Assembly (NCBI RefSeq): GCF_000177235.2
Contig: NC_014829.1
Span: 3,720,001-3,784,000, forward strand
Direction of reading: 5' to 3'
DNA: 64,000 nucleotides
Source of the DNA: Evansella cellulosilytica DSM 2522
GTDB taxonomy: Bacteria > Bacillota > Bacilli > Bacillales > Salisediminibacteriaceae
Below, in pieces: positions 1 through 64,000 of this stretch. The notes below the pieces were generated by a model that saw only the letters and a program-made list of their open reading frames with translations, did no database searches and was not told the DNA's origin. Position 1 is the first letter of the stretch. Each line of letters begins with the position of its first letter. A program made the position numbers and the translations under genes.

Positions 1-300
1 TGCAAGAATAATCGTACCAGGTTGATTTTCAGAGTGTGTAGCAGGCCAAATTGTTCTTGAAACTAAAACCGATGTCACGAATGGATCATCGCTATTTAAA
101 CGAGTTACATTTTTAGTGTTCATGTGATGTGTTATTACATCGTAATTACTTACTTCCTTTGATCCACTACTCAACTCATCAGCTGACACTTTATTTTGCT
201 CGTCTTCATGACCATGGCTACCGTCTTCATTCGAACAAGCAACAATCAAAACAATCATCAAAATGAATAATGTAATTAACAACTTATTTTTTATTTTCAT
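1..300 (-). CDS. Putative lipoprotein with cell-wall-binding-repeat-like start, partial
   Basis: The first 100 codons are present; the rest lies beyond the left edge. The start ATG (298-300) follows a good ribosome binding site (GGGAGGAAG). Residues 1-18 are a hydrophobic signal with a lipobox-like LIVAC, so Cys18 would be lipidated after signal peptidase II cleavage. A short His/Asp/Glu stretch (SHGHEDEQ) follows. The segment NVTRLNSDDPFVTSVLVSR resembles the opening of the CW_binding_2 type repeats of Bacillus wall proteins. It lies just downstream of the YVTN propeller gene on the same strand, which suggests a shared envelope role. The mature function is not visible. Confidence 0.7.
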   Translation of the reverse strand, partial: MKIKNKLLITLFILMIVLIVACSNEDGSHGHEDEQNKVSADELSSGSKEVSNYDVITHHMNTKNVTRLNSDDPFVTSVLVSRTIWPATHSENQPGTIILA

Positions 301-494
301 ATACTTCTTCCTCCCACTTAACAGATTTTTTTATTATAAAAGTCGTTTTTGTAGAAAGTGTGAAGTTTTTATTTGAATTGTTTTGAAATAATTACCAGTT
401 AAATACAACCCTTTCTTCCACCAGTAACCATTCGAGTATTCCCCAGATAAAACGATAGGTTTTAAGCATATACAAAGTAATAATTATTACGAAC

Positions 495-1943
495 TCATGG
501 ATTCAGATCAATGATTAATTCACTATTGAAAAATGGTTCAAATATAAGTTTTAACACAGTACTTTCATTTGAAAGTAAAGGGGACAAATCTAACGTTTTC
601 TCAAAAATCGCTACATATTGAGGGTGATGTGAGTCATTATTAACAGCTATCCATTCTACCGGTCTGACTTCTAATCCCTCACTATTCTTTAATCTCACGC
701 TTTCCCCAAACGCTATTTGAGATAAATCTCCCGAATGTGTCGTCATATCGATTTTGAAAAAGAAATATGCATGTGGATCCAATGCAGTAACGTTCTCGAT
801 ATACTCCACATCATTAGTAGAGTAAGGAGTTTGTTGAGTGATAACTAGCTCAACGCTATCAACGAAGGCTTCTCCCTTTAGTTTTACAGAAGAACTTGGT
901 ACATCGAAGCTATTTTCACCTTCACTTTCTTCTTTCTCCATTCCCTTTAATGTCATTTCATGTGGTTCTTTTCCTATACTGATTTTCTCAATGATAGAAT
1001 AATCATTTCGATCAATGACAACCATATTATTTGCTTCTCTGTGAGTAACAAAAACAAATTCACCATCTGGAGAAAATGAGATATGGTTTGCATAAGAGTC
1101 TGTCGCAATTGTCGTTATGAGCGACATTGTCTCAGTATCAATAACAGATACGTTATTTGAATGATTATTTGCAGTCCAAACTTGTTTCCCATCTGGAGAG
1201 ACCGTAACACCATGAACGCCTTCTCCAGCTTCAACTTCTTGCAAGACCTCAAAACTATTCATATCAATGACAGAGATACTATTCGACCTCACATTTGCAC
1301 TAAAAGCAAAATCACCGTTAGGACTTACAGCAACCTCATTTGGCATTTGACCGACAGGGATTGTCGACATTACTTGATACGTATAGGCATCAATAACACT
1401 TACAGAATTACTGTTTACATTTGCTACCCAAATTTGCGAACCATCGTTTGTAACACTCACGTGAGCAGGACCATCTTCCGTTTTGATTTTGGCAAGAACC
1501 TCAAAAGTTTCTGCATCAACGACAGCAAGATTTCCTCCCTCTTCTCCAAGTCCAGCATTTAATGCCACGTATACATAATTTCCTGAAGGGTGAATATCAA
1601 TGCCATGAACACCTTCATCAAATTTGAGCTCTTTTATTGATTGTTCAGTGTCTAAATCAAATGCATGGACAGTTTTTCCTTGAAAGCCTGTACCAAAGTA
1701 CACAACTTGTTTATTAGGTGACATTGCAATACCGTGCGAAATTTGTTCATGTCCAAGTTGAATTTCACGTACTGGCTCTCGTTCTGAAAAATTTATTTCC
1801 GAAATAGTACCATCTCCAGCATTTGCTACATAAAAAATTGGTGCGCTAAGAGCCTCCTTCGTTTTTGTAAAAAAAATAAGCGGTATTGCACTTACAGTTA
1901 AAAACACAAGTAATAATGATAAAATCCACTTCCATTTGGTCAT
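495..1943 (-). CDS. Membrane-anchored YVTN-family beta-propeller protein
   Basis: 482 residues. An uncleaved or signal-like membrane segment lies at about residues 6-26. Residues 35-335 hold about seven propeller blades with the recurring pattern VxVIDxxxxxVxxxIxxGxxPxxVxxSPDGxxxxVxN, for example VSVIDAYTYQVMSTIPVGQM. The last 140 residues form a separate, unrecognised beta-rich extracellular domain. The ribosome binding site GAGGGGG sits 6 nt before the ATG. YVTN/lactonase-like propellers act outside the cell as binding or surface proteins; no enzyme active site is evident. The gene precedes the lipoprotein gene on the same strand with a 194-bp gap in which I see no terminator, so co-transcription is possible. 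Confidence 0.8.
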   Translation of the reverse strand: MTKWKWILSLLLVFLTVSAIPLIFFTKTKEALSAPIFYVANAGDGTISEINFSEREPVREIQLGHEQISHGIAMSPNKQVVYFGTGFQGKTVHAFDLDTEQSIKELKFDEGVHGIDIHPSGNYVYVALNAGLGEEGGNLAVVDAETFEVLAKIKTEDGPAHVSVTNDGSQIWVANVNSNSVSVIDAYTYQVMSTIPVGQMPNEVAVSPNGDFAFSANVRSNSISVIDMNSFEVLQEVEAGEGVHGVTVSPDGKQVWTANNHSNNVSVIDTETMSLITTIATDSYANHISFSPDGEFVFVTHREANNMVVIDRNDYSIIEKISIGKEPHEMTLKGMEKEESEGENSFDVPSSSVKLKGEAFVDSVELVITQQTPYSTNDVEYIENVTALDPHAYFFFKIDMTTHSGDLSQIAFGESVRLKNSEGLEVRPVEWIAVNNDSHHPQYVAIFEKTLDLSPLLSNESTVLKLIFEPFFNSELIIDLNP

Positions 1944-2160
1944 TCTTAATTCCCCCTCAAACTTTCTTTGTTACGTTCTCAATGACTGACTATATTGACG
2001 AACCTCATGATTATAGTCAAGAACCCTGAATGTTTATTAAGATACATGAAATTTGTGGAGGAACTTTGAAGATATAAAAAAAAGAAGCAGAAATTGTCCT
2101 TTTCACCACAATTTTACATGTGACGAAACATCAACCTAGTTTTATACTTTATCTAAAAAA

Positions 2161-2200
2161 AAGACTTAAACTAAGCCTCATAAAGCTAGTTTTAAGTCTT
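2161..2200. terminator. Bidirectional hairpin terminator
   Basis: Inverted repeat AAGACTTAAACTA / TAGTTTTAAGTCTT, preceded by an A-run and followed by TTT. It lies in the 434-bp gene-free stretch between the kinase stop and the propeller start. The same stretch also holds a degenerate palindromic repeat (2256-2313). Confidence 0.6.
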
Positions 2201-2255
2201 TCATTTTGACATGAGATGATACCTCCTGGAGCTATACACCTTCCCCAAAGAAAAC

Positions 2256-2313
2256 GATGCCACATGTCTTTAAAGTACTAGTGAGTGCTCTTCTTGCTAC
2301 TACGCGTGGCATC
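2256..2313. repeat. Palindromic intergenic repeat, divergent copy A
   Basis: The stem GATGCCAC (2256-2263) pairs with GTGGCATC (2306-2313). The inner arm GTACTAGTGAG pairs imperfectly with CTTGCTACTAC. Sequence and fold match the elements at 10931, 11088, 20594 and 20750, but the outer GCGGTG/CACCGC arm and the flanking terminator hairpin are degenerate here. Confidence 0.75.
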
Positions 2314-2354
2314 ATTTCCACCTCCACACAATTTATGCTTTATTACCATTTAAA

Positions 2355-2386
2355 GAAAACTAGCGATAAACTTCTCGCTAGTTTTC
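2355..2386 (-). terminator. Terminator overlapping the histidine kinase stop codon
   Basis: GAAAACTAGCG / CGCTAGTTTTC hairpin. On the minus strand it is followed by TTTAAATGG. The kinase stop codon (2378-2380) lies within the stem, so it ends the sortase-regulator-kinase operon. Confidence 0.6.
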
Positions 2387-3805
2387 TAACAACGGTAAAT
2401 GAATTGAAAATGTCGTTCCTTTACCTAGTTTACTATACACATCCACTTTTCCTTGATGTGCTTCTACAACTTCCTTTACGATCGCTAACCCCAAACCAGT
2501 ACCACTATCGTTACGATTTCGTGATGCGTCTGCTTTATAAAATCGCTCCCATATATGAGGAAGGTCATGTTTAGAAATACCACAGCCTGTATCCTTAACA
2601 CAGACGGTCACTTCGTTATCATCTTTTCTTAAAATTAATTCAATCTCTCCATCTTTCGGAGTATGTCTAATTGCATTTTCTATTAAATTGATAAGTGCTT
2701 GCTCCATTCGGTAGGAGTCCATCATGATCATCAGTTCCTGACAATGTTTATCTATTTCTATCCGATGCTTAATCCGTTTTTGATCAAACATGAGTGCTCT
2801 ACTTTCATATAAATTTTCAAGCCATACTCCAATCGGAACGAGTTCCATTTCAAGTTTTATTTTTCCTTCTTCAAGCTTTGTTAATAAAAATAAGTCGCTT
2901 ACTAGTTGCTCCATTCTTGTTGCTTCATTATAGATTACGTTTAAATTTCTTTTTAAATCTTCCTTTTCTACTGTCTTAGCATCCTTCATAACAGCCGAAT
3001 AGCCTTTAATATACGTAATAGGTGTGCGTAGATCATGAGATATATGAGAAATGAAATGTCTTCTTGAATCTCTATATTCCTTTAATTGTTTCGTCATCGA
3101 TTGAATACTTTCACCAAGATGACTAATTTCATCATTTCCTTGTATATTTAACTCTACATCAAAATCGCCATCAGCAATATTTTTTGTCATTTTACTTATC
3201 TTATTTAATGGCTTGGATATTTTTTTCGTCAAATATCTCGTAAAGATGTAACCTACTAGAAAGGTGATGCCCCCCATAATTAATAAAAGCATGAGAAGCT
3301 GGACTCTTGCATGGTTCAAGTCACCAGTATCTTGGTCTAAAAATACGTACCCTGCAATTTCATTTTCTCCGTTTTCATATATAGGCATTAACGCCCAAAC
3401 GTGTGGAATATGAAATTGTATATTGGATTCAACACGTTCAATAAACGGCTCATTATTTCCACCAGCAGTTTCGCGATGTTCATTAATCCAACTTAAAAAA
3501 TGGTGTAGTTTAGTATCCTCTATTGTTTCTGACATAAATGTTACAGATAAATCAGCATCTAATATCATAAAATAACTGTTTTTCCCTGATTCTATTTCTT
3601 CTATATATTCTATGATAAGATCGTCTACCTCTTTTTCCAGTAAGTGTGCATGAGATACTATCCTACCTTCAACTTCGTGTGTCAAATGATCATGGTAAAA
3701 ATTTTTAGTAATCCAATCCGCACCACCGACCAGAGTGATAATTGAAATGAGTAAAATAATCATAACTAATACCGTTACTCTTGATGCTAACTTTTTAAAC
3801 AACAT
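2378..3805 (-). CDS. Sensor histidine kinase (HAMP, HisKA, HATPase_c)
   Basis: 475 residues. TM1 is at about 11-27, an extracellular sensor region at about 30-168, TM2 at 169-190 and HAMP at about 190-243. The HisKA box ISHDLRTPITYIKGYS has phospho-acceptor His257. The N box (NLIENAIRHT), G1 (DTGCGI) and G2 (GTGLGLAIVKEVV) of the ATPase domain are all present, so the protein looks intact. It lies 40 bp downstream of the response regulator and third in an operon after the sortase. This pair belongs to the ResE/YkoH-like class of Bacillus kinases, but the stimulus is unknown. The sortase context suggests an envelope signal (inference). Confidence 0.93.
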   Translation of the reverse strand: MLFKKLASRVTVLVMIILLISIITLVGGADWITKNFYHDHLTHEVEGRIVSHAHLLEKEVDDLIIEYIEEIESGKNSYFMILDADLSVTFMSETIEDTKLHHFLSWINEHRETAGGNNEPFIERVESNIQFHIPHVWALMPIYENGENEIAGYVFLDQDTGDLNHARVQLLMLLLIMGGITFLVGYIFTRYLTKKISKPLNKISKMTKNIADGDFDVELNIQGNDEISHLGESIQSMTKQLKEYRDSRRHFISHISHDLRTPITYIKGYSAVMKDAKTVEKEDLKRNLNVIYNEATRMEQLVSDLFLLTKLEEGKIKLEMELVPIGVWLENLYESRALMFDQKRIKHRIEIDKHCQELMIMMDSYRMEQALINLIENAIRHTPKDGEIELILRKDDNEVTVCVKDTGCGISKHDLPHIWERFYKADASRNRNDSGTGLGLAIVKEVVEAHQGKVDVYSKLGKGTTFSIHLPLLEN

Positions 3806-3845
3806 GTTTTACTAGCCTTCTTTCTTAATAGAAATGATATAGTAA

Positions 3846-4538
3846 TTACACGTCTTCGATCACTTTATAACCTATTCCCCACACCGTTTCTATTATTGGT
3901 TCATCATACTTTATAGCCTTTAGCTTTTCACGGATATTTTTCACGTGCGTATCAACTGTTCTATTTTCTCCTTCATAATCTAATCCCCATTCAAGCTCTA
4001 ATAAATGCTCACGATCATATACCCTACCCGGGTTTTTAGCTAATCGCAAGAAAATCTGAAATTCCTTTTTCGTTAGCGGTATAGGCATATTATTATAAAT
4101 GACTTGGTAGCTGTTAGGGTGAAAATCTAACCCTTTGATCGTAAACGATTCGTTTTTTGTAGAGATACTTTTCGACCTCCGAAGGACAGACTCAACTCTC
4201 GCAACGAGTTCTTTAGGCTCAAATGGTTTCACGACATAATCATCTGCGCCTCTCTTTAACCCTTCGACAACCCGCTCCGTATCGCCTAACGCCGTTAACA
4301 AAATAACTGGTATTTCCGTATCAAGCTCGACCCTTAACATGTTTAATAATTCAAAGCCATCGATTTCAGGCATCATGATATCTAATATAATTAAATCATA
4401 ATTGTTTTCTTGCACTTTCAAAAAAGCCTCATCTCCATTTGAAGCCTCGTCAAGTTGAAATGGGCTAGCCGAAAAGCAAACTTTCAACAATTTCCTCATT
4501 TCTTGCTCGTCATCTACTAACAATATTTTAGCTTCCAT
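3846..4538 (-). CDS. OmpR-family response regulator
   Basis: 230 residues. The receiver domain has the acidic pair DD (9-10), phospho-acceptor Asp53 in LIILDIMMP, Thr in ILLTALG and Lys in VVKPF. The C-terminal winged helix-turn-helix contains LTKKEFQIFLRL and RTVDTHVKNIREKL. It is the cognate partner of the kinase immediately downstream and follows the sortase gene by 51 bp. Its DNA target is not proven. A 40-bp element upstream of this operon is nearly repeated upstream of the small-protein operon at 8.5 kb and is a candidate binding site (inference). Confidence 0.94.
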   Translation of the reverse strand: MEAKILLVDDEQEMRKLLKVCFSASPFQLDEASNGDEAFLKVQENNYDLIILDIMMPEIDGFELLNMLRVELDTEIPVILLTALGDTERVVEGLKRGADDYVVKPFEPKELVARVESVLRRSKSISTKNESFTIKGLDFHPNSYQVIYNNMPIPLTKKEFQIFLRLAKNPGRVYDREHLLELEWGLDYEGENRTVDTHVKNIREKLKAIKYDEPIIETVWGIGYKVIEDV

Positions 4539-4589
4539 TTTCTTTCCCCTCGTTTTCTTATAGAAGTAAGTTCTAAGTTAGATCGTTCA

Positions 4590-5180
4590 TTACTCAGTCA
4601 CTGGCTTCGCCTGAATAATATATCTTTCAGGTGCATCTCCAACAAACCGGAAAGGATAACATGTTGATAGCGTTAACACCTCATAGTCTATAGAATAATC
4701 TATAACCGTTCGATCATCTTTATCAACGATAAAAATGTCAACAATCTCGTATTGAAATGCTCCATAGCTCATGTTTACTTCTATTACATCGCCATGTACA
4801 AGTTCACCAAGATCCCTAAAAACAGTATCTCGATGTCCTGACATTAATATTTGTCTATCTTGTCCAGGAAATCCTGTTCCTATGAAATGACCTACACCAC
4901 TTTTCAGTTCTTCATCCTCTGTGCCCTCTACGATTGGATATTCTAAATCTAATAAAGGAATGGTCATCATTCCGATTGTTTCACCTCGTTCAGGCTGAAA
5001 TGTCCGCAAAGCGTCCTCTACGTTTATTTGATTTCTCTCGTCATTTCCAGCATACACAATACTTTGTGCCTTTTTTAGTGCATCGTTTTGTTTTGTATTC
5101 ATTTCATAAAATTGATACCCCCCAATCCCAAAAAAAATGAGGCTTGTCATAATAAAAATAATACCTATCCATTTTTTCAT
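4590..5180 (-). CDS. Class D-like sortase
   Basis: 196 residues from the chosen ATG at 5180, which has AAGGAG 9 nt upstream; an in-frame ATG at 5207 has no comparable site. One N-terminal membrane anchor (about 4-22) leads to a sortase beta-barrel. The catalytic triad is His116 (SGHRDT), Cys174 (TLSTCYPF) and Arg178 (PFRFVG). The TLSTCYPF signature and the short length fit class D enzymes, which in Bacillus relatives recognise LPxTA-type signals. The only sorting signal I see in the window is LPDTA at the end of the GH30 protein at 25.4 kb, so that protein is a candidate substrate (inference). The gene is first in the operon with the two-component genes. Confidence 0.92.
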   Translation of the reverse strand: MKKWIGIIFIMTSLIFFGIGGYQFYEMNTKQNDALKKAQSIVYAGNDERNQINVEDALRTFQPERGETIGMMTIPLLDLEYPIVEGTEDEELKSGVGHFIGTGFPGQDRQILMSGHRDTVFRDLGELVHGDVIEVNMSYGAFQYEIVDIFIVDKDDRTVIDYSIDYEVLTLSTCYPFRFVGDAPERYIIQAKPVTE

Positions 5181-5240
5181 CAACACCATCTCCTTGTATA
5201 CTAACACGAAAATAATAGCGTATATAACATTACTCTTTCA

Positions 5241-5280
5241 TTTACTTTAGCAACAAAATATATAGATTTTATGAAGATAA
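5241..5280 (-). promoter_or_regulatory. Sortase operon promoter with element shared with 8547-8586
   Basis: This 40-bp stretch aligns without gaps to 8547-8586 at 32 of 40 positions. On the minus strand both carry CTTCATAAAA followed by a -10-like hexamer (TATATT here) and TTTGTTG. The core (5250-5276) lies 70 bp upstream of the sortase start. No good -35 is seen, which fits an activator-dependent promoter. Confidence 0.6.
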
Positions 5281-5411
5281 ATCATATTTATCATATTCTA
5301 TAAAACATATATAACCCTTTCCTTTAAAAAGAATAGTAAAACTTTTATTTGTAAAAAATATAGACCTACAGCTAAACGAAGCAACCAAATAAAACTGAGA
5401 ATAATTTTACG

Positions 5412-5440
5412 TTTACTTATATACCCTACGGTGGTATAGT
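5412..5440 (+). promoter_or_regulatory. copA promoter overlapped by CsoR-like operator
   Basis: -35 TTTACT (5412-5417), 17-bp spacer, -10 TATAGT (5435-5440). The spacer holds ATACCCTACGGTGGTAT (5421-5437), an inverted repeat close to the known CsoR copper-repressor operator of Bacillus copper operons. Repression relieved by Cu(I) is the expected behaviour (family knowledge). Confidence 0.75.
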
Positions 5441-5475
5441 GTACTTATAAAACATTTGAAGATGAGGTGAAGAAA

Positions 5476-7716
5476 TTGGAAAAGACACTTTTTTCTGTGA
5501 GAGGAATGACGTGTTCTTCCTGTGTAGCGCGTGTTGAAAAGAAAATATCAAAAGTCGATGGAGTAGAAAAGGTAAATGTTAATTTAGCTGCAAACCAGGC
5601 ACAAGTGGAGTACGACAGCAATCTTTCGACAGCAAACGATATTATTCAAGCCATCGAAAATATTGGCTATAGCAGTAGTGTAATAGATGAGACAGATGAA
5701 AAAGATGTCAGTGAAGAACAGGAGAAGGAAACAAAGAAGTTAAAAAAGGATTTTATCTTTGGTGCTATTTTAACATCAATCGTTTTAATCGGTAGTATCC
5801 CTCATATGATGGAAGGCTGGGGTACATGGATTCCAGGATTTATGACAAATGCATATTGGCTGCTACTATTAACGTCTTTTGTTCAATTAGGACCTGGTTG
5901 GCGTTTTTACAGTAATAGCTATAAGGTGTTAAAAAATGGATCAGCAGATATGAATGTGTTAGTTGCAATGGGGACTACTGCAGCTTGGCTTTATAGCGGT
6001 GCTATGACTTTATTTCCTACGACACTTTCCAATATGGGTTTTCCGGTTCAACTTTATTACGATGTAACAACTGTTATTACTACGCTCATCATTCTAGGGC
6101 GCTATTTGGAGTCGAAAGCAAAGGGAGAAACCTCTTCCGCTATAAAAAAGTTGATGAATCTTCAAGCAAAAACAGCGAAAGTGATACGTGATAATCAAGA
6201 AATTGAAATTCCCGTTGAAGAAGTTGTCATTCATGATCACATCATTGTTCGTCCAGGTGAAAGAATTCCTGTTGATGGAGAAATTGTAAAAGGAAAATCT
6301 TCTGTCGACGAATCCATGCTCACTGGAGAGTCTATTCCGATCGAAAAAGAAGTCGGTGATGAAGTTATCGGGGCAACGATAAATAAAACAGGAAGCTTCA
6401 CCTTAAAAGCTACTAAAGTTGGAAAAGATACTGCACTATCACAAATCATTCGTATGGTGAATGAAGCACAAGGCTCAAAGGCACCGATCCAGCGTATTGT
6501 CGATAAAATATCAGCATACTTCGTCCCTGCCGTGGTGGTTTTAGCTATATTGAGTTTTATCATATGGTGGGCAATCGGGCCAGATCCAGCATTCATCGTT
6601 GGGTTAACCTCTTTCATCGCCGTCTTAATTATAGCATGTCCTTGTGCGTTAGGGCTCGCAACACCAACGGCCATTATGGTTGGAACGGAAAAGGGTGCTG
6701 AAAATGGTGTTCTTATTAAGGATGCTGCAAGCATTGAAAGAGCTAATAAAGTAAAAACAGTTGTCCTAGACAAAACAGGAACGATTACTGAAGGAAAACC
6801 GAAAGTTACCGACATCATTTCAAGCAGTTCTTATACCCGTATAGAGTTACTTTCACTTGTTGCTTCTTTAGAGCGCAAGTCAGAACACCCACTCGGGGAG
6901 GCGATCGTTCAAGAAGCAATTGAGGAGAAATTGCCACTGCGAGAACCTGACAATTTTGAATCCATTACTGGACATGGCCTCATTGGTACAGTAGATAATC
7001 ACACGATAGTTGTTGGAAACCTCAAGTTAATGCACGATCAAAACATTACGAATCAGGAAATGATCCAAACAGCAGAAAGATTAGCAGATGAAGGTAAAAC
7101 ACCTATGTATATTGCCATTGATGGAAGCTATGCTGGTATTATTGCTGTTGCAGATACGTTAAAGTCTGACACGAAAACTGCCATTAAGACACTAAAAAGT
7201 ATGGGTGTTCATGTCATTATGCTTACTGGAGACCATTATCGAACAGCTAAAGCCATTGCAAAAGAAGCTGGCATTGAACATTTTATTGCTGAGGTCCTTC
7301 CTGAACATAAAGCGGAAGAGATAAAAAAGCTTCAAGAAAAAGGAGAAGTAGTTGCAATGGTTGGAGACGGTATTAATGATGCCCCCGCACTTGCACAAGC
7401 AGATGTTGGTATTGCAATTGGTACAGGTACAGATGTTGCAATGGAAACAGCAAGTATTACGCTGATGCGTGGAAACATGATGAGTGTTGTCACTTCATTA
7501 AAGCTTGCAAAATCTACGATGAATATGATTTGGCAAAACTTAGGTTGGGCTTTTGGTTATAACGTCGTTCTCATACCAGTTGCAGCTGGTGTATTATATC
7601 CATTTATCGGCATATTCCTCAACCCAGCATTAGCAGGTGCCGCAATGGCCTTTAGCTCAGTTTCAGTTGTACTAAACACGTTGAGGTTGAAAAAATTTAA
7701 AGCTGTAGCCAATTAA
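5476..7716 (+). CDS. copA: Copper-transporting P1B-type ATPase
   Basis: About 746 residues. It has a single N-terminal heavy-metal-associated domain with GMTCSSC near residues 11-16, whereas Bacillus subtilis CopA has two. Eight membrane helices are expected. The Cu-site motif [12 protein letters not shown], the phosphorylation motif DKTGTIT, the HP motif (SEHPLG) and the hinge [10 protein letters not shown] are all present. TTG at 5476 is preferred because GAGG (5463-5466) is well spaced from it; an in-frame GTG at 5467 overlaps that site and is the alternative. Expected role: ATP-driven export of Cu(I) from the cytoplasm. No copZ or csoR gene is adjacent. Confidence 0.93.
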
Positions 7717-7794
7717 CGAATAGGGTATGTCATAGTTACACACGGTGTACGCCAACTAAAAGAAGCCGTTATATCGTTAGAGTATACACTTCAA

Positions 7795-7831
7795 GGGAGA
7801 CTCAATAGGTAATCAGCCTATTCGGTCTCCC
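7795..7831. terminator. Hairpin between copA and small-protein operon
   Basis: GGGAGAC...CCTATTCGGTCTCCC forms a stem with an inner AATAGG/CCTATT arm. It separates two convergent units and lacks a strong T-run on either side, so its efficiency is uncertain. Confidence 0.5.
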
Positions 7832-7838
7832 TCAATGA

Positions 7839-8048
7839 TTATTTCAACTCTTCTATTTCCTTTTTCAACTGTTTATTTTGTTCCGTCATTCCGTCTACTT
7901 TTTTCTGAAGTAGTTCCATCTCTTCTATAGTTAATTGATTTGCTTTGTCGTCATGTTTCTTATTATTCGTCATCGTCACTGCTTTCCAACAGAAAAAGAG
8001 ACACACACCTTTTAAAGCAATTATTGCTAACAGTAAGTAATTATCCAT
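7839..8048 (-). CDS. Small membrane protein with C-terminal coiled coil
   Basis: 69 residues: one membrane helix (about 4-22, containing two Cys), a short linker, then a charged heptad region (about 39-69, ending LKKEIEELK). The ribosome binding site GGGAGG lies just before the ATG, and the start overlaps the end of the preceding gene by 8 bp. It is the third of three consecutive genes with the same plan (N-terminal helix, Cys, C-terminal coiled coil), which look like diverged paralogues or parts of one complex. Function is not recognised. Convergence with copA and the Cys residues hint at metal or envelope stress (inference). Confidence 0.75.
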   Translation of the reverse strand: MDNYLLLAIIALKGVCLFFCWKAVTMTNNKKHDDKANQLTIEEMELLQKKVDGMTEQNKQLKKEIEELK

Positions 8049-8274
8049 TTCTCCTCCCTCTTCTTTCTACAAGTTCCTGCTTCAATTCTTTATTCACTTT
8101 CTCTAATTCTACTAACTTTCTTTCTATTTCTTCATACGTTATTGAAGTCTCGTCATTCGTTGTCGTTTCTTTTCCACAACAGCTACCTCTAAACTTCGTC
8201 ACTCCTTTACCACACTTAAAAATCATCCATATTAAAATCCCCAAAAGAATAACCGTTAACAGCGAGGATTCCAT
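8041..8274 (-). CDS. Small membrane protein with Cys cluster and coiled coil
   Basis: 77 residues from the ATG at 8274, which follows GGGGGAAGGAAAG; an upstream in-frame GTG at 8307 is less well supported. One membrane helix is at about 5-21. Cys residues follow at FKCGKG and GSCCGK, the CC pair being suggestive of metal or thiol chemistry. A coiled coil is at about 43-75. It is the second gene of the three-gene set and overlaps the third by 8 bp. It shares the helix, Cys, coiled-coil plan with both neighbours. I do not recognise the family. Confidence 0.72.
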   Translation of the reverse strand: MESSLLTVILLGILIWMIFKCGKGVTKFRGSCCGKETTTNDETSITYEEIERKLVELEKVNKELKQELVERRGRRNG

Positions 8275-8303
8275 CTTTCCTTCCCCCTTTTTTTGTTTTC
8301 CTC

Positions 8304-8501
8304 TCACAATCTTGATCTTTTCATCGATTCAATTTCTTTCGTTAGCTCCTCATTTTGTTTCACTAATTTACTCAAATTCTTTTCAAGTTCTTGTGATTGT
8401 TTTGCTTTCGCTCCACCATCACTCATTTTTTTAATAAAAAACAACATCGCAATCATCATAAGTGGGCATGCGAGTAATGCTAAATAAGATAGATTCTCCA
8501 T
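8304..8501 (-). CDS. Small membrane protein, first of a three-gene set
   Basis: 65 residues. The hydrophobic helix (about 5-24) contains ACPLMMIAMLFF, a Cys-Pro-Leu-Met pattern that recalls small membrane proteins found near copper genes in Bacilli (impression, not verified). A basic and glutamine-rich linker and a coiled coil (about 37-65) follow. The ribosome binding site AGAGGAG precedes the ATG. It leads a tight operon of three similar small proteins. Its promoter region (8547-8586) is nearly the same as that of the sortase/two-component operon. Confidence 0.75.
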   Translation of the reverse strand: MENLSYLALLACPLMMIAMLFFIKKMSDGGAKAKQSQELEKNLSKLVKQNEELTKEIESMKRSRL

Positions 8502-8546
8502 TTTCTCATACTCCTCTCTAGTTAATAATATCGCTTTGTTTACTCA

Positions 8547-8586
8547 TTTAACTTAACAACAAATTATAGAGTTTTTATGAAGTTAT
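8547..8586 (-). promoter_or_regulatory. Promoter of small-protein operon, shared 40-bp element
   Basis: It is 32/40 identical to 5241-5280 without gaps. On the minus strand it reads CTTCATAAAAACTC, then TATAAT as a clear -10 and TTTGTTG. The core (8556-8582) is 55 bp upstream of the first small gene. The conserved CTTCATAAAA sits just upstream of the -10, where an OmpR-family activator could bind. Confidence 0.6.
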
Positions 8587-8631
8587 ATAGTCTTGTTTTC
8601 TTCCTTAAATATGAACTTTTTGTAAAATACA

Positions 8632-8660
8632 TTGACATTCGTTATTTAGAGGAGTAAATT
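8632..8660 (+). promoter_or_regulatory. SigA-type promoter of the ktrAB leader
   Basis: TTGACA (8632-8637), 17-bp spacer, TAAATT (8655-8660). It is placed about 30 bp upstream of the riboswitch aptamer. Confidence 0.75.
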
Positions 8661-8689
8661 ACATTTATAAAAATTTAAAATATGAAAGC

Positions 8690-8822
8690 CTTTATCGCTT
8701 AATCAATTCATGAGCGGAGGAACCATTATTGACGTATATTTTTCGTCTTGGGGTGAATCATTGTTATGAAGGGGAACTCTCATCCCCTAACCCGACAGCT
8801 AACTTCGTAAGCGTGTAGAGAG
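8690..8822 (+). promoter_or_regulatory. c-di-AMP (ydaO-yuaA) riboswitch
   Basis: The conserved landmarks appear in order: CGCTTAATC, GAGCGGAGGAACCA, TTGGGGTGAATC, GGGGAACTCTCATCCC, TAACCCGACAGCTAAC, TTCGTAAGCGT and AGAGAGAAAGG. These match the ydaO-yuaA leader, which senses cyclic di-AMP and shuts off downstream potassium importers by promoting termination. The gene behind it, ktrA, is the classic target of this class. Confidence 0.92.
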
Positions 8823-8838
8823 AAAGGTCTGTTTTATT

Positions 8839-8864
8839 GACCCTTCTTTGAAGAGGTCTTTTTT
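8839..8864 (+). terminator. Riboswitch-controlled terminator before ktrA
   Basis: GACCCTTC/GAAGAGGTC hairpin followed by TTTTTT. The 5' arm can also pair with AAGGTC at 8824-8829, giving a competing structure as expected for a transcriptional expression platform. Confidence 0.8.
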
Positions 8865-8884
8865 ATGTTTAAGGAGATGACATT

Positions 8885-9547
8885 GTGGCAAAGAAAAAGC
8901 AATTTGTAGTAATTGGATTAGGAAGATTTGGCGGAAGTATTTGTAGGGAGCTCATTAAGATTGGTCATGAAGTATTAGTAATAGACAAAGATGAACAAAA
9001 GGTAAGTGACTTCTCTAATATTGTGACACATGCTGTAGTAGCAAATTCTACAGACGAAAATACGCTAAGATCTCTAGGCGTGCGTAACTTTGACTTCGTT
9101 ATTGTTGCCATCGGTGACAACATACAAGAAAGCATTTTAACAACATTACTTTTAAAAGAGCTAGGCATAAAAAACGTTTGGGTTAAAGCAAAAAATGATT
9201 ACCACCACCGGGTACTAGAAAAAATCGGTGCAGATACAATCGTTCACCCTGAGAAAGATATGGGAAGAAGAATTGCTCAACAAATGTCCGATGATAAAAT
9301 TATCGACTTTATAGAATTATCCGATGAATATAGCATTGTGGAACTACTAGCAACCCCGAAATTAAATAAGAAATCTTTAGTAGATTTAAATATTCGCGCA
9401 CGTTATGGGATTACGATTCTTGCAGTTAAAAAAGGCAATGATATTAATATTTCACCTGAGCCTTCGTATGAAATTTCTGAAGGAGACCTATTGATTGTTA
9501 TTGGTAATAACAGAGATATTAAACGATTTGAAGACGAAGTGATGTAG
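8885..9547 (+). CDS. ktrA: KtrA-type potassium uptake regulatory subunit
   Basis: 220 residues. The RCK_N Rossmann fold begins VIGLGRFGGSIC (about 8-19), which contains the GxGxxG nucleotide motif, with an acidic end to beta-2 (VIDKDE). The RCK_C domain (about 138-220) in KtrA binds c-di-AMP. The start is GTG, preceded by AAGGAG. It forms the cytoplasmic gating ring of the Ktr potassium channel with KtrB, encoded by the next gene; the two overlap by one base. It is controlled by the c-di-AMP riboswitch immediately upstream. Confidence 0.95.
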   Translation: MAKKKQFVVIGLGRFGGSICRELIKIGHEVLVIDKDEQKVSDFSNIVTHAVVANSTDENTLRSLGVRNFDFVIVAIGDNIQESILTTLLLKELGIKNVWVKAKNDYHHRVLEKIGADTIVHPEKDMGRRIAQQMSDDKIIDFIELSDEYSIVELLATPKLNKKSLVDLNIRARYGITILAVKKGNDINISPEPSYEISEGDLLIVIGNNRDIKRFEDEVM

Positions 9548-10881
9548 TGATGAAATTAATAAACCTTTTTCCACATTGGCGTATGTCGCCACCACAAATT
9601 TTAGCGTTAGGCTTTATATGTACGATTATCGTTGGCATGCTCATTTTAAAGCTACCAGTTAGTACGGTTCATGGTATCACATGGTTAGATGCATTGTTTA
9701 CCGCGACTTCGGCCACAACCGTTACAGGCCTTGTTGTTTTAAACACGGGGAGTGACTTCACCATTGTTGGGCAAATTGTCATTATGGTTTTAATCCAAAT
9801 TGGTGGGTTAGGACTAATGACCTTTGCCATTATTACCGTACTTGTATTGGGGAAAAGGATTGGACTACGAGAAAGGGTGCTAATACAAGAGGCTTTAAAT
9901 CAACACTCGATCGGTGGCGTCGTCAAGCTTGTAAAAATTCTATTTCTTTTTTCTATTACTATAGAATTCATTGCAGCCCTTCTTTTGTCATTCCGATGGG
10001 TTCCAGAGTATGGATGGAAGGATGGCGTTTTTACGAGTATCTTTCATTCTATTTCTGCATTTAACAATGCTGGTTTCAGTTTATGGTCTGATAGCTTAAC
10101 AGGATATAGAGGAGATCCAACTATAAACATAGTTATTACTGTTCTGTTTATTATTGGAGGCATCGGGTTCACAGTATTATATGACGTCATGACAACAAAA
10201 CGTTTTAGACTCTTTTCTTTACATACAAAAATTATGCTTACAGGAACTGTTGTAGTTAATATAATCGCCATGATTGTCATTTTTCTATTGGAATATGGAA
10301 ATCCTTTAACTTTGGGGGCTCTTCCGCTGAGCGACCAACTGTGGACTTCTTATTTTCAGGCTGTCACTCCACGGACAGCCGGCTTTAATACGCTAGAAAT
10401 TGGTGATATGAATCCAGGAACAATCGTATTTATGCTATTATTAATGTTTATTGGGGCAGGTAGTGCTTCTACTGGGAGTGGAGTAAAGCTTACTACATTT
10501 TTAATTATTATATTAGCAGTCATTACTTATTTACGAGGAAAGCAGGAAACTGTTATTTTTCACCGCACGATCCATCATGATATTATCATTCGTGCGTTAG
10601 CTATTGTTGTCATTAGTTTATCTATCATTTTTCTAGTAATTTTAGGATTAAGTGTGACCGAGAACGCTCCCTTTATTCATATTGTTTTTGAAGCCTTCTC
10701 TGCTTTTGGTACAGTTGGCTTGTCTATGGGGCTCACCGACCAACTCTCCATTTATGGAAAACAAATGATAATCGTATTAATGTTTATCGGTAGAATTGGT
10801 CCACTTACATTAGCATTTGCACTAGCAAAATCAGCAAAACGAACAGTTTCCTATCCAAAAGGCGAAGTATTTACTGGTTAA
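9547..10881 (+). CDS. ktrB: KtrB-type potassium uptake membrane subunit
   Basis: 444 residues (443 from the ATG at 9550). It has eight or more membrane helices in the Trk/Ktr/HKT fold with four pore loops containing the expected filter glycines, for example SATTVTGLVV, SAFNNAGFSLW, TPRTAGFNT and SAFGTVGLSMG. It conducts K+ (often Na+-dependent) and is gated by KtrA. The start GTG overlaps the ktrA stop, and ATG 9550 is the likelier alternative. A strong terminator follows directly, so ktrAB forms a two-gene riboswitch-controlled operon. Confidence 0.95.
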   Translation: MMKLINLFPHWRMSPPQILALGFICTIIVGMLILKLPVSTVHGITWLDALFTATSATTVTGLVVLNTGSDFTIVGQIVIMVLIQIGGLGLMTFAIITVLVLGKRIGLRERVLIQEALNQHSIGGVVKLVKILFLFSITIEFIAALLLSFRWVPEYGWKDGVFTSIFHSISAFNNAGFSLWSDSLTGYRGDPTINIVITVLFIIGGIGFTVLYDVMTTKRFRLFSLHTKIMLTGTVVVNIIAMIVIFLLEYGNPLTLGALPLSDQLWTSYFQAVTPRTAGFNTLEIGDMNPGTIVFMLLLMFIGAGSASTGSGVKLTTFLIIILAVITYLRGKQETVIFHRTIHHDIIIRALAIVVISLSIIFLVILGLSVTENAPFIHIVFEAFSAFGTVGLSMGLTDQLSIYGKQMIIVLMFIGRIGPLTLAFALAKSAKRTVSYPKGEVFTG

Positions 10882-10882
10882 G

Positions 10883-10923
10883 AAAAAAAAAACCGAGCTT
10901 GTTAAAGCTCGGTTTTTTTTTTT
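10883..10923. terminator. ktrAB terminator, part of palindromic repeat copy B
   Basis: AAACCGAGCTT/AAGCTCGGTTT hairpin flanked by an A10 run and a T12 run, so it works in both directions. The same hairpin recurs at 11046-11080 and 20539-20593, directly before the longer hairpin of the same repeat family. It therefore appears to belong to the repeat unit. Confidence 0.85.
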
Positions 10924-10930
10924 CTTAGAA

Positions 10931-11013
10931 GCGGTGTAAAAATCATGCCACATGCCTTTAAAGTAGTAGTGAGTGTCCTTCTCACTACTACGCGTGGCAG
11001 CATTTCCACCGCC
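10931..11013. repeat. Palindromic intergenic repeat, copy B (long hairpin)
   Basis: The outer arm GCGGTG (10931) pairs with CACCGC, the middle arm ATGCCAC with GTGGCA, and the inner arm GTAGTAGTGAG with CTCACTACTAC; the loop is TGTCCTT. A conserved tail CAAACTTTTACTTTCTTATC follows. Together with the upstream terminator hairpin it makes a unit of about 150 bp. No ORF or transposase is inside. Confidence 0.88.
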
Positions 11014-11045
11014 AAACTTTTACTTTCTTATCTTTATGAAGTACT

Positions 11046-11170
11046 AAAAACGAGCTTGTTAAAGCTCGGTTTTTGTTTTTCTTAGAAGCGGTGTAGAAAT
11101 GATACCACATGTCTTTAAAGTAGTAGTGAGTGTCCTTCTCACTACTACGCGTGGCAGCATTTCCACCGCC
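11046..11170. repeat. Palindromic intergenic repeat, copy C (terminator plus long hairpin)
   Basis: A terminator hairpin ACGAGCTT/AAGCTCGGT (about 11049-11075) is followed by the long hairpin 11088-11170. It is nearly identical to copy B, differing mainly at TAGAAATGATACC versus TAAAAATCATGCC. It lies in tandem behind copy B, so the ktrAB 3' region holds two full units. Confidence 0.88.
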
Positions 11171-11193
11171 AAATTTTTACTTTATTTTGAAAA

Positions 11194-11444
11194 GAGGCTG
11201 GGACACAAGTATTTGTATTATAGGAAAAGCCGAATAAGCTAAAATTTCAGTTTGGATTACTGTTATAATCCGCTTCAGAAATATACTTCGCTTTCCGCGG
11301 GCGGCTGGTGAGCCTCCTCGATGCTTTGCATCTGTGGGGTCTCACCCCTGCCTTTCCTCCCGCAGGAGTCTGCGTATATTTCTTACGCTAAAGTAGATTA
11401 TAGTTCGGTATTTCAATTAACTATTTTACTTTTGTCCCAACCTC
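11194..11444. repeat. Bacillales-type palindromic repeat with GGCTGGGAC ends
   Basis: Ends are inverted: GAGGCTGGGACACAAG (11194-11209) against CTTTTGTCCCAACCTC (11429-11444). The core contains CGCTTTCCGCGGGCGGCTGG, then GTGAGCCTCCTCG, CTGTGGGGTCTCACC and CCCGCAGGAGTCTGCG. I recognise this core as a dispersed non-coding repeat common in Bacillus-related genomes. It has no ORF of its own and sits between copy C and the truncated copy F. Confidence 0.8.
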
Positions 11445-11450
11445 TTTTTC

Positions 11451-11584
11451 TTAGAAGCGGTGAAGAAATCATGCCACATGGTCTTTCAAGTAGTAGCCTG
11501 TTTAAAAAGTACAACTTTCTCAGTGCCTTTTATTTGTTGCAATGGGCTACGCACATAGCTTAGGGACACTGAAAAAGTAGTAGC
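11451..11584. repeat. Palindromic repeat copy F interrupted by a second small element
   Basis: 11451-11497 is the left half of the palindromic repeat (TTAGAAGCGGTGAAGAAATC onwards). It is then interrupted by an 87-bp stretch with ACTTTCTCAGTG (11514) and CACTGAAAAAGT (11567) as inverted ends. AAGTAGTAGC occurs at 11488-11497 and again at 11575-11584, a direct repeat consistent with a target duplication. The rest of the gap up to 11667 shows no gene. Confidence 0.65.
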
Positions 11585-11667
11585 TGAGTCATAATGTGAG
11601 TTACTACTCTACATCGATAGACACTTCTCCTTTTGCAGTCCATTCCTCGCACAAAAGGATAACAAGA

Positions 11668-12849
11668 TTAACTGAATGCAGGCAGGTGGTCTTCTAGTTT
11701 ACTCCAATCGCCTTCCATTTCTTCATCTGTTAATAAGCAAGTTTCTAAAGTTTCCTCCACTTTTCGTTGGTCCATGTGAAGTCCTATAAAGACAAGCTCT
11801 GTCATTCTATCTCCATAAGCTTGATCCCATTTTTCTAGTATTTCTGGTTCTTCGCGTAATACAATATCTCTTTCTTCCTCAGGGTATGCTGCTATCCATT
11901 CCCCTGCTGCTTGTATCGTTAACGATGAGCCTGCTTGTGATAATAATCCTGCTACCGAGTTTCTTGAAGCTAACCAAAAAAAACCTTTCGCTCGAATGAT
12001 ATCCTCTGGCCAGCTTTCTAACCATTGTTGCCATCTTTCTGGATGGAATGGACGATTTCTTCTGTATACAAATGAGGTAATTCCATATTCATCTGTTTCA
12101 GGTATATGCTCCTCATTCAACTCTTTTATCCATCCTGCAGCTTGACTTGATTTTTCAAAATCAAACATTCTCGTATTCAATACTGCCTGTAAAGAAACTT
12201 GTGAATGAATACTCTCAATGATTACAGCTTCACTATTTAGTTTTCTAAGCATCGCCTTTAATTCTTTCACATCTTCTTTTTCAACTAGATCGATTTTATT
12301 TAACACAATAACATTGGCAAACTCAATTTGATCAATTAACAAATCCACTACTTCTCGTTGATCGCTTATGTCATCTGTTTGTTTTCTATCCAACAGCGTT
12401 TCATCTGAAGCGTAATCTTCCCAAAAACGATTTGCATCTACGACAGTTACCATCGTATCTAATGAGCAAAGCTCAGGTAAATTGATAGATAGCTCCTCAT
12501 CTATATATGTAAACGATTGTGCGACTGGAATCGGCTCTGAGATTCCTGTTGACTCAATAACAATGTAGTCAATATCACCTGCACGAACTAATTTTTCCAC
12601 TTCAATAATGAGATCTTCTCGAAGTGTGCAACAAATGCACCCATTTTGGAGCTCGACTAGCTTTTCCTCTGTTCGTGAGAACCCACCTTGATTAATCAAC
12701 GAAGCATCGATGTTTACTTCACTCATATCATTAACAATCACGGCTACCTTTAGATCTTCTTTATTGTTTAAAATATGGTTTAATAGTGTCGTTTTTCCTG
12801 ATCCTAGAAAACCGCTTAACACTGTGACTGGAACTTTTTTATTCATCAT
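11668..12849 (-). CDS. Zinc-responsive COG0523 GTPase (YciC/ZagA-like)
   Basis: 393 residues, close to the 397 of Bacillus subtilis YciC. The P-loop [15 protein letters not shown] is at about 12-26, the metal motif [11 protein letters not shown] at about 70-80, and the GTP-specificity motif NKID at about 194-197. The C-terminal CobW_C domain contains the RPFHPERW motif. Members of this family are GTP-dependent metal chaperones or insertases; the YciC branch acts during zinc limitation. It lies 15 bp after the FAD-protein gene, and both are downstream of a Zur box at 14058, matching the expected regulation. Zinc rather than cobalt is inferred from the Zur box. Confidence 0.9.
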
Positions 12850-12864
12850 AACACCCTACCTTTT

Positions 12865-14043
12865 TTATTGGCTTATACTTGCGACTATTCTCTCAGCGGC
12901 TTTTCTCGCACCTGCAATATTTCTAGCAACTGGACCGATCTCTAATTCTGCTAAAGGACCTGATACATATAAATGATCACACCATTGTAATGACCGAGTT
13001 ACTACCGGGTAACCACATTTGGCACATCGTAAGTTTTCATGATTAATTAACTTACTCAACCAATTGTGTTTCGGTAAGTGTGGTGAAAATCCTGTAGCAA
13101 AAATAATAGAGCCTGTCGCTATCCTTTCCCCATTCGTTAGATGCATTTGGATATTTTGATACTTTTTTTCCGCTTTCTCTACCTCACCATTTTGTATGTT
13201 AATTATTTTATTCTTCTCTAAATAACGAAGTTGATGATACAGTTCACGAGGAATTGAGCCTTTATTTCTAGCATCTACTATTAAATTCCTCCTTTTTTCA
13301 TAGTCGGTCATGTTATCATAAAAGTTTAAGTACTTCGGGCCTAACCAACCTGGATCACTATCAAAGGAATGGATGCGAAATGGGTGCCTTTTTAGCATCG
13401 TTACATTACGAGGAAAATTTTTCGATAGTTTTATTGCTAAATGGGCGGCCGTAATACCAGCCCCTATAATTGTTACTGGATACTTCATACTTTTTAACTT
13501 ATCAACCTCTAGATTGTCATAAACGTGAAAAACATTGTCAGATTCCTGAAACAGTAGCTGCCCCCACTTAGGAATAACAGGCTGATCACTTATACTGATG
13601 GCTAACACAATATTCTTACTTTTAACTATTTCTCCATTTCTATTTTCTATTTCCCAGTGAAACTGTTTCTTTTTAATTTGTGTAACCTCTCCCTGTATCC
13701 ACATTTCTCGAATGTTAATCTCCTCAAAAATCGTATCGCAATGATCGTTAAATAAATGTAAAGAAGGTCGATCGTAAGTGCCATAAAACGCGTCACCACA
13801 TTGGGATTCCTTTGCAAATTTTTCTAAGCTAAAGGGGTCTACATCAATATGGTGGACAGACGGGGACCGAAGATATGGCATACTTATTAGGCTTGTATTC
13901 TTCTTCCAATTAGTCATTGGTTCCTTATATCGGTCAATAATTCGTATGTCCCTTGTACCATATTGCCCCGTTTTTATTAAGAAATTTGTAATTGTACATC
14001 CATGAATACCTCCGCCAACAATTATCCACTCGTACAAAAACAT
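12865..14043 (-). CDS. FAD/NAD(P)-binding protein, SidA/CzcO-like, in zinc operon
   Basis: 392 residues. The N-terminal dinucleotide motif VGGGIHG is at about 9-15, a second Rossmann motif [12 protein letters not shown] lies near residue 195, and a late FATGF motif near residue 330 is typical of flavin monooxygenase-like folds. A CAKCGYP pair (CxxC) and a further Cys near the C-terminus could bind metal. It is first in the operon with the YciC-type GTPase and has a Zur box in its promoter. The substrate is unknown. A role in zinc-limitation metabolism, for example metallophore synthesis or a zinc-independent reaction, is inference only. Confidence 0.8.
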
Positions 14044-14057
14044 ACCTCCTCACCACA

Positions 14058-14076
14058 AATCGTAATTATTACGTTT
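14058..14076 (-). promoter_or_regulatory. Zur box
   Basis: AATCGTAATTATTACGTTT matches the Bacillus Zur 7-1-7 consensus TCGTAATNATTACGA at 14 of 15 positions. It is 15 bp upstream of the FAD-protein start, within its promoter region, so zinc-dependent repression of the operon is expected. Confidence 0.85.
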
Positions 14077-14140
14077 TATATCATATATGATTTAGCTTCC
14101 CATTTCAACACTTCTTTTTTTCTGAAAATTTATTTTTTTA

Positions 14141-14190
14141 TTGTCATTAATAGCTTTCATCATGTATACTCTAATTGAAAATGATTATCA
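14141..14190 (+). promoter_or_regulatory. DUF2325 gene promoter with Fur box
   Basis: -35 TTGTCA (14141-14146), 18-bp spacer, -10 TATACT (14165-14170). Just downstream, TGAAAATGATTATCA (14176-14190) matches the Fur consensus TGATAATNATTATCA with one mismatch and would cover the transcription start. It differs from the Zur box on the divergent side in the key outer bases (TGA...TCA versus TCG...CGA). Confidence 0.75.
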
Positions 14191-14214
14191 TTATTAATGA
14201 TAGGAGGTATCCTC

Positions 14215-14529
14215 ATGGCATCTTTACTTATATACGGAGGGGATCAACTTGGGTCTATTCCAAAACAGCTAGAGAATATCGGCTTTCATCATATTCTACA
14301 TATTGATGGAAGAAAAACGAGGACAGTAAAAAAGGAGATCCCAGAAAACGTTGATTTAATACTCATTTTAACGGATTTTATTAATCATAATCTTGCAAAG
14401 AAGATAAAAGCGCGTGCTGAAAAGAAAGACATACCAATCTGTTATTCGCGTAGGTCGTGGTGTGCCATCTATCAATCACTGATGTCTTGTGAAAAAGCAT
14501 GTGATAACTGTCCGTTTTTAAAGACATAA
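14215..14529 (+). CDS. DUF2325 protein with C-terminal Cys cluster
   Basis: 104 residues from the ATG at 14215, which follows AGGAGG; an upstream in-frame ATG at 14197 would overlap that site and is rejected. The protein begins SLLIYGGDQLGSIPKQLEN, a Rossmann-like GGxx start, followed by HILHIDGRK and VDLILILTDFINHNL, the pattern of the DUF2325 family. Cys residues in SWCAIY, MSCEKAC and DNCPF near the C-terminus could bind iron or zinc. It is regulated by a Fur-like box and is divergent from a Zur operon. Biochemical function is not known to me. Confidence 0.82.
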   Translation: MASLLIYGGDQLGSIPKQLENIGFHHILHIDGRKTRTVKKEIPENVDLILILTDFINHNLAKKIKARAEKKDIPICYSRRSWCAIYQSLMSCEKACDNCPFLKT

Positions 14530-14590
14530 TGTCTGTGTATACATGAAGTATGTCAGCATGGCTACATATCACTTTTAAAAGAGGGGCTGA

Positions 14591-14637
14591 AAAAGGTAGA
14601 CTCAAAAGTAAAATTTGACTTTTTGAGTCTACCTTTT
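14591..14637. terminator. Bidirectional terminator between DUF2325 gene and mgtE
   Basis: AAAAGGTAGACTCAAAAGT pairs with ACTTTTTGAGTCTACCTTTT. The A/T-rich ends serve both strands, and it lies between convergent genes, 2 bp from the mgtE stop. Confidence 0.85.
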
Positions 14638-14638
14638 A

Positions 14639-16006
14639 TTACAAATAATGCAGTAGTGACGTCGCAATTGTAAAATATAAAAACAACCCTACTATATCAT
14701 TGATCGTCGTAATAAATGGACCTGATGCAACTGCGGGATCAATCTTTAGCTTATGAATGATGAGTGGAATGATTGTTCCAGTTAAGGTTGAAATAAAAAC
14801 AGTAGCAAATAAGGATACTCCTATCACAAAACCAAGCATCAAATTCCCTTGTGGAATGACTAACGCCAAAATAGAAACTAAAATACCACAAACAGTTCCC
14901 ATCATAAATCCAGAAAGCGCTTCTCTTTTCAAAAGTTTAATGACTGCATTACGATCAAATTTTTCTAATGCTAACCCTCTAACGACAATTGCTAATGATT
15001 GTGTTCCAGTATTCCCTGCCATATCGGCAATAAGTGGAATAAAGATGGCTAGCATAGCTACCTCAGCTAATATTCCTTCAAATCCGCCGATAATACCTGC
15101 CGTCAGCATCCCAATAAAAAGCAAAAGTATTAACCACGGTAATCTTCTTTTTGTTGCAACAAAGGCGTTTAAGTCTAAATCGAGTGCACCTTTCACAGCT
15201 GCAAATTGCCCTATATCCTCTGAATTTTCTTCTTCAATGACATCTAAAATATCATCTACTGTTACGATTCCAATCAGTTTTTCTTCACTCGTAATGACAG
15301 GTACTGCTAATAGGTCATAGTCTTTAATAATCATTGAAACCTCTTCCTGATCTGCAAAGGCTGAAACTGTTACAACCTGCTCCTTCATCACTTGAGCAAT
15401 TGTCGCGCCTGTTTGTGCTACAATTAATTCTCTCAAGGATACAACACCAGTAAGTTTGTCATCATCATTAACGACATACAAATAATAAATTGTTTCGGCA
15501 TCAGCACCTTCTTTACGAAGTCTTGCCATTACTTGTGTGACTGTTTCATTAGGAGATATGGTGATAAACTCGGTTGTCATAATAGCCCCTGCCGTATCTT
15601 CTTTATAGGACAATAGGAGCTTTATATTATTCGCTTCCGATTCCTCTAGTTTACTAAGTAAATACGTTGCTACACTATCCGGAATATTTCCGAAGAAGTC
15701 TGTCACATCATCTGCTGAAAGCTCGTTAATCATTCGTAAACCAAAGTCATCCTCTAACTCTGCAAAAATTGTTTTTTGCTCTGTTAATTGTAATCCTTGA
15801 AATATTTCTGCAAATTCAGCTGGCGTTAAATAACGATACACATGCTTTCTCTTTTCGATACTCAATTGCTTAAAAATATCAATTTGGTCCGTAGGATGAA
15901 GCTCTAAAAATTCGGTGCGAAAGCTTGTTTTGTCATCATTTTTCATATATAGAAAGAGATAGTATGTGAATTCCTCGCGATTTTTAAAATTAATCTTCTT
16001 TTTCAC
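14639..16006 (-). CDS. mgtE: MgtE magnesium transporter (second gene of M-box operon)
   Basis: 455 residues, full length. The cytosolic N domain is at about 1-130 and the paired CBS domains at about 135-255 (AGAIMTTEFITI, SLRELIV, GIVTVDDILDVIEEE). The five-helix pore domain is at about 280-455, with GNTGTQSLA and VASGPFITTINDIVGLFLYF, the latter holding the Asp that lines the MgtE Mg2+ site. It is a Mg2+ channel gated by Mg2+ bound between the N and CBS domains (family knowledge). It lies 26 bp downstream of mgtC; both follow M-box 1. It differs clearly from the MgtE at 17058, so both are retained paralogues. Confidence 0.95.
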   Translation of the reverse strand: MKKKINFKNREEFTYYLFLYMKNDDKTSFRTEFLELHPTDQIDIFKQLSIEKRKHVYRYLTPAEFAEIFQGLQLTEQKTIFAELEDDFGLRMINELSADDVTDFFGNIPDSVATYLLSKLEESEANNIKLLLSYKEDTAGAIMTTEFITISPNETVTQVMARLRKEGADAETIYYLYVVNDDDKLTGVVSLRELIVAQTGATIAQVMKEQVVTVSAFADQEEVSMIIKDYDLLAVPVITSEEKLIGIVTVDDILDVIEEENSEDIGQFAAVKGALDLDLNAFVATKRRLPWLILLLFIGMLTAGIIGGFEGILAEVAMLAIFIPLIADMAGNTGTQSLAIVVRGLALEKFDRNAVIKLLKREALSGFMMGTVCGILVSILALVIPQGNLMLGFVIGVSLFATVFISTLTGTIIPLIIHKLKIDPAVASGPFITTINDIVGLFLYFTIATSLLHYL

Positions 16007-16032
16007 AACGCACGTCCCCTCCTCCCTCGTTA

Positions 16033-16746
16033 TTACAAGTGTTCAACATCTACTGTCAGTACGTAATCAATTTTCTTTATAAGATAGTAAATTTCAGTTG
16101 TATACTGTTTTTCGGGTGCAGATATCATTAAATCTATTTGCTGGTTCCCATTTTCTAAATCCTTCAACTTTATATTCCTAATTTTAATGTCACTTTTTTC
16201 GTGCTCAATTAAACCTTGACCTTTACGTTCAATTGCCTTTAACAGCTCTGTCATTTTATAGTTTGGCTCCATCACAATTTTTACAGAAACATCTCTTTCT
16301 CTTAACGTGGCTGGACCAATTGCCTTAATAAAAGCAGGGAGTAAATTCACTGCAATCATGAGAAGAATGACAGCTATTAATGCTTCAAAATAAAAACCAG
16401 CACCTACTGCTATCCCTAGGCCGGAAGCAGCCCAAATCATCGCCGCACTCGTTAATCCAGAAATAACATCATTATTTCTCCGAAGAATGACACCCGCTCC
16501 TAAAAAACCGACTCCACTGACGATTTGAGCGGCTAGCCGCATTGGGTCCATCGCATTATATATTGGAGAAGCAAATTGCTGAAAAGACTGGATAGATACG
16601 ATAGTGACAAGACAGCTTGCTACACTAATTACCATGCTAGTCTTAAGACCAAGTGGCTTATGCTTTAGTTGTCTATCTATACCAATGAACATCCCAAAAA
16701 CTAGTGCTATCGATAATTTCAATATGATTTCTACTTCAAAAAGCAT
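16033..16746 (-). CDS. mgtC: MgtC/SapB family membrane protein
   Basis: 237 residues. The N-terminal membrane domain has the MgtC signature GIDRQLKHKPLGLKTSMVIS and VGFLGAGVILRR with about five helices (1-145). A C-terminal ACT-like cytoplasmic domain spans about 155-237. MgtC proteins modulate the membrane F-type ATPase or magnesium homeostasis in other bacteria; they are not transporters themselves. It is first after M-box 1 and upstream of mgtE, so it should be produced only when Mg2+ is low. Long MgtC proteins with the extra C-terminal domain resemble Salmonella MgtC. Confidence 0.92.
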   Translation of the reverse strand: MLFEVEIILKLSIALVFGMFIGIDRQLKHKPLGLKTSMVISVASCLVTIVSIQSFQQFASPIYNAMDPMRLAAQIVSGVGFLGAGVILRRNNDVISGLTSAAMIWAASGLGIAVGAGFYFEALIAVILLMIAVNLLPAFIKAIGPATLRERDVSVKIVMEPNYKMTELLKAIERKGQGLIEHEKSDIKIRNIKLKDLENGNQQIDLMISAPEKQYTTEIYYLIKKIDYVLTVDVEHL

Positions 16747-16852
16747 CCTTCTCCCTCCTTTACATTTAGCGTTACCTTATTTAAAGCATTTTACATATGA
16801 AAAACGTTATAACGAATCATATATTTCTCTTCGCAAGCGTGGCTCCTAAATA

Positions 16853-16880
16853 CAAAAAAACACCTTCAACGAAGAAGGTG
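16853..16880 (-). terminator. M-box 1 terminator
   Basis: CACCTTCTTCGTTGAAGGTG on the minus strand followed by T7. It is the expected Mg2+-stabilised terminator between the aptamer and mgtC. The start of mgtC is about 100 bp further on. Confidence 0.88.
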
Positions 16881-16899
16881 CTTTAAACTACTTTTATAC

Positions 16900-17051
16900 A
16901 TCTTCCCCGTTGAGCTTTAGCACTGTGTGGCATAGGATAAATCCAGCTACATTAAAAACTACCTTCATCGATAGTTATTGTTGACCCATTGGCGTCTCTC
17001 GACATTTCTGGGCAGCAGCATATCTCCACACAGGAGCCTCACCTAACGAAG
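16900..17051 (-). promoter_or_regulatory. M-box (ykoK) Mg2+ riboswitch 1
   Basis: The minus strand shows the M-box landmarks in order: CTTCGTTAGGTGAGGCTCCT, GGAGATATGCTGCTGCCCAG, GACGCCAATGGGTCAACA, GTAGCTGGATTTATCCTATG, and CAGTGCTAAAGCTCAACGGG. It starts only 7 bp after the stop of the MgtE gene at 17058 and is followed by a terminator hairpin and mgtC-mgtE. It is therefore an internal riboswitch rather than the first leader of the region. Confidence 0.93.
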
Positions 17052-17057
17052 TGTTTA

Positions 17058-18425
17058 TTATTTTGGTAAATAATCTAATAATGCCGTTGCAATAGTGAAG
17101 TAAATGAGAAGACCTAAAATATCGTTTACTGTCGTAATAAAAGGTCCTGATGCAATAGCAGGATCAAGCTTTAATTTTGTAATAATGACTGGTACAACAG
17201 CACCAATAATAGTTGCCACGCTTAATGTAAGAAATAAAGATACACCTACGATAAATGCTAACAAGTAGCTGCCATATAAGAAAGGAACGACAATCATTAA
17301 TACTACCGCACAAATAATTCCTAGCATAACCCCTGTCCCAAATTCACGTTTAACTGTATGCAGCAAACCTTTTCTCTCAAAGGAACCTGTCGCTAATGAA
17401 CGAACCATTACCGCTAACGACTGTGTTCCAGTATTACCTGCAGAGTCCATAATTAACGGAATAAATACAGCAAGAAGGACAATTTCCTCTAACGTTTCTT
17501 CAAATGTTCCGATTACACCTGCAGTAATAAGCCCGAAGAACATCAACATAATAATCCAAGGCGAACGCTTTTTAGCTGCTGAAAAAGAACTAATATTAAC
17601 GTCGGTCGCACCCTTCGCTGCAGTGAATTCACCGAAATCTTCTTCAGCTTCTTCTTCGATGACATCCATCACATCGTCGACTGTAACGATACCAATGAGT
17701 TCATTCGTAGTCGTTACTACTGGAGCTGCTAGTAGGTCATAGTCTTTAATCATTTTTGCCACTTCTTCTTGATCTGTATGTGCCTCAACAGATACGACTT
17801 GTGAACTCATTAAATTTTCCACAGTTTCTGTTAAAGGCGAGATAATTAGATCACGTAAAGAAACAACACCGACAAGTTTATCTTTCATGTCTACGACGTA
17901 TAAGTAATAAATCGTCTCTGCCTCTGGACCTTGGCTTCGAAGGAAATCCATCACTTTCGCAGCTGTGTCCGTCGCCTTAATCGCAATAAACTCCTTCGTC
18001 ATTAATGCACCAGCAGATTCATCTGGATAAGAAAGTAGCTCGATGACTTCATCTGCTTCCTCTTTATCCATAGCTGCTAATATATCTTTTGCATGCGGTT
18101 CATTAATTTCACCTAGGAAGTCCGCGATGTCATCAGATTGCATGTAGTTGAACATTTCAGCAGCATAGTTTTTGTCTAGCTCCAAAATGACTTCCTTTTG
18201 TTCCTCTAACTCTAGACCTTGGAATATTTCCGCAAATTCCGTAGCTGACAAATATTCATAGAACATTGGTCGCTTATCTTTGTATAAGTCTTGGAATAGC
18301 TCCACCTGGTCGGTTGGATGTAGCTCAAGGAAATACTCTAAAAACTTTTCTTTATTTTTCACTTTTAGCGCATGAAAAATATTATTAAAATACTTTTCAC
18401 GTGCTTCATCATTTAATCTTGTCAT
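17058..18425 (-). CDS. mgtE: MgtE magnesium transporter (middle paralogue)
   Basis: 455 residues with the complete MgtE plan. The acidic N domain is at about 1-130, the CBS pair at about 135-255 (AGALMTKEFIAI, GIVTVDDVMDVIEEE), and the five-helix pore at about 285-455 with GNTGTQSLAVMVRS and IASGPFITTVNDILGLLIYF. The regulatory Asp/Glu positions of the CBS/N interface look preserved in character. A 273-bp gap separates it from the CBS-less gene upstream; that gap holds a weak hairpin (18655-18689) but no M-box, so its expression probably depends on read-through from M-box 2 or an unseen promoter. The ribosome binding site AGGAGG is close to the ATG. Confidence 0.95.
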   Translation of the reverse strand: MTRLNDEAREKYFNNIFHALKVKNKEKFLEYFLELHPTDQVELFQDLYKDKRPMFYEYLSATEFAEIFQGLELEEQKEVILELDKNYAAEMFNYMQSDDIADFLGEINEPHAKDILAAMDKEEADEVIELLSYPDESAGALMTKEFIAIKATDTAAKVMDFLRSQGPEAETIYYLYVVDMKDKLVGVVSLRDLIISPLTETVENLMSSQVVSVEAHTDQEEVAKMIKDYDLLAAPVVTTTNELIGIVTVDDVMDVIEEEAEEDFGEFTAAKGATDVNISSFSAAKKRSPWIIMLMFFGLITAGVIGTFEETLEEIVLLAVFIPLIMDSAGNTGTQSLAVMVRSLATGSFERKGLLHTVKREFGTGVMLGIICAVVLMIVVPFLYGSYLLAFIVGVSLFLTLSVATIIGAVVPVIITKLKLDPAIASGPFITTVNDILGLLIYFTIATALLDYLPK

Positions 18426-18698
18426 GTCCTTACCTCCTAGTACATATTGAGGTGCTATTTAAAAGTTGTGTTAAAACTAATAGGAATATACACCGTTTAT
18501 TTTAAATTTGTTTTCCCTGTTTATAGTGAAAGCAAACTGTCTATCTTGTATCAATAAAATTAATAAGAGTGAAGTATGAATACAATTGCACTCAAAAGAC
18601 AGTTCCTTTAGAAAATCTATAGTGGAATATAGTCGAATGCTCAACTTATATTGCGGCTTTCCCATTCAGCAAGAGTGAATGGAAAAGCCTATAAATCT

Positions 18699-19319
18699 TT
18701 ACATTAAGTGTGCTAATAATACTGAAGCTAAGCCAAAGTATATAAGAAGTCCTGTTACATCTTTAATTGTTGTAATAAATGGGTCAGAACCCGCAGCTTG
18801 GTCGAAACCGAGTTTTAATAGGATATACGGAATCAAAAAACCTAATGTCGTTGCAATAGTAACTGTAAAGAACAAGGAAAGCCCAACGACTACTCCTAAT
18901 TCAAAAATACCTTGCCACATGGTTGCAATGGCACAAGCAGCTACACCTAATGCAGCCCCCATGCTTAATCCAACTTTTATTTCTTTTACTAAATGCTTTT
19001 TCCAAGTATCAAACGTAATTTGTCCAAGTACAAACGCTCTAGTAAAAATAGAAGAAGACTGTGTACCCGCGTTTCCACCCATATCCATAATTACTGGTAT
19101 GAAAATAGCTAAAATAACAATAGCTTCTAGCGCCTCTTCAAAAGCACCAACGACAGCACCTGCAAGCATACCACCTATTAGTGTAATAATTAAAAACGGT
19201 AATCTTACTTTCCATATTTGAAAAATAGATCCGTTGACTAACACATCACTCTTTAAAACTTCTTTATCTTGATAATTCTCAAGCTCTTTCACTTTTAAAT
19301 CTGATTCTAATCTTGCCAT
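18699..19319 (-). CDS. CBS-less MgtE-like membrane-domain protein
   Basis: 206 residues, less than half of normal MgtE. A 30-residue acidic lead is followed directly by the five-helix pore domain (IPVIMDMGGNAGTQSSS near residues 80-96; the end carries SDPFITTIKDVTGLLIYF). The N domain and both CBS domains, which gate the canonical channel, are absent. The gene has its own start and ribosome binding site and sits downstream of M-box 2, so it is a designed short form rather than a fragment left by a frameshift. Upstream sequence contains no residual CBS coding. It could form homodimeric ungated pores or pair with a full-length MgtE subunit (inference). Confidence 0.88.
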   Translation of the reverse strand: MARLESDLKVKELENYQDKEVLKSDVLVNGSIFQIWKVRLPFLIITLIGGMLAGAVVGAFEEALEAIVILAIFIPVIMDMGGNAGTQSSSIFTRAFVLGQITFDTWKKHLVKEIKVGLSMGAALGVAACAIATMWQGIFELGVVVGLSLFFTVTIATTLGFLIPYILLKLGFDQAAGSDPFITTIKDVTGLLIYFGLASVLLAHLM

Positions 19320-19452
19320 TTTGATATCCTCCTCTGTGACATGAAATGGAGTTCATGCCTTTTTCTTCTGTTCTAAGATGTTTAAACAACAAACTGGGTT
19401 CAGGACTACTATCCAATCACACCACCCCCTCGAATATCATTATTTTGGGCTG

Positions 19453-19480
19453 AAAAAAAACACCTTCATGAATGAAGGTG
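19453..19480 (-). terminator. M-box 2 terminator
   Basis: CACCTTCATTCATGAAGGTG on the minus strand followed by T8. It is the expression-platform terminator between M-box 2 and the CBS-less mgtE gene. Confidence 0.88.
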
Positions 19481-19544
19481 TTTTACACAGCAAAACAAAG
19501 CATACCTGTTTGTACGTTTAAAAATAGACAGCACAAACAATCTA

Positions 19545-19702
19545 CCGATCCTCCATTCGTAGAGCTTTAGCACTGTGCGGCATAGGATAAATCCAGCTAC
19601 GTTAAGAACCACCTTATGTCGATGGTTCCTGTTGACCCATTGGCGTCTTTGGACATTTTTGGGCAGCAGCGTATCTCCAGCACAGGAGCCTCACCTAACG
19701 AG
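19545..19702 (-). promoter_or_regulatory. M-box (ykoK) Mg2+ riboswitch 2
   Basis: It has the same ordered landmarks as M-box 1 on the minus strand: CTCGTTAGGTGAGGCTCCTG, GCTGCTGCCCA, GACGCCAATGGGTCAACAGG, TAGCTGGATTTATCCTATG and CAGTGCTAAAGCTC. It is longer than M-box 1 in the linker before the terminator. It controls the CBS-less mgtE and possibly, by read-through, the MgtE gene that follows. Confidence 0.93.
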
Positions 19703-19722
19703 GTATTCAATTTCCAAAGCTA

Positions 19723-19751
19723 AATTTACAGGATGAGTCATTTATTGTCAA
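19723..19751 (-). promoter_or_regulatory. Promoter of M-box 2 transcript
   Basis: On the minus strand TTGACA (19746-19751), 17-bp spacer, TAAATT (19723-19728). It is ideally placed about 20 bp before the aptamer. Confidence 0.8.
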
Positions 19752-19909
19752 CACAAATTTTATTTTTCTAGGTGATATTTTAAGAAAACAGACTGTTATC
19801 CCACACTATAAAGCTTTCAAAAAAATTTTAATGGGCTGTTGGAGGGGTTACAACACTTTAGCTAGTATGTTATGCTGAAATCTTAGTTTTCTTTTAAGGC
19901 GGTATTTGT

Positions 19910-20620
19910 ATGCGTAATAAAAGTTTGATTTTAGTGATGATATCTTCATCAATTATATTTCTCTTTATAACTATGAACACAATATACAATGATGGTACAA
20001 GATTGGATGATGCTATTATAAATTGGAGTCATAATATTACCTCCCCATTTTTTGTAGAAGTACTACGCTTCCTCACCTATATTGGCTCTGGTGAATTTAT
20101 TATGATCTCATCAATCATTATATCTACCATTTTCCTGTTCCGAAAAGACTTGTACCATGCATTGTTTTTAATGTGTGTTACTGGTAGCGGAATTTTATTT
20201 AACTTTATTCTAAAAGTGGCTTTTCAAAGAGAGCGCCCTGGAGAAATGAGTTACATCGAAGTATTTGGATATTCATTCGAGCTAGCTTCCTATAGCTTTC
20301 CTAGCGGACACATGATGCGAACAGTATTGTTGTTTTCCTTTTTCATTTATTTCATTCACTCCTACTTTCTTAATAGAATCGTAAAAGTATCCCTTTATCT
20401 TCTTTCCATAACTATTACCTTAGGCGTTGGGGCTAGCAGAGTTGTATTAGGAGCACATTTCCCTTCTGACATTATCGCCGCTATTTTTATATCTATCACA
20501 TGGTTTATTTTATGTTATTTCAGTTTTAAAGCGATATTTTCTAAGAAAAACAAAAACGAGCATGGTAAAGCTCGTTTTTTGTTTTTCTTAGAAGCAGTGG
20601 AATTTCGCCGTAGCTCTTAA
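19910..20620 (+). CDS. PAP2-family membrane phosphatase
   Basis: 236 residues, about six membrane helices. All three phosphatase motifs are seen: KVAFQRERP (KX6RP) near residue 102, PSGH near 132 and SRVVLGAHFPSD (SRX5HX3D) near 187. The family dephosphorylates lipid or isoprenoid phosphates, such as undecaprenyl pyrophosphate or phosphatidylglycerol phosphate, at the outer face of the membrane. The ribosome binding site is AAGGCGG. The last 27 residues (from about SKKNKN) are encoded by palindromic repeat copy D, and the stop codon lies inside that repeat. The gene probably lost its original stop when the element inserted. The catalytic core is unaffected. Confidence 0.9.
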   Translation: MRNKSLILVMISSSIIFLFITMNTIYNDGTRLDDAIINWSHNITSPFFVEVLRFLTYIGSGEFIMISSIIISTIFLFRKDLYHALFLMCVTGSGILFNFILKVAFQRERPGEMSYIEVFGYSFELASYSFPSGHMMRTVLLFSFFIYFIHSYFLNRIVKVSLYLLSITITLGVGASRVVLGAHFPSDIIAAIFISITWFILCYFSFKAIFSKKNKNEHGKARFLFFLEAVEFRRSS

Positions 20621-20697
20621 TGTACTAGTGAGCGCTCTTCTCACTAGTACGCACGGCGATAAAATTACACTGCCTATTTTTACTTTCTTATCTTTTA
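20539..20697. repeat. Palindromic intergenic repeat, copy D (compensatory variant)
   Basis: The terminator hairpin TTCTAAGAAAAACAAAAA.../...TTTTTGTTTTTCTTAGAA (20539-20593) is followed by the long hairpin GCAGTG (20594) to CACTGC (20673). The arms differ from the other copies but remain paired: GCAGTG/CACTGC instead of GCGGTG/CACCGC, TCGCCGT/ACGGCGA instead of ATGCCAC/GTGGCAT, and GTACTAGTGAG/CTCACTAGTAC instead of GTAGTAGTGAG/CTCACTACTAC. Confidence 0.88.
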
Positions 20698-20743
20698 AGA
20701 AAAACAAAAAACGAGATTCGTAAAACTTTCCTTTAGTCTTGTC

Positions 20744-20832
20744 TTAGAAGTGGTGAAGAACTGATGCCACATGTCTTCAAAGTAGTAGTGAACGCTCTTC
20801 TCGCTACTACGCGTGGTATCATTTCCACCGCC
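20744..20832. repeat. Palindromic intergenic repeat, copy E
   Basis: GTGGTG...CACCGC outer arm, GATGCCAC/GTGGTATC middle arm and GTAGTAGTGA/TCGCTACTAC inner arm. Mismatches are mostly G-T type. The terminator hairpin in front (20700-20740) is degraded. It is directly in tandem with copy D. Confidence 0.85.
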
Positions 20833-20855
20833 AAATTTATACTTTCCTTTCCTTT

Positions 20856-20902
20856 AAAAAAGACGATTAACTAGATTAGGTAGCTAGTTAATCGTCTTTT
20901 TT
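20856..20902. terminator. Bidirectional terminator
   Basis: AGACGATTAACTAG (20861-20874) pairs with CTAGTTAATCGTCT (20884-20897), with an A5 run before and a T6 run after. It lies downstream of the PAP2 gene and repeats D and E. Confidence 0.85.
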
Positions 20903-21032
20903 GTTTGTGATGATTTGTGGATTTCAAAAGTAGTAGCCTCTTCTCGATACTGCAGGTGACGTAGTTTCTATGGGTAGCAGAGGAGGGTCAACTACCTTTA
21001 GATAGTTTTTTCTTTGTTTATGGGGAGATGAC

Positions 21033-21296
21033 ATGGCCCCATCTTACCTTCGCACACCTTTTTCTTTGCTCACGGGCAGATGGCAGACTCCCTTCTTACC
21101 TTCACTCTTCTTTTTGCTTGCTCACGGGCAGATGGCGACCTCCCATCTTACCTTCACACTCTTTTTTCTTTGCTCAAGGGCAGATGGCAGACTCCCATCT
21201 TACCTTCACACTCTTTTTTCTTTGCTCAAGGGCAGATGGCAGACTCCCATCTTACCTTCACACTCCTTTTTCTTTGCTCAAGGGCAGATGCCACCG
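21033..21296. repeat. 52-bp tandem repeat array, about 5 units
   Basis: CTCA(A/C)GGGCAGATGG recurs at 21069, 21121, 21173, 21225 and 21277, exactly 52 bp apart. Each unit carries AGATGG...CCATCT as an inverted repeat. The period is not a multiple of three, so one open frame opens all three frames; the overlapping ORFs here are artefacts. It lies between the convergent PAP2 and Gln-rich genes. Nothing else is seen in this gene-free stretch besides repeats D and E and the terminator. Confidence 0.95.
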
Positions 21297-21431
21297 CCAC
21301 CGCTTAACACTATCAACCTAAAAAGGGTTTGACTCATAAGGTATCAATTACCCCTTTGAGTCTAACCCTCATATTACATTTTTACATCCTCATAATTTAC
21401 AAAAAATGTTCATTATGTAGATACTTTTTAC

Positions 21432-21740
21432 TTACTGAAACTGGTTAGGATTATGATTTTGGTGCATTTGCTGCATTGGTTGGTGCATCTGTGATTGAGG
21501 TTGCATTTGTGATTGCATTTGGGTTAATCTTTCGTTTTCTTGAATAAGTTGTGTGCACATGTTTGCTAGCTGTTGTGCCTGTTGACTTGCCATACTTTCA
21601 TCACGGCTAATCTGCTGAAGTTGTTGAGTAATTTGATTTAGCTGTTGGGCATGCTGTTGCTCCATACGATGCATTTGCTGAAGCATATTTTGCACCTGTG
21701 TTGTCTTGTTGTTCATTGAATTCATTGGATTTTGATACAT
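21432..21740 (-). CDS. Small Gln/Met-rich hydrophilic protein
   Basis: 102 residues, very rich in Gln and Met with His and Asn. A long helical or coiled-coil section is at about 14-78 (QVQNMLQQMHRMEQQHAQQL), and the low-complexity tail QSQMQPQSQMHQPMQQMHQN follows. There is no signal or membrane segment. GGAGG precedes the ATG, and codon use and a proper start support a real gene. Such compositions occur among Bacillus spore-coat and spore-associated small proteins, but I cannot assign it. It is convergent with PAP2 across the 52-bp array. Confidence 0.72.
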   Translation of the reverse strand: MYQNPMNSMNNKTTQVQNMLQQMHRMEQQHAQQLNQITQQLQQISRDESMASQQAQQLANMCTQLIQENERLTQMQSQMQPQSQMHQPMQQMHQNHNPNQFQ

Positions 21741-21842
21741 GTTTTATTCCTCCAAGGTATTTTAAATTTTCGTACAAATTTAAAATAACCTTAAGAGTAA
21801 GAAAATATGTGAGAAAATGAATCTATCTTCAATGAAAATGTA

Positions 21843-22772
21843 TTATCCCCAATAAGTTTCTCCTAGTTTTAATACCATTTTGTTTTCACTAGATAAATTT
21901 AATCTTTCCCATTCTTTATTAAATCTTGCCAACGCCTCTGGCCCAGTATCATCGGCTAATCGATAGGCACCATAATGCATCGGAATAAATAGATTACCTT
22001 CTAGCTCAAGGAAAGCTTTTATCGCATCCTCTGGATTGATGTGAGATGGAGCCATAAACCATTCAGGCTCATAGGCACCAATAGGCATTAAAACGATATC
22101 AAGCGTAAATCGATTTGCAATTTCTTTGAATCCGGTAAAATACCCAGTATCTCCTACAAAATAAACAGACTTTTGAGATTTATTATCCTCTATAATCCAC
22201 CCGCCCCAATGAGAAGTGTTCATATCACGAAGTGACCTTCTCGTCCAATGCTGCGCAGGAACAAAGGAGAGCTTGATATTTTCATTTATTAAGAAGTCAT
22301 CCCACCAATTAGCTTCTTGGACATTTTTATAGCCTCTCCTTCTAAAAGCACTTCCGAGTCCAATCGGTACATAATAAGCAGGATTACCTTTCAGTTTTTT
22401 TATCGAACCAAAATCTAAATGATCGTAATGACCATGTGAAATAACTACGATATCGATTTCAGGTAAGTCATTGATGTCGATTCCAGGTTCTGTCATCCTT
22501 TTTTGAAAACCCATTCTCTTCGCCCAGACTGGGTCCGTTATAACATTAAGCCCATCCATTTGAATAAGGAACGTTGCATGTCCAATCCAAGTAATTGAAA
22601 ACTTATTTCTGTTATTTTGGAGTTCATCGATGTCCTTTGTATTTGCTAGACGTATATGCGTCGTTAAATCCTTCTTTTTCGCCTTTCTTTCCTTTGCCCA
22701 CCGTCGCATATCTTTAAATGATTTTTGATTTGAAATGTCATCTAAATTTTTATATCTCGTTCTTTTCAACAA
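21843..22772 (-). CDS. MBL-fold hydrolase, NAPE-PLD/UlaG-like
   Basis: 309 residues. The metallo-beta-lactamase motif SHGHYDHLD is at about 110-118, TWIGHATFLIQMDG lies at about 60, and later ligands appear as QHWTRR, VGDTGYFTG and the C-terminal PMHYGAYRL. This arrangement matches the NAPE-PLD-like branch (Zn-dependent, lipid or phosphodiester substrates in characterised members). No signal peptide, so cytoplasmic. It lies 24 bp after the kinase gene on the same strand and may be part of the same operon as the two-component system. The substrate is unknown. Confidence 0.87.
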   Translation of the reverse strand: MLKRTRYKNLDDISNQKSFKDMRRWAKERKAKKKDLTTHIRLANTKDIDELQNNRNKFSITWIGHATFLIQMDGLNVITDPVWAKRMGFQKRMTEPGIDINDLPEIDIVVISHGHYDHLDFGSIKKLKGNPAYYVPIGLGSAFRRRGYKNVQEANWWDDFLINENIKLSFVPAQHWTRRSLRDMNTSHWGGWIIEDNKSQKSVYFVGDTGYFTGFKEIANRFTLDIVLMPIGAYEPEWFMAPSHINPEDAIKAFLELEGNLFIPMHYGAYRLADDTGPEALARFNKEWERLNLSSENKMVLKLGETYWG

Positions 22773-22796
22773 TACTCACCCCATTACAACCCACAC

Positions 22797-24209
22797 TTAT
22801 TTAGCGTTTTTTGCTAACTTTAAAGTACATATAAATGTTGTTCCTTCTTTTACATCACTTTTTACATCGATTGTTGTCCCGTGTAAATCGATGATGTGCT
22901 TTACAATGGAGAGTCCGATTCCCGCTCCAGTTTTTTTAGAACGAGCCTTATCTTTTTTATAAAATCTCTCCCATATATATTTAAGGTCCTCTTCGTTAAT
23001 TCCAGGTCCATAATCGGTAATACTAACCTTCGCCACGTCGCTTTCCTTCTCAATATTAACTTCTATCTTACTATCCTCATGTGAAAACTGGAGTGCGTTT
23101 TGTAGCAAATTAATAAAAACTTGATCCATTCTATTTTCATCTGCATATACGAATACATCTTCTTCACAGTGAAGCTCTAATTCGACACGCCGTTTAGAAA
23201 GTGATGGTTCCATTTTCGCAATAATGAGCCTCAATTGTTCCGTTAAATTATATGTGTTCGGCTTTATATCTATTTGATTCGCTTCTAAGCGAGCCATATG
23301 AAGCAAATCTTCTACAAGATTCATGAGACGCTCTGTTTCATTTTTCATAATAGAAAAATATTTTGAATGCTCCTCCTTTGGAATAGTCCCATCTATTAAC
23401 GCACCTAAAAAACCTCGAATAGACGTTAAAGGTGAACGCAAATCGTGAGAAACGTTCGCAACAAAATCCTTTCTCATTTGATCAATACTTCCTAATTCCT
23501 CTGCCATATAATTCAGCGTTTCCCCTAGCTGCCCTACCTCATCCTTTGTCGCTATTTTTACTCGATGAGAGAAGTCGCCTTTCGCTAGTTGATAAGCACT
23601 ATGATTCATTTCAATTAGCGGAGAAGTTATTTTCCTAGATGTAAAATAAATGATGATCCCTGCTAAAAATAAGGCTACAAATATCGTAAAAAGAATAATA
23701 TTTCTTACTTTTTTTAGTTCTGTATCAAATTCATGAAAGACCATCACCATAGTATAGTTTTCACTTGTATTCGTTGGTAACTCAATCGGTGAGGATATCA
23801 CATATAAGATCTGATCCTCATATAAAAAACGTTCTGCATGAGTATCTCCTGTTAAGGGAAGGTGACTAGTATCAACATTCATATCATGTCTTTCTAAAAC
23901 TGACTTGTTATAAACAATATTTCCGTTATCGTCTACGATCGATATTGTTCTATCTCTTTGATTCATCGTAAGCTCTAAATAAGATGCAAACATTTCATCT
24001 TCCCAATTCTCTTCTTCCGCCATCTCGAAAAAATGAGTGACTTGCTCTTGCTGGTAATCATAAGTATTTTGATAACGGTGATACATTTCATTTTGTACTA
24101 AAAGGTGAAGAACGAGCCCGATAATGGTGAAGGAACTAAATAGTATAAATATATACGTGAAAAAAAGCTTAAAGAATATTCGCTTTTTCATTTTTTTAAA
24201 CAAGCTCAT
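22797..24209 (-). CDS. Sensor histidine kinase of second two-component system
   Basis: 470 residues. TM1 is at about 13-37, an extracytoplasmic sensor at 39-168, TM2 at about 170-190 and HAMP at about 190-243. HisKA has VSHDLRSPLTSIRGFLGA with His255. The ATPase boxes NLLQNALQFS, DYGPGI and GAGIGLSIVKHII are present. The kinase start overlaps the regulator stop by 14 bp, a tight coupling that makes them a cognate pair. The ligand is unknown; the neighbouring MBL hydrolase and downstream repeats give no decisive clue. Confidence 0.94.
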   Translation of the reverse strand: MSLFKKMKKRIFFKLFFTYIFILFSSFTIIGLVLHLLVQNEMYHRYQNTYDYQQEQVTHFFEMAEEENWEDEMFASYLELTMNQRDRTISIVDDNGNIVYNKSVLERHDMNVDTSHLPLTGDTHAERFLYEDQILYVISSPIELPTNTSENYTMVMVFHEFDTELKKVRNIILFTIFVALFLAGIIIYFTSRKITSPLIEMNHSAYQLAKGDFSHRVKIATKDEVGQLGETLNYMAEELGSIDQMRKDFVANVSHDLRSPLTSIRGFLGALIDGTIPKEEHSKYFSIMKNETERLMNLVEDLLHMARLEANQIDIKPNTYNLTEQLRLIIAKMEPSLSKRRVELELHCEEDVFVYADENRMDQVFINLLQNALQFSHEDSKIEVNIEKESDVAKVSITDYGPGINEEDLKYIWERFYKKDKARSKKTGAGIGLSIVKHIIDLHGTTIDVKSDVKEGTTFICTLKLAKNAK

Positions 24210-24891
24210 TCACCTCGAATTTATAACCTACTCCTCGTATTGTTTTTAGTGACCATTCCCCTGATCCTTCTCCAATTTTTTCACGAATCCGCTTTATATG
24301 AACGTCAATTGTACGAGGATCACCTTCATAATCATATCCCCACACTTCGTCCAACAGCTGCTGTCGTGTAAAAACATTATTTTTATGAGAGATTAAGAAA
24401 AATAATAATTCTAGCTCTTTAGGAGGTAAAACTATTTCTTTTTCCTCACGAAGTAGTGTGTATTCTCTTATGTTTATTTTTAATCCGAATAGTGCGATTT
24501 CCTCATTAGTACCAAAATATGGATTTGTCCGCCTCATGACTGCTTTCATTCTCGCCAACACTTCTTTAGGGTCAAATGGTTTTACGACATAGTCATCTGC
24601 CCCAAGCTCTAACCCCTTAATTTTGTCGTAGCTTTCTCCTTTACCAGTAATCATAATGACAGGAACATTGCGATCCTTCCTTATTTCCCGACATACTTCC
24701 CAACCATCTATTTTCGGTAGCATAATATCTAAAACAATGAAATCAGGCTGATGATCATAATAATCGATTAAACCTTTTTCACCGTCATGTGCAATTGTCA
24801 CTGCATAGCCTTCCTTTTCTAAATATAGCTTTAATAAATCGCAAATATTAGGGTCATCTTCTATTACCAATACGTTTATCGGCTGATTCAC
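24196..24891 (-). CDS. OmpR-family response regulator of second system
   Basis: 231 residues. Receiver domain with DD (12-13), phospho-acceptor Asp55 in FIVLDIMLP, Thr in MITGKG and Lys in VVKPFDP. The winged helix output domain contains LPPKELELLFFLI and RTIDVHIKRIREKI. Its promoter region carries an 11-bp-spaced direct repeat GTTCATG/GTTCATA (24963-24984) next to a TATAAT -10, the layout of OmpR/PhoP-type target sites. Autoregulation is therefore likely (inference). Confidence 0.94.
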   Translation of the reverse strand: MNQPINVLVIEDDPNICDLLKLYLEKEGYAVTIAHDGEKGLIDYYDHQPDFIVLDIMLPKIDGWEVCREIRKDRNVPVIMITGKGESYDKIKGLELGADDYVVKPFDPKEVLARMKAVMRRTNPYFGTNEEIALFGLKINIREYTLLREEKEIVLPPKELELLFFLISHKNNVFTRQQLLDEVWGYDYEGDPRTIDVHIKRIREKIGEGSGEWSLKTIRGVGYKFEVNELV

Positions 24892-24951
24892 AAGATTCCT
24901 TCCCCCTTAAACAAATGATCTTCAACATTATTTTACATACATTGACACTTT

Positions 24952-24984
24952 ATTATAGCAAGTGAATATGAACATGACATGAAC
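24952..24984 (-). promoter_or_regulatory. Promoter with 11-bp direct repeat, likely autoregulatory
   Basis: On the minus strand GTTCATGTCAT is followed at once by GTTCATATTCA (24984 to 24963), then TATAAT (24957-24952). Two half sites with an 11-bp period over the -35 region fit a PhoP/OmpR-type dimer site. Confidence 0.6.
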
Positions 24985-25157
24985 AAGCACTTGGTTGGTT
25001 GGTTGGAAACTCAATTCTAGATTTACTACGTTCAGTTAATGGTACCACTCCCGAATAAACTTTAAATCTTTTACTCTCACTACTTTGAGGGTAGGTGAAA
25101 TGAAGTTAACTTAGTTGCCGCTTCTAACTGTAAAATCCTCCCTTGCAAACTCCAAAA

Positions 25158-25202
25158 AGAGGATGCCTCATAAAGGAAAATTATCCTTTTGAGACATCCT
25201 CT
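25158..25202. terminator. Hairpin terminator
   Basis: AGAGGATGCCTCATAAAGGA pairs with TCCTTTTGAGACATCCTCT. It lies in the 511-bp stretch between the GH30 stop and the regulator promoter. Confidence 0.75.
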
Positions 25203-25235
25203 ATCACTACAATTATTCTACATTAAACGGTGAAT

Positions 25236-25394
25236 ACCAATTTTTCAGTGACTGTTTTTTGTGATTGCAATGGCTACGCTCGTCGCACGCCTGATAGGAA
25301 AAACTCACTCCTATCAGGCTTTTTAATGATTGCGACGGCTACGCACATTGCTTAGTGACACTGAAAAAGTGAAAGAACACCACTTTTTTCAGTG
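25236..25394. repeat. Family-2 palindromic element with CACTGAAAAAGTG ends
   Basis: It starts TTTTTCAGTGAC (about 25239) and contains CACTGAAAAAGTG/CACTTTTTTCAGTG (25359-25394), an efficient-looking terminator for the GH30 gene. An inner hairpin GCCTGATAGG/CCTATCAGGC (25289-25319) is followed by T5. The segment GGCTACGCACATTGCTTAGT matches 11548-11562 closely (GGCTACGCACATAGCTTAG), showing a dispersed family. Confidence 0.75.
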
Positions 25395-25402
25395 CCTTCC
25401 TA

Positions 25403-28400
25403 CTATTCAGCGCGATATCTTTTTTTAGTTACGAAGAAGATAACGCCACCAATAGAGAGTAATATAAATCCTATTAACAAACTAGAATACATATTCGTTG
25501 CCGTATCAGGTAATTCCTCTCCTTGTTTTTCCTTCTCCTTGGAAGATTCATCGACAGCATCTACTTCTTTTTCCACTTCTTCGGAGTCAGGAGAGTCTAT
25601 CTCATCGTATACTTCTTTCAGTTGATTTAACTCTTCCTGCAATTCACTGAGTCGTTCTTCTAATTCAGACAATTCATAACCTAAGTCTTCATAAAGCTGC
25701 GAGAGCTCAAGTAGTTCTAACTCTAACACTTCGATTCGTTGCTGTACATCACTTACATCATTCTCAGATTTTAATTCGTTTAATCTTTGTGTAAGGTCTG
25801 CTAGTAATGCCTCTAATTCAACTATTCTCTCCAACAACTCATTGTCTGTAGGTGGTGTTGATGGCTCTTCTTCACTAGGAGGTTCTTCATCACCAGGTAC
25901 TTCTACCTCTGAATAAGAAATTAATTCAAAGTCATCAATACCTGCCCAACCATGAGATTCTCCCGCTTGTGAGAATACGCCAAATTCTATCTGACCATTT
26001 GTCACTTCTATGTTTTCAATTGTAAATGGTGTCCAAGCATCCCATGAATTTGAGAACATATCTTGTGTTAACACATCTCCACCATAATTGCGTACTTGAA
26101 GCTGAAGCGTTTCAAGTCCGCCAGATCTGACCCACACAGAAACAGCATATTCGCCATTCGGTACATCTTCAACGCGATAAGTGTATAACTCACCATCTTC
26201 TACACTATGTGTTAATTTGTATTCTCCGCTGTGAGGGAAGTCATCATCAACTGATCCATCTCCTTCCCAATCTGTTAAATCTCCAGCCTCAAAGCTCATA
26301 TTCGGTAGATCGACAACAAATCCACTAACAGTCGGCGATAAAACAAGTGGATCAGATTGTTCAGACTCGTTACCAAATATGTCTTCAGCACTGATTGTAA
26401 ACGAATATTCATGTCCGCCTTGAAGTGCATCAATGATGATTGAAGTTTCTGTTACTGGGCTAACTGATGCGACTCTTTCGCCATCTTGATAAATATTATA
26501 CTTTAAAAAGTCGAACTCGATATTGTTGTCCCAGTATAGTTTTACTGCACCACTTCTAGGCTCTCCAGAAAAATTAGTAGGTGCTGCTGGAGCGATTGAA
26601 TCCACCCCTTCTTCTGTCGTTAACGTAATAGACTGTGATGGTAACGATTCTCCCTCATTGTTATAAGCAGTTACGACGTAATTGTAAGTTGTATCTCCTG
26701 TTAGTCCATAGTCAACAAAACTTGTGTCTGAAGTAATTGTACGTTCTAAATATTCGGATGTTTGATCTTGGACAGTAAGAGAACGATAAATTTTATATCC
26801 AACTGCGCCTTCAACGCTATTCCAACTCAATTCAATATCAGAAGCGCTCAGCACGTCTCCAGCTATTCCTCCTGGTGCTTCGATATCACTAGTGGCACTA
26901 GTTGGTGCTTTCGTTGTAACACGATGTAGGCTAAAATCATCAAAGTTTGCCCAATTCCCACCGTTTGCATTTGAGAATACACCTATCTCTACTTGCCCAT
27001 TCGTTACATGAATGTTTTCGATAGAAAACTGTGTCCAAGAACCAATGCCGTTTGAACCAATCTCTTTATGAATGTCATCTCCACCATAGTTTTTCGCTTC
27101 TAATCTTAGCTCTTCTTGATCACCACTCGAACGTACCCATACAGAATACGTGTAAGTTCCGTTTGGCACTTTGATAGTTTGGTAAGTACTTTGCATATAA
27201 TCGTCACCAAGCCAGTGATCAACCTTGTATGAACCAGTACGCGCCTCAGAAATCGTTACATTATGGGCGGCATCTTGTCCACCTGGGTTCCAGCCAGACC
27301 AATGCTTCATATCTCCTGTCTCAAAACTACCGTTATTCACATAGTTCAATGTATCTTGGAAAAAGTCTGTTGAAAACTGGAACCAGTTTACATTTACAGG
27401 CCCCTGGAATACTAAATATAAATCGTTTATTCCATCAACTCCTGTCACATCAACCGGTGCAGAGATTGTTTTCCAATCGAGCCAACCACCAGTGTTACTA
27501 ATATCAACAGTTCCAATTAAGTGACCATCCGGTGAACCAACACGAAATTCAATGCCTGAATCCCACGCAGTAGCAACACGAGTTAGTACACTATTAATTT
27601 CACTATCTAAATCAACGTTTTCAAATCGAATGTAATCGTCTGTATCGATACCACCAACGAACGATCCACCACCAATATCATCCGTGTTTTCGATATTCAA
27701 TTCCGTCGATGCTTCTGAAAAATTCTCTGCTTGCATTCTAGATAATCCGGAAACAATCGTTGATCCACTTTGCTCCCCATCCCAAGTAAATGTGATGACA
27801 GAACCAGCATCTAATTCATAAATAAATGATTGTGATCCCCAACGTACTTTAAATTCTCTTGCGGCATTCGTATTGTTCATTGCTATTAATGCTTTCGATC
27901 CATCTGGATTCATAAATGCGACATTTTGAATACTATTTGTTCCTAGATCAGATGATTCTATTCTTTCAGCACCTGGTTGAACAAATTTGCTTGCATGCCC
28001 TAGAATATAGTATTCTTCATTTCTCGTAATCTCATTCGTTTCAGAGTCTATCGTTACAACACCTCGACAATCGGAACATCCACCTGTAATTCTGTCGTCA
28101 TCTTCATTTTCTGGTGGTGTAATTGGACCAGCGTTTTCATCCAATGCTAAGTTCCAAAGCAAGACGCTCTTGCTCCAGTTACGAATTGATCCAATCATAA
28201 TGTTTTCCATATTCCATGCTAGGTTTTCTCCAAAATCTGTTGCCCAATCTCCACCTGAGCATTCTGTAAACCAGATTCCTTTATCCGGGTGCTCATTGTT
28301 GATTAATGATTGGTTTCTAAAATCCCCTGCATAACAGTGAAAGGCCGTACCTGCAACGTACTCTTTCACCTCATCATCTTCGAGAACTTCTAAAGGATAC

Positions 28401-29287
28401 TCAGGCTCATTCCAGTTATGGTCCCAAATGATTATTTTCGTATCAATATTGTTCTCTTCGAACGCAGGTCCTAAATGATTTTTAACAAACTCAGCTTGCG
28501 CACTTGCAGTCATTCTCATTGTTGGATAACCGTATTCAGAGCCACCGTCACCAGACTCATGATGTGGTTCATTTTGTACAGTAACCGCGTATACATCAAT
28601 ACCTTCTTCTTGATAAGCCTCTATAAATTTCACAAAATAATTAGCGTATGTGTCATAATGCTCTTCTTTCAAGCGGCCGCCATTTAATGTTTCTGGCTCC
28701 TTCATCCAGGCTGGTGCACTCCATGGACTAGCCATTATTTTAATATCTTCTTGAATATCCACTATCTCTTGGAGAACAGCGATAACATCTGCATCCTCTT
28801 CTATCGTGAAGTGCTCTAAATCTGGATCTGTTTCACCTTCTGGCATATCGTTATACGTAAATCTTTTCGTGTTAAAGTCAGATGCACCCATTGTCACTCT
28901 CAAAAAACTAAAGTTTGCATCCTCTTCTTCATTTCCAAAAAGTTCACTTAACAATTCTGTACGTTCTTCTGCTGGTAGTCGATTGATTAAGTAGGCTGAC
29001 GAGCCAGATAAGGCTGCGCCAAATCCGTCCATCTCTTGGTAGGTTGTGTGTTCATTGACATCGATTGTCGTAGATTTACTTGGAGTAAGACTATCATCTT
29101 GAAAATATATTTTATCTACTTTCTCTAGTTTTTTAGATTCATCTGCTTGCGTTAGCCATGCTTCAACTTCTATATCTGTGTCATTTGCAAATGTTGTATT
29201 CATAAAAGAAGTAGAAAATGGAGAAACAACTAATAATACAGTCGCTAAAATGATCGATAAATGCTTTACTTTATTTTTCAATTTCAT
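25403..29287 (-). CDS. Secreted, sortase-anchored multidomain GH30 glycosidase
   Basis: 1294 residues. Signal peptide about 1-35. The GH30 catalytic domain (about 60-505) has acid/base Glu240 (VQNEP) and nucleophile Glu342 (FTEC). A CBM6-like domain lies at about 515-640. Two similar jelly-roll CBMs (about 648-790 and 993-1127) each begin NxSFEtGDxxxW. Two fibronectin III domains (about 800-892, 897-985) lie between them. An acidic linker, a coiled coil (about 1147-1235), LPDTA (1259-1263), a membrane helix and the KKRYR tail complete the wall-sorting signal. GH30 members cleave beta-1,6-glucan, glucosylceramide, xylan or related beta-glycosides; the exact substrate is unresolved. A LacI-type operator lies upstream (29399). 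Confidence 0.93.
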   Translation of the reverse strand: MKLKNKVKHLSIILATVLLVVSPFSTSFMNTTFANDTDIEVEAWLTQADESKKLEKVDKIYFQDDSLTPSKSTTIDVNEHTTYQEMDGFGAALSGSSAYLINRLPAEERTELLSELFGNEEEDANFSFLRVTMGASDFNTKRFTYNDMPEGETDPDLEHFTIEEDADVIAVLQEIVDIQEDIKIMASPWSAPAWMKEPETLNGGRLKEEHYDTYANYFVKFIEAYQEEGIDVYAVTVQNEPHHESGDGGSEYGYPTMRMTASAQAEFVKNHLGPAFEENNIDTKIIIWDHNWNEPEYPLEVLEDDEVKEYVAGTAFHCYAGDFRNQSLINNEHPDKGIWFTECSGGDWATDFGENLAWNMENIMIGSIRNWSKSVLLWNLALDENAGPITPPENEDDDRITGGCSDCRGVVTIDSETNEITRNEEYYILGHASKFVQPGAERIESSDLGTNSIQNVAFMNPDGSKALIAMNNTNAAREFKVRWGSQSFIYELDAGSVITFTWDGEQSGSTIVSGLSRMQAENFSEASTELNIENTDDIGGGSFVGGIDTDDYIRFENVDLDSEINSVLTRVATAWDSGIEFRVGSPDGHLIGTVDISNTGGWLDWKTISAPVDVTGVDGINDLYLVFQGPVNVNWFQFSTDFFQDTLNYVNNGSFETGDMKHWSGWNPGGQDAAHNVTISEARTGSYKVDHWLGDDYMQSTYQTIKVPNGTYTYSVWVRSSGDQEELRLEAKNYGGDDIHKEIGSNGIGSWTQFSIENIHVTNGQVEIGVFSNANGGNWANFDDFSLHRVTTKAPTSATSDIEAPGGIAGDVLSASDIELSWNSVEGAVGYKIYRSLTVQDQTSEYLERTITSDTSFVDYGLTGDTTYNYVVTAYNNEGESLPSQSITLTTEEGVDSIAPAAPTNFSGEPRSGAVKLYWDNNIEFDFLKYNIYQDGERVASVSPVTETSIIIDALQGGHEYSFTISAEDIFGNESEQSDPLVLSPTVSGFVVDLPNMSFEAGDLTDWEGDGSVDDDFPHSGEYKLTHSVEDGELYTYRVEDVPNGEYAVSVWVRSGGLETLQLQVRNYGGDVLTQDMFSNSWDAWTPFTIENIEVTNGQIEFGVFSQAGESHGWAGIDDFELISYSEVEVPGDEEPPSEEEPSTPPTDNELLERIVELEALLADLTQRLNELKSENDVSDVQQRIEVLELELLELSQLYEDLGYELSELEERLSELQEELNQLKEVYDEIDSPDSEEVEKEVDAVDESSKEKEKQGEELPDTATNMYSSLLIGFILLSIGGVIFFVTKKRYRAE

Positions 29288-29398
29288 CTCCCTTTCTTTT
29301 CACTAAATTTTTTAAATATTCAATCAATATTTTTTAACACTATGAAGCTACCCTCCTTTCAAATTGATTACTATAATATCGTTATCTTTCAGCAAGAA

Positions 29399-29412
29399 TG
29401 ATAACGTTATCA
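29399..29412 (-). promoter_or_regulatory. LacI-type operator before secreted GH30
   Basis: TGATAACGTTATCA, a perfect 14-bp palindrome of the same family as the TGTTAACGTTAACA sites at 30929 and 35397. It is 112 bp upstream of the GH30 start. Confidence 0.7.
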
Positions 29413-29471
29413 ATATTATGTAGATGCTCCGAAAGTGCAACTTACCTTCCGGAGCACTTGAAAAATCTAAG

Positions 29472-30818
29472 TTAGTTAATAATAAATGTGCTTATCGATC
29501 TTGCTGGCACATGAATCTCAGCGTTACTATCTTCCACGATTACGTTTGTGTTTAAGCTTGCTTCATTTTCATTTAAGACAATGACAACCATTTCACCATT
29601 GCTATTTTTAAAGGCTGTAATAGATACACCCTCTAAACCACTTGTAACACCAATTCTTCTAGCACCTGGCTTTATAAATTTACTGAAATGTCCAATGTAA
29701 TAATATGAACTATTATAATGAACTTCGTCCTTTTTCGTATCAACAATAATCGGGGCATCACAATAGTTGCCTACATGATTCGGTCCACCTTGTTCATTTA
29801 AGACAATATTCCAATCTATGAAACCTTCTAGCCAATTGTTCATATCACCTATAATGTTTCTTGCGTACCTTTCTCCCGTATGCCATGCACCTAGCTGTAC
29901 TCCGCCTTCTATGCATCCTTCTGTAAATAATAAGTGCTTGTCAGGAAAAGCGTCATGAACTTTTGATAGATTTTCAAATTCTTCAGATACGTACCAATGG
30001 TTTCCTGTACCCCAAACGTACTTAGCCGCCTCAGGATCTGATAAAACTGTTGATGCGCGTTCAACGATAACATCACGATTATGATCCCAGATGATAATAT
30101 TTTTATCTTGTAAGCCATTTTTTTCTAATGTTGGTCCTAAATAGTTTTTAACAAAATCTCGCTCCTCTTCAGCTGTATAAATGCAGGAATCCCACGTTTG
30201 TACTGCTTCAGGCTCATTTTGTACTGATACTCCCCAGATTGGAATACCTGCGGCTTCCATCTCTTGAATATATTTAACATAATAGTTTGCCCACACTTGA
30301 CGGTATTCGTCCTTTAGCTTACCACCATGGTTCATTTCATCATTTGTTTTCATCCACGCTGGTGGACTCCACGGTGAAGATAATAGTGTAAGCTGTTCAC
30401 CTGCTTTATTCGTTGCATCCTTGATAAGAGGGATGACATATTTTTGTTCTCTTTCAATAGAAAAAGATGCTAGTGATTCATCTCCGTCTTCAACGTAAGT
30501 ATAGTTTTCTAATGCAAAGTCACAGCTATGAATATGTGTCCTCCCTAGGTTATAGCCTAGACCATTTGTTTTATCAAAATAGGCACTAAGGACACTCTCT
30601 CTTTTTTCTGGTGAAATTTGCGCTAAACTATATGCTGCTGCTTCCGTAAAAGCACCACCAAATCCCATCCATTCTTGGTATTCCTTTGATGCATCTATTT
30701 CAATGGTATTTTCTAATTTTTCTTGATGAGTATTTTTCGTTAATTGTACCGTTGGCTGTTCTTCCCACTTCTTATTCGATTGTTGACTTGTTTGGATTAC
30801 TTTTACTTTCTTTGACAT
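29472..30818 (-). CDS. Cytoplasmic GH30 glycosidase
   Basis: 448 residues without signal peptide or accessory domain. GH30 catalytic barrel with acid/base Glu202 (VQNEPEA) and nucleophile Glu300 (LLFTEGC), plus the conserved GFGGAFTEA and SSPWSPPAWMK motifs. It is a shorter relative of the secreted enzyme and keeps both catalytic residues. In the cell it would hydrolyse oligosaccharides brought in by the ABC transporter of this locus. An operator palindrome lies upstream at 30929. The enzyme resembles the glucosylceramidase/beta-1,6-glucanase branch, but specificity cannot be read from sequence alone. Confidence 0.92.
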   Translation of the reverse strand: MSKKVKVIQTSQQSNKKWEEQPTVQLTKNTHQEKLENTIEIDASKEYQEWMGFGGAFTEAAAYSLAQISPEKRESVLSAYFDKTNGLGYNLGRTHIHSCDFALENYTYVEDGDESLASFSIEREQKYVIPLIKDATNKAGEQLTLLSSPWSPPAWMKTNDEMNHGGKLKDEYRQVWANYYVKYIQEMEAAGIPIWGVSVQNEPEAVQTWDSCIYTAEEERDFVKNYLGPTLEKNGLQDKNIIIWDHNRDVIVERASTVLSDPEAAKYVWGTGNHWYVSEEFENLSKVHDAFPDKHLLFTEGCIEGGVQLGAWHTGERYARNIIGDMNNWLEGFIDWNIVLNEQGGPNHVGNYCDAPIIVDTKKDEVHYNSSYYYIGHFSKFIKPGARRIGVTSGLEGVSITAFKNSNGEMVVIVLNENEASLNTNVIVEDSNAEIHVPARSISTFIIN

Positions 30819-30928
30819 TTGCTAAAACCTCCAAGTTGTAAACTTACTTTTATGAAAATGCTGAGAATGTTATATTACAATCTCATATTCAATTTAGTGT
30901 TTATGAACAATTTTTTTCTTCTACAAGT

Positions 30929-30950
30929 AAAATGTTAACGTTAACATTTT
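30929..30950 (-). promoter_or_regulatory. LacI-type operator before cytoplasmic GH30
   Basis: A 22-bp perfect palindrome with core TGTTAACGTTAACA flanked by AAAA/TTTT. It lies between the lacI-family stop and the GH30 start. Confidence 0.85.
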
Positions 30951-30972
30951 GCTGTGAAAAAATAGTCTGCCT

Positions 30973-31938
30973 TTACTCTTTCATAAAGACAGAGTTGTTA
31001 AATAGTATTTGGGGCTTTATCATTTTTTGAATCATCGGTGTTTCTGGTTTTTCTATTTTTTCTATTAACAGCTCTGCAAGCTCCTTACCGGCTTCATAAA
31101 CTGGTTGTTGTACGGTTGTAATCTTTGGATCCGTTAACATTTCGTAACCTAAACCATCAAATCCAGTAACAGATACATCATGGGGAACATTTTTCTTAAA
31201 TTGTCTACATGCTCTGATTGCCCCTAAAGCGAGCGCGTCACTCGTACAACATATTGCAGAAACATTACTTTCACCTAACAGCTCTATCGCCTTGTAATAC
31301 CCACCTTGTTCGTTATTTTCCCCGAATTTAATTAAGTCAGATCGAACAGGTATTCCGTGTTCTGTAAGGGCTTTCTTATATCCATTTAATCTATCAAACA
31401 CATATCTACGATTAATATCGTTGATGACAATAATACCAATGTCTTTGTGGCCAGATTCAATAAGATGTTTTGTCATGTCATATGCGCCAGAAAAGTTATC
31501 TACGTCTACTGAATCGATATCTAAGTCTGAATGCCCAAATAATACAGTCGGAACGGAGAATTTCTCTTTAATGAGTGGTTCTTCATCCTTACTAATACCC
31601 ATTGCAATAATGCCATCGCACTTGTATGGAAAATCCCAATCACGACGAACAAGAAATGAATAATATTTTTCACTCAATGCGTCACTTATCCCTGCCACAA
31701 AATGCATCCCAAATGGATCTACCATTCTAATCTCTTGCTTAATAAACACATGAATAACACGTGTTTTATTAGAAACGAGCGCTCTGGCAGCTTGATTACC
31801 TTGATACTTCAATTTTTCTATGACACTTTCTACTTTTTCACGCGTTTCCTTTTTTACAATTTCAGGGTTATTTATTACTCTTGAAACTGTAATAACAGAC
31901 ACCCCAGCATACTTGGCTACTTCTTTCATATTAGCCAT
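30973..31938 (-). CDS. LacI-family transcriptional regulator of GH30 locus
   Basis: 321 residues from the ATG at 31938, which follows AGGGTGA; a GTG at 31947 overlaps that site. The N-terminal helix-turn-helix MKEVAKYAGVSVITVSRVIN and hinge are typical, and the C-terminal periplasmic-binding-like domain (about 60-321) binds a sugar effector. Four palindromic sites of the NGTTAACGTTAACN type flank the operon genes and are the obvious targets. It lies between the transporter genes and the two glycosidases, so it most likely induces the whole locus when its glycan ligand is present. Confidence 0.93.
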   Translation of the reverse strand: MANMKEVAKYAGVSVITVSRVINNPEIVKKETREKVESVIEKLKYQGNQAARALVSNKTRVIHVFIKQEIRMVDPFGMHFVAGISDALSEKYYSFLVRRDWDFPYKCDGIIAMGISKDEEPLIKEKFSVPTVLFGHSDLDIDSVDVDNFSGAYDMTKHLIESGHKDIGIIVINDINRRYVFDRLNGYKKALTEHGIPVRSDLIKFGENNEQGGYYKAIELLGESNVSAICCTSDALALGAIRACRQFKKNVPHDVSVTGFDGLGYEMLTDPKITTVQQPVYEAGKELAELLIEKIEKPETPMIQKMIKPQILFNNSVFMKE

Positions 31939-32051
31939 TAAAATCACCCTATCGACATTTAAGATATATTTAATTCATATTATATCTTAAATTTTCAGTA
32001 ATAAATAACTTATATAGTAAAATTCTCACTTTTATAAAGGTGCCCAAGTCA

Positions 32052-32903
32052 TTAGCTCTTGACAGCACCCTCTGACAGACTTTGAATAAATAAACGGTTA
32101 AACATTAAGAATACGATAAGTAGTGGAACGGTTGCCCAGAATGTTCCTGACATAATCATTCCATAGTCCATTTGTCGTGCGTCGTTTAGTGCACGTAGTG
32201 CAACTTGTAACGTGTGCACTGATGGGTCACGTAATACAACGATCGGCCATAAGAAGTCATTCCATACGTGCATGAACACGATTATCCCTAACGTTGCGAA
32301 TGCCGGTAAAATCATTGGTACGACGATGTTCCAATAAATTCGGAAGTTTGAGCATCCGTCTATTTTCGCAGCTTCAATGATTTCGTACGGTACCCCTTCT
32401 TTAATGTACTGTCTCATCCAGAAAATACCGAATGCGTTAATTAAACCAGGAATAATAATCGCACGGAAATCGTTCAACCAACCTAAAGTTGTAATGATGT
32501 AGTACTGTGGAATTAACCCTAATTGCGGTGGTACCATCATCGTCACAAGAATAATCCCGAATAAAACATTTTTCCCTTTAAAATCAAGCTTCGAGAACGT
32601 GTAGCCTGCTAATGAACATAGGAATAGTACACCAAAAGTGATTGACGCAGATACAAATAACGAGTTACCCATTGCACCGAAGAAGTCGATATTCCCTAAC
32701 ACCTTTTGGAAGTTTCCAACCAAATCAGAACCTGGTGTAAACGGTGGTGGTACGGTGTTGATTTCTCTATTTAATCTCGTTGCCATAACGAACATATAGT
32801 AAAACGGAAATAGGGAAGCCATTGAACCAAACACTAAGAACAAATAAACGAAGGCCCTTTTAAGAGAAAACTTCCCTGATCCAACTTCTTTATTTTTAGC
32901 CAT
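32052..32903 (-). CDS. Sugar ABC transporter permease (MalG/AraQ-like)
   Basis: 283 residues, six membrane helices, with the inner-membrane loop motif EAAKIDGCSNFRIYWNIVVP (EAA box). It pairs with the permease immediately upstream, 13 bp away. No ATPase gene is in the locus; a shared MsmX-like ATPase encoded elsewhere usually serves such carbohydrate transporters in Bacilli (family knowledge). Confidence 0.93.
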   Translation of the reverse strand: MAKNKEVGSGKFSLKRAFVYLFLVFGSMASLFPFYYMFVMATRLNREINTVPPPFTPGSDLVGNFQKVLGNIDFFGAMGNSLFVSASITFGVLFLCSLAGYTFSKLDFKGKNVLFGIILVTMMVPPQLGLIPQYYIITTLGWLNDFRAIIIPGLINAFGIFWMRQYIKEGVPYEIIEAAKIDGCSNFRIYWNIVVPMILPAFATLGIIVFMHVWNDFLWPIVVLRDPSVHTLQVALRALNDARQMDYGMIMSGTFWATVPLLIVFLMFNRLFIQSLSEGAVKS

Positions 32904-32916
32904 AGTAAGTTCCCTC

Positions 32917-33834
32917 CTAAACTACTTTCTTTGATTTGCCGACTCTATTTGTAATGAGTAAGTTAATCGCCGTTAAAATAATGATGATGAAGAATAATGC
33001 AATTGCTGCTGCAGAGGCTGTACCAAACGAGTTATACACGAATGCATCTCTCCATAAGTAAGCAACCATTGTAATACCTTCTTCACGAAGTCCTCTTCCG
33101 AGGAAAATTAAAGGCTCTGTGAATAGTTGGAACGCACCGATTGTCGCTGTAAATACAACAAACATTAAAATTGGCTTTAACATTGGAAGTGTAATCATTC
33201 GAATTTGTTGAGCGACAGTTGCCCCATCAATTTTCGCTGCTTCATACAAGTCTTTCGGAATACTTTGCATTCCTGCTAAGAAAATGATCGTATTATATCC
33301 GACCCATCTCCAAAATACCATTGTCGAAATAGCGATCTTTACTGGCCAATACTCTTGATTCCAACGAATCGGATCGATATCAAACATGCTTAAAATATAG
33401 TTTACGAAACCAAATGGCTGGTTATTAAACACAACACCGAAAATAATCGCAACGGCTACAACCGACGTAATGTACGGTAAGAACACTAACGTTCTAAACG
33501 TATTACGGAATCGAATCAATGCAGAATTGAGGGCAAACGCCAATAATAGCGCTGCTACAATTTGCGGAAGTGTCCCCATCAGTCCAATGATGAATGTGTT
33601 TAAGATTGATGAGAAAAATACAGAATCTCCAAAGATGATCTCAAAGTTACGTAATCCGACATATGTCATTGGCGTTAAGCCGTCCCAGCGGAAAAATGAT
33701 AAGTAAAAGCTAAATACCATTGGGAATAAGCCGAAAATCGCAAACAAAATAAAAAATGGAGAAATAAACAAGTAAGCTGATAAAGCAGTTCGTTTTTTCT
33801 CAGAGAGCTTTCTAGTTTTTACGGTTGTCTCCAA
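32917..33834 (-). CDS. Sugar ABC transporter permease (MalF/UgpA-like)
   Basis: 305 residues. Six membrane helices after a short cytoplasmic N-terminus, EAA motif EAAKIDGATVAQQIRMITLP near residue 210. It is 159 bp downstream of the binding-protein gene, with a stem-loop in the gap, and it forms the channel with the next gene. Substrate type (oligosaccharide) is inferred from family and locus. Confidence 0.93.
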   Translation of the reverse strand: METTVKTRKLSEKKRTALSAYLFISPFFILFAIFGLFPMVFSFYLSFFRWDGLTPMTYVGLRNFEIIFGDSVFFSSILNTFIIGLMGTLPQIVAALLLAFALNSALIRFRNTFRTLVFLPYITSVVAVAIIFGVVFNNQPFGFVNYILSMFDIDPIRWNQEYWPVKIAISTMVFWRWVGYNTIIFLAGMQSIPKDLYEAAKIDGATVAQQIRMITLPMLKPILMFVVFTATIGAFQLFTEPLIFLGRGLREEGITMVAYLWRDAFVYNSFGTASAAAIALFFIIIILTAINLLITNRVGKSKKVV

Positions 33835-33938
33835 TCTATTTCCCTCCTCTAAAAAATAGTAGGTAGATATTCACTTATTGCTATATTTTGTCTACACGCT
33901 GAAGAGGTAACCATTAATTTATAGTAGAAAAAACAGAA

Positions 33939-33964
33939 GGGTATGGAACGATACTTCCATACCC
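33939..33964 (-). terminator. Intercistronic stem-loop after binding-protein gene
   Basis: GGGTATGGAA/TTCCATACCC stem with a CGATAC loop, followed on the minus strand by TTCTGTTTTTTC. It is placed between the binding protein and the permeases, where partial termination or 3'-end protection would give more binding protein than permease. Confidence 0.7.
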
Positions 33965-33993
33965 TCCGATAAAGGTTTCAAAATAATTACTTA

Positions 33994-35295
33994 TTATTGT
34001 CTCTCAAGTAAACTATGAACACGCTCAAGCATTGCTTCCCACTCTTCGTCTGGGTCGCTTCCAGCTGCTACGTTGTCTAATGCTTCTACCATTTCTTCAT
34101 TTACATTTTGATAGTTTCTACCTTTGTATACTGGAAGAACTGCCTCTGCTGCTTCTGAGAATACTTGTGCAGTGTTAATACCACCGAAGTATGGGTCTGA
34201 ATACTCTTGGAATTCAGGCATGTCATATACAGCTGGTGCTGATGGGAATAATCCATAGCCTTCATACGCTTTCAACTGTTGCTCTGGTGCAGTTAGCCAT
34301 TTGATAAACTCATAAGCTTCTTCTGGATGCTCACTTTCAGCAGGAATTGCTAAATAAGATCCACCCCAGTTACCTGACCCTTCAGGCATTGTCGTAATTG
34401 ACCATACACCTTCTTCAGGGCTGTTATCTTTGATTTGTCCTTGCATCCAAGCTGGCGCTATCATAACTGCGTATGAACCGTCATCCATCCCGCCATACCA
34501 TTCAGCAGACCATAAATCAATTTCACCTACTAATCCTTGTTGATATAAATCTGCTGTGTAGTTAAATGCTGCTCTAATTTCATCATGATCATCAATAATC
34601 AGTTCATCTGAGCTGTTAAAATATTGCTGAGTAGCTTGTGCACGTTTTGCGTTATAAATAAGCTCTCCATTATCTGCGATAAATTTACCAGTTGCGTCAT
34701 GGATTTCTTGTGCTACTCTAGCAAAATCATCCCATGTTTCTAACAATTCAGAAACCGCTTCTGGAGAAGAGTCAAAACCAGCTTCTTCAAATACGTCTGT
34801 ACGATAGTACATTACTGATGGACCGATATCCGTTGGTAAACCGAATTGGAAGGAACCATCTGCACTTTGTCCATACATCCAAACCCAATCTAAAAATTCC
34901 CCTTCGACTTCTGATGCACCAAGGTCATATAAATTGTAGAAGCCATTCTCAGCTACTTTAAATCTCTCAATAGCACCTTCTTCAATCATCGCAATATCTG
35001 GTGCCCCACTATTAGCTGAAAGTGAAGTGAATAAATTATCATGAGAATCTTCAAAACTACTATTTTGCAGGTTAATTGAAATGTGTGGATTCATCTCAAC
35101 ATATTCTTCTATTAATACATCGTATCCTGTGTTACCTGATTCCCAAAATACGAGTTCAATTTCTGCATCGTCGCTACCGATATGCGTGATCTCTGTATCA
35201 TCATCTGCGTCTGCCCCTTCATTATTGCCACCACATGCAGCAAGTAAGCTAGCCGCTATGATCGTTGTTGCTCCTAGTTTCCAATATTTATTCAT
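33994..35295 (-). CDS. Sugar ABC transporter substrate-binding lipoprotein
   Basis: 433 residues. Lipobox SLLAACGG with Cys21 as lipidation site. The mature protein is a type-1 extracellular solute-binding fold (MalE/UgpB-like cluster) with ELVFWESGNTGYDVLIEEY near residue 47, GAPDIAMIEEG near 96 and PAWMQGQ near 285. Very acidic, in keeping with a halo- or alkaliphilic host. It is first in the transporter operon behind a strong promoter whose -10 is covered by a LacI-type operator. Substrate is likely a beta-glucan or related oligosaccharide, inferred from the paired GH30 enzymes. Confidence 0.93.
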   Translation of the reverse strand: MNKYWKLGATTIIAASLLAACGGNNEGADADDDTEITHIGSDDAEIELVFWESGNTGYDVLIEEYVEMNPHISINLQNSSFEDSHDNLFTSLSANSGAPDIAMIEEGAIERFKVAENGFYNLYDLGASEVEGEFLDWVWMYGQSADGSFQFGLPTDIGPSVMYYRTDVFEEAGFDSSPEAVSELLETWDDFARVAQEIHDATGKFIADNGELIYNAKRAQATQQYFNSSDELIIDDHDEIRAAFNYTADLYQQGLVGEIDLWSAEWYGGMDDGSYAVMIAPAWMQGQIKDNSPEEGVWSITTMPEGSGNWGGSYLAIPAESEHPEEAYEFIKWLTAPEQQLKAYEGYGLFPSAPAVYDMPEFQEYSDPYFGGINTAQVFSEAAEAVLPVYKGRNYQNVNEEMVEALDNVAAGSDPDEEWEAMLERVHSLLERQ

Positions 35296-35396
35296 CGTAT
35301 TGCCCCCTATTATTATTATTATAATTTCATGACAATGACTGCTTTTTTCTTGGATAATTTTTAAGTATGCCTCGCCTCCTCATCTAAACTCAATTG

Positions 35397-35445
35397 ATAA
35401 TGTTAACGTTAACATTATTGTATTTTGGAATCGTTTACATGTCAA
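35397..35445 (-). promoter_or_regulatory. Transporter promoter with overlapping LacI-type operator
   Basis: On the minus strand TTGACA (35440-35445), 17-bp spacer, TACAAT (35417-35422). A perfect 22-bp palindrome with core TGTTAACGTTAACA covers 35397-35418, overlapping the -10 and start site, so binding would block transcription. Confidence 0.88.
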
Positions 35446-35539
35446 TAGTTTTTATAATATTCATTTTCTAAATATAAAAGATACTCTAAAAGTATTGATT
35501 TATCAATGTTTTTAAGTTTATCTTTTTTTTATATTTTAA

Positions 35540-35553
35540 TGATAACGTTAACA
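35540..35553 (-). promoter_or_regulatory. Upstream auxiliary operator
   Basis: TGATAACGTTAACA, a hybrid of the two operator variants, 135 bp upstream of the main operator. The spacing allows DNA looping by a tetrameric or paired repressor (inference). Confidence 0.65.
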
Positions 35554-35670
35554 TAAATGTGAAACAATTCTCAAACTTTACTCTTATGAATGGTCTACTT
35601 CTCACATATCTATTACCTTACTAAATGAACTATGACAGAAAATATGAGATAACTAAAGGGGCTTGAAGGG

Positions 35671-35691
35671 AAAAACCACCTTGTAAGGTGG
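35671..35691 (-). terminator. Terminator of small membrane-protein gene
   Basis: CCACCTTACAAGGTGG on the minus strand followed by T5, 27 bp after the stop of the small gene. It insulates that gene from the GH30 transporter operon. Confidence 0.75.
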
Positions 35692-35717
35692 CAGTATAGG
35701 GAACAACAATATTCGTA

Positions 35718-35975
35718 TTAATGAACAATTGATTGAACTAAAAAGAGGAGACAATATTTTACCGCTAATACTACTACGATTAAACCAATGAGTTCCGTCT
35801 TTTTTATTTGTTGGAAGATCGCACCTAAAATAAGCAAAAAGAGCGGTGCAAAGATAAAAGGGTTATACACAGGAGTATTTGATTCAGCCATATTGGAAAT
35901 GCCGTAACCTAAAAATACAAAGATAAAGACAATGATAGTTGAAATTACATTTATTGCGATTTTATACTTTAGCAA
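35718..35975 (-). CDS. Small integral membrane protein
   Basis: 85 residues from a TTG at 35975 that follows GGGGGGG by a good distance; an in-frame ATG at 36008 would place the same G-run inside the gene. Three membrane helices are predicted: IAINVISTIIVFIFVFL, FIFAPLFLLILGAIF and LIGLIVVVLAVKYCLLFLV. There is no catalytic motif. It stands alone with its own terminator between the sugar operon and ssrA. I do not recognise a family. Confidence 0.65.
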   Translation of the reverse strand: MLKYKIAINVISTIIVFIFVFLGYGISNMAESNTPVYNPFIFAPLFLLILGAIFQQIKKTELIGLIVVVLAVKYCLLFLVQSIVH

Positions 35976-36214
35976 AAAATCCCCCCCTAACAAAGCACAT
36001 ATTACCATATGCAGTAGGACTTTTTACTTGATTTAACAGATTTTTTAAATTTTGAAATAAAAATAAAACATAAACTATTAAAGACAGTTGATGTGGAATT
36101 TTCTAATGACATCTTTTTTTTACTTGTCTTTAAAATTTATGCAACATAAAACAACTAATTATTTGTGATGAAGCCTATCAAAAAAGGTCATAAATCTAAA
36201 TAATTTAATAAAAA

Positions 36215-36245
36215 TAAAAAAACCACCATAAGCTATGTATGGTGG
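36215..36245 (-). terminator. ssrA terminator
   Basis: CCACCATACATAGCTTATGG plus TGG forms a stem overlapping the tmRNA 3' end, followed by T7 on the minus strand. Confidence 0.8.
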
Positions 36246-36604
36246 AGACGGTGGGAATCGAACCCACGTCCAAGAGTAACGCAACTTAAGCGTCTACGAG
36301 CGTAGTTAGTTTATTAGCATTTCGCTAACACTTCAGCCAACTAACAGGCTTCCGTGTAGCTAGCCCGATTGATCTCTTCCTCTTGTCCTCAGGCGGTGGA
36401 CGCAAGGCGTATCCCACTTAGAGTGAGTCCCTGATCCTTCACATGGGCGATGAAGGGAGGAACCGCAATTATGCTAGCTTACGCTGCAAATGCGAAATTG
36501 TCTTCTTGTTTGCCAACTATAGGCGTTGAGCGTTTTATACGAGGACACTCAGCTCGGCTCGCAACTTAAGCACGACCTACCCCTGTCGAATCCAGAACGT
36601 CCCC
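36240..36604 (-). ncRNA. ssrA: Transfer-messenger RNA (tmRNA)
   Basis: The tRNA-like ends pair: 5' GGGGACGTTCTGGATTCGAC and 3' GGTTCGATTCCCACCGTCTC plus CACCA. The message part reads GGC AAA CAA GAA GAC AAT TTC GCA TTT GCA GCG TAA, giving the tag GKQEDNFAFAA after the tRNA-charged Ala. The ending FAFAA departs slightly from the usual LAA but keeps the ClpXP-recognised AA. It is located next to smpB as in other Bacilli. Confidence 0.95.
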
Positions 36605-36753
36605 AAGATAAAAAAATCGGAGAATCGTTACGGATAGAATAGATCACTCTTAAATGCTATTCAGTTGTTTCCTTAACGGTATAATGAGTATAACATATTT
36701 GATGCTAAGTTCAAATGGTAACGTCCACCAAGGATGGAAACTCCATTTTAGTA

Positions 36754-37221
36754 TTAGCGTCCTAACTGGCTATCCTTAAATGCACGTTGAATTTCTCTTT
36801 TTGCATCCTTTTTCTTCAAATCTTCACGCTTATCGTATTTCTTTTTCCCTTTTCCAAGGCCTAATAGCGTTTTTGCAAAACCATTTTTAATATAGATTTT
36901 CAAAGGAACAAGTGTATATCCTTTTTCTCTCGTAAGGCCGATAAGCTTGTCAATTTCCTTTTTATGCATGAGAAGCTTACGTGTTCTAACAGGGTCATGA
37001 TTATAGCGGTTTCCCTGCTCATAAGGGCTTATGTGCATATTGTGTAACCATACCTCGCCATTGCTTACTCTTGCAAAGGAATCTTTCAGGTTTCCTCTCC
37101 CGTTACGGAGCGACTTGATCTCCGTTCCGGTTAACACCATTCCAGCTTCATATGTTTCCTCAATATGGTAATCATGTCTTGCTTTTTTGTTTTGGGCAAT
37201 TAATTTTCCTTCTGTTGCCAT
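36754..37221 (-). CDS. smpB: SsrA-binding protein
   Basis: 155 residues, standard length. It carries [20 protein letters not shown] near the start, SGTEIK-like [16 protein letters not shown], and the basic C-terminal tail [20 protein letters not shown] that folds in the ribosomal mRNA channel. It delivers charged tmRNA to stalled ribosomes. Its gene lies between rnr and ssrA, the usual trans-translation neighbourhood. A hairpin (37346-37377) separates it from rnr, so it may have its own promoter. Confidence 0.97.
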
Positions 37222-37345
37222 ATTGAATACATCCTCTCCATCTCGCTCGTTCCTATATCATACCAAAATAAGGGATGCGCTTCAATTTTTTGCTTGTTTA
37301 GCTTTCTATATAATGGAGCGGACTCAAAAGGATTATTTTTGAAGG

Positions 37346-37377
37346 CACTGAAAAAGTTACTCTGTACTTTTTCAGTG
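37346..37377 (-). terminator. rnr terminator, family-2 repeat ends
   Basis: CACTGAAAAAGT/ACTTTTTCAGTG hairpin, the same arms as the repeats at 11514-11578 and 25359-25394. It lies in the 262-bp gap between rnr and smpB; I see nothing else there. Confidence 0.75.
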
Positions 37378-37483
37378 ACCTCCTAAATTTACCTTATCAG
37401 TCCCTCCCTTTTACTTCTACAATAAAAAGTTTCCTTTGTATCCATGGCGAGAAATAAGTATTCGCTCTCAAAAGAAATCAACA

Positions 37484-39862
37484 TTACTTCCGCTTCTTTT
37501 TCCCTTTCTTCCTTTTACTCGCTGGGGCGTTTTCAAAGAACTTTTTCTTCTTTTTCTTTTTTCCGCCATTTCCAGATCCGCCACCATTGCCACCAGTTGC
37601 TTGGCCTTGTCCCTTTTTACGACGACCCTTTTTAGCGTCACCATCTTTTTCACTACCTGGACCTTTCTTCTTACGTGTTGGGCGAATTCCACCTTCAATG
37701 ACACGTGGACGATCTTGGCGACGTTCCTTACGTGGTTTCATGCCTACAACTTCAAAGTCAATGATACGTTCATCTACATTAACGTTAATCAATCGCACTT
37801 CGATTTCATCGCCGATTCGAAAGACATTCCCTGTTCTTTCCCCAATCATAGCATATTGTTTTTCATCATAATGGTAGTAGTCGTCTGTCAAATAGCTCAC
37901 GTGTACAAGACCTTCGATCGTATTTGGTAGCTCCACAAAAATACCGAAGTTTGTTACACCGCTAATCATACCATCATATTCTTCGCCTATCTTGTCAGCC
38001 ATATATTGAACTTTTTTCAGTTCGTCTGTTTCTCGACTAGCATCCTCCGCACGGCGTTCCATTTCCGAAGAATGCTTAGCAATTTCATATAGCTTTTCAT
38101 TCCATTTTTCTATCGTTTTATCGTCTGTTTTTCCTTCAATTAAATACGTACGAATCAATCGATGTACGATTAAATCTGGATAGCGGCGAATTGGTGATGT
38201 AAAGTGTGTATAAAAATCGGCTGATAAACCGAAGTGACCTACATTTTCAGGGTCATATTTTGCTTGCCTCATTGAGCGCAGCATTACAGTACTGATGACA
38301 GCCTCTTCTGGCTCACCTTTTACTTGATCTAAAAGCTCTTGGAGTGCTCGTGGATGAACTGTATTTGCAGCTCCTTTCACGACATAACCAAAGTTCGTAA
38401 TAAATTCTAAAAACTTGTTCAGCTTTTCTTCATCAGGGTCTTCATGAATACGGTACATGAATGGAACCTTCATCCAATGGAAATGCTCAGCGATTGTTTC
38501 GTTTGCCGCAAGCATGAACTCTTCAATTAACCGTTCGGCTACAGAGCGTTCTCGCATAACTACGTCTGTAGGTGTACCATCTTCATCGACGAGTACCTTT
38601 GCTTCCTTAAAATCAAAGTCGATTGCTCCGCGAGCCATTCTTTTATTTCGAAGAATTTCCGCAAGCTCTTCCATCCCTTTGAAAAATGGTATAAGTGACT
38701 CGTAGCGCTTCGATACCTCTTCGTCTTCCTCTTGTAATATTTTCCGAACGTCTGTATAAGTCATACGTTCAGTCGTGTTAATGACACTCTGGAAAATCTC
38801 ATGATTCACAAGCTCTCCATTTGGAGAAAACTCCATATTACATGATAGTGTTAGACGGTCAACCTGTGGATTTAATGAACAAATTCCATTTGATAGCCTA
38901 TGTGGTATCATCGGAATCACTCGATCCACTAAATAACAACTCGTTGCACGTTCAGCAGCCTCTTTATCAATAGGTGAGTTTTCCTTTACGTAATACGATA
39001 CATCTGCAATATGTACGCCTAGCAGATAGTTACCGTTTTCTAGTTTTTTCACTTGAACGGCATCATCTAAGTCTTTCGCATCAGCACCATCTATGGTCAC
39101 AATTGTTTCATCACGTAAATCACGACGGTTTTCTAGCTCTGATGGATCAATCTCATTCGGAACTGAATTTGCGTGATCTAAAGTCTCTTGGTCAAATTCG
39201 CCTGGAAGTCCATGCTTGTAAATAACAGACAAAATATCGACACCAGGATCATTTTTATGCCCTAGCACTTCAAGTACATGCCCTTCAGCACTCATTCGTC
39301 CTTCAGGGTACTTGACGATTTCAACGAGTACTTTGTGGCCGTCGACAGCGCCCCCTTCAGATCCTTTTGGGATAAAAATATCGTTTGGTATGCGCTTATC
39401 ATCTGGGACAACAAAACCATAATGCTTGTCGTCTACGTATGTCCCAACTGTTCTTGTTGTTCCTCTTTCTAAAATACGGATAATTGCCCCTTCAGGTTTT
39501 TCCCCTGTAGAGCCAGTGTGTAATCTTACGAGCACTTTATCCTTGTTCATTGCACCGTTCATTTCTGCACTAGCAATGTATACATCATCGTGCTCGACTT
39601 CTGTTTTAACAAATGCAAAGCCTTTCGGATGCATAATTACTTCTCCACGCAGTAGATTCATCTTATCGGGTATGCCGTACCGATTACTTCTCGTTCGTAC
39701 AAGCTCCCCTTCTTCTTCTAATTCGTTTAAAAGCTTTACAAACTCTTTAAACTGACTTGAGTCAGATAACCCTAGCGCCTCTTCAATATCTTTAATCGCA
39801 AGTGGTTTTACTGCCTCTTCTTTCATAAAAGTCAGTAGTCGTTCTTTCGTCATTTCACTCAT
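37484..39862 (-). CDS. rnr: Ribonuclease R
   Basis: 792 residues. An N-terminal winged helix (about 1-60) and cold-shock domains are followed by the RNB catalytic domain ([11 protein letters not shown] near residue 262 with the metal-binding Asp cluster), an S1 domain (about 628-705), and a lysine/glycine-rich tail of about 85 residues. It is a 3'-5' exoribonuclease that degrades structured RNA and works with tmRNA/SmpB in clearing nonstop mRNA. The long basic tail resembles that used in E. coli for tmRNA recruitment. It lies 24 bp after est in the secG-est-rnr order known from Bacillus. Confidence 0.96.
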
Positions 39863-39886
39863 TTTATCGCTCCTTTCCTAGGGCGT

Positions 39887-40642
39887 TTATACACTCCAAT
39901 CTAGTCTTTCAAGAAAAGCGTACACATCTTCGTGTAACTGATCCTTCTCCTTATCTAACGTAATAACATGCCCTGAGTTTTCATACCATTTTATCTCTTT
40001 TTCATCAGATTGAATTTCCTCATAGATGATATTTGCGCTATTTGTATCAATCATGTGATCATTTCGAGCTTGAACAACAAGGGTCGGTGCGTAAATCATA
40101 TCAACATTGCTACGGACATCCTCATTATTTTTCCGCATAGATTGTAGTAGCTGTTGTAATTCTGGCCCGTCGAAGTTATCCATTTCCTCTTCGATTTGTG
40201 CTTTTTCCTTCTTCTCATGCTCCTTATACTTTTTTGCATATTCCAACACACCTGTATGTAATCGATCAAGGCTCTTTTGGATCGAAATTGGTGCACACAT
40301 TGGTATTATGCCCTTTACTGGTAGTGTGTACCCTACTTTAAGAGAAAATACACCACCGAGAGAAAGTCCACCAACAGCAATCTCCTCGTAGCCAAGGTCT
40401 TTTAAATGCTGATAGCCTTTTTGAACATCTTCCCACCAGTCTGCTGGAGAATAATGCAGTAGTTCTTCTGGTGGCACCGCGTGTCCTTTATATTGAGGTG
40501 CATGAGACGTATATCCTTTTTTCTCCAAAAATCTTCCTAGCATTCTTACATCTGCTGAATTCCCTGTAAATCCATGTAACAATAGTACTGCTCTCTTCCC
40601 TGCTTCAAATGTAAACGGCTTTGGCTGTGTAATTTTCATCAT
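39887..40642 (-). CDS. est: Carboxylesterase (Est30/YvaK-like)
   Basis: 251 residues. Alpha/beta hydrolase fold with VLLHGFTGN oxyanion region and nucleophile elbow GGLSLGG (Ser about 94), a late Asp in QARNDHMID and catalytic His in NSGHVITLD. No signal peptide. It is homologous to the Geobacillus Est30 esterase for short acyl chains. It lies between rnr and a frame-disrupted second hydrolase with similar sequence. Confidence 0.93.
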
Positions 40643-40666
40643 CTATCAAATACTCCTTTATTACGT

Positions 40667-41348
40667 TCAACTTAAAAATGCGTCGATCCGTATTAGTAAT
40701 TTATCTTTTTCTTGTCCAAACCAAATATAATGCTTTGCGTTCGGAAAATAATAAAGTCTTTTTTCCTCTGATTGAATTTGGTTATAAATAAACTGTGCAC
40801 TCTTTTTTGGAGGAACTAAGCCATCGTTCTCCCCTTGAATAATTAATGTCGGTGTTTTAATATTTTTAAGATGCCGTCTTAATTGACGAACCATAATAGA
40901 AAACTCTTTAGTAGCTATTAAAGGCGTTTCCTTCACCTTTTGTCGGTAAAACTGATAAAGCTTGTCGTCCGACAATTCTCCTCGGAGACCCTCTAAAAAC
41001 CAGCCCGTTATATCTTTTACGATTTGTCTTGGATTGATATAATACGCTGCAGCACTTAAAAGTACGAGTTTATGAATTGGATACTTTGTCGCAATGTAAC
41101 TGGCAATCATTCCTCCCATTGAAAAACCAATAACATATACTTTTTCACACCGCTTCAATAGCTCTTCCACAGCAACTGTCGCGGCATAAATCCAATGCTT
41201 ATGTTACTCCTCTTAACCCTTCCTTGGACCCATGCCCGGGAAAAGTAGGTGAATAAACTAGCCAATGCTTTTTTGCAAAATAAGAGGTAATAGCTTCTAT
41301 TTCCTTCGGTGTCCCTGCAAAGCCGTGTAAGCATAAGCATCCAATCAT
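40667..41348 (-). pseudogene. Frameshifted alpha/beta hydrolase paralogue of Est
   Basis: Reading from ATG 41348 gives MIGCLCLHGFAGTPKEIEAI through FPGHGSKEGLRGVT and then TAA near 41205. The next frame continues with KHWIYAATVAVEELL and runs through the intact nucleophile elbow GFSMGG (Ser), IIQGENDGLVPP and NAKHYIWFG to the stop. Joining the two gives an ordinary hydrolase of about 227 residues. A loss of two bases, for example in an ACACAT repeat, at about 41205 would explain the break. It is either a recent pseudogene, a phase-variable gene or a sequencing error. Confidence 0.8.
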
Positions 41349-41483
41349 ATTATGACCACTCTCACTTTTGGAATTCTATATTCTATTCTCATCTTATTGA
41401 AAAGCCCTTTATTCTGTCACTTATTATGCTCATATGTAAACAAACATTTTTAGCGCCCGCGATATGTAAAATAAATGTAAATG

Positions 41484-41610
41484 TTGATGTAGGGATGCGC
41501 TGAATGAATCAAATGTCAATGTTGATGTGTCAGATGCTGAATGAATCAACTCAATGTCAATGTCAATGTCAATGTCAATGTGACAGTATGCTGAATGAAT
41601 CAAATGTAAA
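41484..41610. repeat. Short interspersed repeats with hexanucleotide run
   Basis: GCTGAATGAATCAA occurs three times (near 41500, 41536 and 41590), with TCAATG repeated five times in tandem (41551-41580) and related AATGTnAATGTtGATG pieces between. This is simple-sequence intergenic DNA between the frameshifted hydrolase and secG. Confidence 0.8.
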
Positions 41611-41611
41611 A

Positions 41612-41636
41612 AGCAGTAGGCATGAGGCCTACTGCT
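41612..41636 (-). terminator. secG terminator
   Basis: AGCAGTAGG/CCTACTGCT stem, followed on the minus strand by TTTTTACATTTG. It is 15 bp beyond the secG stop. Confidence 0.8.
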
Positions 41637-41650
41637 TGAGAATGCTATCT

Positions 41651-41881
41651 TTACATATAGAATGCAACAACTACTGTTAAAATGAAAAATAACACACCTA
41701 AAACAACAGTTGCTTTATTTAAAACGGCTTCTAATCCTCTTGCTTTTTGTTTCCCAACAATCTGTTCAGCTCCACCAGAGATAGCTCCAGATAAACCTGC
41801 GCTACGACCAGATTGTAAAACAACAACAGTAATTAATAAAATAGATACGATTACAAGTAACGTTGATGCAAAAATTTGCAA
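41651..41881 (-). CDS. secG: Preprotein translocase subunit SecG
   Basis: 76 residues with two membrane helices (about 2-22 and 52-74) joined by the conserved loop [20 protein letters not shown]. It is an accessory subunit of the SecYEG channel. The gene order secG-est-rnr-smpB-ssrA is conserved in Bacillus. A 91-bp tandem repeat array lies directly upstream, between eno and secG. Confidence 0.96.
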
Positions 41882-42020
41882 GCTCTACACCTCCAAGAGA
41901 CAGTAAAATCTTCTTAAAATATACCATGAAAACGTGGACAAAGCAATATGGTATATTATTGTATCTTTAGGTGATAGTTTTAGTAGATTTGTTTTTATAG
42001 ATATGAAAGTGGGATTCGGG

Positions 42021-43534
42021 GAGGGTGGTGGTCCCGGGTTCGTTCTAACCCAGGTTTCTTTACCTCACCTTCAAACGCGCTCATTCTCTTGTTTTCTCGC
42101 TTTTTGAAGGTGAGAATTTTGAACCCGGGTTCGCTCTAACCCGGGTTACTTCTCCTCACCTTCAAACGCGCTCATTCTCTCGTTTTCTCGCTTTCTGAAG
42201 GTGAGAATTTTGAACCCGGGTTCGCTCTAACCCGGGTTACTTCTCCCCACCTTCAAACGCGCTCATTCTCTCGTTTTCTCTCGTTTTGAAGGTGAGAATT
42301 TTGAACCCGGGTTCACTTTAACCCGGGTTTCTTTACCCCACCTTCAAACGCGCTCATTCTCTCGTTTTCTCGCTTTTTGAAGGTGAGAATTTTGAACCCG
42401 GGTTCGTTCTAACCCGGGTTTCTTTACCTCACCTTCAAACGCGCTCATTCTCTCGTTTCCTCTCGTTTTGAAGGTGAGAATTTTGAACCCGGGTTCACTC
42501 TAACCCGGGTTACTTTACCCACCTTCAAACGCGCTCATTCTCTCGTTTTCTCGCTTTTTGAAGGTGAGAATTTTGATCCCGGGTTCGTTCTAACCCGGGT
42601 TACTTTACCTCACCTTCAAACGCGCTCATTCTCTCGTTTTCTCGCTTTTTGAAGGTGAGAATTTTGATCCCGGGTTCACTCTAACCCAGGTTACTTTACC
42701 TCACCTTCAAACGCGCTCATTCTCTCGTTTTCTCTCGTTTTGAAGGTGAGAATTTTGAACCCGGGTTCACTCTAACCCGGGTTTCTTTACCTCACCTTCA
42801 AACGCGCTCATTCTCTCGTTTCCTCTCGTTTTGAAGGTGAGAATTTTGATCCCGGGTTCGTTCTAACCCGGGTTACTTCTCCCCACCTTCAAACGCGCTC
42901 ATTCTCTCGTTTTCTCTCGTTTTGAAGGTGAGAATTTTGAACCCGGGTTCGTTCTAACCCGGGTTACTTCTCCCCACCTTCAAACGCGCTCATTCTCTCG
43001 TTTTCTCGCTTTTTGAAGGTGGGAATTTTGAACCCGGGTTCGTTCTAACCCGGGTTTCTTTACCTCACCTTCAAACGCGCTCATTCTCTCGTTTTCTCTC
43101 GTTTTGAAGGTGAGAATTTTGAACCCGGGTTCGTTCTAACCCGGGTTACTTCTCCCCACCTTCAAACGCGCTCATTCTCTCGTTTTCTCGCTTTTTGAAG
43201 GTGAGAATTTTGATCCCGGGTTCGTTCTAACCCGGGTTTCTTTACCCCACCTTCAAACGCGCTCATTCTCTCGTTTTCTCGCTTTTTGAAGGTGAGAATT
43301 TTGAACCCGGGTTCGTTCTAACCCGGGTTACTTTACCTCACCTTCAAACGCGTTCATTCTCTCGTTTTCTCTCGTTTTGAAGGTGAGAATTTTGAACCCG
43401 GGTTCGCTCTAACCCGGGTTACTTTACCCCACCTTCAAACGCGCTCATTCTCTCGTTTTCTCGCTTTTTGAAGGTGAGAATTTTGAACCCGGGTTCACTT
43501 TAACCCGGGTTACTTCTCCTCACCTTCCAGAATT
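42021..43534. repeat. 91-bp tandem repeat array, about 16.6 units
   Basis: GAACCCGGG or a variant (GATCCCGGG, GGTCCCGGG) starts units at 42030, 42121, 42212, 42303, 42394, 42485, then 42575 (one 90-bp step) and at 91-bp steps to 43485. Each unit has two inverted repeats: AACCCGGGTT around a short loop, and CACCTTCAAA...TTTTGAAGGTG around an AT/C-rich loop. Units vary at two coordinated spots (TCTCGCTTTTTG or TCTCTCGTTTTG; GTTCGT, GTTCAC or GTTCGC). It fills most of the 1760-bp gap between eno and secG; no gene is inside. Confidence 0.97.
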
Positions 43535-43641
43535 CCAGTAACTCTGTAGCTACAACATTCAAAGTTTATAAAGATTATATGTAAAAAAATGACTCCAAAG
43601 GGTTAATATCACCCTTTGAAGTCACCATAAACAATTAATAA

Positions 43642-44931
<1,290 letters not shown>

Positions 44932-45004
44932 TTAAAACACTCCTTTTTTATAGAAAACTAATTTCATTTGTGAAGTAAGTATACTAGCACTTTTCCACAT
45001 TTAC

Positions 45005-47324
<2,320 letters not shown>

Positions 47325-48509
47325 TTATCTATCGTTTAATGCAGCAACGCCTGGAAGTACTTTCCCTTCCATAAACTCTAACGATGCGCCTCCACCAGTA
47401 GAAATGTGGTCCATATTTTCTGCAAAGCCAAACTTTTCAACAGCAGCAGCAGAGTCGCCTCCACCAATGACAGTGTAAGCATCATTTGCATCTGCAAGTG
47501 CTTTAGCAACAGAAATTGTTCCGTTAGCGAAAGGCTCTAGCTCAAATACACCCATTGGACCATTCCAGATCACTAGTTTCGAGTTTAAAATAACATCACG
47601 GTATGCATCGATTGTTTTTGGTCCGATATCTAGCGCTTCCCAATCAGATGGGATGCTATCAATATCTACCACTTGTGTTGTTGCATCTGCACCGAAATCA
47701 TCGGCAACAATCGCATCTAAAGGCATATAAAATTTCACGCCTTTTTCTTTTGCTTTATCCATGAACTGTTTCGCTAAATCAATTTTATCTTCCTCTAATA
47801 ATGATTTACCAACTTCATGTCCAAGCGCTTTTACAAATGTGTAAGCTAATCCACCGCCGATAATAAGGTTATCAACGTTGTCTAATAGATTATCAATAAC
47901 ACCAATCTTATCTTTTACTTTCGCTCCACCAATAATGGCTGTAAATGGGCGCTCTGGGTTAGAAAGTGCTTTACCTAAAACTTCAAGCTCCTTCTCCATT
48001 AAGAATCCGCCTACAGCTGGTAGGTGTTGTGCAATCCCTTCCGTAGAAGCATGTGCACGGTGAGCAGCACCAAATGCATCATTTACATAAACATCCGCTA
48101 ATGCTGCAAGCTCTTTTGCTAGCTCAGGATCGTTCTTCTCTTCCCCAGCTTCAAAACGTACGTTTTCAAGTAAAAGAACATCTCCTTCAGCAAGATTGCT
48201 GATAGCTTCCTTAGGCTCATCACCATAAACAGTGTCTGTTTTCACTACAGTTTTTCCTAATAAATCACTTAAACGCTTTGCTACAGCATCTAAACGGAGT
48301 TCTTCAACAACTTCACCTTTTGGTCTACCTAAGTGACTAGCTAAAATCACTTTCGCACCTTGTTCAGCTAAATGCTGGATAGTAGGTAATGCTGCACGGA
48401 TTCTCGTATCATCTGTCACTGCACCGTCACTCATAGGTACGTTGAAATCAACACGACAGAATACGCGTTTTCCTTTAACATCAATGTCTCTCACTGATTT
48501 TTTATTCAT
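47325..48509 (-). CDS. pgk: Phosphoglycerate kinase
   Basis: 394 residues from the ATG at 48509, which follows GAGGGGGC; an in-frame ATG at 48542 would overlap that site. Signature [11 protein letters not shown], nucleotide-binding [11 protein letters not shown] and C-terminal [13 protein letters not shown] are all present. It makes ATP from 1,3-bisphosphoglycerate. Separated from gapA by a terminator-like hairpin (48578-48607). Confidence 0.98.
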
Positions 48510-48577
48510 CGTAAATGCCCCCTCTTCAAATGTGCTAAACACGCTTGTTTAGTTTGGAACAAATTTCGCATATAAAA

Positions 48578-48607
48578 GAGGAGAACAGGACACGTCGCTG
48601 TCTCCTC
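48578..48607 (-). terminator. Intercistronic hairpin between gapA and pgk
   Basis: GAGGAGAC...TTCTCCTC stem followed on the minus strand by TTTTATATG. It allows gapA mRNA to be produced in excess of the lower operon, as known for the Bacillus gapA operon (inference for this genome). Confidence 0.75.
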
Positions 48608-48686
48608 CCTTTTAACTATTTAGTCATACACAAAAGGGATCTATGAAAGAGTGTCCAATCGTCTAATAGACTTAAGGACGTTACTC

Positions 48687-49736
<1,050 letters not shown>

Positions 49737-49828
49737 TCAAAGGGATAATAGTTTTACCCCTTGAATAAAAGTTTCTTCATAGGGATCGTTGTCCTATTTA
49801 ATATGTTTCCTTATTTCTACAAAATAAA

Positions 49829-50854
49829 CTATGTAGTATTTAATATTTCTTTAGCAGCTGCTTCATCGGTTACTAGTATTTGATTACAACTATGTTTCAT
49901 ATACGCTTTAATAGCCCTTGCTTTTGAAGTTCCGCCGGAGACCGCAATAATATGCGAGATATCCTTTAAATCTTCTAATTGTAATCCAATCGTTAACACT
50001 TTATGGATAATATCCCCAGTCTCATTAAAATAATAACCGAAGGCTTCTGCTACAGCATGCTCATTCTTTAATTTCTCAATAAGCTCATTTGATGAATTTC
50101 TTCTATTCGCCATCGTATGGGCTTCCCCTATACTATGGATCACCATGTTTGCTGAATGGATTAACTCCAAGATGTGTTTAATAGAAGGTTCCTCCACAAG
50201 CGATTGATATGCTTCCTTACTTAATTGATCGGGAACGTGTAGTAGCTTATATGTCCCCATGGCCTTTCTAGCCATCGTTGCACAGATCGTGTTTGCTTGA
50301 TTTTCTACTTGTTCTCCTAATCCACCTCTTGCTGGAACAAAAAGTGCTTCCTTTAAATCCATATCAGGAACCACCATTTCTGCTACTGCAGCGATGGTCG
50401 TACCACCAGTAACCGCAATTGTATTTCCTTTTGTGTACAATCGCTTTTTCATAATAGAGACGCAAGTTCTTCCCATTTCTTTTTTTACCCATGGATACAT
50501 ATCACTATTCCCGGGTACAATATAAACCTCTTTTAATTGAAGAAGCTCCTTTAATTGTTTTTCCATCGTACGGATGTCAAAAACTTCTTTCATTACTTCT
50601 TCTAATTGAGTGAGTAGTGTTAAGCCGTCTTCAGTTAATGTCATTCCTGAGGCCGTTATATCTAATAACCCTTGCTCTTTAAGGAACGTGACTTCACTTC
50701 GAAGAATTCGTTCAGACATTTCCAAATTATTAGCTAACGTTCTTCTGCCGATTGGTTGCATTAATCTTATGTAACGAAGAACGCGATAGCGTAACCCAAG
50801 TACTTCCACAAGATCGGGCAACAACTTCTTTTGTAGGTCTAAAAGCATCTTCAT
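49829..50854 (-). CDS. cggR: Central glycolytic genes regulator
   Basis: 341 residues of the SorC/DeoR family. N-terminal winged helix (about 20-75, RRTLANNLEMSERILRSEVT) and a C-terminal sugar-phosphate-binding domain (SVGGTTIAAVAEM region, ISHIIAVSGGTSKARAI). CggR represses the gapA operon and is released by fructose-1,6-bisphosphate. Its own operator (50888-50926) is present upstream, so autoregulation is as in Bacillus subtilis. Confidence 0.97.
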   Translation of the reverse strand: MKMLLDLQKKLLPDLVEVLGLRYRVLRYIRLMQPIGRRTLANNLEMSERILRSEVTFLKEQGLLDITASGMTLTEDGLTLLTQLEEVMKEVFDIRTMEKQLKELLQLKEVYIVPGNSDMYPWVKKEMGRTCVSIMKKRLYTKGNTIAVTGGTTIAAVAEMVVPDMDLKEALFVPARGGLGEQVENQANTICATMARKAMGTYKLLHVPDQLSKEAYQSLVEEPSIKHILELIHSANMVIHSIGEAHTMANRRNSSNELIEKLKNEHAVAEAFGYYFNETGDIIHKVLTIGLQLEDLKDISHIIAVSGGTSKARAIKAYMKHSCNQILVTDEAAAKEILNTT

Positions 50855-50887
50855 ATCTGTTTAAAACTCCTTTATCGCTTCCCCCTA

Positions 50888-50926
50888 GGGACTTTTATCG
50901 TCCCTCATAGACATATTGTGTCCCAC
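50888..50926 (-). promoter_or_regulatory. CggR operator
   Basis: On the minus strand GTGGGACACAATATGTC is followed by GAGGGACGATAAAAGTCCC. These are two tandem GGGAC-N6-GTC-type half operators, the arrangement of the CggR site. It lies 34 bp upstream of cggR. Confidence 0.85.
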
Positions 50927-51029
50927 CTGTTGCTAAAAAAAAGAGCATTTCTTTATGTACAATAATTTGGAAAAATCGATCTCGTTCCACAAAATTTATT
51001 GTACCAATGAAATGTCTCACTAGCAAGTA

Positions 51030-51281
51030 TTAACATGTGAACTTTTTGTTGATTTTTTGTTTCAATGTTAAAGATGATATTATCCCCTCATCAAGCACAT
51101 CGCCTGTTTCATCTTCAATGACAGGAATGCGAATTTGATATTTTTCAAGCCATTCATCGTTTGAATATATGTCCCGTTCCACAATTTCAAAAGTAGAACG
51201 TTCATTAATTTTTTGTAAGATTTCTAGTCCTTTATCGCAGAGGGGACAGCCTGTTTTTGTGTAAAAGTAAAGTTTCGACAT
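51030..51281 (-). CDS. Glutaredoxin-family protein
   Basis: 83 residues with CPLC at Cys12-Cys15 and a cis-Pro in IPVIED, a compact thioredoxin-like fold. It falls in the DUF836/glutaredoxin-like group. Located 20 bp downstream of rpoN on the same strand, so co-transcription with the sigma factor gene is likely. Thiol-disulfide exchange is the expected activity; partners are unknown. Confidence 0.87.
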   Translation of the reverse strand: MSKLYFYTKTGCPLCDKGLEILQKINERSTFEIVERDIYSNDEWLEKYQIRIPVIEDETGDVLDEGIISSLTLKQKINKKFTC

Positions 51282-51300
51282 TGCAAAAATACTCCTTCCT

Positions 51301-52602
51301 TTAAGAAAACCGTCTTCGTTTTCTTGAGCCAGGTATGTTCATTTCATCTCTATATTTTGCTACCGTTCTTCTTGAGACGGCAATTGCATAGTTTTCATGT
51401 ATCATGGTCGCTAGCTTATCATCAGAAAAAGGCTTTGTTTTATCTTCATTATCTATCATTTGCTTTAAATGCGTTTTTACACTTTCAGAAGAGTTTGTCT
51501 GACCTTTATTCGACCCTACTGAAGCCGTAAAAAAGTATTTAAATGGGTACAACCCCATCGGCGTTTCTATATATTTGTTCATCGTAGCTCTAGAAACGGT
51601 AGACTCATGTATACCTAAATGATCAGCAACAGTTTTTAATGTTAGTGGTCTTAAGTTCACTGCACCACCTTTTAGAAAATCGAGTTGCTTTTCTATAATC
51701 GTGCTCGCAACATCAAATAAAGTTTTTTGACGCTGCTCTATACATTTTTTTATCCATACATACTGCTCATATTTTTTTTGAATATATTTATTAATAGTAG
51801 TATCACTATTTTTCATGAGTTCTTGATAGTTTTTATTCAATGTGAGCTTTGGCAACAGCTCATCATGAATATACAATTTAAAGCCTTCAATTGTTGACTT
51901 TACACTAACATCTGGCACAACATATGTGCATGGCTCATTTGAAAAAATTGCGCCTGGTTTTGGATTGAGTTGTTGAATTTTATCAGTAATTTTTTGTAAT
52001 TTTAATACACTAATATTTTCTTTGTTCGCAATTGTTTTTAACTGCTTATTAGCAAGCTCTTCAAAATAATTTTCTAAAATGAATTCCGCTTGCTCGTCTC
52101 TTTCTTTTTGCTGTCTCATTTGGATAAGAAGGCATTGTTGTAATGACGAAGCGCCGACTCCTGCCGGTTCTAACGTCTGGATAATATCTATCGCCTTTGT
52201 AACTTCAGTTAGGCTGACATTTAATTCTATAGCAATTTCTGATGGAGGGTGCAGTAAATATCCGTTTTCATCCACACATTGCGCCGCATATAAAGCGATA
52301 TTTTTTATTGACTTATCAAGATCTAAAAATGTAATTTGGTTTTGTAAAAATTGCTTTAAATCAACGAAATCTTTACTTATATGTTCAATTGCCGATGTAC
52401 TTTCATCGGCATGCGTAATAGCTGTCCAATTATTATTTTCAAAGCTTTCTATTTCGATTAGAGGGTTTTCGAGTAGTAATTCATGAATGTAATCTTGTAA
52501 TTCCATCGCTGAACACTGAAGCATCGCTATTCCTTGACGAAGTTCATTTGTCATGACGAGCCTCAAGGATTGCTGCTGAAGTAATTGCACTTCATTTTTC
52601 AT
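51301..52602 (-). CDS. rpoN: RNA polymerase sigma-54 factor
   Basis: 433 residues. Region I is Gln/Leu-rich (QLLQQQSLRLVMTNELRQGI), the core-binding region follows (about 70-240), the -12 recognition region lies at about 310-360 and the RpoN box SRRTVAKYRDEMNIPGSRK near the C-terminus binds the -24 element. Called sigL in Bacillus subtilis, where it serves nitrogen and carbon catabolic operons. It is intact. Confidence 0.96.
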   Translation of the reverse strand: MKNEVQLLQQQSLRLVMTNELRQGIAMLQCSAMELQDYIHELLLENPLIEIESFENNNWTAITHADESTSAIEHISKDFVDLKQFLQNQITFLDLDKSIKNIALYAAQCVDENGYLLHPPSEIAIELNVSLTEVTKAIDIIQTLEPAGVGASSLQQCLLIQMRQQKERDEQAEFILENYFEELANKQLKTIANKENISVLKLQKITDKIQQLNPKPGAIFSNEPCTYVVPDVSVKSTIEGFKLYIHDELLPKLTLNKNYQELMKNSDTTINKYIQKKYEQYVWIKKCIEQRQKTLFDVASTIIEKQLDFLKGGAVNLRPLTLKTVADHLGIHESTVSRATMNKYIETPMGLYPFKYFFTASVGSNKGQTNSSESVKTHLKQMIDNEDKTKPFSDDKLATMIHENYAIAVSRRTVAKYRDEMNIPGSRKRRRFS

Positions 52603-52812
52603 ATAAGCCCCCCTAGAAATAGAATCATTGATTTTTTTACACTTGTAATTATACCATGTTCATTCACATATATTTGTCTAACTTTTTTCATGAAAAAGTT
52701 TGATTTTATGTATTGTTTTCTTGTTTCTACATAAAATATAGTGTTTGAAAAGAAATAAAATCGGCTATGATGAGTATGTTGGTACATATATTTATAAAGA
52801 TCAAACATATCA

Positions 52813-52842
52813 TTTGACCTTTATTGACCATTAGTTTATGAT
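52813..52842 (+). promoter_or_regulatory. clpP promoter with CtsR box
   Basis: -35 TTGACC (52814-52819), 17-bp spacer, -10 TATGAT (52837-52842). TTTGACCTTTATTGACC (52813-52829) is a CtsR heptad direct repeat (consensus TTTGACCNNNTTTGACC) covering the -35, so the stress repressor CtsR should block this promoter. Confidence 0.85.
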
Positions 52843-52913
52843 AATCACATGAAGTAGCACTCTTGTGATCTAGTCTCACATATTTTTTATATAAGGCGAA
52901 GGAGGAGTACTAA

Positions 52914-53501
52914 ATGAATTTAGTCCCAACGGTAATTGAACAAACAAATCGCGGTGAACGCGCATATGACATTTATTCTCGGTTATTAAAGGACCGCATT
53001 ATTATGCTAGGATCTGCTATTGATGATAACGTAGCTAACTCTATCGTTTCTCAATTACTATTCTTAGCTGCGGATGACCCTGAAAAAGATATTTCACTTT
53101 ACATTAATAGTCCTGGTGGATCGATTACAGCCGGTATGGCTATTTTCGATACGATGCAATTTATACAGCCGAAAGTGCAAACAATATGTATCGGTATGGC
53201 AGCATCAATGGGGGCATTCCTTCTAGCTGCTGGTGAACCTGGCAAACGTTTTGCCCTACCAAATAGTGAAGTAATGATTCACCAACCATTAGGTGGTGCA
53301 CAAGGTCAAGCAGCAGACATTGAAATCCATGCTAAAAGAATTGTCCAAATGCGTGAAAAGCTTAATGAAATTTTAGCTGAGCGTACTGGCCAACCAATTG
53401 AAGTCATTGCACGCGATACAGACCGCGACAATTTCATGACATCTTTTGAAGCGAAAAAATATGGCTTAATTGATGAAGTTATGGAGAAGAAGCCTGAATA
53501 A
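52914..53501 (+). CDS. clpP: ATP-dependent Clp protease proteolytic subunit
   Basis: 195 residues with catalytic triad Ser98 (GMAASMGAF), His123 (MIHQPLGG) and Asp172. It assembles as a tetradecamer with ClpX/ClpC unfoldases and degrades, among others, tmRNA-tagged proteins. The RBS AAGGAGGAG precedes the ATG, and a CtsR-controlled promoter is upstream. Confidence 0.98.
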
Positions 53502-53511
53502 AATGATTTTA

Positions 53512-53547
53512 AAGTCTAGTGAGAAGTAATCTTGCTAGGCTTTTTTT
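53512..53547 (+). terminator. clpP terminator
   Basis: AGTCTAG/CTAGGCT stem followed by T7, 11 bp after the clpP stop. Confidence 0.8.
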
Positions 53548-53604
53548 ATTTTAGGTGGCGGGATTGAGGCGTGAGGGTGGTGGGCTTTCTACAGATTATA
53601 GTGT

Positions 53605-53956
53605 CTTTTAACGGAATACTAGCTTATCTTGCTTTCCTTTCTACTGCATACAGCTTCCTGGAAAGGAATACTAAGCCACTTTGCTTTCCTTTCTAAGGCA
53701 CTCTGCATCCTGGAAAGGAATACTAAGCCACTTTGCTTTCCTTTCTAAGCCATTCAGCTTCCTGGAAAGGAATACTAAGCCACTTTGCTTTCCTTTCTAA
53801 GGCATTCAGCTTCCTGGAAAGGAATACTAAGCCACTTTGCTTTCCTTTCTAAGGCACTCAGATTCCTGGAAAGGAATACTAAGCCACTTTGCTTTCCTTT
53901 CTGAGGCACGCAGATTCCTGGAAAGGAATACTAAGCCACTTTGCTTTCCTTTCTGA
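53605..53956. repeat. 52-bp tandem repeat array, about 6.8 units
   Basis: CCTGGAAAGGAATACTAAGC recurs at 53657, 53709, 53761, 53813, 53865 and 53917, exactly 52 bp apart; 53605 begins a degenerate first unit. Each unit contains GGAAAG...CTTTCC as an inverted repeat. It shares the 52-bp period, but not the sequence, with the array at 21033, and it also sits between convergent genes (clpP and crh). Besides terminators, nothing else is seen in this gap. Confidence 0.96.
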
Positions 53957-53980
53957 CGCCAACAAACTCACTCAAACAAA

Positions 53981-54040
53981 AAGAGCCTCTCTTCTAGTTA
54001 GATTACAATTACAATCTAATTAGAAGAGAGGCCCTTTTTT
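53981..54040. terminator. Bidirectional terminator between clpP and crh
   Basis: GCCTCTCTTCTAGTTAGATT pairs with AATCTAATTAGAAGAGAGGC, with A-rich sequence on one side and T6 on the other. The stem is nearly perfect over 20 bp. Confidence 0.85.
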
Positions 54041-54075
54041 GTTAATTTCATCACAAACATGTGCTAAATCAAGCT

Positions 54076-54333
54076 TTATACTTCTTGTTCGACAAATTCT
54101 ACTAGAGCATCCATTGCAGCTTCTTCATCCGAACCAGAAATCGACAAGCTAATTTCTTTGTTTGCATTAATTGCCAGGCTCATAATACCCATAATACTTT
54201 TAGCGTTTACCTTTTTCCCATCTTTTTCAATAAAGATATCTGATTGAAAGCGATTAGCCTCTTGTACAAATAATGCAGCTGGTCTTGCTTGTAACCCTGT
54301 CTTACGTTTTACTACAACCTTTTTTTCTAACAT
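54076..54333 (-). CDS. crh: Catabolite repression HPr-like protein
   Basis: 85 residues, HPr fold. The HPr phospho-His15 is replaced by Gln15 (TGLQARPA), the hallmark of Crh, while the regulatory Ser46 (KSIMGIMSL) is kept. It cannot pass phosphate in the PTS but, when Ser46 is phosphorylated by HPrK, serves as a CcpA cofactor. Last in the rapZ-yvcK-whiA-crh order. Confidence 0.97.
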   Translation of the reverse strand: MLEKKVVVKRKTGLQARPAALFVQEANRFQSDIFIEKDGKKVNAKSIMGIMSLAINANKEISLSISGSDEEAAMDALVEFVEQEV

Positions 54334-54413
54334 CTTTACTTCCTCCCTATAGCCGTATATTATATTTATTAGATTATATTGTATATCATTTGTCCTTATG
54401 CTAGTGCTGCTTT

Positions 54414-55358
54414 TTAATTAATTGGTTCACCTGCGCGTAATTTATTCGCAAATTCCTCAATTTTTCTTAGACGGTGATTAACCCCAGATTTACTCACCTT
54501 ACCACTTTCCACCATTTCACCTAGCTCTTTCAATGTGACGTCTTGGTGTTTTATACGAAGTTCAGCGATCTCTCTTAATTTTTCTGGAAGGACTTCAAGG
54601 CCTACCTCTTGTTTAATTAAGCGGATACTTTCTACTTGTCTGATTGCTGCACCGACAGTTTTATTTAGATTTGCTGTTTCACAGTTAACAAGCCTATTCA
54701 CTGAATTCCGCATGTCCTTCATTATTCTAACATCTTCGAATTTCAAAAGGGCACTATGAGCACCGATAATGTTGAGGAACTCACTAATTTTCTCGCCTTC
54801 TTTTAAGTACAAGATAAAACCTTTTTTTCTTTCTAACATTTTCGCGTTTAAGTCAAAATAATTCATTAATTCACATAGCGAGCTGTTGTGTTCTTCGTAA
54901 AAAGAGAAAATTTCCAGATGATAGGATGATGTATCTGGGTGATTAACGGAGCCGCCAGCTAAAAATGCTCCTCTTAAGTAAGCACGTTTGCAGCATTCGT
55001 TCTCAATAATCTCCTCAGAAATTTCCCTCGTAAAAGACAAGGTTGCATCCATTATTTTTAACTGCTCTAATAACGATCTTGCTTCCTTCGTTATTCGGAC
55101 AACATACACATTGTTTTTCTTTAGTCGCATCTTTTTTCTTACAAGTAGCTCAACATGTACTTGAAAAAGCTGCTTTATTAATGTGTAGATTCTTCTCGCA
55201 ATCGCAGCATTCTCAGTTTGAATGTCCAAGGCAATTTGCATATTTCTAATGGAGATAGAACCATTCATTCGAATCAAGGCGGCAAGCTCTGCCTTCGAAC
55301 AGCATTCGTCTACTTCCAGTTGTGTTAGTTCTTTTTTAGTCATGGAAGCAAAAGACAT
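54414..55358 (-). CDS. whiA: WhiA sporulation/DNA-binding protein
   Basis: 315 residues from the ATG at 55358, which follows AGGAGGTGAGG; the upstream ATGs at 55421 and later codons overlap that site. N-terminal LAGLIDADG-like domains and a C-terminal helix-turn-helix ([20 protein letters not shown]). It is required for normal cell division and chromosome functions in Bacillus. Confidence 0.96.
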
Positions 55359-55491
55359 CTGCCTCACCTCCTGCATCATATAATTGACAGATGTTCGCTT
55401 AACTGACACTGCACCATTCACGTTTAAAACGTTTGATATTATAAAATAGCATCATCGACAGCTTATAAATATTAATATCTTTAAATATTAA

Positions 55492-56436
55492 TTATAGCAT
55501 AGATATGAGTCGTTGCGATAACTTTAAGGCATCATGTCGTAAATATTCATTATCAAAGTAAAGTAAATTATCAGCTACTACTTCAAGTCCCATTTCTTTT
55601 AATCGGTGCTCATCTACGATGACTTCTTTGGCACCTTCCTCTAAATAGCGTTGAGAATAGGAAAATGGTATTTTTTGATTATTAACTAATATTGCGTGTA
55701 AAAATGGCATGTCTATATGATCATATATGGCTTTAATGTGGTCTGCTGCAGTAAAATTATCTGTTTCCCCTGGCTGTGTCATCACATTGCATATATATAC
55801 TTTCCATGCTTTTGATTCCTTAACCTTCCTGCTTATTTCAGGGACGAGTAAATTAGGTAGTACACTCGTAAATAGGCTACCTGGCCCTAGTACGATTAAA
55901 TCTGCTTTCTCAATTGCTAAAAGTGTTTCATCTAAAGGTGCTGGTTTTTCAGGCTCAATAAACACCTTTTTAATTTTTTTCCCAGAGAGTGGTATTTGTG
56001 ACTCTCCTTCAACGAGCGACCCATCCTCAAGCTCAGCATGTAAAACAACCTCTTGATTTGTTGCGGGTAATACTTTCCCTTTGACGTTTAACACTCTACT
56101 TAACTCTTGCACACCTCTTGAGAAGTCACCTGTAATTGAAGTCATACCAGCCAATAACAGATTACCTAGCGAGTGACCTGACAGACTATTCCCAGGCTCA
56201 AAACGATGCTGAAACAACTCCTCTACTAATGGCTCGACCTCTGAAAGGGCAACCAACACATTTCTTACATCCCCAGGAGGTGGTATTTTTAATTCTCTTC
56301 TTAAACGGCCTGAACTTCCTCCATCATCTGCAACTGTTACGATAGCAGTAATATCTACTGGAAATGTTTTAAGGCCTCTAAGCAAAACCGATAGTCCTGT
56401 TCCTCCGCCAATAACAACTATGTTAGCCTTCTTCAA
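55492..56436 (-). CDS. yvcK: Gluconeogenesis factor YvcK
   Basis: 314 residues. CofD-like fold with [24 protein letters not shown] and [15 protein letters not shown] motifs. YvcK binds UDP-GlcNAc and links carbon flow to the cell wall in Bacillus. Overlaps rapZ by 4 bp. Confidence 0.97.
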
Positions 56437-57329
56437 CCTTCTAACTTTCCTTTCTCTACATCACGGTGACTGACATACGTATAAAATCCATCCTCTGCAA
56501 GCTTTGCTTTATAATACTCGCCTAACGTTACAGAACGATGTTTTCCACCAGTACAGCCGATAGCTACTACGAGTTGAGATTTACCCTCTCTCTTGTAGTG
56601 CGGGAGCATATAGCTTAAAAGATCTGTTAGCTTATCAATGAACTGCTGCGTTTCAGACCACTTTAAAACATAGTCAGATACTTCCTTATCAAGTCCAGTT
56701 TTTGGTCTTAGATGGTCAATATAATGTGGGTTTGGTAAAAACCTGACATCGAATACTAAATCAGCATCAATCGGGATACCGTGTTTATAGCCAAACGTCA
56801 AAAACTGAACGGTAAAAACTTGTTTATCTGAAGAAAAACGTTGTAATATTCTTTCGCGTAGTTGAAGCGGTTTTAAATCACTCGTATCTAGAATCATTTG
56901 TGCTTGCCCTTTTAAATCATTGAGCAAATTACGTTCAGCCTCTATCCCTACTAAAGGTGGTCCACCACCTGCTAACGGATGAGTACGTCTTGTTTCTTTA
57001 TATCTTCTAACGAGAACATTATCTCGGGAATCTAAAAATAATATTTGTGGAACAACCTTTGATTCTTTGCCGATCGTATCAATTGCAGCAAATAGCTGAT
57101 CAAAAAACTCTCTTCCTCGTAAATCTATTACAAGCGCCACCTTCTGCATTTTTCCACCCGAGCCTTCTACTAGGTCGATAAATTTAGGAATTAACGCTGG
57201 TGGGAGATTATCAACACAGAAATATCCCATATCTTCAAAGCTTTGAACCGCTACTGTTTTCCCTGCTCCAGACATACCGGTAATAATGACTAATTGAAGC
57301 TGTTCTAATGCTTCTTGTGTATTTTCCAT
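56433..57329 (-). CDS. rapZ: RNase adapter/nucleotide-binding protein RapZ (YvcJ)
   Basis: 298 residues. Walker A GMSGAGKT near residue 18, Walker B-like region and the C-terminal domain with [11 protein letters not shown]. In Bacillus YvcJ has NTPase activity and influences competence; in E. coli RapZ steers RNase E. It is translationally coupled with yvcK. Confidence 0.96.
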
Positions 57330-57349
57330 TGATAGCTCCCCCTTTTACA

Positions 57350-57847
57350 TTATCTATTTTTTGTAATGTCGTATTCTTTAATTGGATGACCGTCCGCATC
57401 TAATCGATAAGAAAGAAGTTCAAAATCCTCTGTGTAAGTAAAGGATCCGTACATTAATCCTTTATTTTCCAACACATGTTCCCAAATATGATAGTCTCCT
57501 GGTGCCATTGGAAGCTGTTGAACATCATTTGCATCATGCCATGCAAGCTGACCTTCAGGTGACTCTTTAAGTAGTGTACCTTCATAGCTTGTTGCTTCAA
57601 ACGTAAACATCATCCACTCTCTCACTACTCTATCGTCTTTTTCAATAATAATGGTAAATATTCCTCTTAGTTCTGGTTCCTTTACTTGAATACCTGTTTC
57701 CTCATAGAACTCTCTCATTGTGCTTTCTCTAATTGATTCTCCTAGTTCCATTTTTCCACCAGGAGCAACCCACCAGCCACGGCGAGGCTTTTTTAACGTT
57801 AGGACGTGCTGACCTTTTTTTAATATACAATTCGTTACTCGTTGCAA
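57350..57847 (-). CDS. yvcI: Nudix hydrolase (YvcI-like)
   Basis: 165 residues. Nudix box begins GKMELGE and ends REFYEETGI, matching GX5EX7REXXEEXG exactly. Resembles 8-oxo-dGTP diphosphatase-type proteins. First of the yvcI-rapZ-yvcK-whiA-crh operon, 20 bp before rapZ. Confidence 0.94.
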   Translation of the reverse strand: MQRVTNCILKKGQHVLTLKKPRRGWWVAPGGKMELGESIRESTMREFYEETGIQVKEPELRGIFTIIIEKDDRVVREWMMFTFEATSYEGTLLKESPEGQLAWHDANDVQQLPMAPGDYHIWEHVLENKGLMYGSFTYTEDFELLSYRLDADGHPIKEYDITKNR

Positions 57848-58023
57848 AATATTGTCACCTCAACCTTAACAAGCTCATCAAAAGGATGAACGATAGTAAA
57901 ATATATGATGAAGTTTCCGTATCATAATTGTTTCTTTTTTTGTAAAAACTCACTCAAAGCTAATATTATTATACTACATTTAAAAATACTGTAACAGCAT
58001 ACGTACAGTATTTATGTTGTTAC

Positions 58024-58055
58024 AAAAAAAGGGCACGGGCCGACGTTGCCCGTGC
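58024..58055 (-). terminator. Strong terminator upstream of yvcI
   Basis: GCACGGGC...GCCCGTGC stem of eight GC-rich pairs followed on the minus strand by T7. It lies 180 bp upstream of yvcI and 360 bp downstream of trxB, inside a 569-bp gap otherwise without a gene. It could attenuate a leader transcript of the yvcI operon or end a separate short RNA. Confidence 0.8.
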
Positions 58056-58359
58056 AAAAGTTAATATATAAAAAAAGGGGGTCAATTACTACTTATATAA
58101 TAACCGTTTTATATTTCAGCATTGTTACAGAAGAATTAAGTGGAAATTACTTTTTGTAAATATACTGTATTTATTGATTTCTCCAACGTTATTTGGAAAA
58201 ATATTCTTCTCTGTATAAAATGTAACAGGGACTAGGTAATTAGTAGTACAGTTTTAGAATTTAATGTCACGAAACGAAGAAAAAGTAGGAGTAGAGGCTG
58301 TTATCGAAGTAGGTCTTTTACTTTTAATAAGGGAAAATTAATCCCAAGAGCAATTAAAA

Positions 58360-58395
58360 GGTACTTAAAAGGTAAAAGTTCACCTTTTAAGTACC
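58360..58395 (-). terminator. trxB terminator
   Basis: GGTACTTAAAAGGT/ACCTTTTAAGTACC, a 14-bp perfect stem, followed by TTTTAATT on the minus strand, 21 bp beyond the trxB stop. Confidence 0.85.
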
Positions 58396-58416
58396 CATCA
58401 TCAAGACTTCTTATTG

Positions 58417-59382
<966 letters not shown>

Positions 59383-59470
59383 CTAAGTTTTACATCATCA
59401 TTCTTCTACCACTATCGTATGAAAAAATTACTGTGAAGTCCAAAATACTGCTCACAATTCTTTTATGTAA

Positions 59471-59511
59471 CAGGTTGACCCAAAAGGTAAATTCACACCT
59501 ATTAAGTCACC
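59471..59511 (-). terminator. Putative terminator of TPR gene
   Basis: Imperfect stem GGTGACTTAATAGGT / ACCTTTTGGGTCAACC on the minus strand with some G-T pairs, 38 bp after the TPR stop. Confidence 0.5.
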
Positions 59512-59549
59512 CTATACTTATTTAACATTATCTACAACTGACAAAGAAG

Positions 59550-60632
59550 TCATTCTACAGTTGTGCCTTCTAGTTCAGATGTCGGTAGTGCATAAATAAA
59601 CCAACCATCTTCTGGTGAAAAATGTTCATCTGATTCTGAAAGTTGTTCAAGAAATACCTTTGAAATATGTTCGTTTTCTTTATCCAATTTTCTCGTCTTT
59701 TCCCATAAAAGACGCGCTCTTTCATGAAAACCATTCTTCCATGCAACGATAGCCATTTGATGAAAGTATGCTGGATGCTTATCAAATTCACTATTAATAT
59801 ACAACTTCTTAAACCATTTATACGATTGATCATATTTTTTTACAGCAAAAAGCGTTTTTGCTAAGTAATAACAATGCCAATCTTTTATTGGACGTAAGTG
59901 AATTAAGTTTTTCACCCAGACATCCTTTCCCTGCTCATCTTTTTTATATAACAATTCGGTCATTAAGCATTGTGCTATGAAGTTCGGTTCTTCCTTCATT
60001 AACAAATCTTGAAGAATCGACTTTGCTTGTGTTAAGTCCCCTTGATACATAAGAGACTCTGCTAAATAAGCATAAACGTCCCATTCCTTAGGCTCTTCCA
60101 TTAAAAAACCGCGAGCTTCTTTTTCTGCCCATTCATAATCGCCTTTATTTAAATAATCAACGATGCGGTCAATTACTGGGTTTTCTAATGGGAAATTTTC
60201 TAGTTCCTGTAAAAAGTCAATGCCTTCTTCTTCTATCATATATAATAAAGATTCTGCGTCTTCTTTAAATTCTCCGTCAGGCTCCATTTCAAGATATCTC
60301 TCTAAATGCTTTTGTGCCTCATCAAATTCTCCTATATGAGCAGCATTATTAGCAATAAAAAAGTGGCATTCCGCCATGTTTGGATCCACTTCAGTCAGCA
60401 CTCTATTCAGCAATGCATTTGCTCCGTGATAATCCTCTTTTTCAGATAAAACAATTGCCAATTGACACAAAAATACAGGCTCCTGTGGTTCAATCCTAAT
60501 TGCTCTTTCAATGTAATTTATCGATTGGTCAATTTGCCTATTTTGATAAGCTTCTATCCCTTTTTTGTAAAAATAAGCACCATCTTGCATAAAAGGAATA
60601 ATTTGACCTTTTTTCTTTGATTGTTCACTCAC
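59550..60632 (-). CDS. TPR-repeat protein (YvcD-like)
   Basis: 360 residues. Seven or more tetratricopeptide-like helix pairs (for example YFYKKGIEAYQNRQIDQSIN near residues 20-40). No signal or membrane part, so cytoplasmic. The position upstream of trxB matches Bacillus subtilis yvcD. TPR scaffolds mediate protein contacts; no enzyme domain is present and the partner is unknown. A perfect 11-bp inverted repeat (60670-60696) lies in its 5' region. Confidence 0.87.
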   Translation of the reverse strand: MSEQSKKKGQIIPFMQDGAYFYKKGIEAYQNRQIDQSINYIERAIRIEPQEPVFLCQLAIVLSEKEDYHGANALLNRVLTEVDPNMAECHFFIANNAAHIGEFDEAQKHLERYLEMEPDGEFKEDAESLLYMIEEEGIDFLQELENFPLENPVIDRIVDYLNKGDYEWAEKEARGFLMEEPKEWDVYAYLAESLMYQGDLTQAKSILQDLLMKEEPNFIAQCLMTELLYKKDEQGKDVWVKNLIHLRPIKDWHCYYLAKTLFAVKKYDQSYKWFKKLYINSEFDKHPAYFHQMAIVAWKNGFHERARLLWEKTRKLDKENEHISKVFLEQLSESDEHFSPEDGWFIYALPTSELEGTTVE

Positions 60633-60669
60633 AGATAAGCCCTCCTTCTCATTCTTCCTGCATGTTTAT

Positions 60670-60696
60670 ATGTACGATTGAACTACAATCGTACAT
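60670..60696 (-). promoter_or_regulatory. Perfect inverted repeat upstream of TPR gene
   Basis: ATGTACGATTG/CAATCGTACAT around AACTA, 38 bp before the TPR start codon. It lacks a T-run, so it is more likely an operator or a 5'-UTR stem-loop than a terminator. Confidence 0.6.
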
Positions 60697-60882
60697 GTGA
60701 TAGTATTCACTAGCATTCATGCAATAATAGCAGTATAACACGGGATTAAACGAGTAACAATGGCAGAACGTTCATATTTCACTTGAACGATTGTGATTGA
60801 ATCAAAAGGCTGAATTTTTACTATTAGAGTCAACACTAATAGCATTTGGAAGCTTTAAGAAAAACTTAAAACGAGCTTAGTT

Positions 60883-60919
60883 AAAAAAAGAGTGAATCGC
60901 TGTTTAAAGCCATTCACTC
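60883..60919 (-). terminator. his operon terminator
   Basis: GAGTGAAT/ATTCACTC stem followed on the minus strand by T7, 52 bp beyond the hisIE stop. The rest of the 338-bp gap holds the TPR promoter region. Confidence 0.85.
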
Positions 60920-60970
60920 CTATATACATCCTATTAGCTAACAGACTTTCATATTCTCCTAGTCAGTCCT

Positions 60971-61618
60971 TTACTTTTCCCCGTGACGCTCTGCCAATCT
61001 TTGTAAAACGGCATCTAACGGTAATTGTTGCTCACGAAGTAAAACGAGCCAATGGTAAAGTAGATCTGCACTTTCCCACGTCAACTCTTCCTTGGAGCGG
61101 TTTTTTGCCGCAATAATGACTTCTGACGCCTCTTCCCCTACTTTTTTCAATATTTTATCGACGCCTTCATCGAACAAATAAGTTGTGTAAGAACCTTCAG
61201 GTCGCTCTGTAGCACGTTCCGCAATTACTTGCTCTAACTGACGAATGATCGCAAATCGATCCTCTCCGTCAGATATGGTCGTAGTACTCGTTTCACTTCC
61301 GCCATTATTTAATCGGTCTGTAAAACAAGTAAAACTTCCTTCGTGACAAGCTGGACCGTTCGGCTCTACTAATACTACGAGAGCATCTTCGTCACAATCA
61401 ACTCGAATATCAACGACGCGCTGTGTATTTCCAGAAGTTGCTCCTTTATGCCAAAGCTCCTGACGAGAGCGACTATAAAACCACGTTTCCTTCGTCTCTA
61501 ATGTTTTCTCTAACGACTCTTTATTCATGTACGCTAGTGTCAGCACCTCTTTACTTTGAGCATCCTGCACAATAGCTGGAACTAATCCCTTTTCATCAAA
61601 CCGAACTTCTATCGTCAT
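60971..61618 (-). CDS. hisI: Bifunctional PRA-CH/PRA-PH (HisIE)
   Basis: 215 residues. N-terminal phosphoribosyl-AMP cyclohydrolase (about 1-110, with [19 protein letters not shown] and HEGSFTCF Zn/Mg ligands) fused to C-terminal phosphoribosyl-ATP pyrophosphatase (about 120-215, [12 protein letters not shown]). It catalyses steps two and three of histidine synthesis. Last gene of the his operon; overlaps hisF by 4 bp. Confidence 0.97.
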
Positions 61619-62373
61619 CGGATTTCAAGCCCCCTCTCTTTTAAAAACGCCTTCACTTCCGCAACTGATGTCTCTTTATAATGAAAGATCGATGCAGCTA
61701 AAGCAGCATCAGCTAACCCATCAACAAATACATCATAAAAGTGCTCACTCGCACCTGCGCCACCTGATGCAATAACAGGTACAGATACTGCTTCACTAAC
61801 TGCTCGAGTTAACGCTACGTGAAAACCGGATTTTTCTCCGTCTTTATCCATTGACGTTAGTAAAATCTCACCAGCGCCTAGCTCGACAGCTTCCTTCACC
61901 CATTCAACTACATCCCGTTCTGTCGGCTTCCTGCCACCGTGAGTGTATACTCGCCATGAACGAAGCTCATCATCCCATTTTGCATCGACAGCTAAAACGA
62001 TACATTGAGAACCAAAGAAGTCTGCGCCCTCTCGAATTAACTCTGGACGTAAAACTGCGGCAGTATTGACAGAAACTTTGTCTGCTCCTGCCCGCAATAT
62101 TCGTTTCATATCCTCTACTGTGTTAATCCCTCCGCCAACAGTGAAAGGAATCGCCAGTTCTCCGGCTACTTGCTCTACGACCTCTACCATCGTTTCTCGT
62201 CCTTCATGTGACGCGGATATATCTAAAAAAACTAGCTCATCGGCCCCTTGTTCATCGTAAAACGCCGCTAGCTCAACAGGGTCTCCCGCATCACGTAAAT
62301 CGACAAACTGTACACCTTTTACAACGCGCCCTTCTTTTACATCTAAGCACGGAATGATTCGTTTCGTTAACAT
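61615..62373 (-). CDS. hisF: Imidazole glycerol phosphate synthase cyclase subunit
   Basis: 252 residues, barrel with catalytic Asp11 ([13 protein letters not shown]) and Asp in [10 protein letters not shown]. It uses ammonia from HisH to form imidazole glycerol phosphate and AICAR. Overlaps hisA by 7 bp and hisIE by 4 bp. Confidence 0.98.
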
Positions 62374-63104
62374 GAACGAGACACCTCCTTCAGCGCTTCT
62401 TCAAGTGAAATTCGACCAGTATATAGTGCCTTCCCAATGATCGCTCCTGAAACGCCATCATCAATGCGTGCTACCAAGTCTGCAATATCTTTCATTTCCG
62501 ACATTCCGCCTGAAGCAATAACTTCTTTTCCTGTCGTTTTCCCGAGGGCTGCAATCGCCTCGACATTTGGACCAGATAGCATACCATCTCGAGAAATGTC
62601 CGTCATGATAAACGTTTCAGCGCCAAACTCGACGAGCTCTTGCGCTAGCTCCTCTGCCTTCACCTCAGATGTTTTTAGCCAGCCGTGTGTCGCAACATAG
62701 CCATCACGTGCGTCAATACCGATCGCTACCCTTTTACCACCATACGTACGAAGCATTTCCTTTACAAATGCAGGATCTGAAATTGCTGAACTACCTAAAA
62801 TAACACGCGCCACACCGTTGTCTAAATACTGTGAAACAGAGGCTGATGTTCGAATACCACCACCGATTTGCACGTTGGCTGAAAGCTCCTGTGCTGTCTT
62901 CAACACAACCTCGTGATTTACGGGTTCTCCCTTTTTCGCACCATCAAGATCAACCGTGTGAATCCACGTTGCACCTTTATCTTCAAAGCTCTTTGCCATC
63001 GTAAAAGGAGAGTCGCCATACACGGTTTCCTTTTCATAATCGCCTTGAAGCAAACGAACACATTTCCCACCACGAATATCAATTGCAGGATAAATTGTAA
63101 ACAT
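62367..63104 (-). CDS. hisA: ProFAR isomerase (HisA)
   Basis: 245 residues, barrel with catalytic Asp in [14 protein letters not shown] and [11 protein letters not shown]. It is the homologue of HisF in the preceding pathway step. Overlaps hisH by a single base. Confidence 0.98.
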
Positions 63105-63739
63105 TAACGCGCTCCCTCCTTATACTCTGCAAAGTTTTTCAACATTTGCATTCCTAGCACACTACTTTTTTCTGGATGGAATTGTGTACCCCATACATTA
63201 CCTTGCCCCACAACTGCGGGCACAAGCTCATTGCCATATTCAGAAGATGCGATAAGCTCGGCCTCGTCTGCTACTTGAACGACATAAGAATGCACGAAAT
63301 ATACATGGCCATTTGGTACGTCTTTCAAAATTGGATGGCCTTCTTGTTGAAATGTGAGACGATTCCATCCCATATGTGGTACTTTATAAGGAACGCCATC
63401 TACCCCTTTTCCAGAAAAACGCTTAACCCCACCTCGCAATAACGAAAGCCCTGTCGTTTGACCATTTTCTTCACTCTCTTCAAAAAGAAGCTGCATACCT
63501 AAACAAATTCCTAAAAGCTGACGCCCGCTTTGAGCCCATTCCTGTAAAAAAGTATCTAGTCCTCTTTCCTGTAGCTCACGCATCCCATCGCGAAACGATC
63601 CTACTCCAGGGAGAATTAGCTTATCCGCTTTCTCTAATTCTTCTATCTTTTCCGATAAAAATGGGGTGTGGCCAATTCTTTCAAGCCCTTTCGTTACGCT
63701 ATGAAGGTTGCCCATCCCGTAATCTACGATACCAATCAT
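63104..63739 (-). CDS. hisH: Imidazole glycerol phosphate synthase glutaminase subunit
   Basis: 211 residues, class I glutaminase with catalytic Cys in GICLGMQLL and His/Glu in FHPEKS. It supplies ammonia to HisF. Overlaps hisB by 4 bp. Confidence 0.98.
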
Positions 63740-64000
63740 GATAATTTTCCTTTCGTTGAAGGAACACCAGTAACGCGTGGGTCAATTTGTGTTGCATCAT
63801 CAAGCGCTCTCGCTAATGCTTTAAAGATCGCTTCGATAATATGATGTGTATTATGACCGTAATGTACGATGACGTGTAAATTTATACGCGCTTCTAACGC
63901 AAACTTCCAAAGAAATTCATGCACTAGCTCCGTATCAAAAGTACCAACCTTTTGTGCTGGCCACTCACCACGAAGCTCAAGATGTGGACGGTTACTCAAG
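63736..64000 (-). CDS. hisB: Imidazoleglycerol-phosphate dehydratase, partial
   Basis: The C-terminal 87 residues are visible, with RPHLELRGEW, VHEFLWKFA and the Mn2+-binding GHNTHHIIEAIFKALARAL motif. The N-terminal half lies beyond the right edge. A monofunctional HisB is expected in Bacilli. It is the upstream neighbour of hisH in the his operon. Confidence 0.96.
   Translation of the reverse strand, partial: LSNRPHLELRGEWPAQKVGTFDTELVHEFLWKFALEARINLHVIVHYGHNTHHIIEAIFKALARALDDATQIDPRVTGVPSTKGKLS

Follow-up and report, generated by a model that had tools for sequence, protein, structure and literature searches.

A superfamily of compound hairpin repeats in Evansella cellulosilytica in which fold and loops appear to be kept while stem sequences vary

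What keeps the shape of a palindromic repeat whose copies differ in sequence? The question is raised by positions 20539-20832 of a 64,000-nucleotide stretch of the Evansella cellulosilytica DSM 2522 genome (NC_014829.1, positions 3,720,001 to 3,784,000; hereafter the window), where a sequence-only reading had noted a repeat with copies at 2256, 10931, 11088, 11451 (broken), 20594 and 20750 sharing one fold. All six are present in the window, as matches to our covariance model R1 or, at 11451, as the broken copy. The interval 20539-20832 itself consists of two tandem units, one A-type and one B-type. Each unit comprises, in order, a hairpin (hp1) of the form A-run, G+C stem, T-run that is either perfect or decayed, about 3 nt, a compound hairpin of about 81-83 nt (hp2) and an AT-rich tail, which in units of subtype X1 ends in a second terminator-like hairpin, hp3. 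A seventh copy, of subtype X1, lies on the other strand of the window. The features are as follows.

2250..2320, + strand: hp2 of subtype B with a damaged 5' arm (R1, 39.6 bits)
10879..10928, + strand: hp1 of a B-type unit, its start coinciding with the stop codon, at 10879-10881, of the ORF upstream, a TrkH-type cation transporter
10931..11013, + strand: hp2 of subtype B (R1, 53 bits)
11044..11085, + strand: hp1 of the tandem second unit, with a 157-bp period (consensus scan)
11088..11170, + strand: hp2 of subtype B (R1, 48.8 bits)
11445..11581, + strand: broken copy, a B-type 5' half fused to an X1-type fragment of the other strand (GGCTACGCACATAGCTTAGGGACACTGAAAAAGT)
20542..20590, + strand: hp1 of the A-type unit, a terminator-like hairpin, TAAGAAAAACAAAAACGAGC..GCTCGTTTTTTGTTTTTCTTA (sequence, fold and consensus scan of both strands)
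20594..20674, + strand: hp2 of subtype A (R1, 104.7 bits)
20697..20746, + strand: decayed hp1 of the B-type unit (sequence)
20750..20832, + strand: hp2 of subtype B (R1, 40.8 bits)
25266..25351, - strand: hp2 of subtype X1, GCAATGTGCGTAGCCGTCGC..GCCTGATAGGAG.. on the - strand, the seventh copy in the window (R2, 93 bits)
25357..25396, - strand: hp1 of the X1 unit, GGCACTGAAAAAAGTGGTGTTCTTTCACTTTTTCAGTGTC on the - strand
37344..37379, no strand assigned: hp1/hp3-type hairpin GGCACTGAAAAAGTTACTCTGTACTTTTTCAGTGAC with no adjoining hp2 match

Folded as DNA, 20544-20690 gives a z-score of -11.0 against dinucleotide shuffles; the fold of 20700-20848 is weaker (z = -2.4) because its hp1 is decayed. 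The unit had also been said to carry its own terminator hairpin. Two hp1 hairpins of the window are indeed terminator-like on both strands in a consensus scan (20552-20579 and 11051-11068), but taken as a whole the scan returned 7 sites against 8.0 in shuffles and so gave no excess. Judged by its letters, hp1 looks like a two-way terminator.

Several other repeats share the window. Two different 52-bp tandem arrays occupy 20993-21342, just downstream of the 20539-20832 element, and 53533-54006, directly behind a Clp protease gene. A repeat at 11193-11445 has the ends AGAGGCTGGGACA and TTTTGTCCCAACCTCT and the core CTTTCCGCGGGCGGCTGGTGAGCC; the core matches at least six of eight genomes of the same genus, with two relatives (G005 and G007) absent among the matches listed. 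A 91-bp hairpin repeat (TTGAAGGTGAGAATTTTGAACCCGGGTTCGTTCTAACCCGGGTTAC..) forms a tandem array of about 17 units at 41927-43590; elsewhere in the genome (L104:2244-3330) the same array starts about 220 bp behind an ORF for a Y1 protein of 191 aa. It is likely a RAYT-linked repeat.

To what extent does the repeat occur beyond the window? The source genome is complete (4,681,672 bp) and was searched with two covariance models, R1 and R2, the latter built on 11 rows. R1 gave at least 111 matches, 10 of which are reverse-strand echoes; omitting these and 2882591 left 100 A/B sites. R2 gave at least 136 matches, from which we counted 134 sites after omitting 3853899, an R1 site, and 1834506. The combined total of at least 234 sites is a floor, because each search scored the best 150 candidates only, and one additional hp2, beyond the R1 and R2 lists, was found in locus L225. 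The R2 sites include X-type hairpins, a family with the same plan as A/B that has other arms and the same loops; part of an X unit is what is fused into the broken 11451 copy. In two other genomes (G008 and G014) the model of subtype A matches eight places where the arms are largely different and the loops are again the same.

Among the 35 genomes of the family, R2 matched 13 including the source, with 1 to at least 129 matches each, and found no match in the other 22, four of which (G002-G005) belong to the same genus as the source; the carriers include G001, G006, G007, G008, G023 and G033. Across the order it matched 14 of 299 sampled genomes and 8 of 114 genera, the source included, when the best 15 or fewer candidates per genome were scored; a scan of the phylum with model R3 matched one of 398 genomes, the source itself, with the best 11 or fewer candidates per genome. 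Carriers identified by pattern scan and R2 are Evansella caseinilytica, Halalkalibacter alkaliphilus, H. oceani, H. okhensis and a Bacillus MAG, and Evansella vedderi DSM 9768 (G008) also carries the repeat. Three pattern matches in unrelated MAGs had no R2 match and were taken as chance. One strict pattern found no match in viral contigs, and blastn with one X1 unit found none in plasmids and phages. As far as sampled, the hairpin repeat is confined to one order. In a genome of another family of that order (locus L198 of G084), the hairpin that follows hp2, GGCATTGAAAAAGTTGGTTTGTACTTTTTCAGTGGCCTC, is almost identical to hp3 of X1 units in the source genome, a likeness in sequence that may reflect horizontal spread.

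The search of the genome and of related Bacillaceae thus turned up many copies, and it allowed us to ask whether the arms co-vary to preserve pairing, as the sequence-only reading had proposed from three paired arm differences in the copy at 20594. These differences are present and the paired changes are real, but that copy is no outlier: it belongs to the majority subtype, A, and the remaining copies named in the window belong to subtype B. The six window copies alone do not prove covariation, because they compare two subtypes and no covariation in excess of chance is seen within A. Fifty copies passed a full-length filter; alignment A2 holds 44 rows, and the subtype alignments A3 (33 A-type rows) and A4 (8 B-type rows) both omit one identical row, one with deletions and one with a foreign 5' arm. 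In the 33 A-type rows, aligned with MAFFT, stem changes are mostly one-sided and two pairs are changed on both sides, which 143 of 500 shuffles also reach.

Across subtypes and species, in contrast, covariation goes far beyond controls. A model-fitted alignment of 79 matches, comprising 75 distinct rows, has changes on both sides at 28 of 28 pairs, with 445 such cells against 102 in shuffles (reached in 0 of 500) and 43-93 in slid versions. Because that alignment was fitted by the model, two smaller MAFFT alignments are the fairer test. In the first, 16 diverse rows folded de novo to a consensus support 15 of 17 pairs by both-side changes; in the second, the 11-row R2 alignment, 16 of 27 pairs are so supported, with 46 both-side cells where shuffles give 12.4. 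The rows of both were themselves found with a structure model, and both agree with the 75-row result.

The fold on which these data converge consists of an outer stem, a symmetric GNA/GNA internal loop, a middle stem, an asymmetric loop ATCTTTTAAA opposite GCG, an inner stem and a 7-nt apical loop, TGNNTTT, closed by GAG/CTC. Its fixed parts are the apical TGNNTTT, the loop ATCTTTTAAA and the opposed GNA/GNA, which subtypes A and B lack. The two GNA triplets, one on each arm between the outer and middle stems, oppose each other as G.A, N.N and A.G, and the non-pairing is itself conserved (G11.A121 in 62 of 75 rows, A13.G119 in 57); GNA occurs in both arms of 52 of the 75 rows and the strict form GCGNAGC in both halves of 20, as against none of the 100 A/B copies. 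GCGNAGC is known as a very stable DNA mini-hairpin (PMC4686876). We considered and rejected a reading as two such mini-hairpins, since the pairs covary between the arms and not within one arm: between arms, pairing reaches 82-97% with 3-14 changes on both sides, and within an arm 66-89% with 1-3. Because the flanking pairs covary between arms, we read the motif as an internal loop. Directly 5' of hp2, 50 of 74 distinct upstream stretches contain a hairpin of at least 12 pairs, against 4 in shuffles; in the other 24 it is degraded or absent. Stem letters thus change from subtype to subtype and from species to species, whereas pairing and loops stay, so that it appears to be the folded shape that is conserved.

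Could such a pattern arise with no selection on the fold? Quasi-palindrome template switching in replication would perfect the arms and leave paired changes behind as a mutational artefact. It fits arms that are long, near-perfect inverted repeats, the difference of whole arms between subtypes, as expected of block templating, and the lack of excess paired changes within subtype A. However, it would erase GNA/GNA, ATCTTTTAAA and the asymmetric GCG side, which are among the features most conserved across genera, and it does not account for the preference for G.T over A.C on one strand. The conserved unpaired loops argue against perfect-palindrome copying, which would remove such mismatches, and we regard this explanation as distinctly improbable.

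The asymmetry between strands bears on which molecule folds. In the 75 rows, G.T cells outnumber A.C cells 56 to 22, and among stem changes in subtype A, counted with kinship ignored, 39 keep a + strand G.T wobble and 17 would break the pair. With RNA parameters, 69 of 75 rows give the better fold as the + strand, by a mean of 3.7 kcal/mol, and in a reversed control 54 of 75 lean the same way, by 1.6 kcal/mol. When DNA parameters are used, the strand preference of the real rows does not exceed that of the reversed-sequence control. The GNA/GNA motif is present on the + strand only. This evidence favours RNA or one single DNA strand. Since hp1 precedes hp2 by about 3 nt on the + strand, transcription would have to read through hp1 to yield a + RNA of hp2; if hp1 terminates, it would stop most such transcripts, and X1 units have a similar hairpin on the far side. 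A transcribed hp2 is thus not easy to see.

Placement in the genome is also far from even. In stretches chosen around elements, with ORFs called by a simple script, 56 of 82 convergent gaps hold an element, as against 55 of 160 tandem gaps and 7 of 55 divergent ones (Fisher p = 1e-9). Of 92 A/B copies between ORFs, 47 have convergent and 7 have divergent neighbours; 75 follow a gene on the hp2 side, the mRNA of which carries the other strand, and 57 follow one on the hp1 side, the mRNA of which carries the + strand. Orientation relative to replication is shared by 94 of 100 A/B copies and 84 of 134 R2 copies, and the ORF strand bias in the stretches examined is 0.71. One explanation of this distribution is a structured RNA device of 3' regions, that is, a host-kept module behind genes that serves as terminator, RNase barrier or protein-binding hairpin and is spread by recombination. 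The concentration behind genes and in convergent gaps, the hairpin that immediately precedes hp2 in 50 of 74 upstream stretches, drawn from several genera, and the RNA-like strand asymmetry would all be expected of such a device. Yet hp1 would shield the better-folding strand from transcription, and match number ranges from 0 to at least 129 inside one genus. In addition, hp2 is unmatched in three relatives at the one orthologous site compared: behind the TrkH-type gene, where the source genome has two B units, neither R1 nor R3 finds a match in G002, G005 or G007, G007 having an hp1-like hairpin alone and its sole R3 match of the locus on the gene's other side. Together with the X units that abut or nest in A/B copies, described below, these findings make an RNA device unlikely in our view. 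In G002 (L257), the orthologous gap behind the TrkH-type gene is filled by a dense array of short repeats (..TTGAATGCTTGGAGCTTGGTCATGACGAGGAAAATACACTG..).

Signs of mobility take several forms. One is the lineage-specific presence of hp2 behind the TrkH-type gene, the site compared above. Units also occur in tandem arrays of 2-5. At nine R2 sites, read by eye, an X unit directly adjoins an A/B hp2 half-copy cut at the apical loop, although the nine may represent few events because several are tandem or near-identical; at 985056 the half-copies on the two sides of the X unit belong to different subtypes. An A copy at 2882394-2882684 carries an X hp2 within its inner stem. A 43-bp solo hairpin (L224:627; position 1132426 of the source genome, G000:C1) sits within a reading frame, bordered by a 9-bp direct repeat. 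This case suggests that a bare hairpin can move; Pfam returned no family above its cut-off on either side, and the hairpin likely interrupts one gene. It is the only one of 80 hp1/hp3-type hairpins with a flanking repeat of at least 7 bp; most of the 80 are inner parts of units.

These observations bring in a second kind of mobile element, ordinary MITEs that a DDE transposase cuts and pastes by palindromic ends, with hp2 as a passenger. The genome holds 178 occurrences of the palindrome GGNCACTGAAAAAGT, the end of X1 units, and none of the reversed pattern, and 53 of the first 100 listed occurrences are at least 260 bp from every listed R1 or R2 site (at least one of the 53, in L225, has an hp2 missed by those lists). 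Some end motifs of this class bound elements of about 290-375 bp, and the 9-bp duplication at the solo hairpin also speaks for this reading. By eye, the ends of X1 and X3 form inverted repeats, those of A/B not clearly so. Against the MITE reading, hp2 as a passenger would not have retained its shape in different genera, with covariation at 28 of 28 pairs; the ends vary in sequence from subtype to subtype, and target duplications are almost absent at the 80 hairpins. Nor was an autonomous partner seen among the two candidates examined: a six-copy DDE_Tnp_1 insertion sequence was rejected for its different ends, ATGAATCAATTTCATAA, and a pair of end motifs at 557084/558554, 1.47 kb apart, was rejected as an insertion sequence since it holds ordinary ORFs. 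We consider it quite unlikely that the repeats are ordinary MITEs.

Y1 transposases were likewise rejected as the mobiliser, on linkage and co-occurrence. The domain Y1_Tnp is present in 11 of 13 genomes with the repeat and 15 of 22 without it (p = 0.43, Y1 subgroups pooled), and over about 1.5 kb around the three Y1 genes of the source R3 gives no match at E up to 1, the best R1 score at these loci being 12.2 bits. Among the candidates examined, the Y1 transposases and the six-copy DDE insertion sequence, no mobilising gene was found.

Does the repeat belong to a known system? In Rfam 15 the window has four matches at gathering score, none of them at a copy, and a search of ten copy-bearing loci, with E up to 5, returned 9 matches that all fall short of their gathering scores; among them, L029:1618-1733 (19.1 bits against a gathering score of 97) coincides in part with an hp1-hp2 unit, and some of the rest fall on hp1. 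A literature search, mostly without subscription papers and so without the main bcr papers, did not turn up a name for the hairpin repeat. REPIN elements, mobilised by the Y1 protein RAYT, resemble it in having hairpin arms with compensatory changes. They differ from it in that the present hairpin is compound and much larger, with terminator-like flanks, and combines conserved loops with free arms, whereas REPIN/REP elements have conserved REP ends; moreover, no match adjoins the Y1 genes of the source genome at the thresholds given above, and the presence of the repeat does not follow that of Y1. The bcr1-bcr18 repeats of the Bacillus cereus group are 100-400 bp long with mobile features, bcr1 reaching up to 130 copies (PMC6542083) and being scored as structured (PMC2267715); the former paper restricts the first bcr element to the B. 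cereus group and ties mobility to a TTTAT motif. TTTAT is present in A/B and X2 tails, but the named carriers here are Evansella and Halalkalibacter, not the B. cereus group. Bhal-1 of Bacillus halodurans, a 74-bp stem-loop repeat with 36 copies that is scored as structured (PMC2267715), is alike in being a structured stem-loop repeat family. Mitochondrial repetitive hairpin elements are repeated intergenic hairpins that form double hairpins through tandem insertion (PMC2800124); the sponge elements of that account keep their stems and vary in their loops, the reverse of the present pattern. The hairpin repeat would work like a REPIN or a bcr element, but of the defining features of those families that were compared, covarying arms are the one found here.

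We favor a model, held with about even confidence, in which the hairpin repeats form a superfamily of non-autonomous mobile elements whose fold is recognised in trans. We envision that a factor encoded elsewhere would recognise the folded hp1-hp2 strand by its loops rather than its stem letters, and would copy or move that strand. Subtypes would arise as the arms drift through compensating changes, and new subtypes would then amplify by dispersal and tandem duplication, with the terminator-like hairpins making insertion behind genes harmless. The model draws on the covarying arms, the conserved unpaired loops, the strand asymmetry, the preference for convergent gaps, the half-copies and nested copies, and the lineage-specific presence at one site. 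Against it stand the absence of a mobilising gene among the candidates examined, the single flanking duplication in 80 hairpins, the lack of covariation within subtype A, the position of hp1 before hp2 and the strand test with DNA parameters. In a stronger version, less likely than not, the element would be recognised purely by shape: with the loops of one folded strand fixed (apical TGNNTTT, ATCTTTTAAA and the opposed GNA/GNA) and the stem letters free, one trans-acting factor could propagate subtypes in unlimited variety, which searches by sequence fail to bring together; subtypes might even insert into one another's apical loops.

Sequence is what usually defines a small bacterial repeat. 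In this one most of the sequence is free and the fold persists across genera and hundreds of copies, so that the repeat amounts to a natural covariation experiment inside single genomes. The covariance models are ready for a search for the recogniser that compares, within one genus, species with and without the repeat. Should the flanking hairpins indeed terminate transcription, the family would also be a large natural set of portable terminators.
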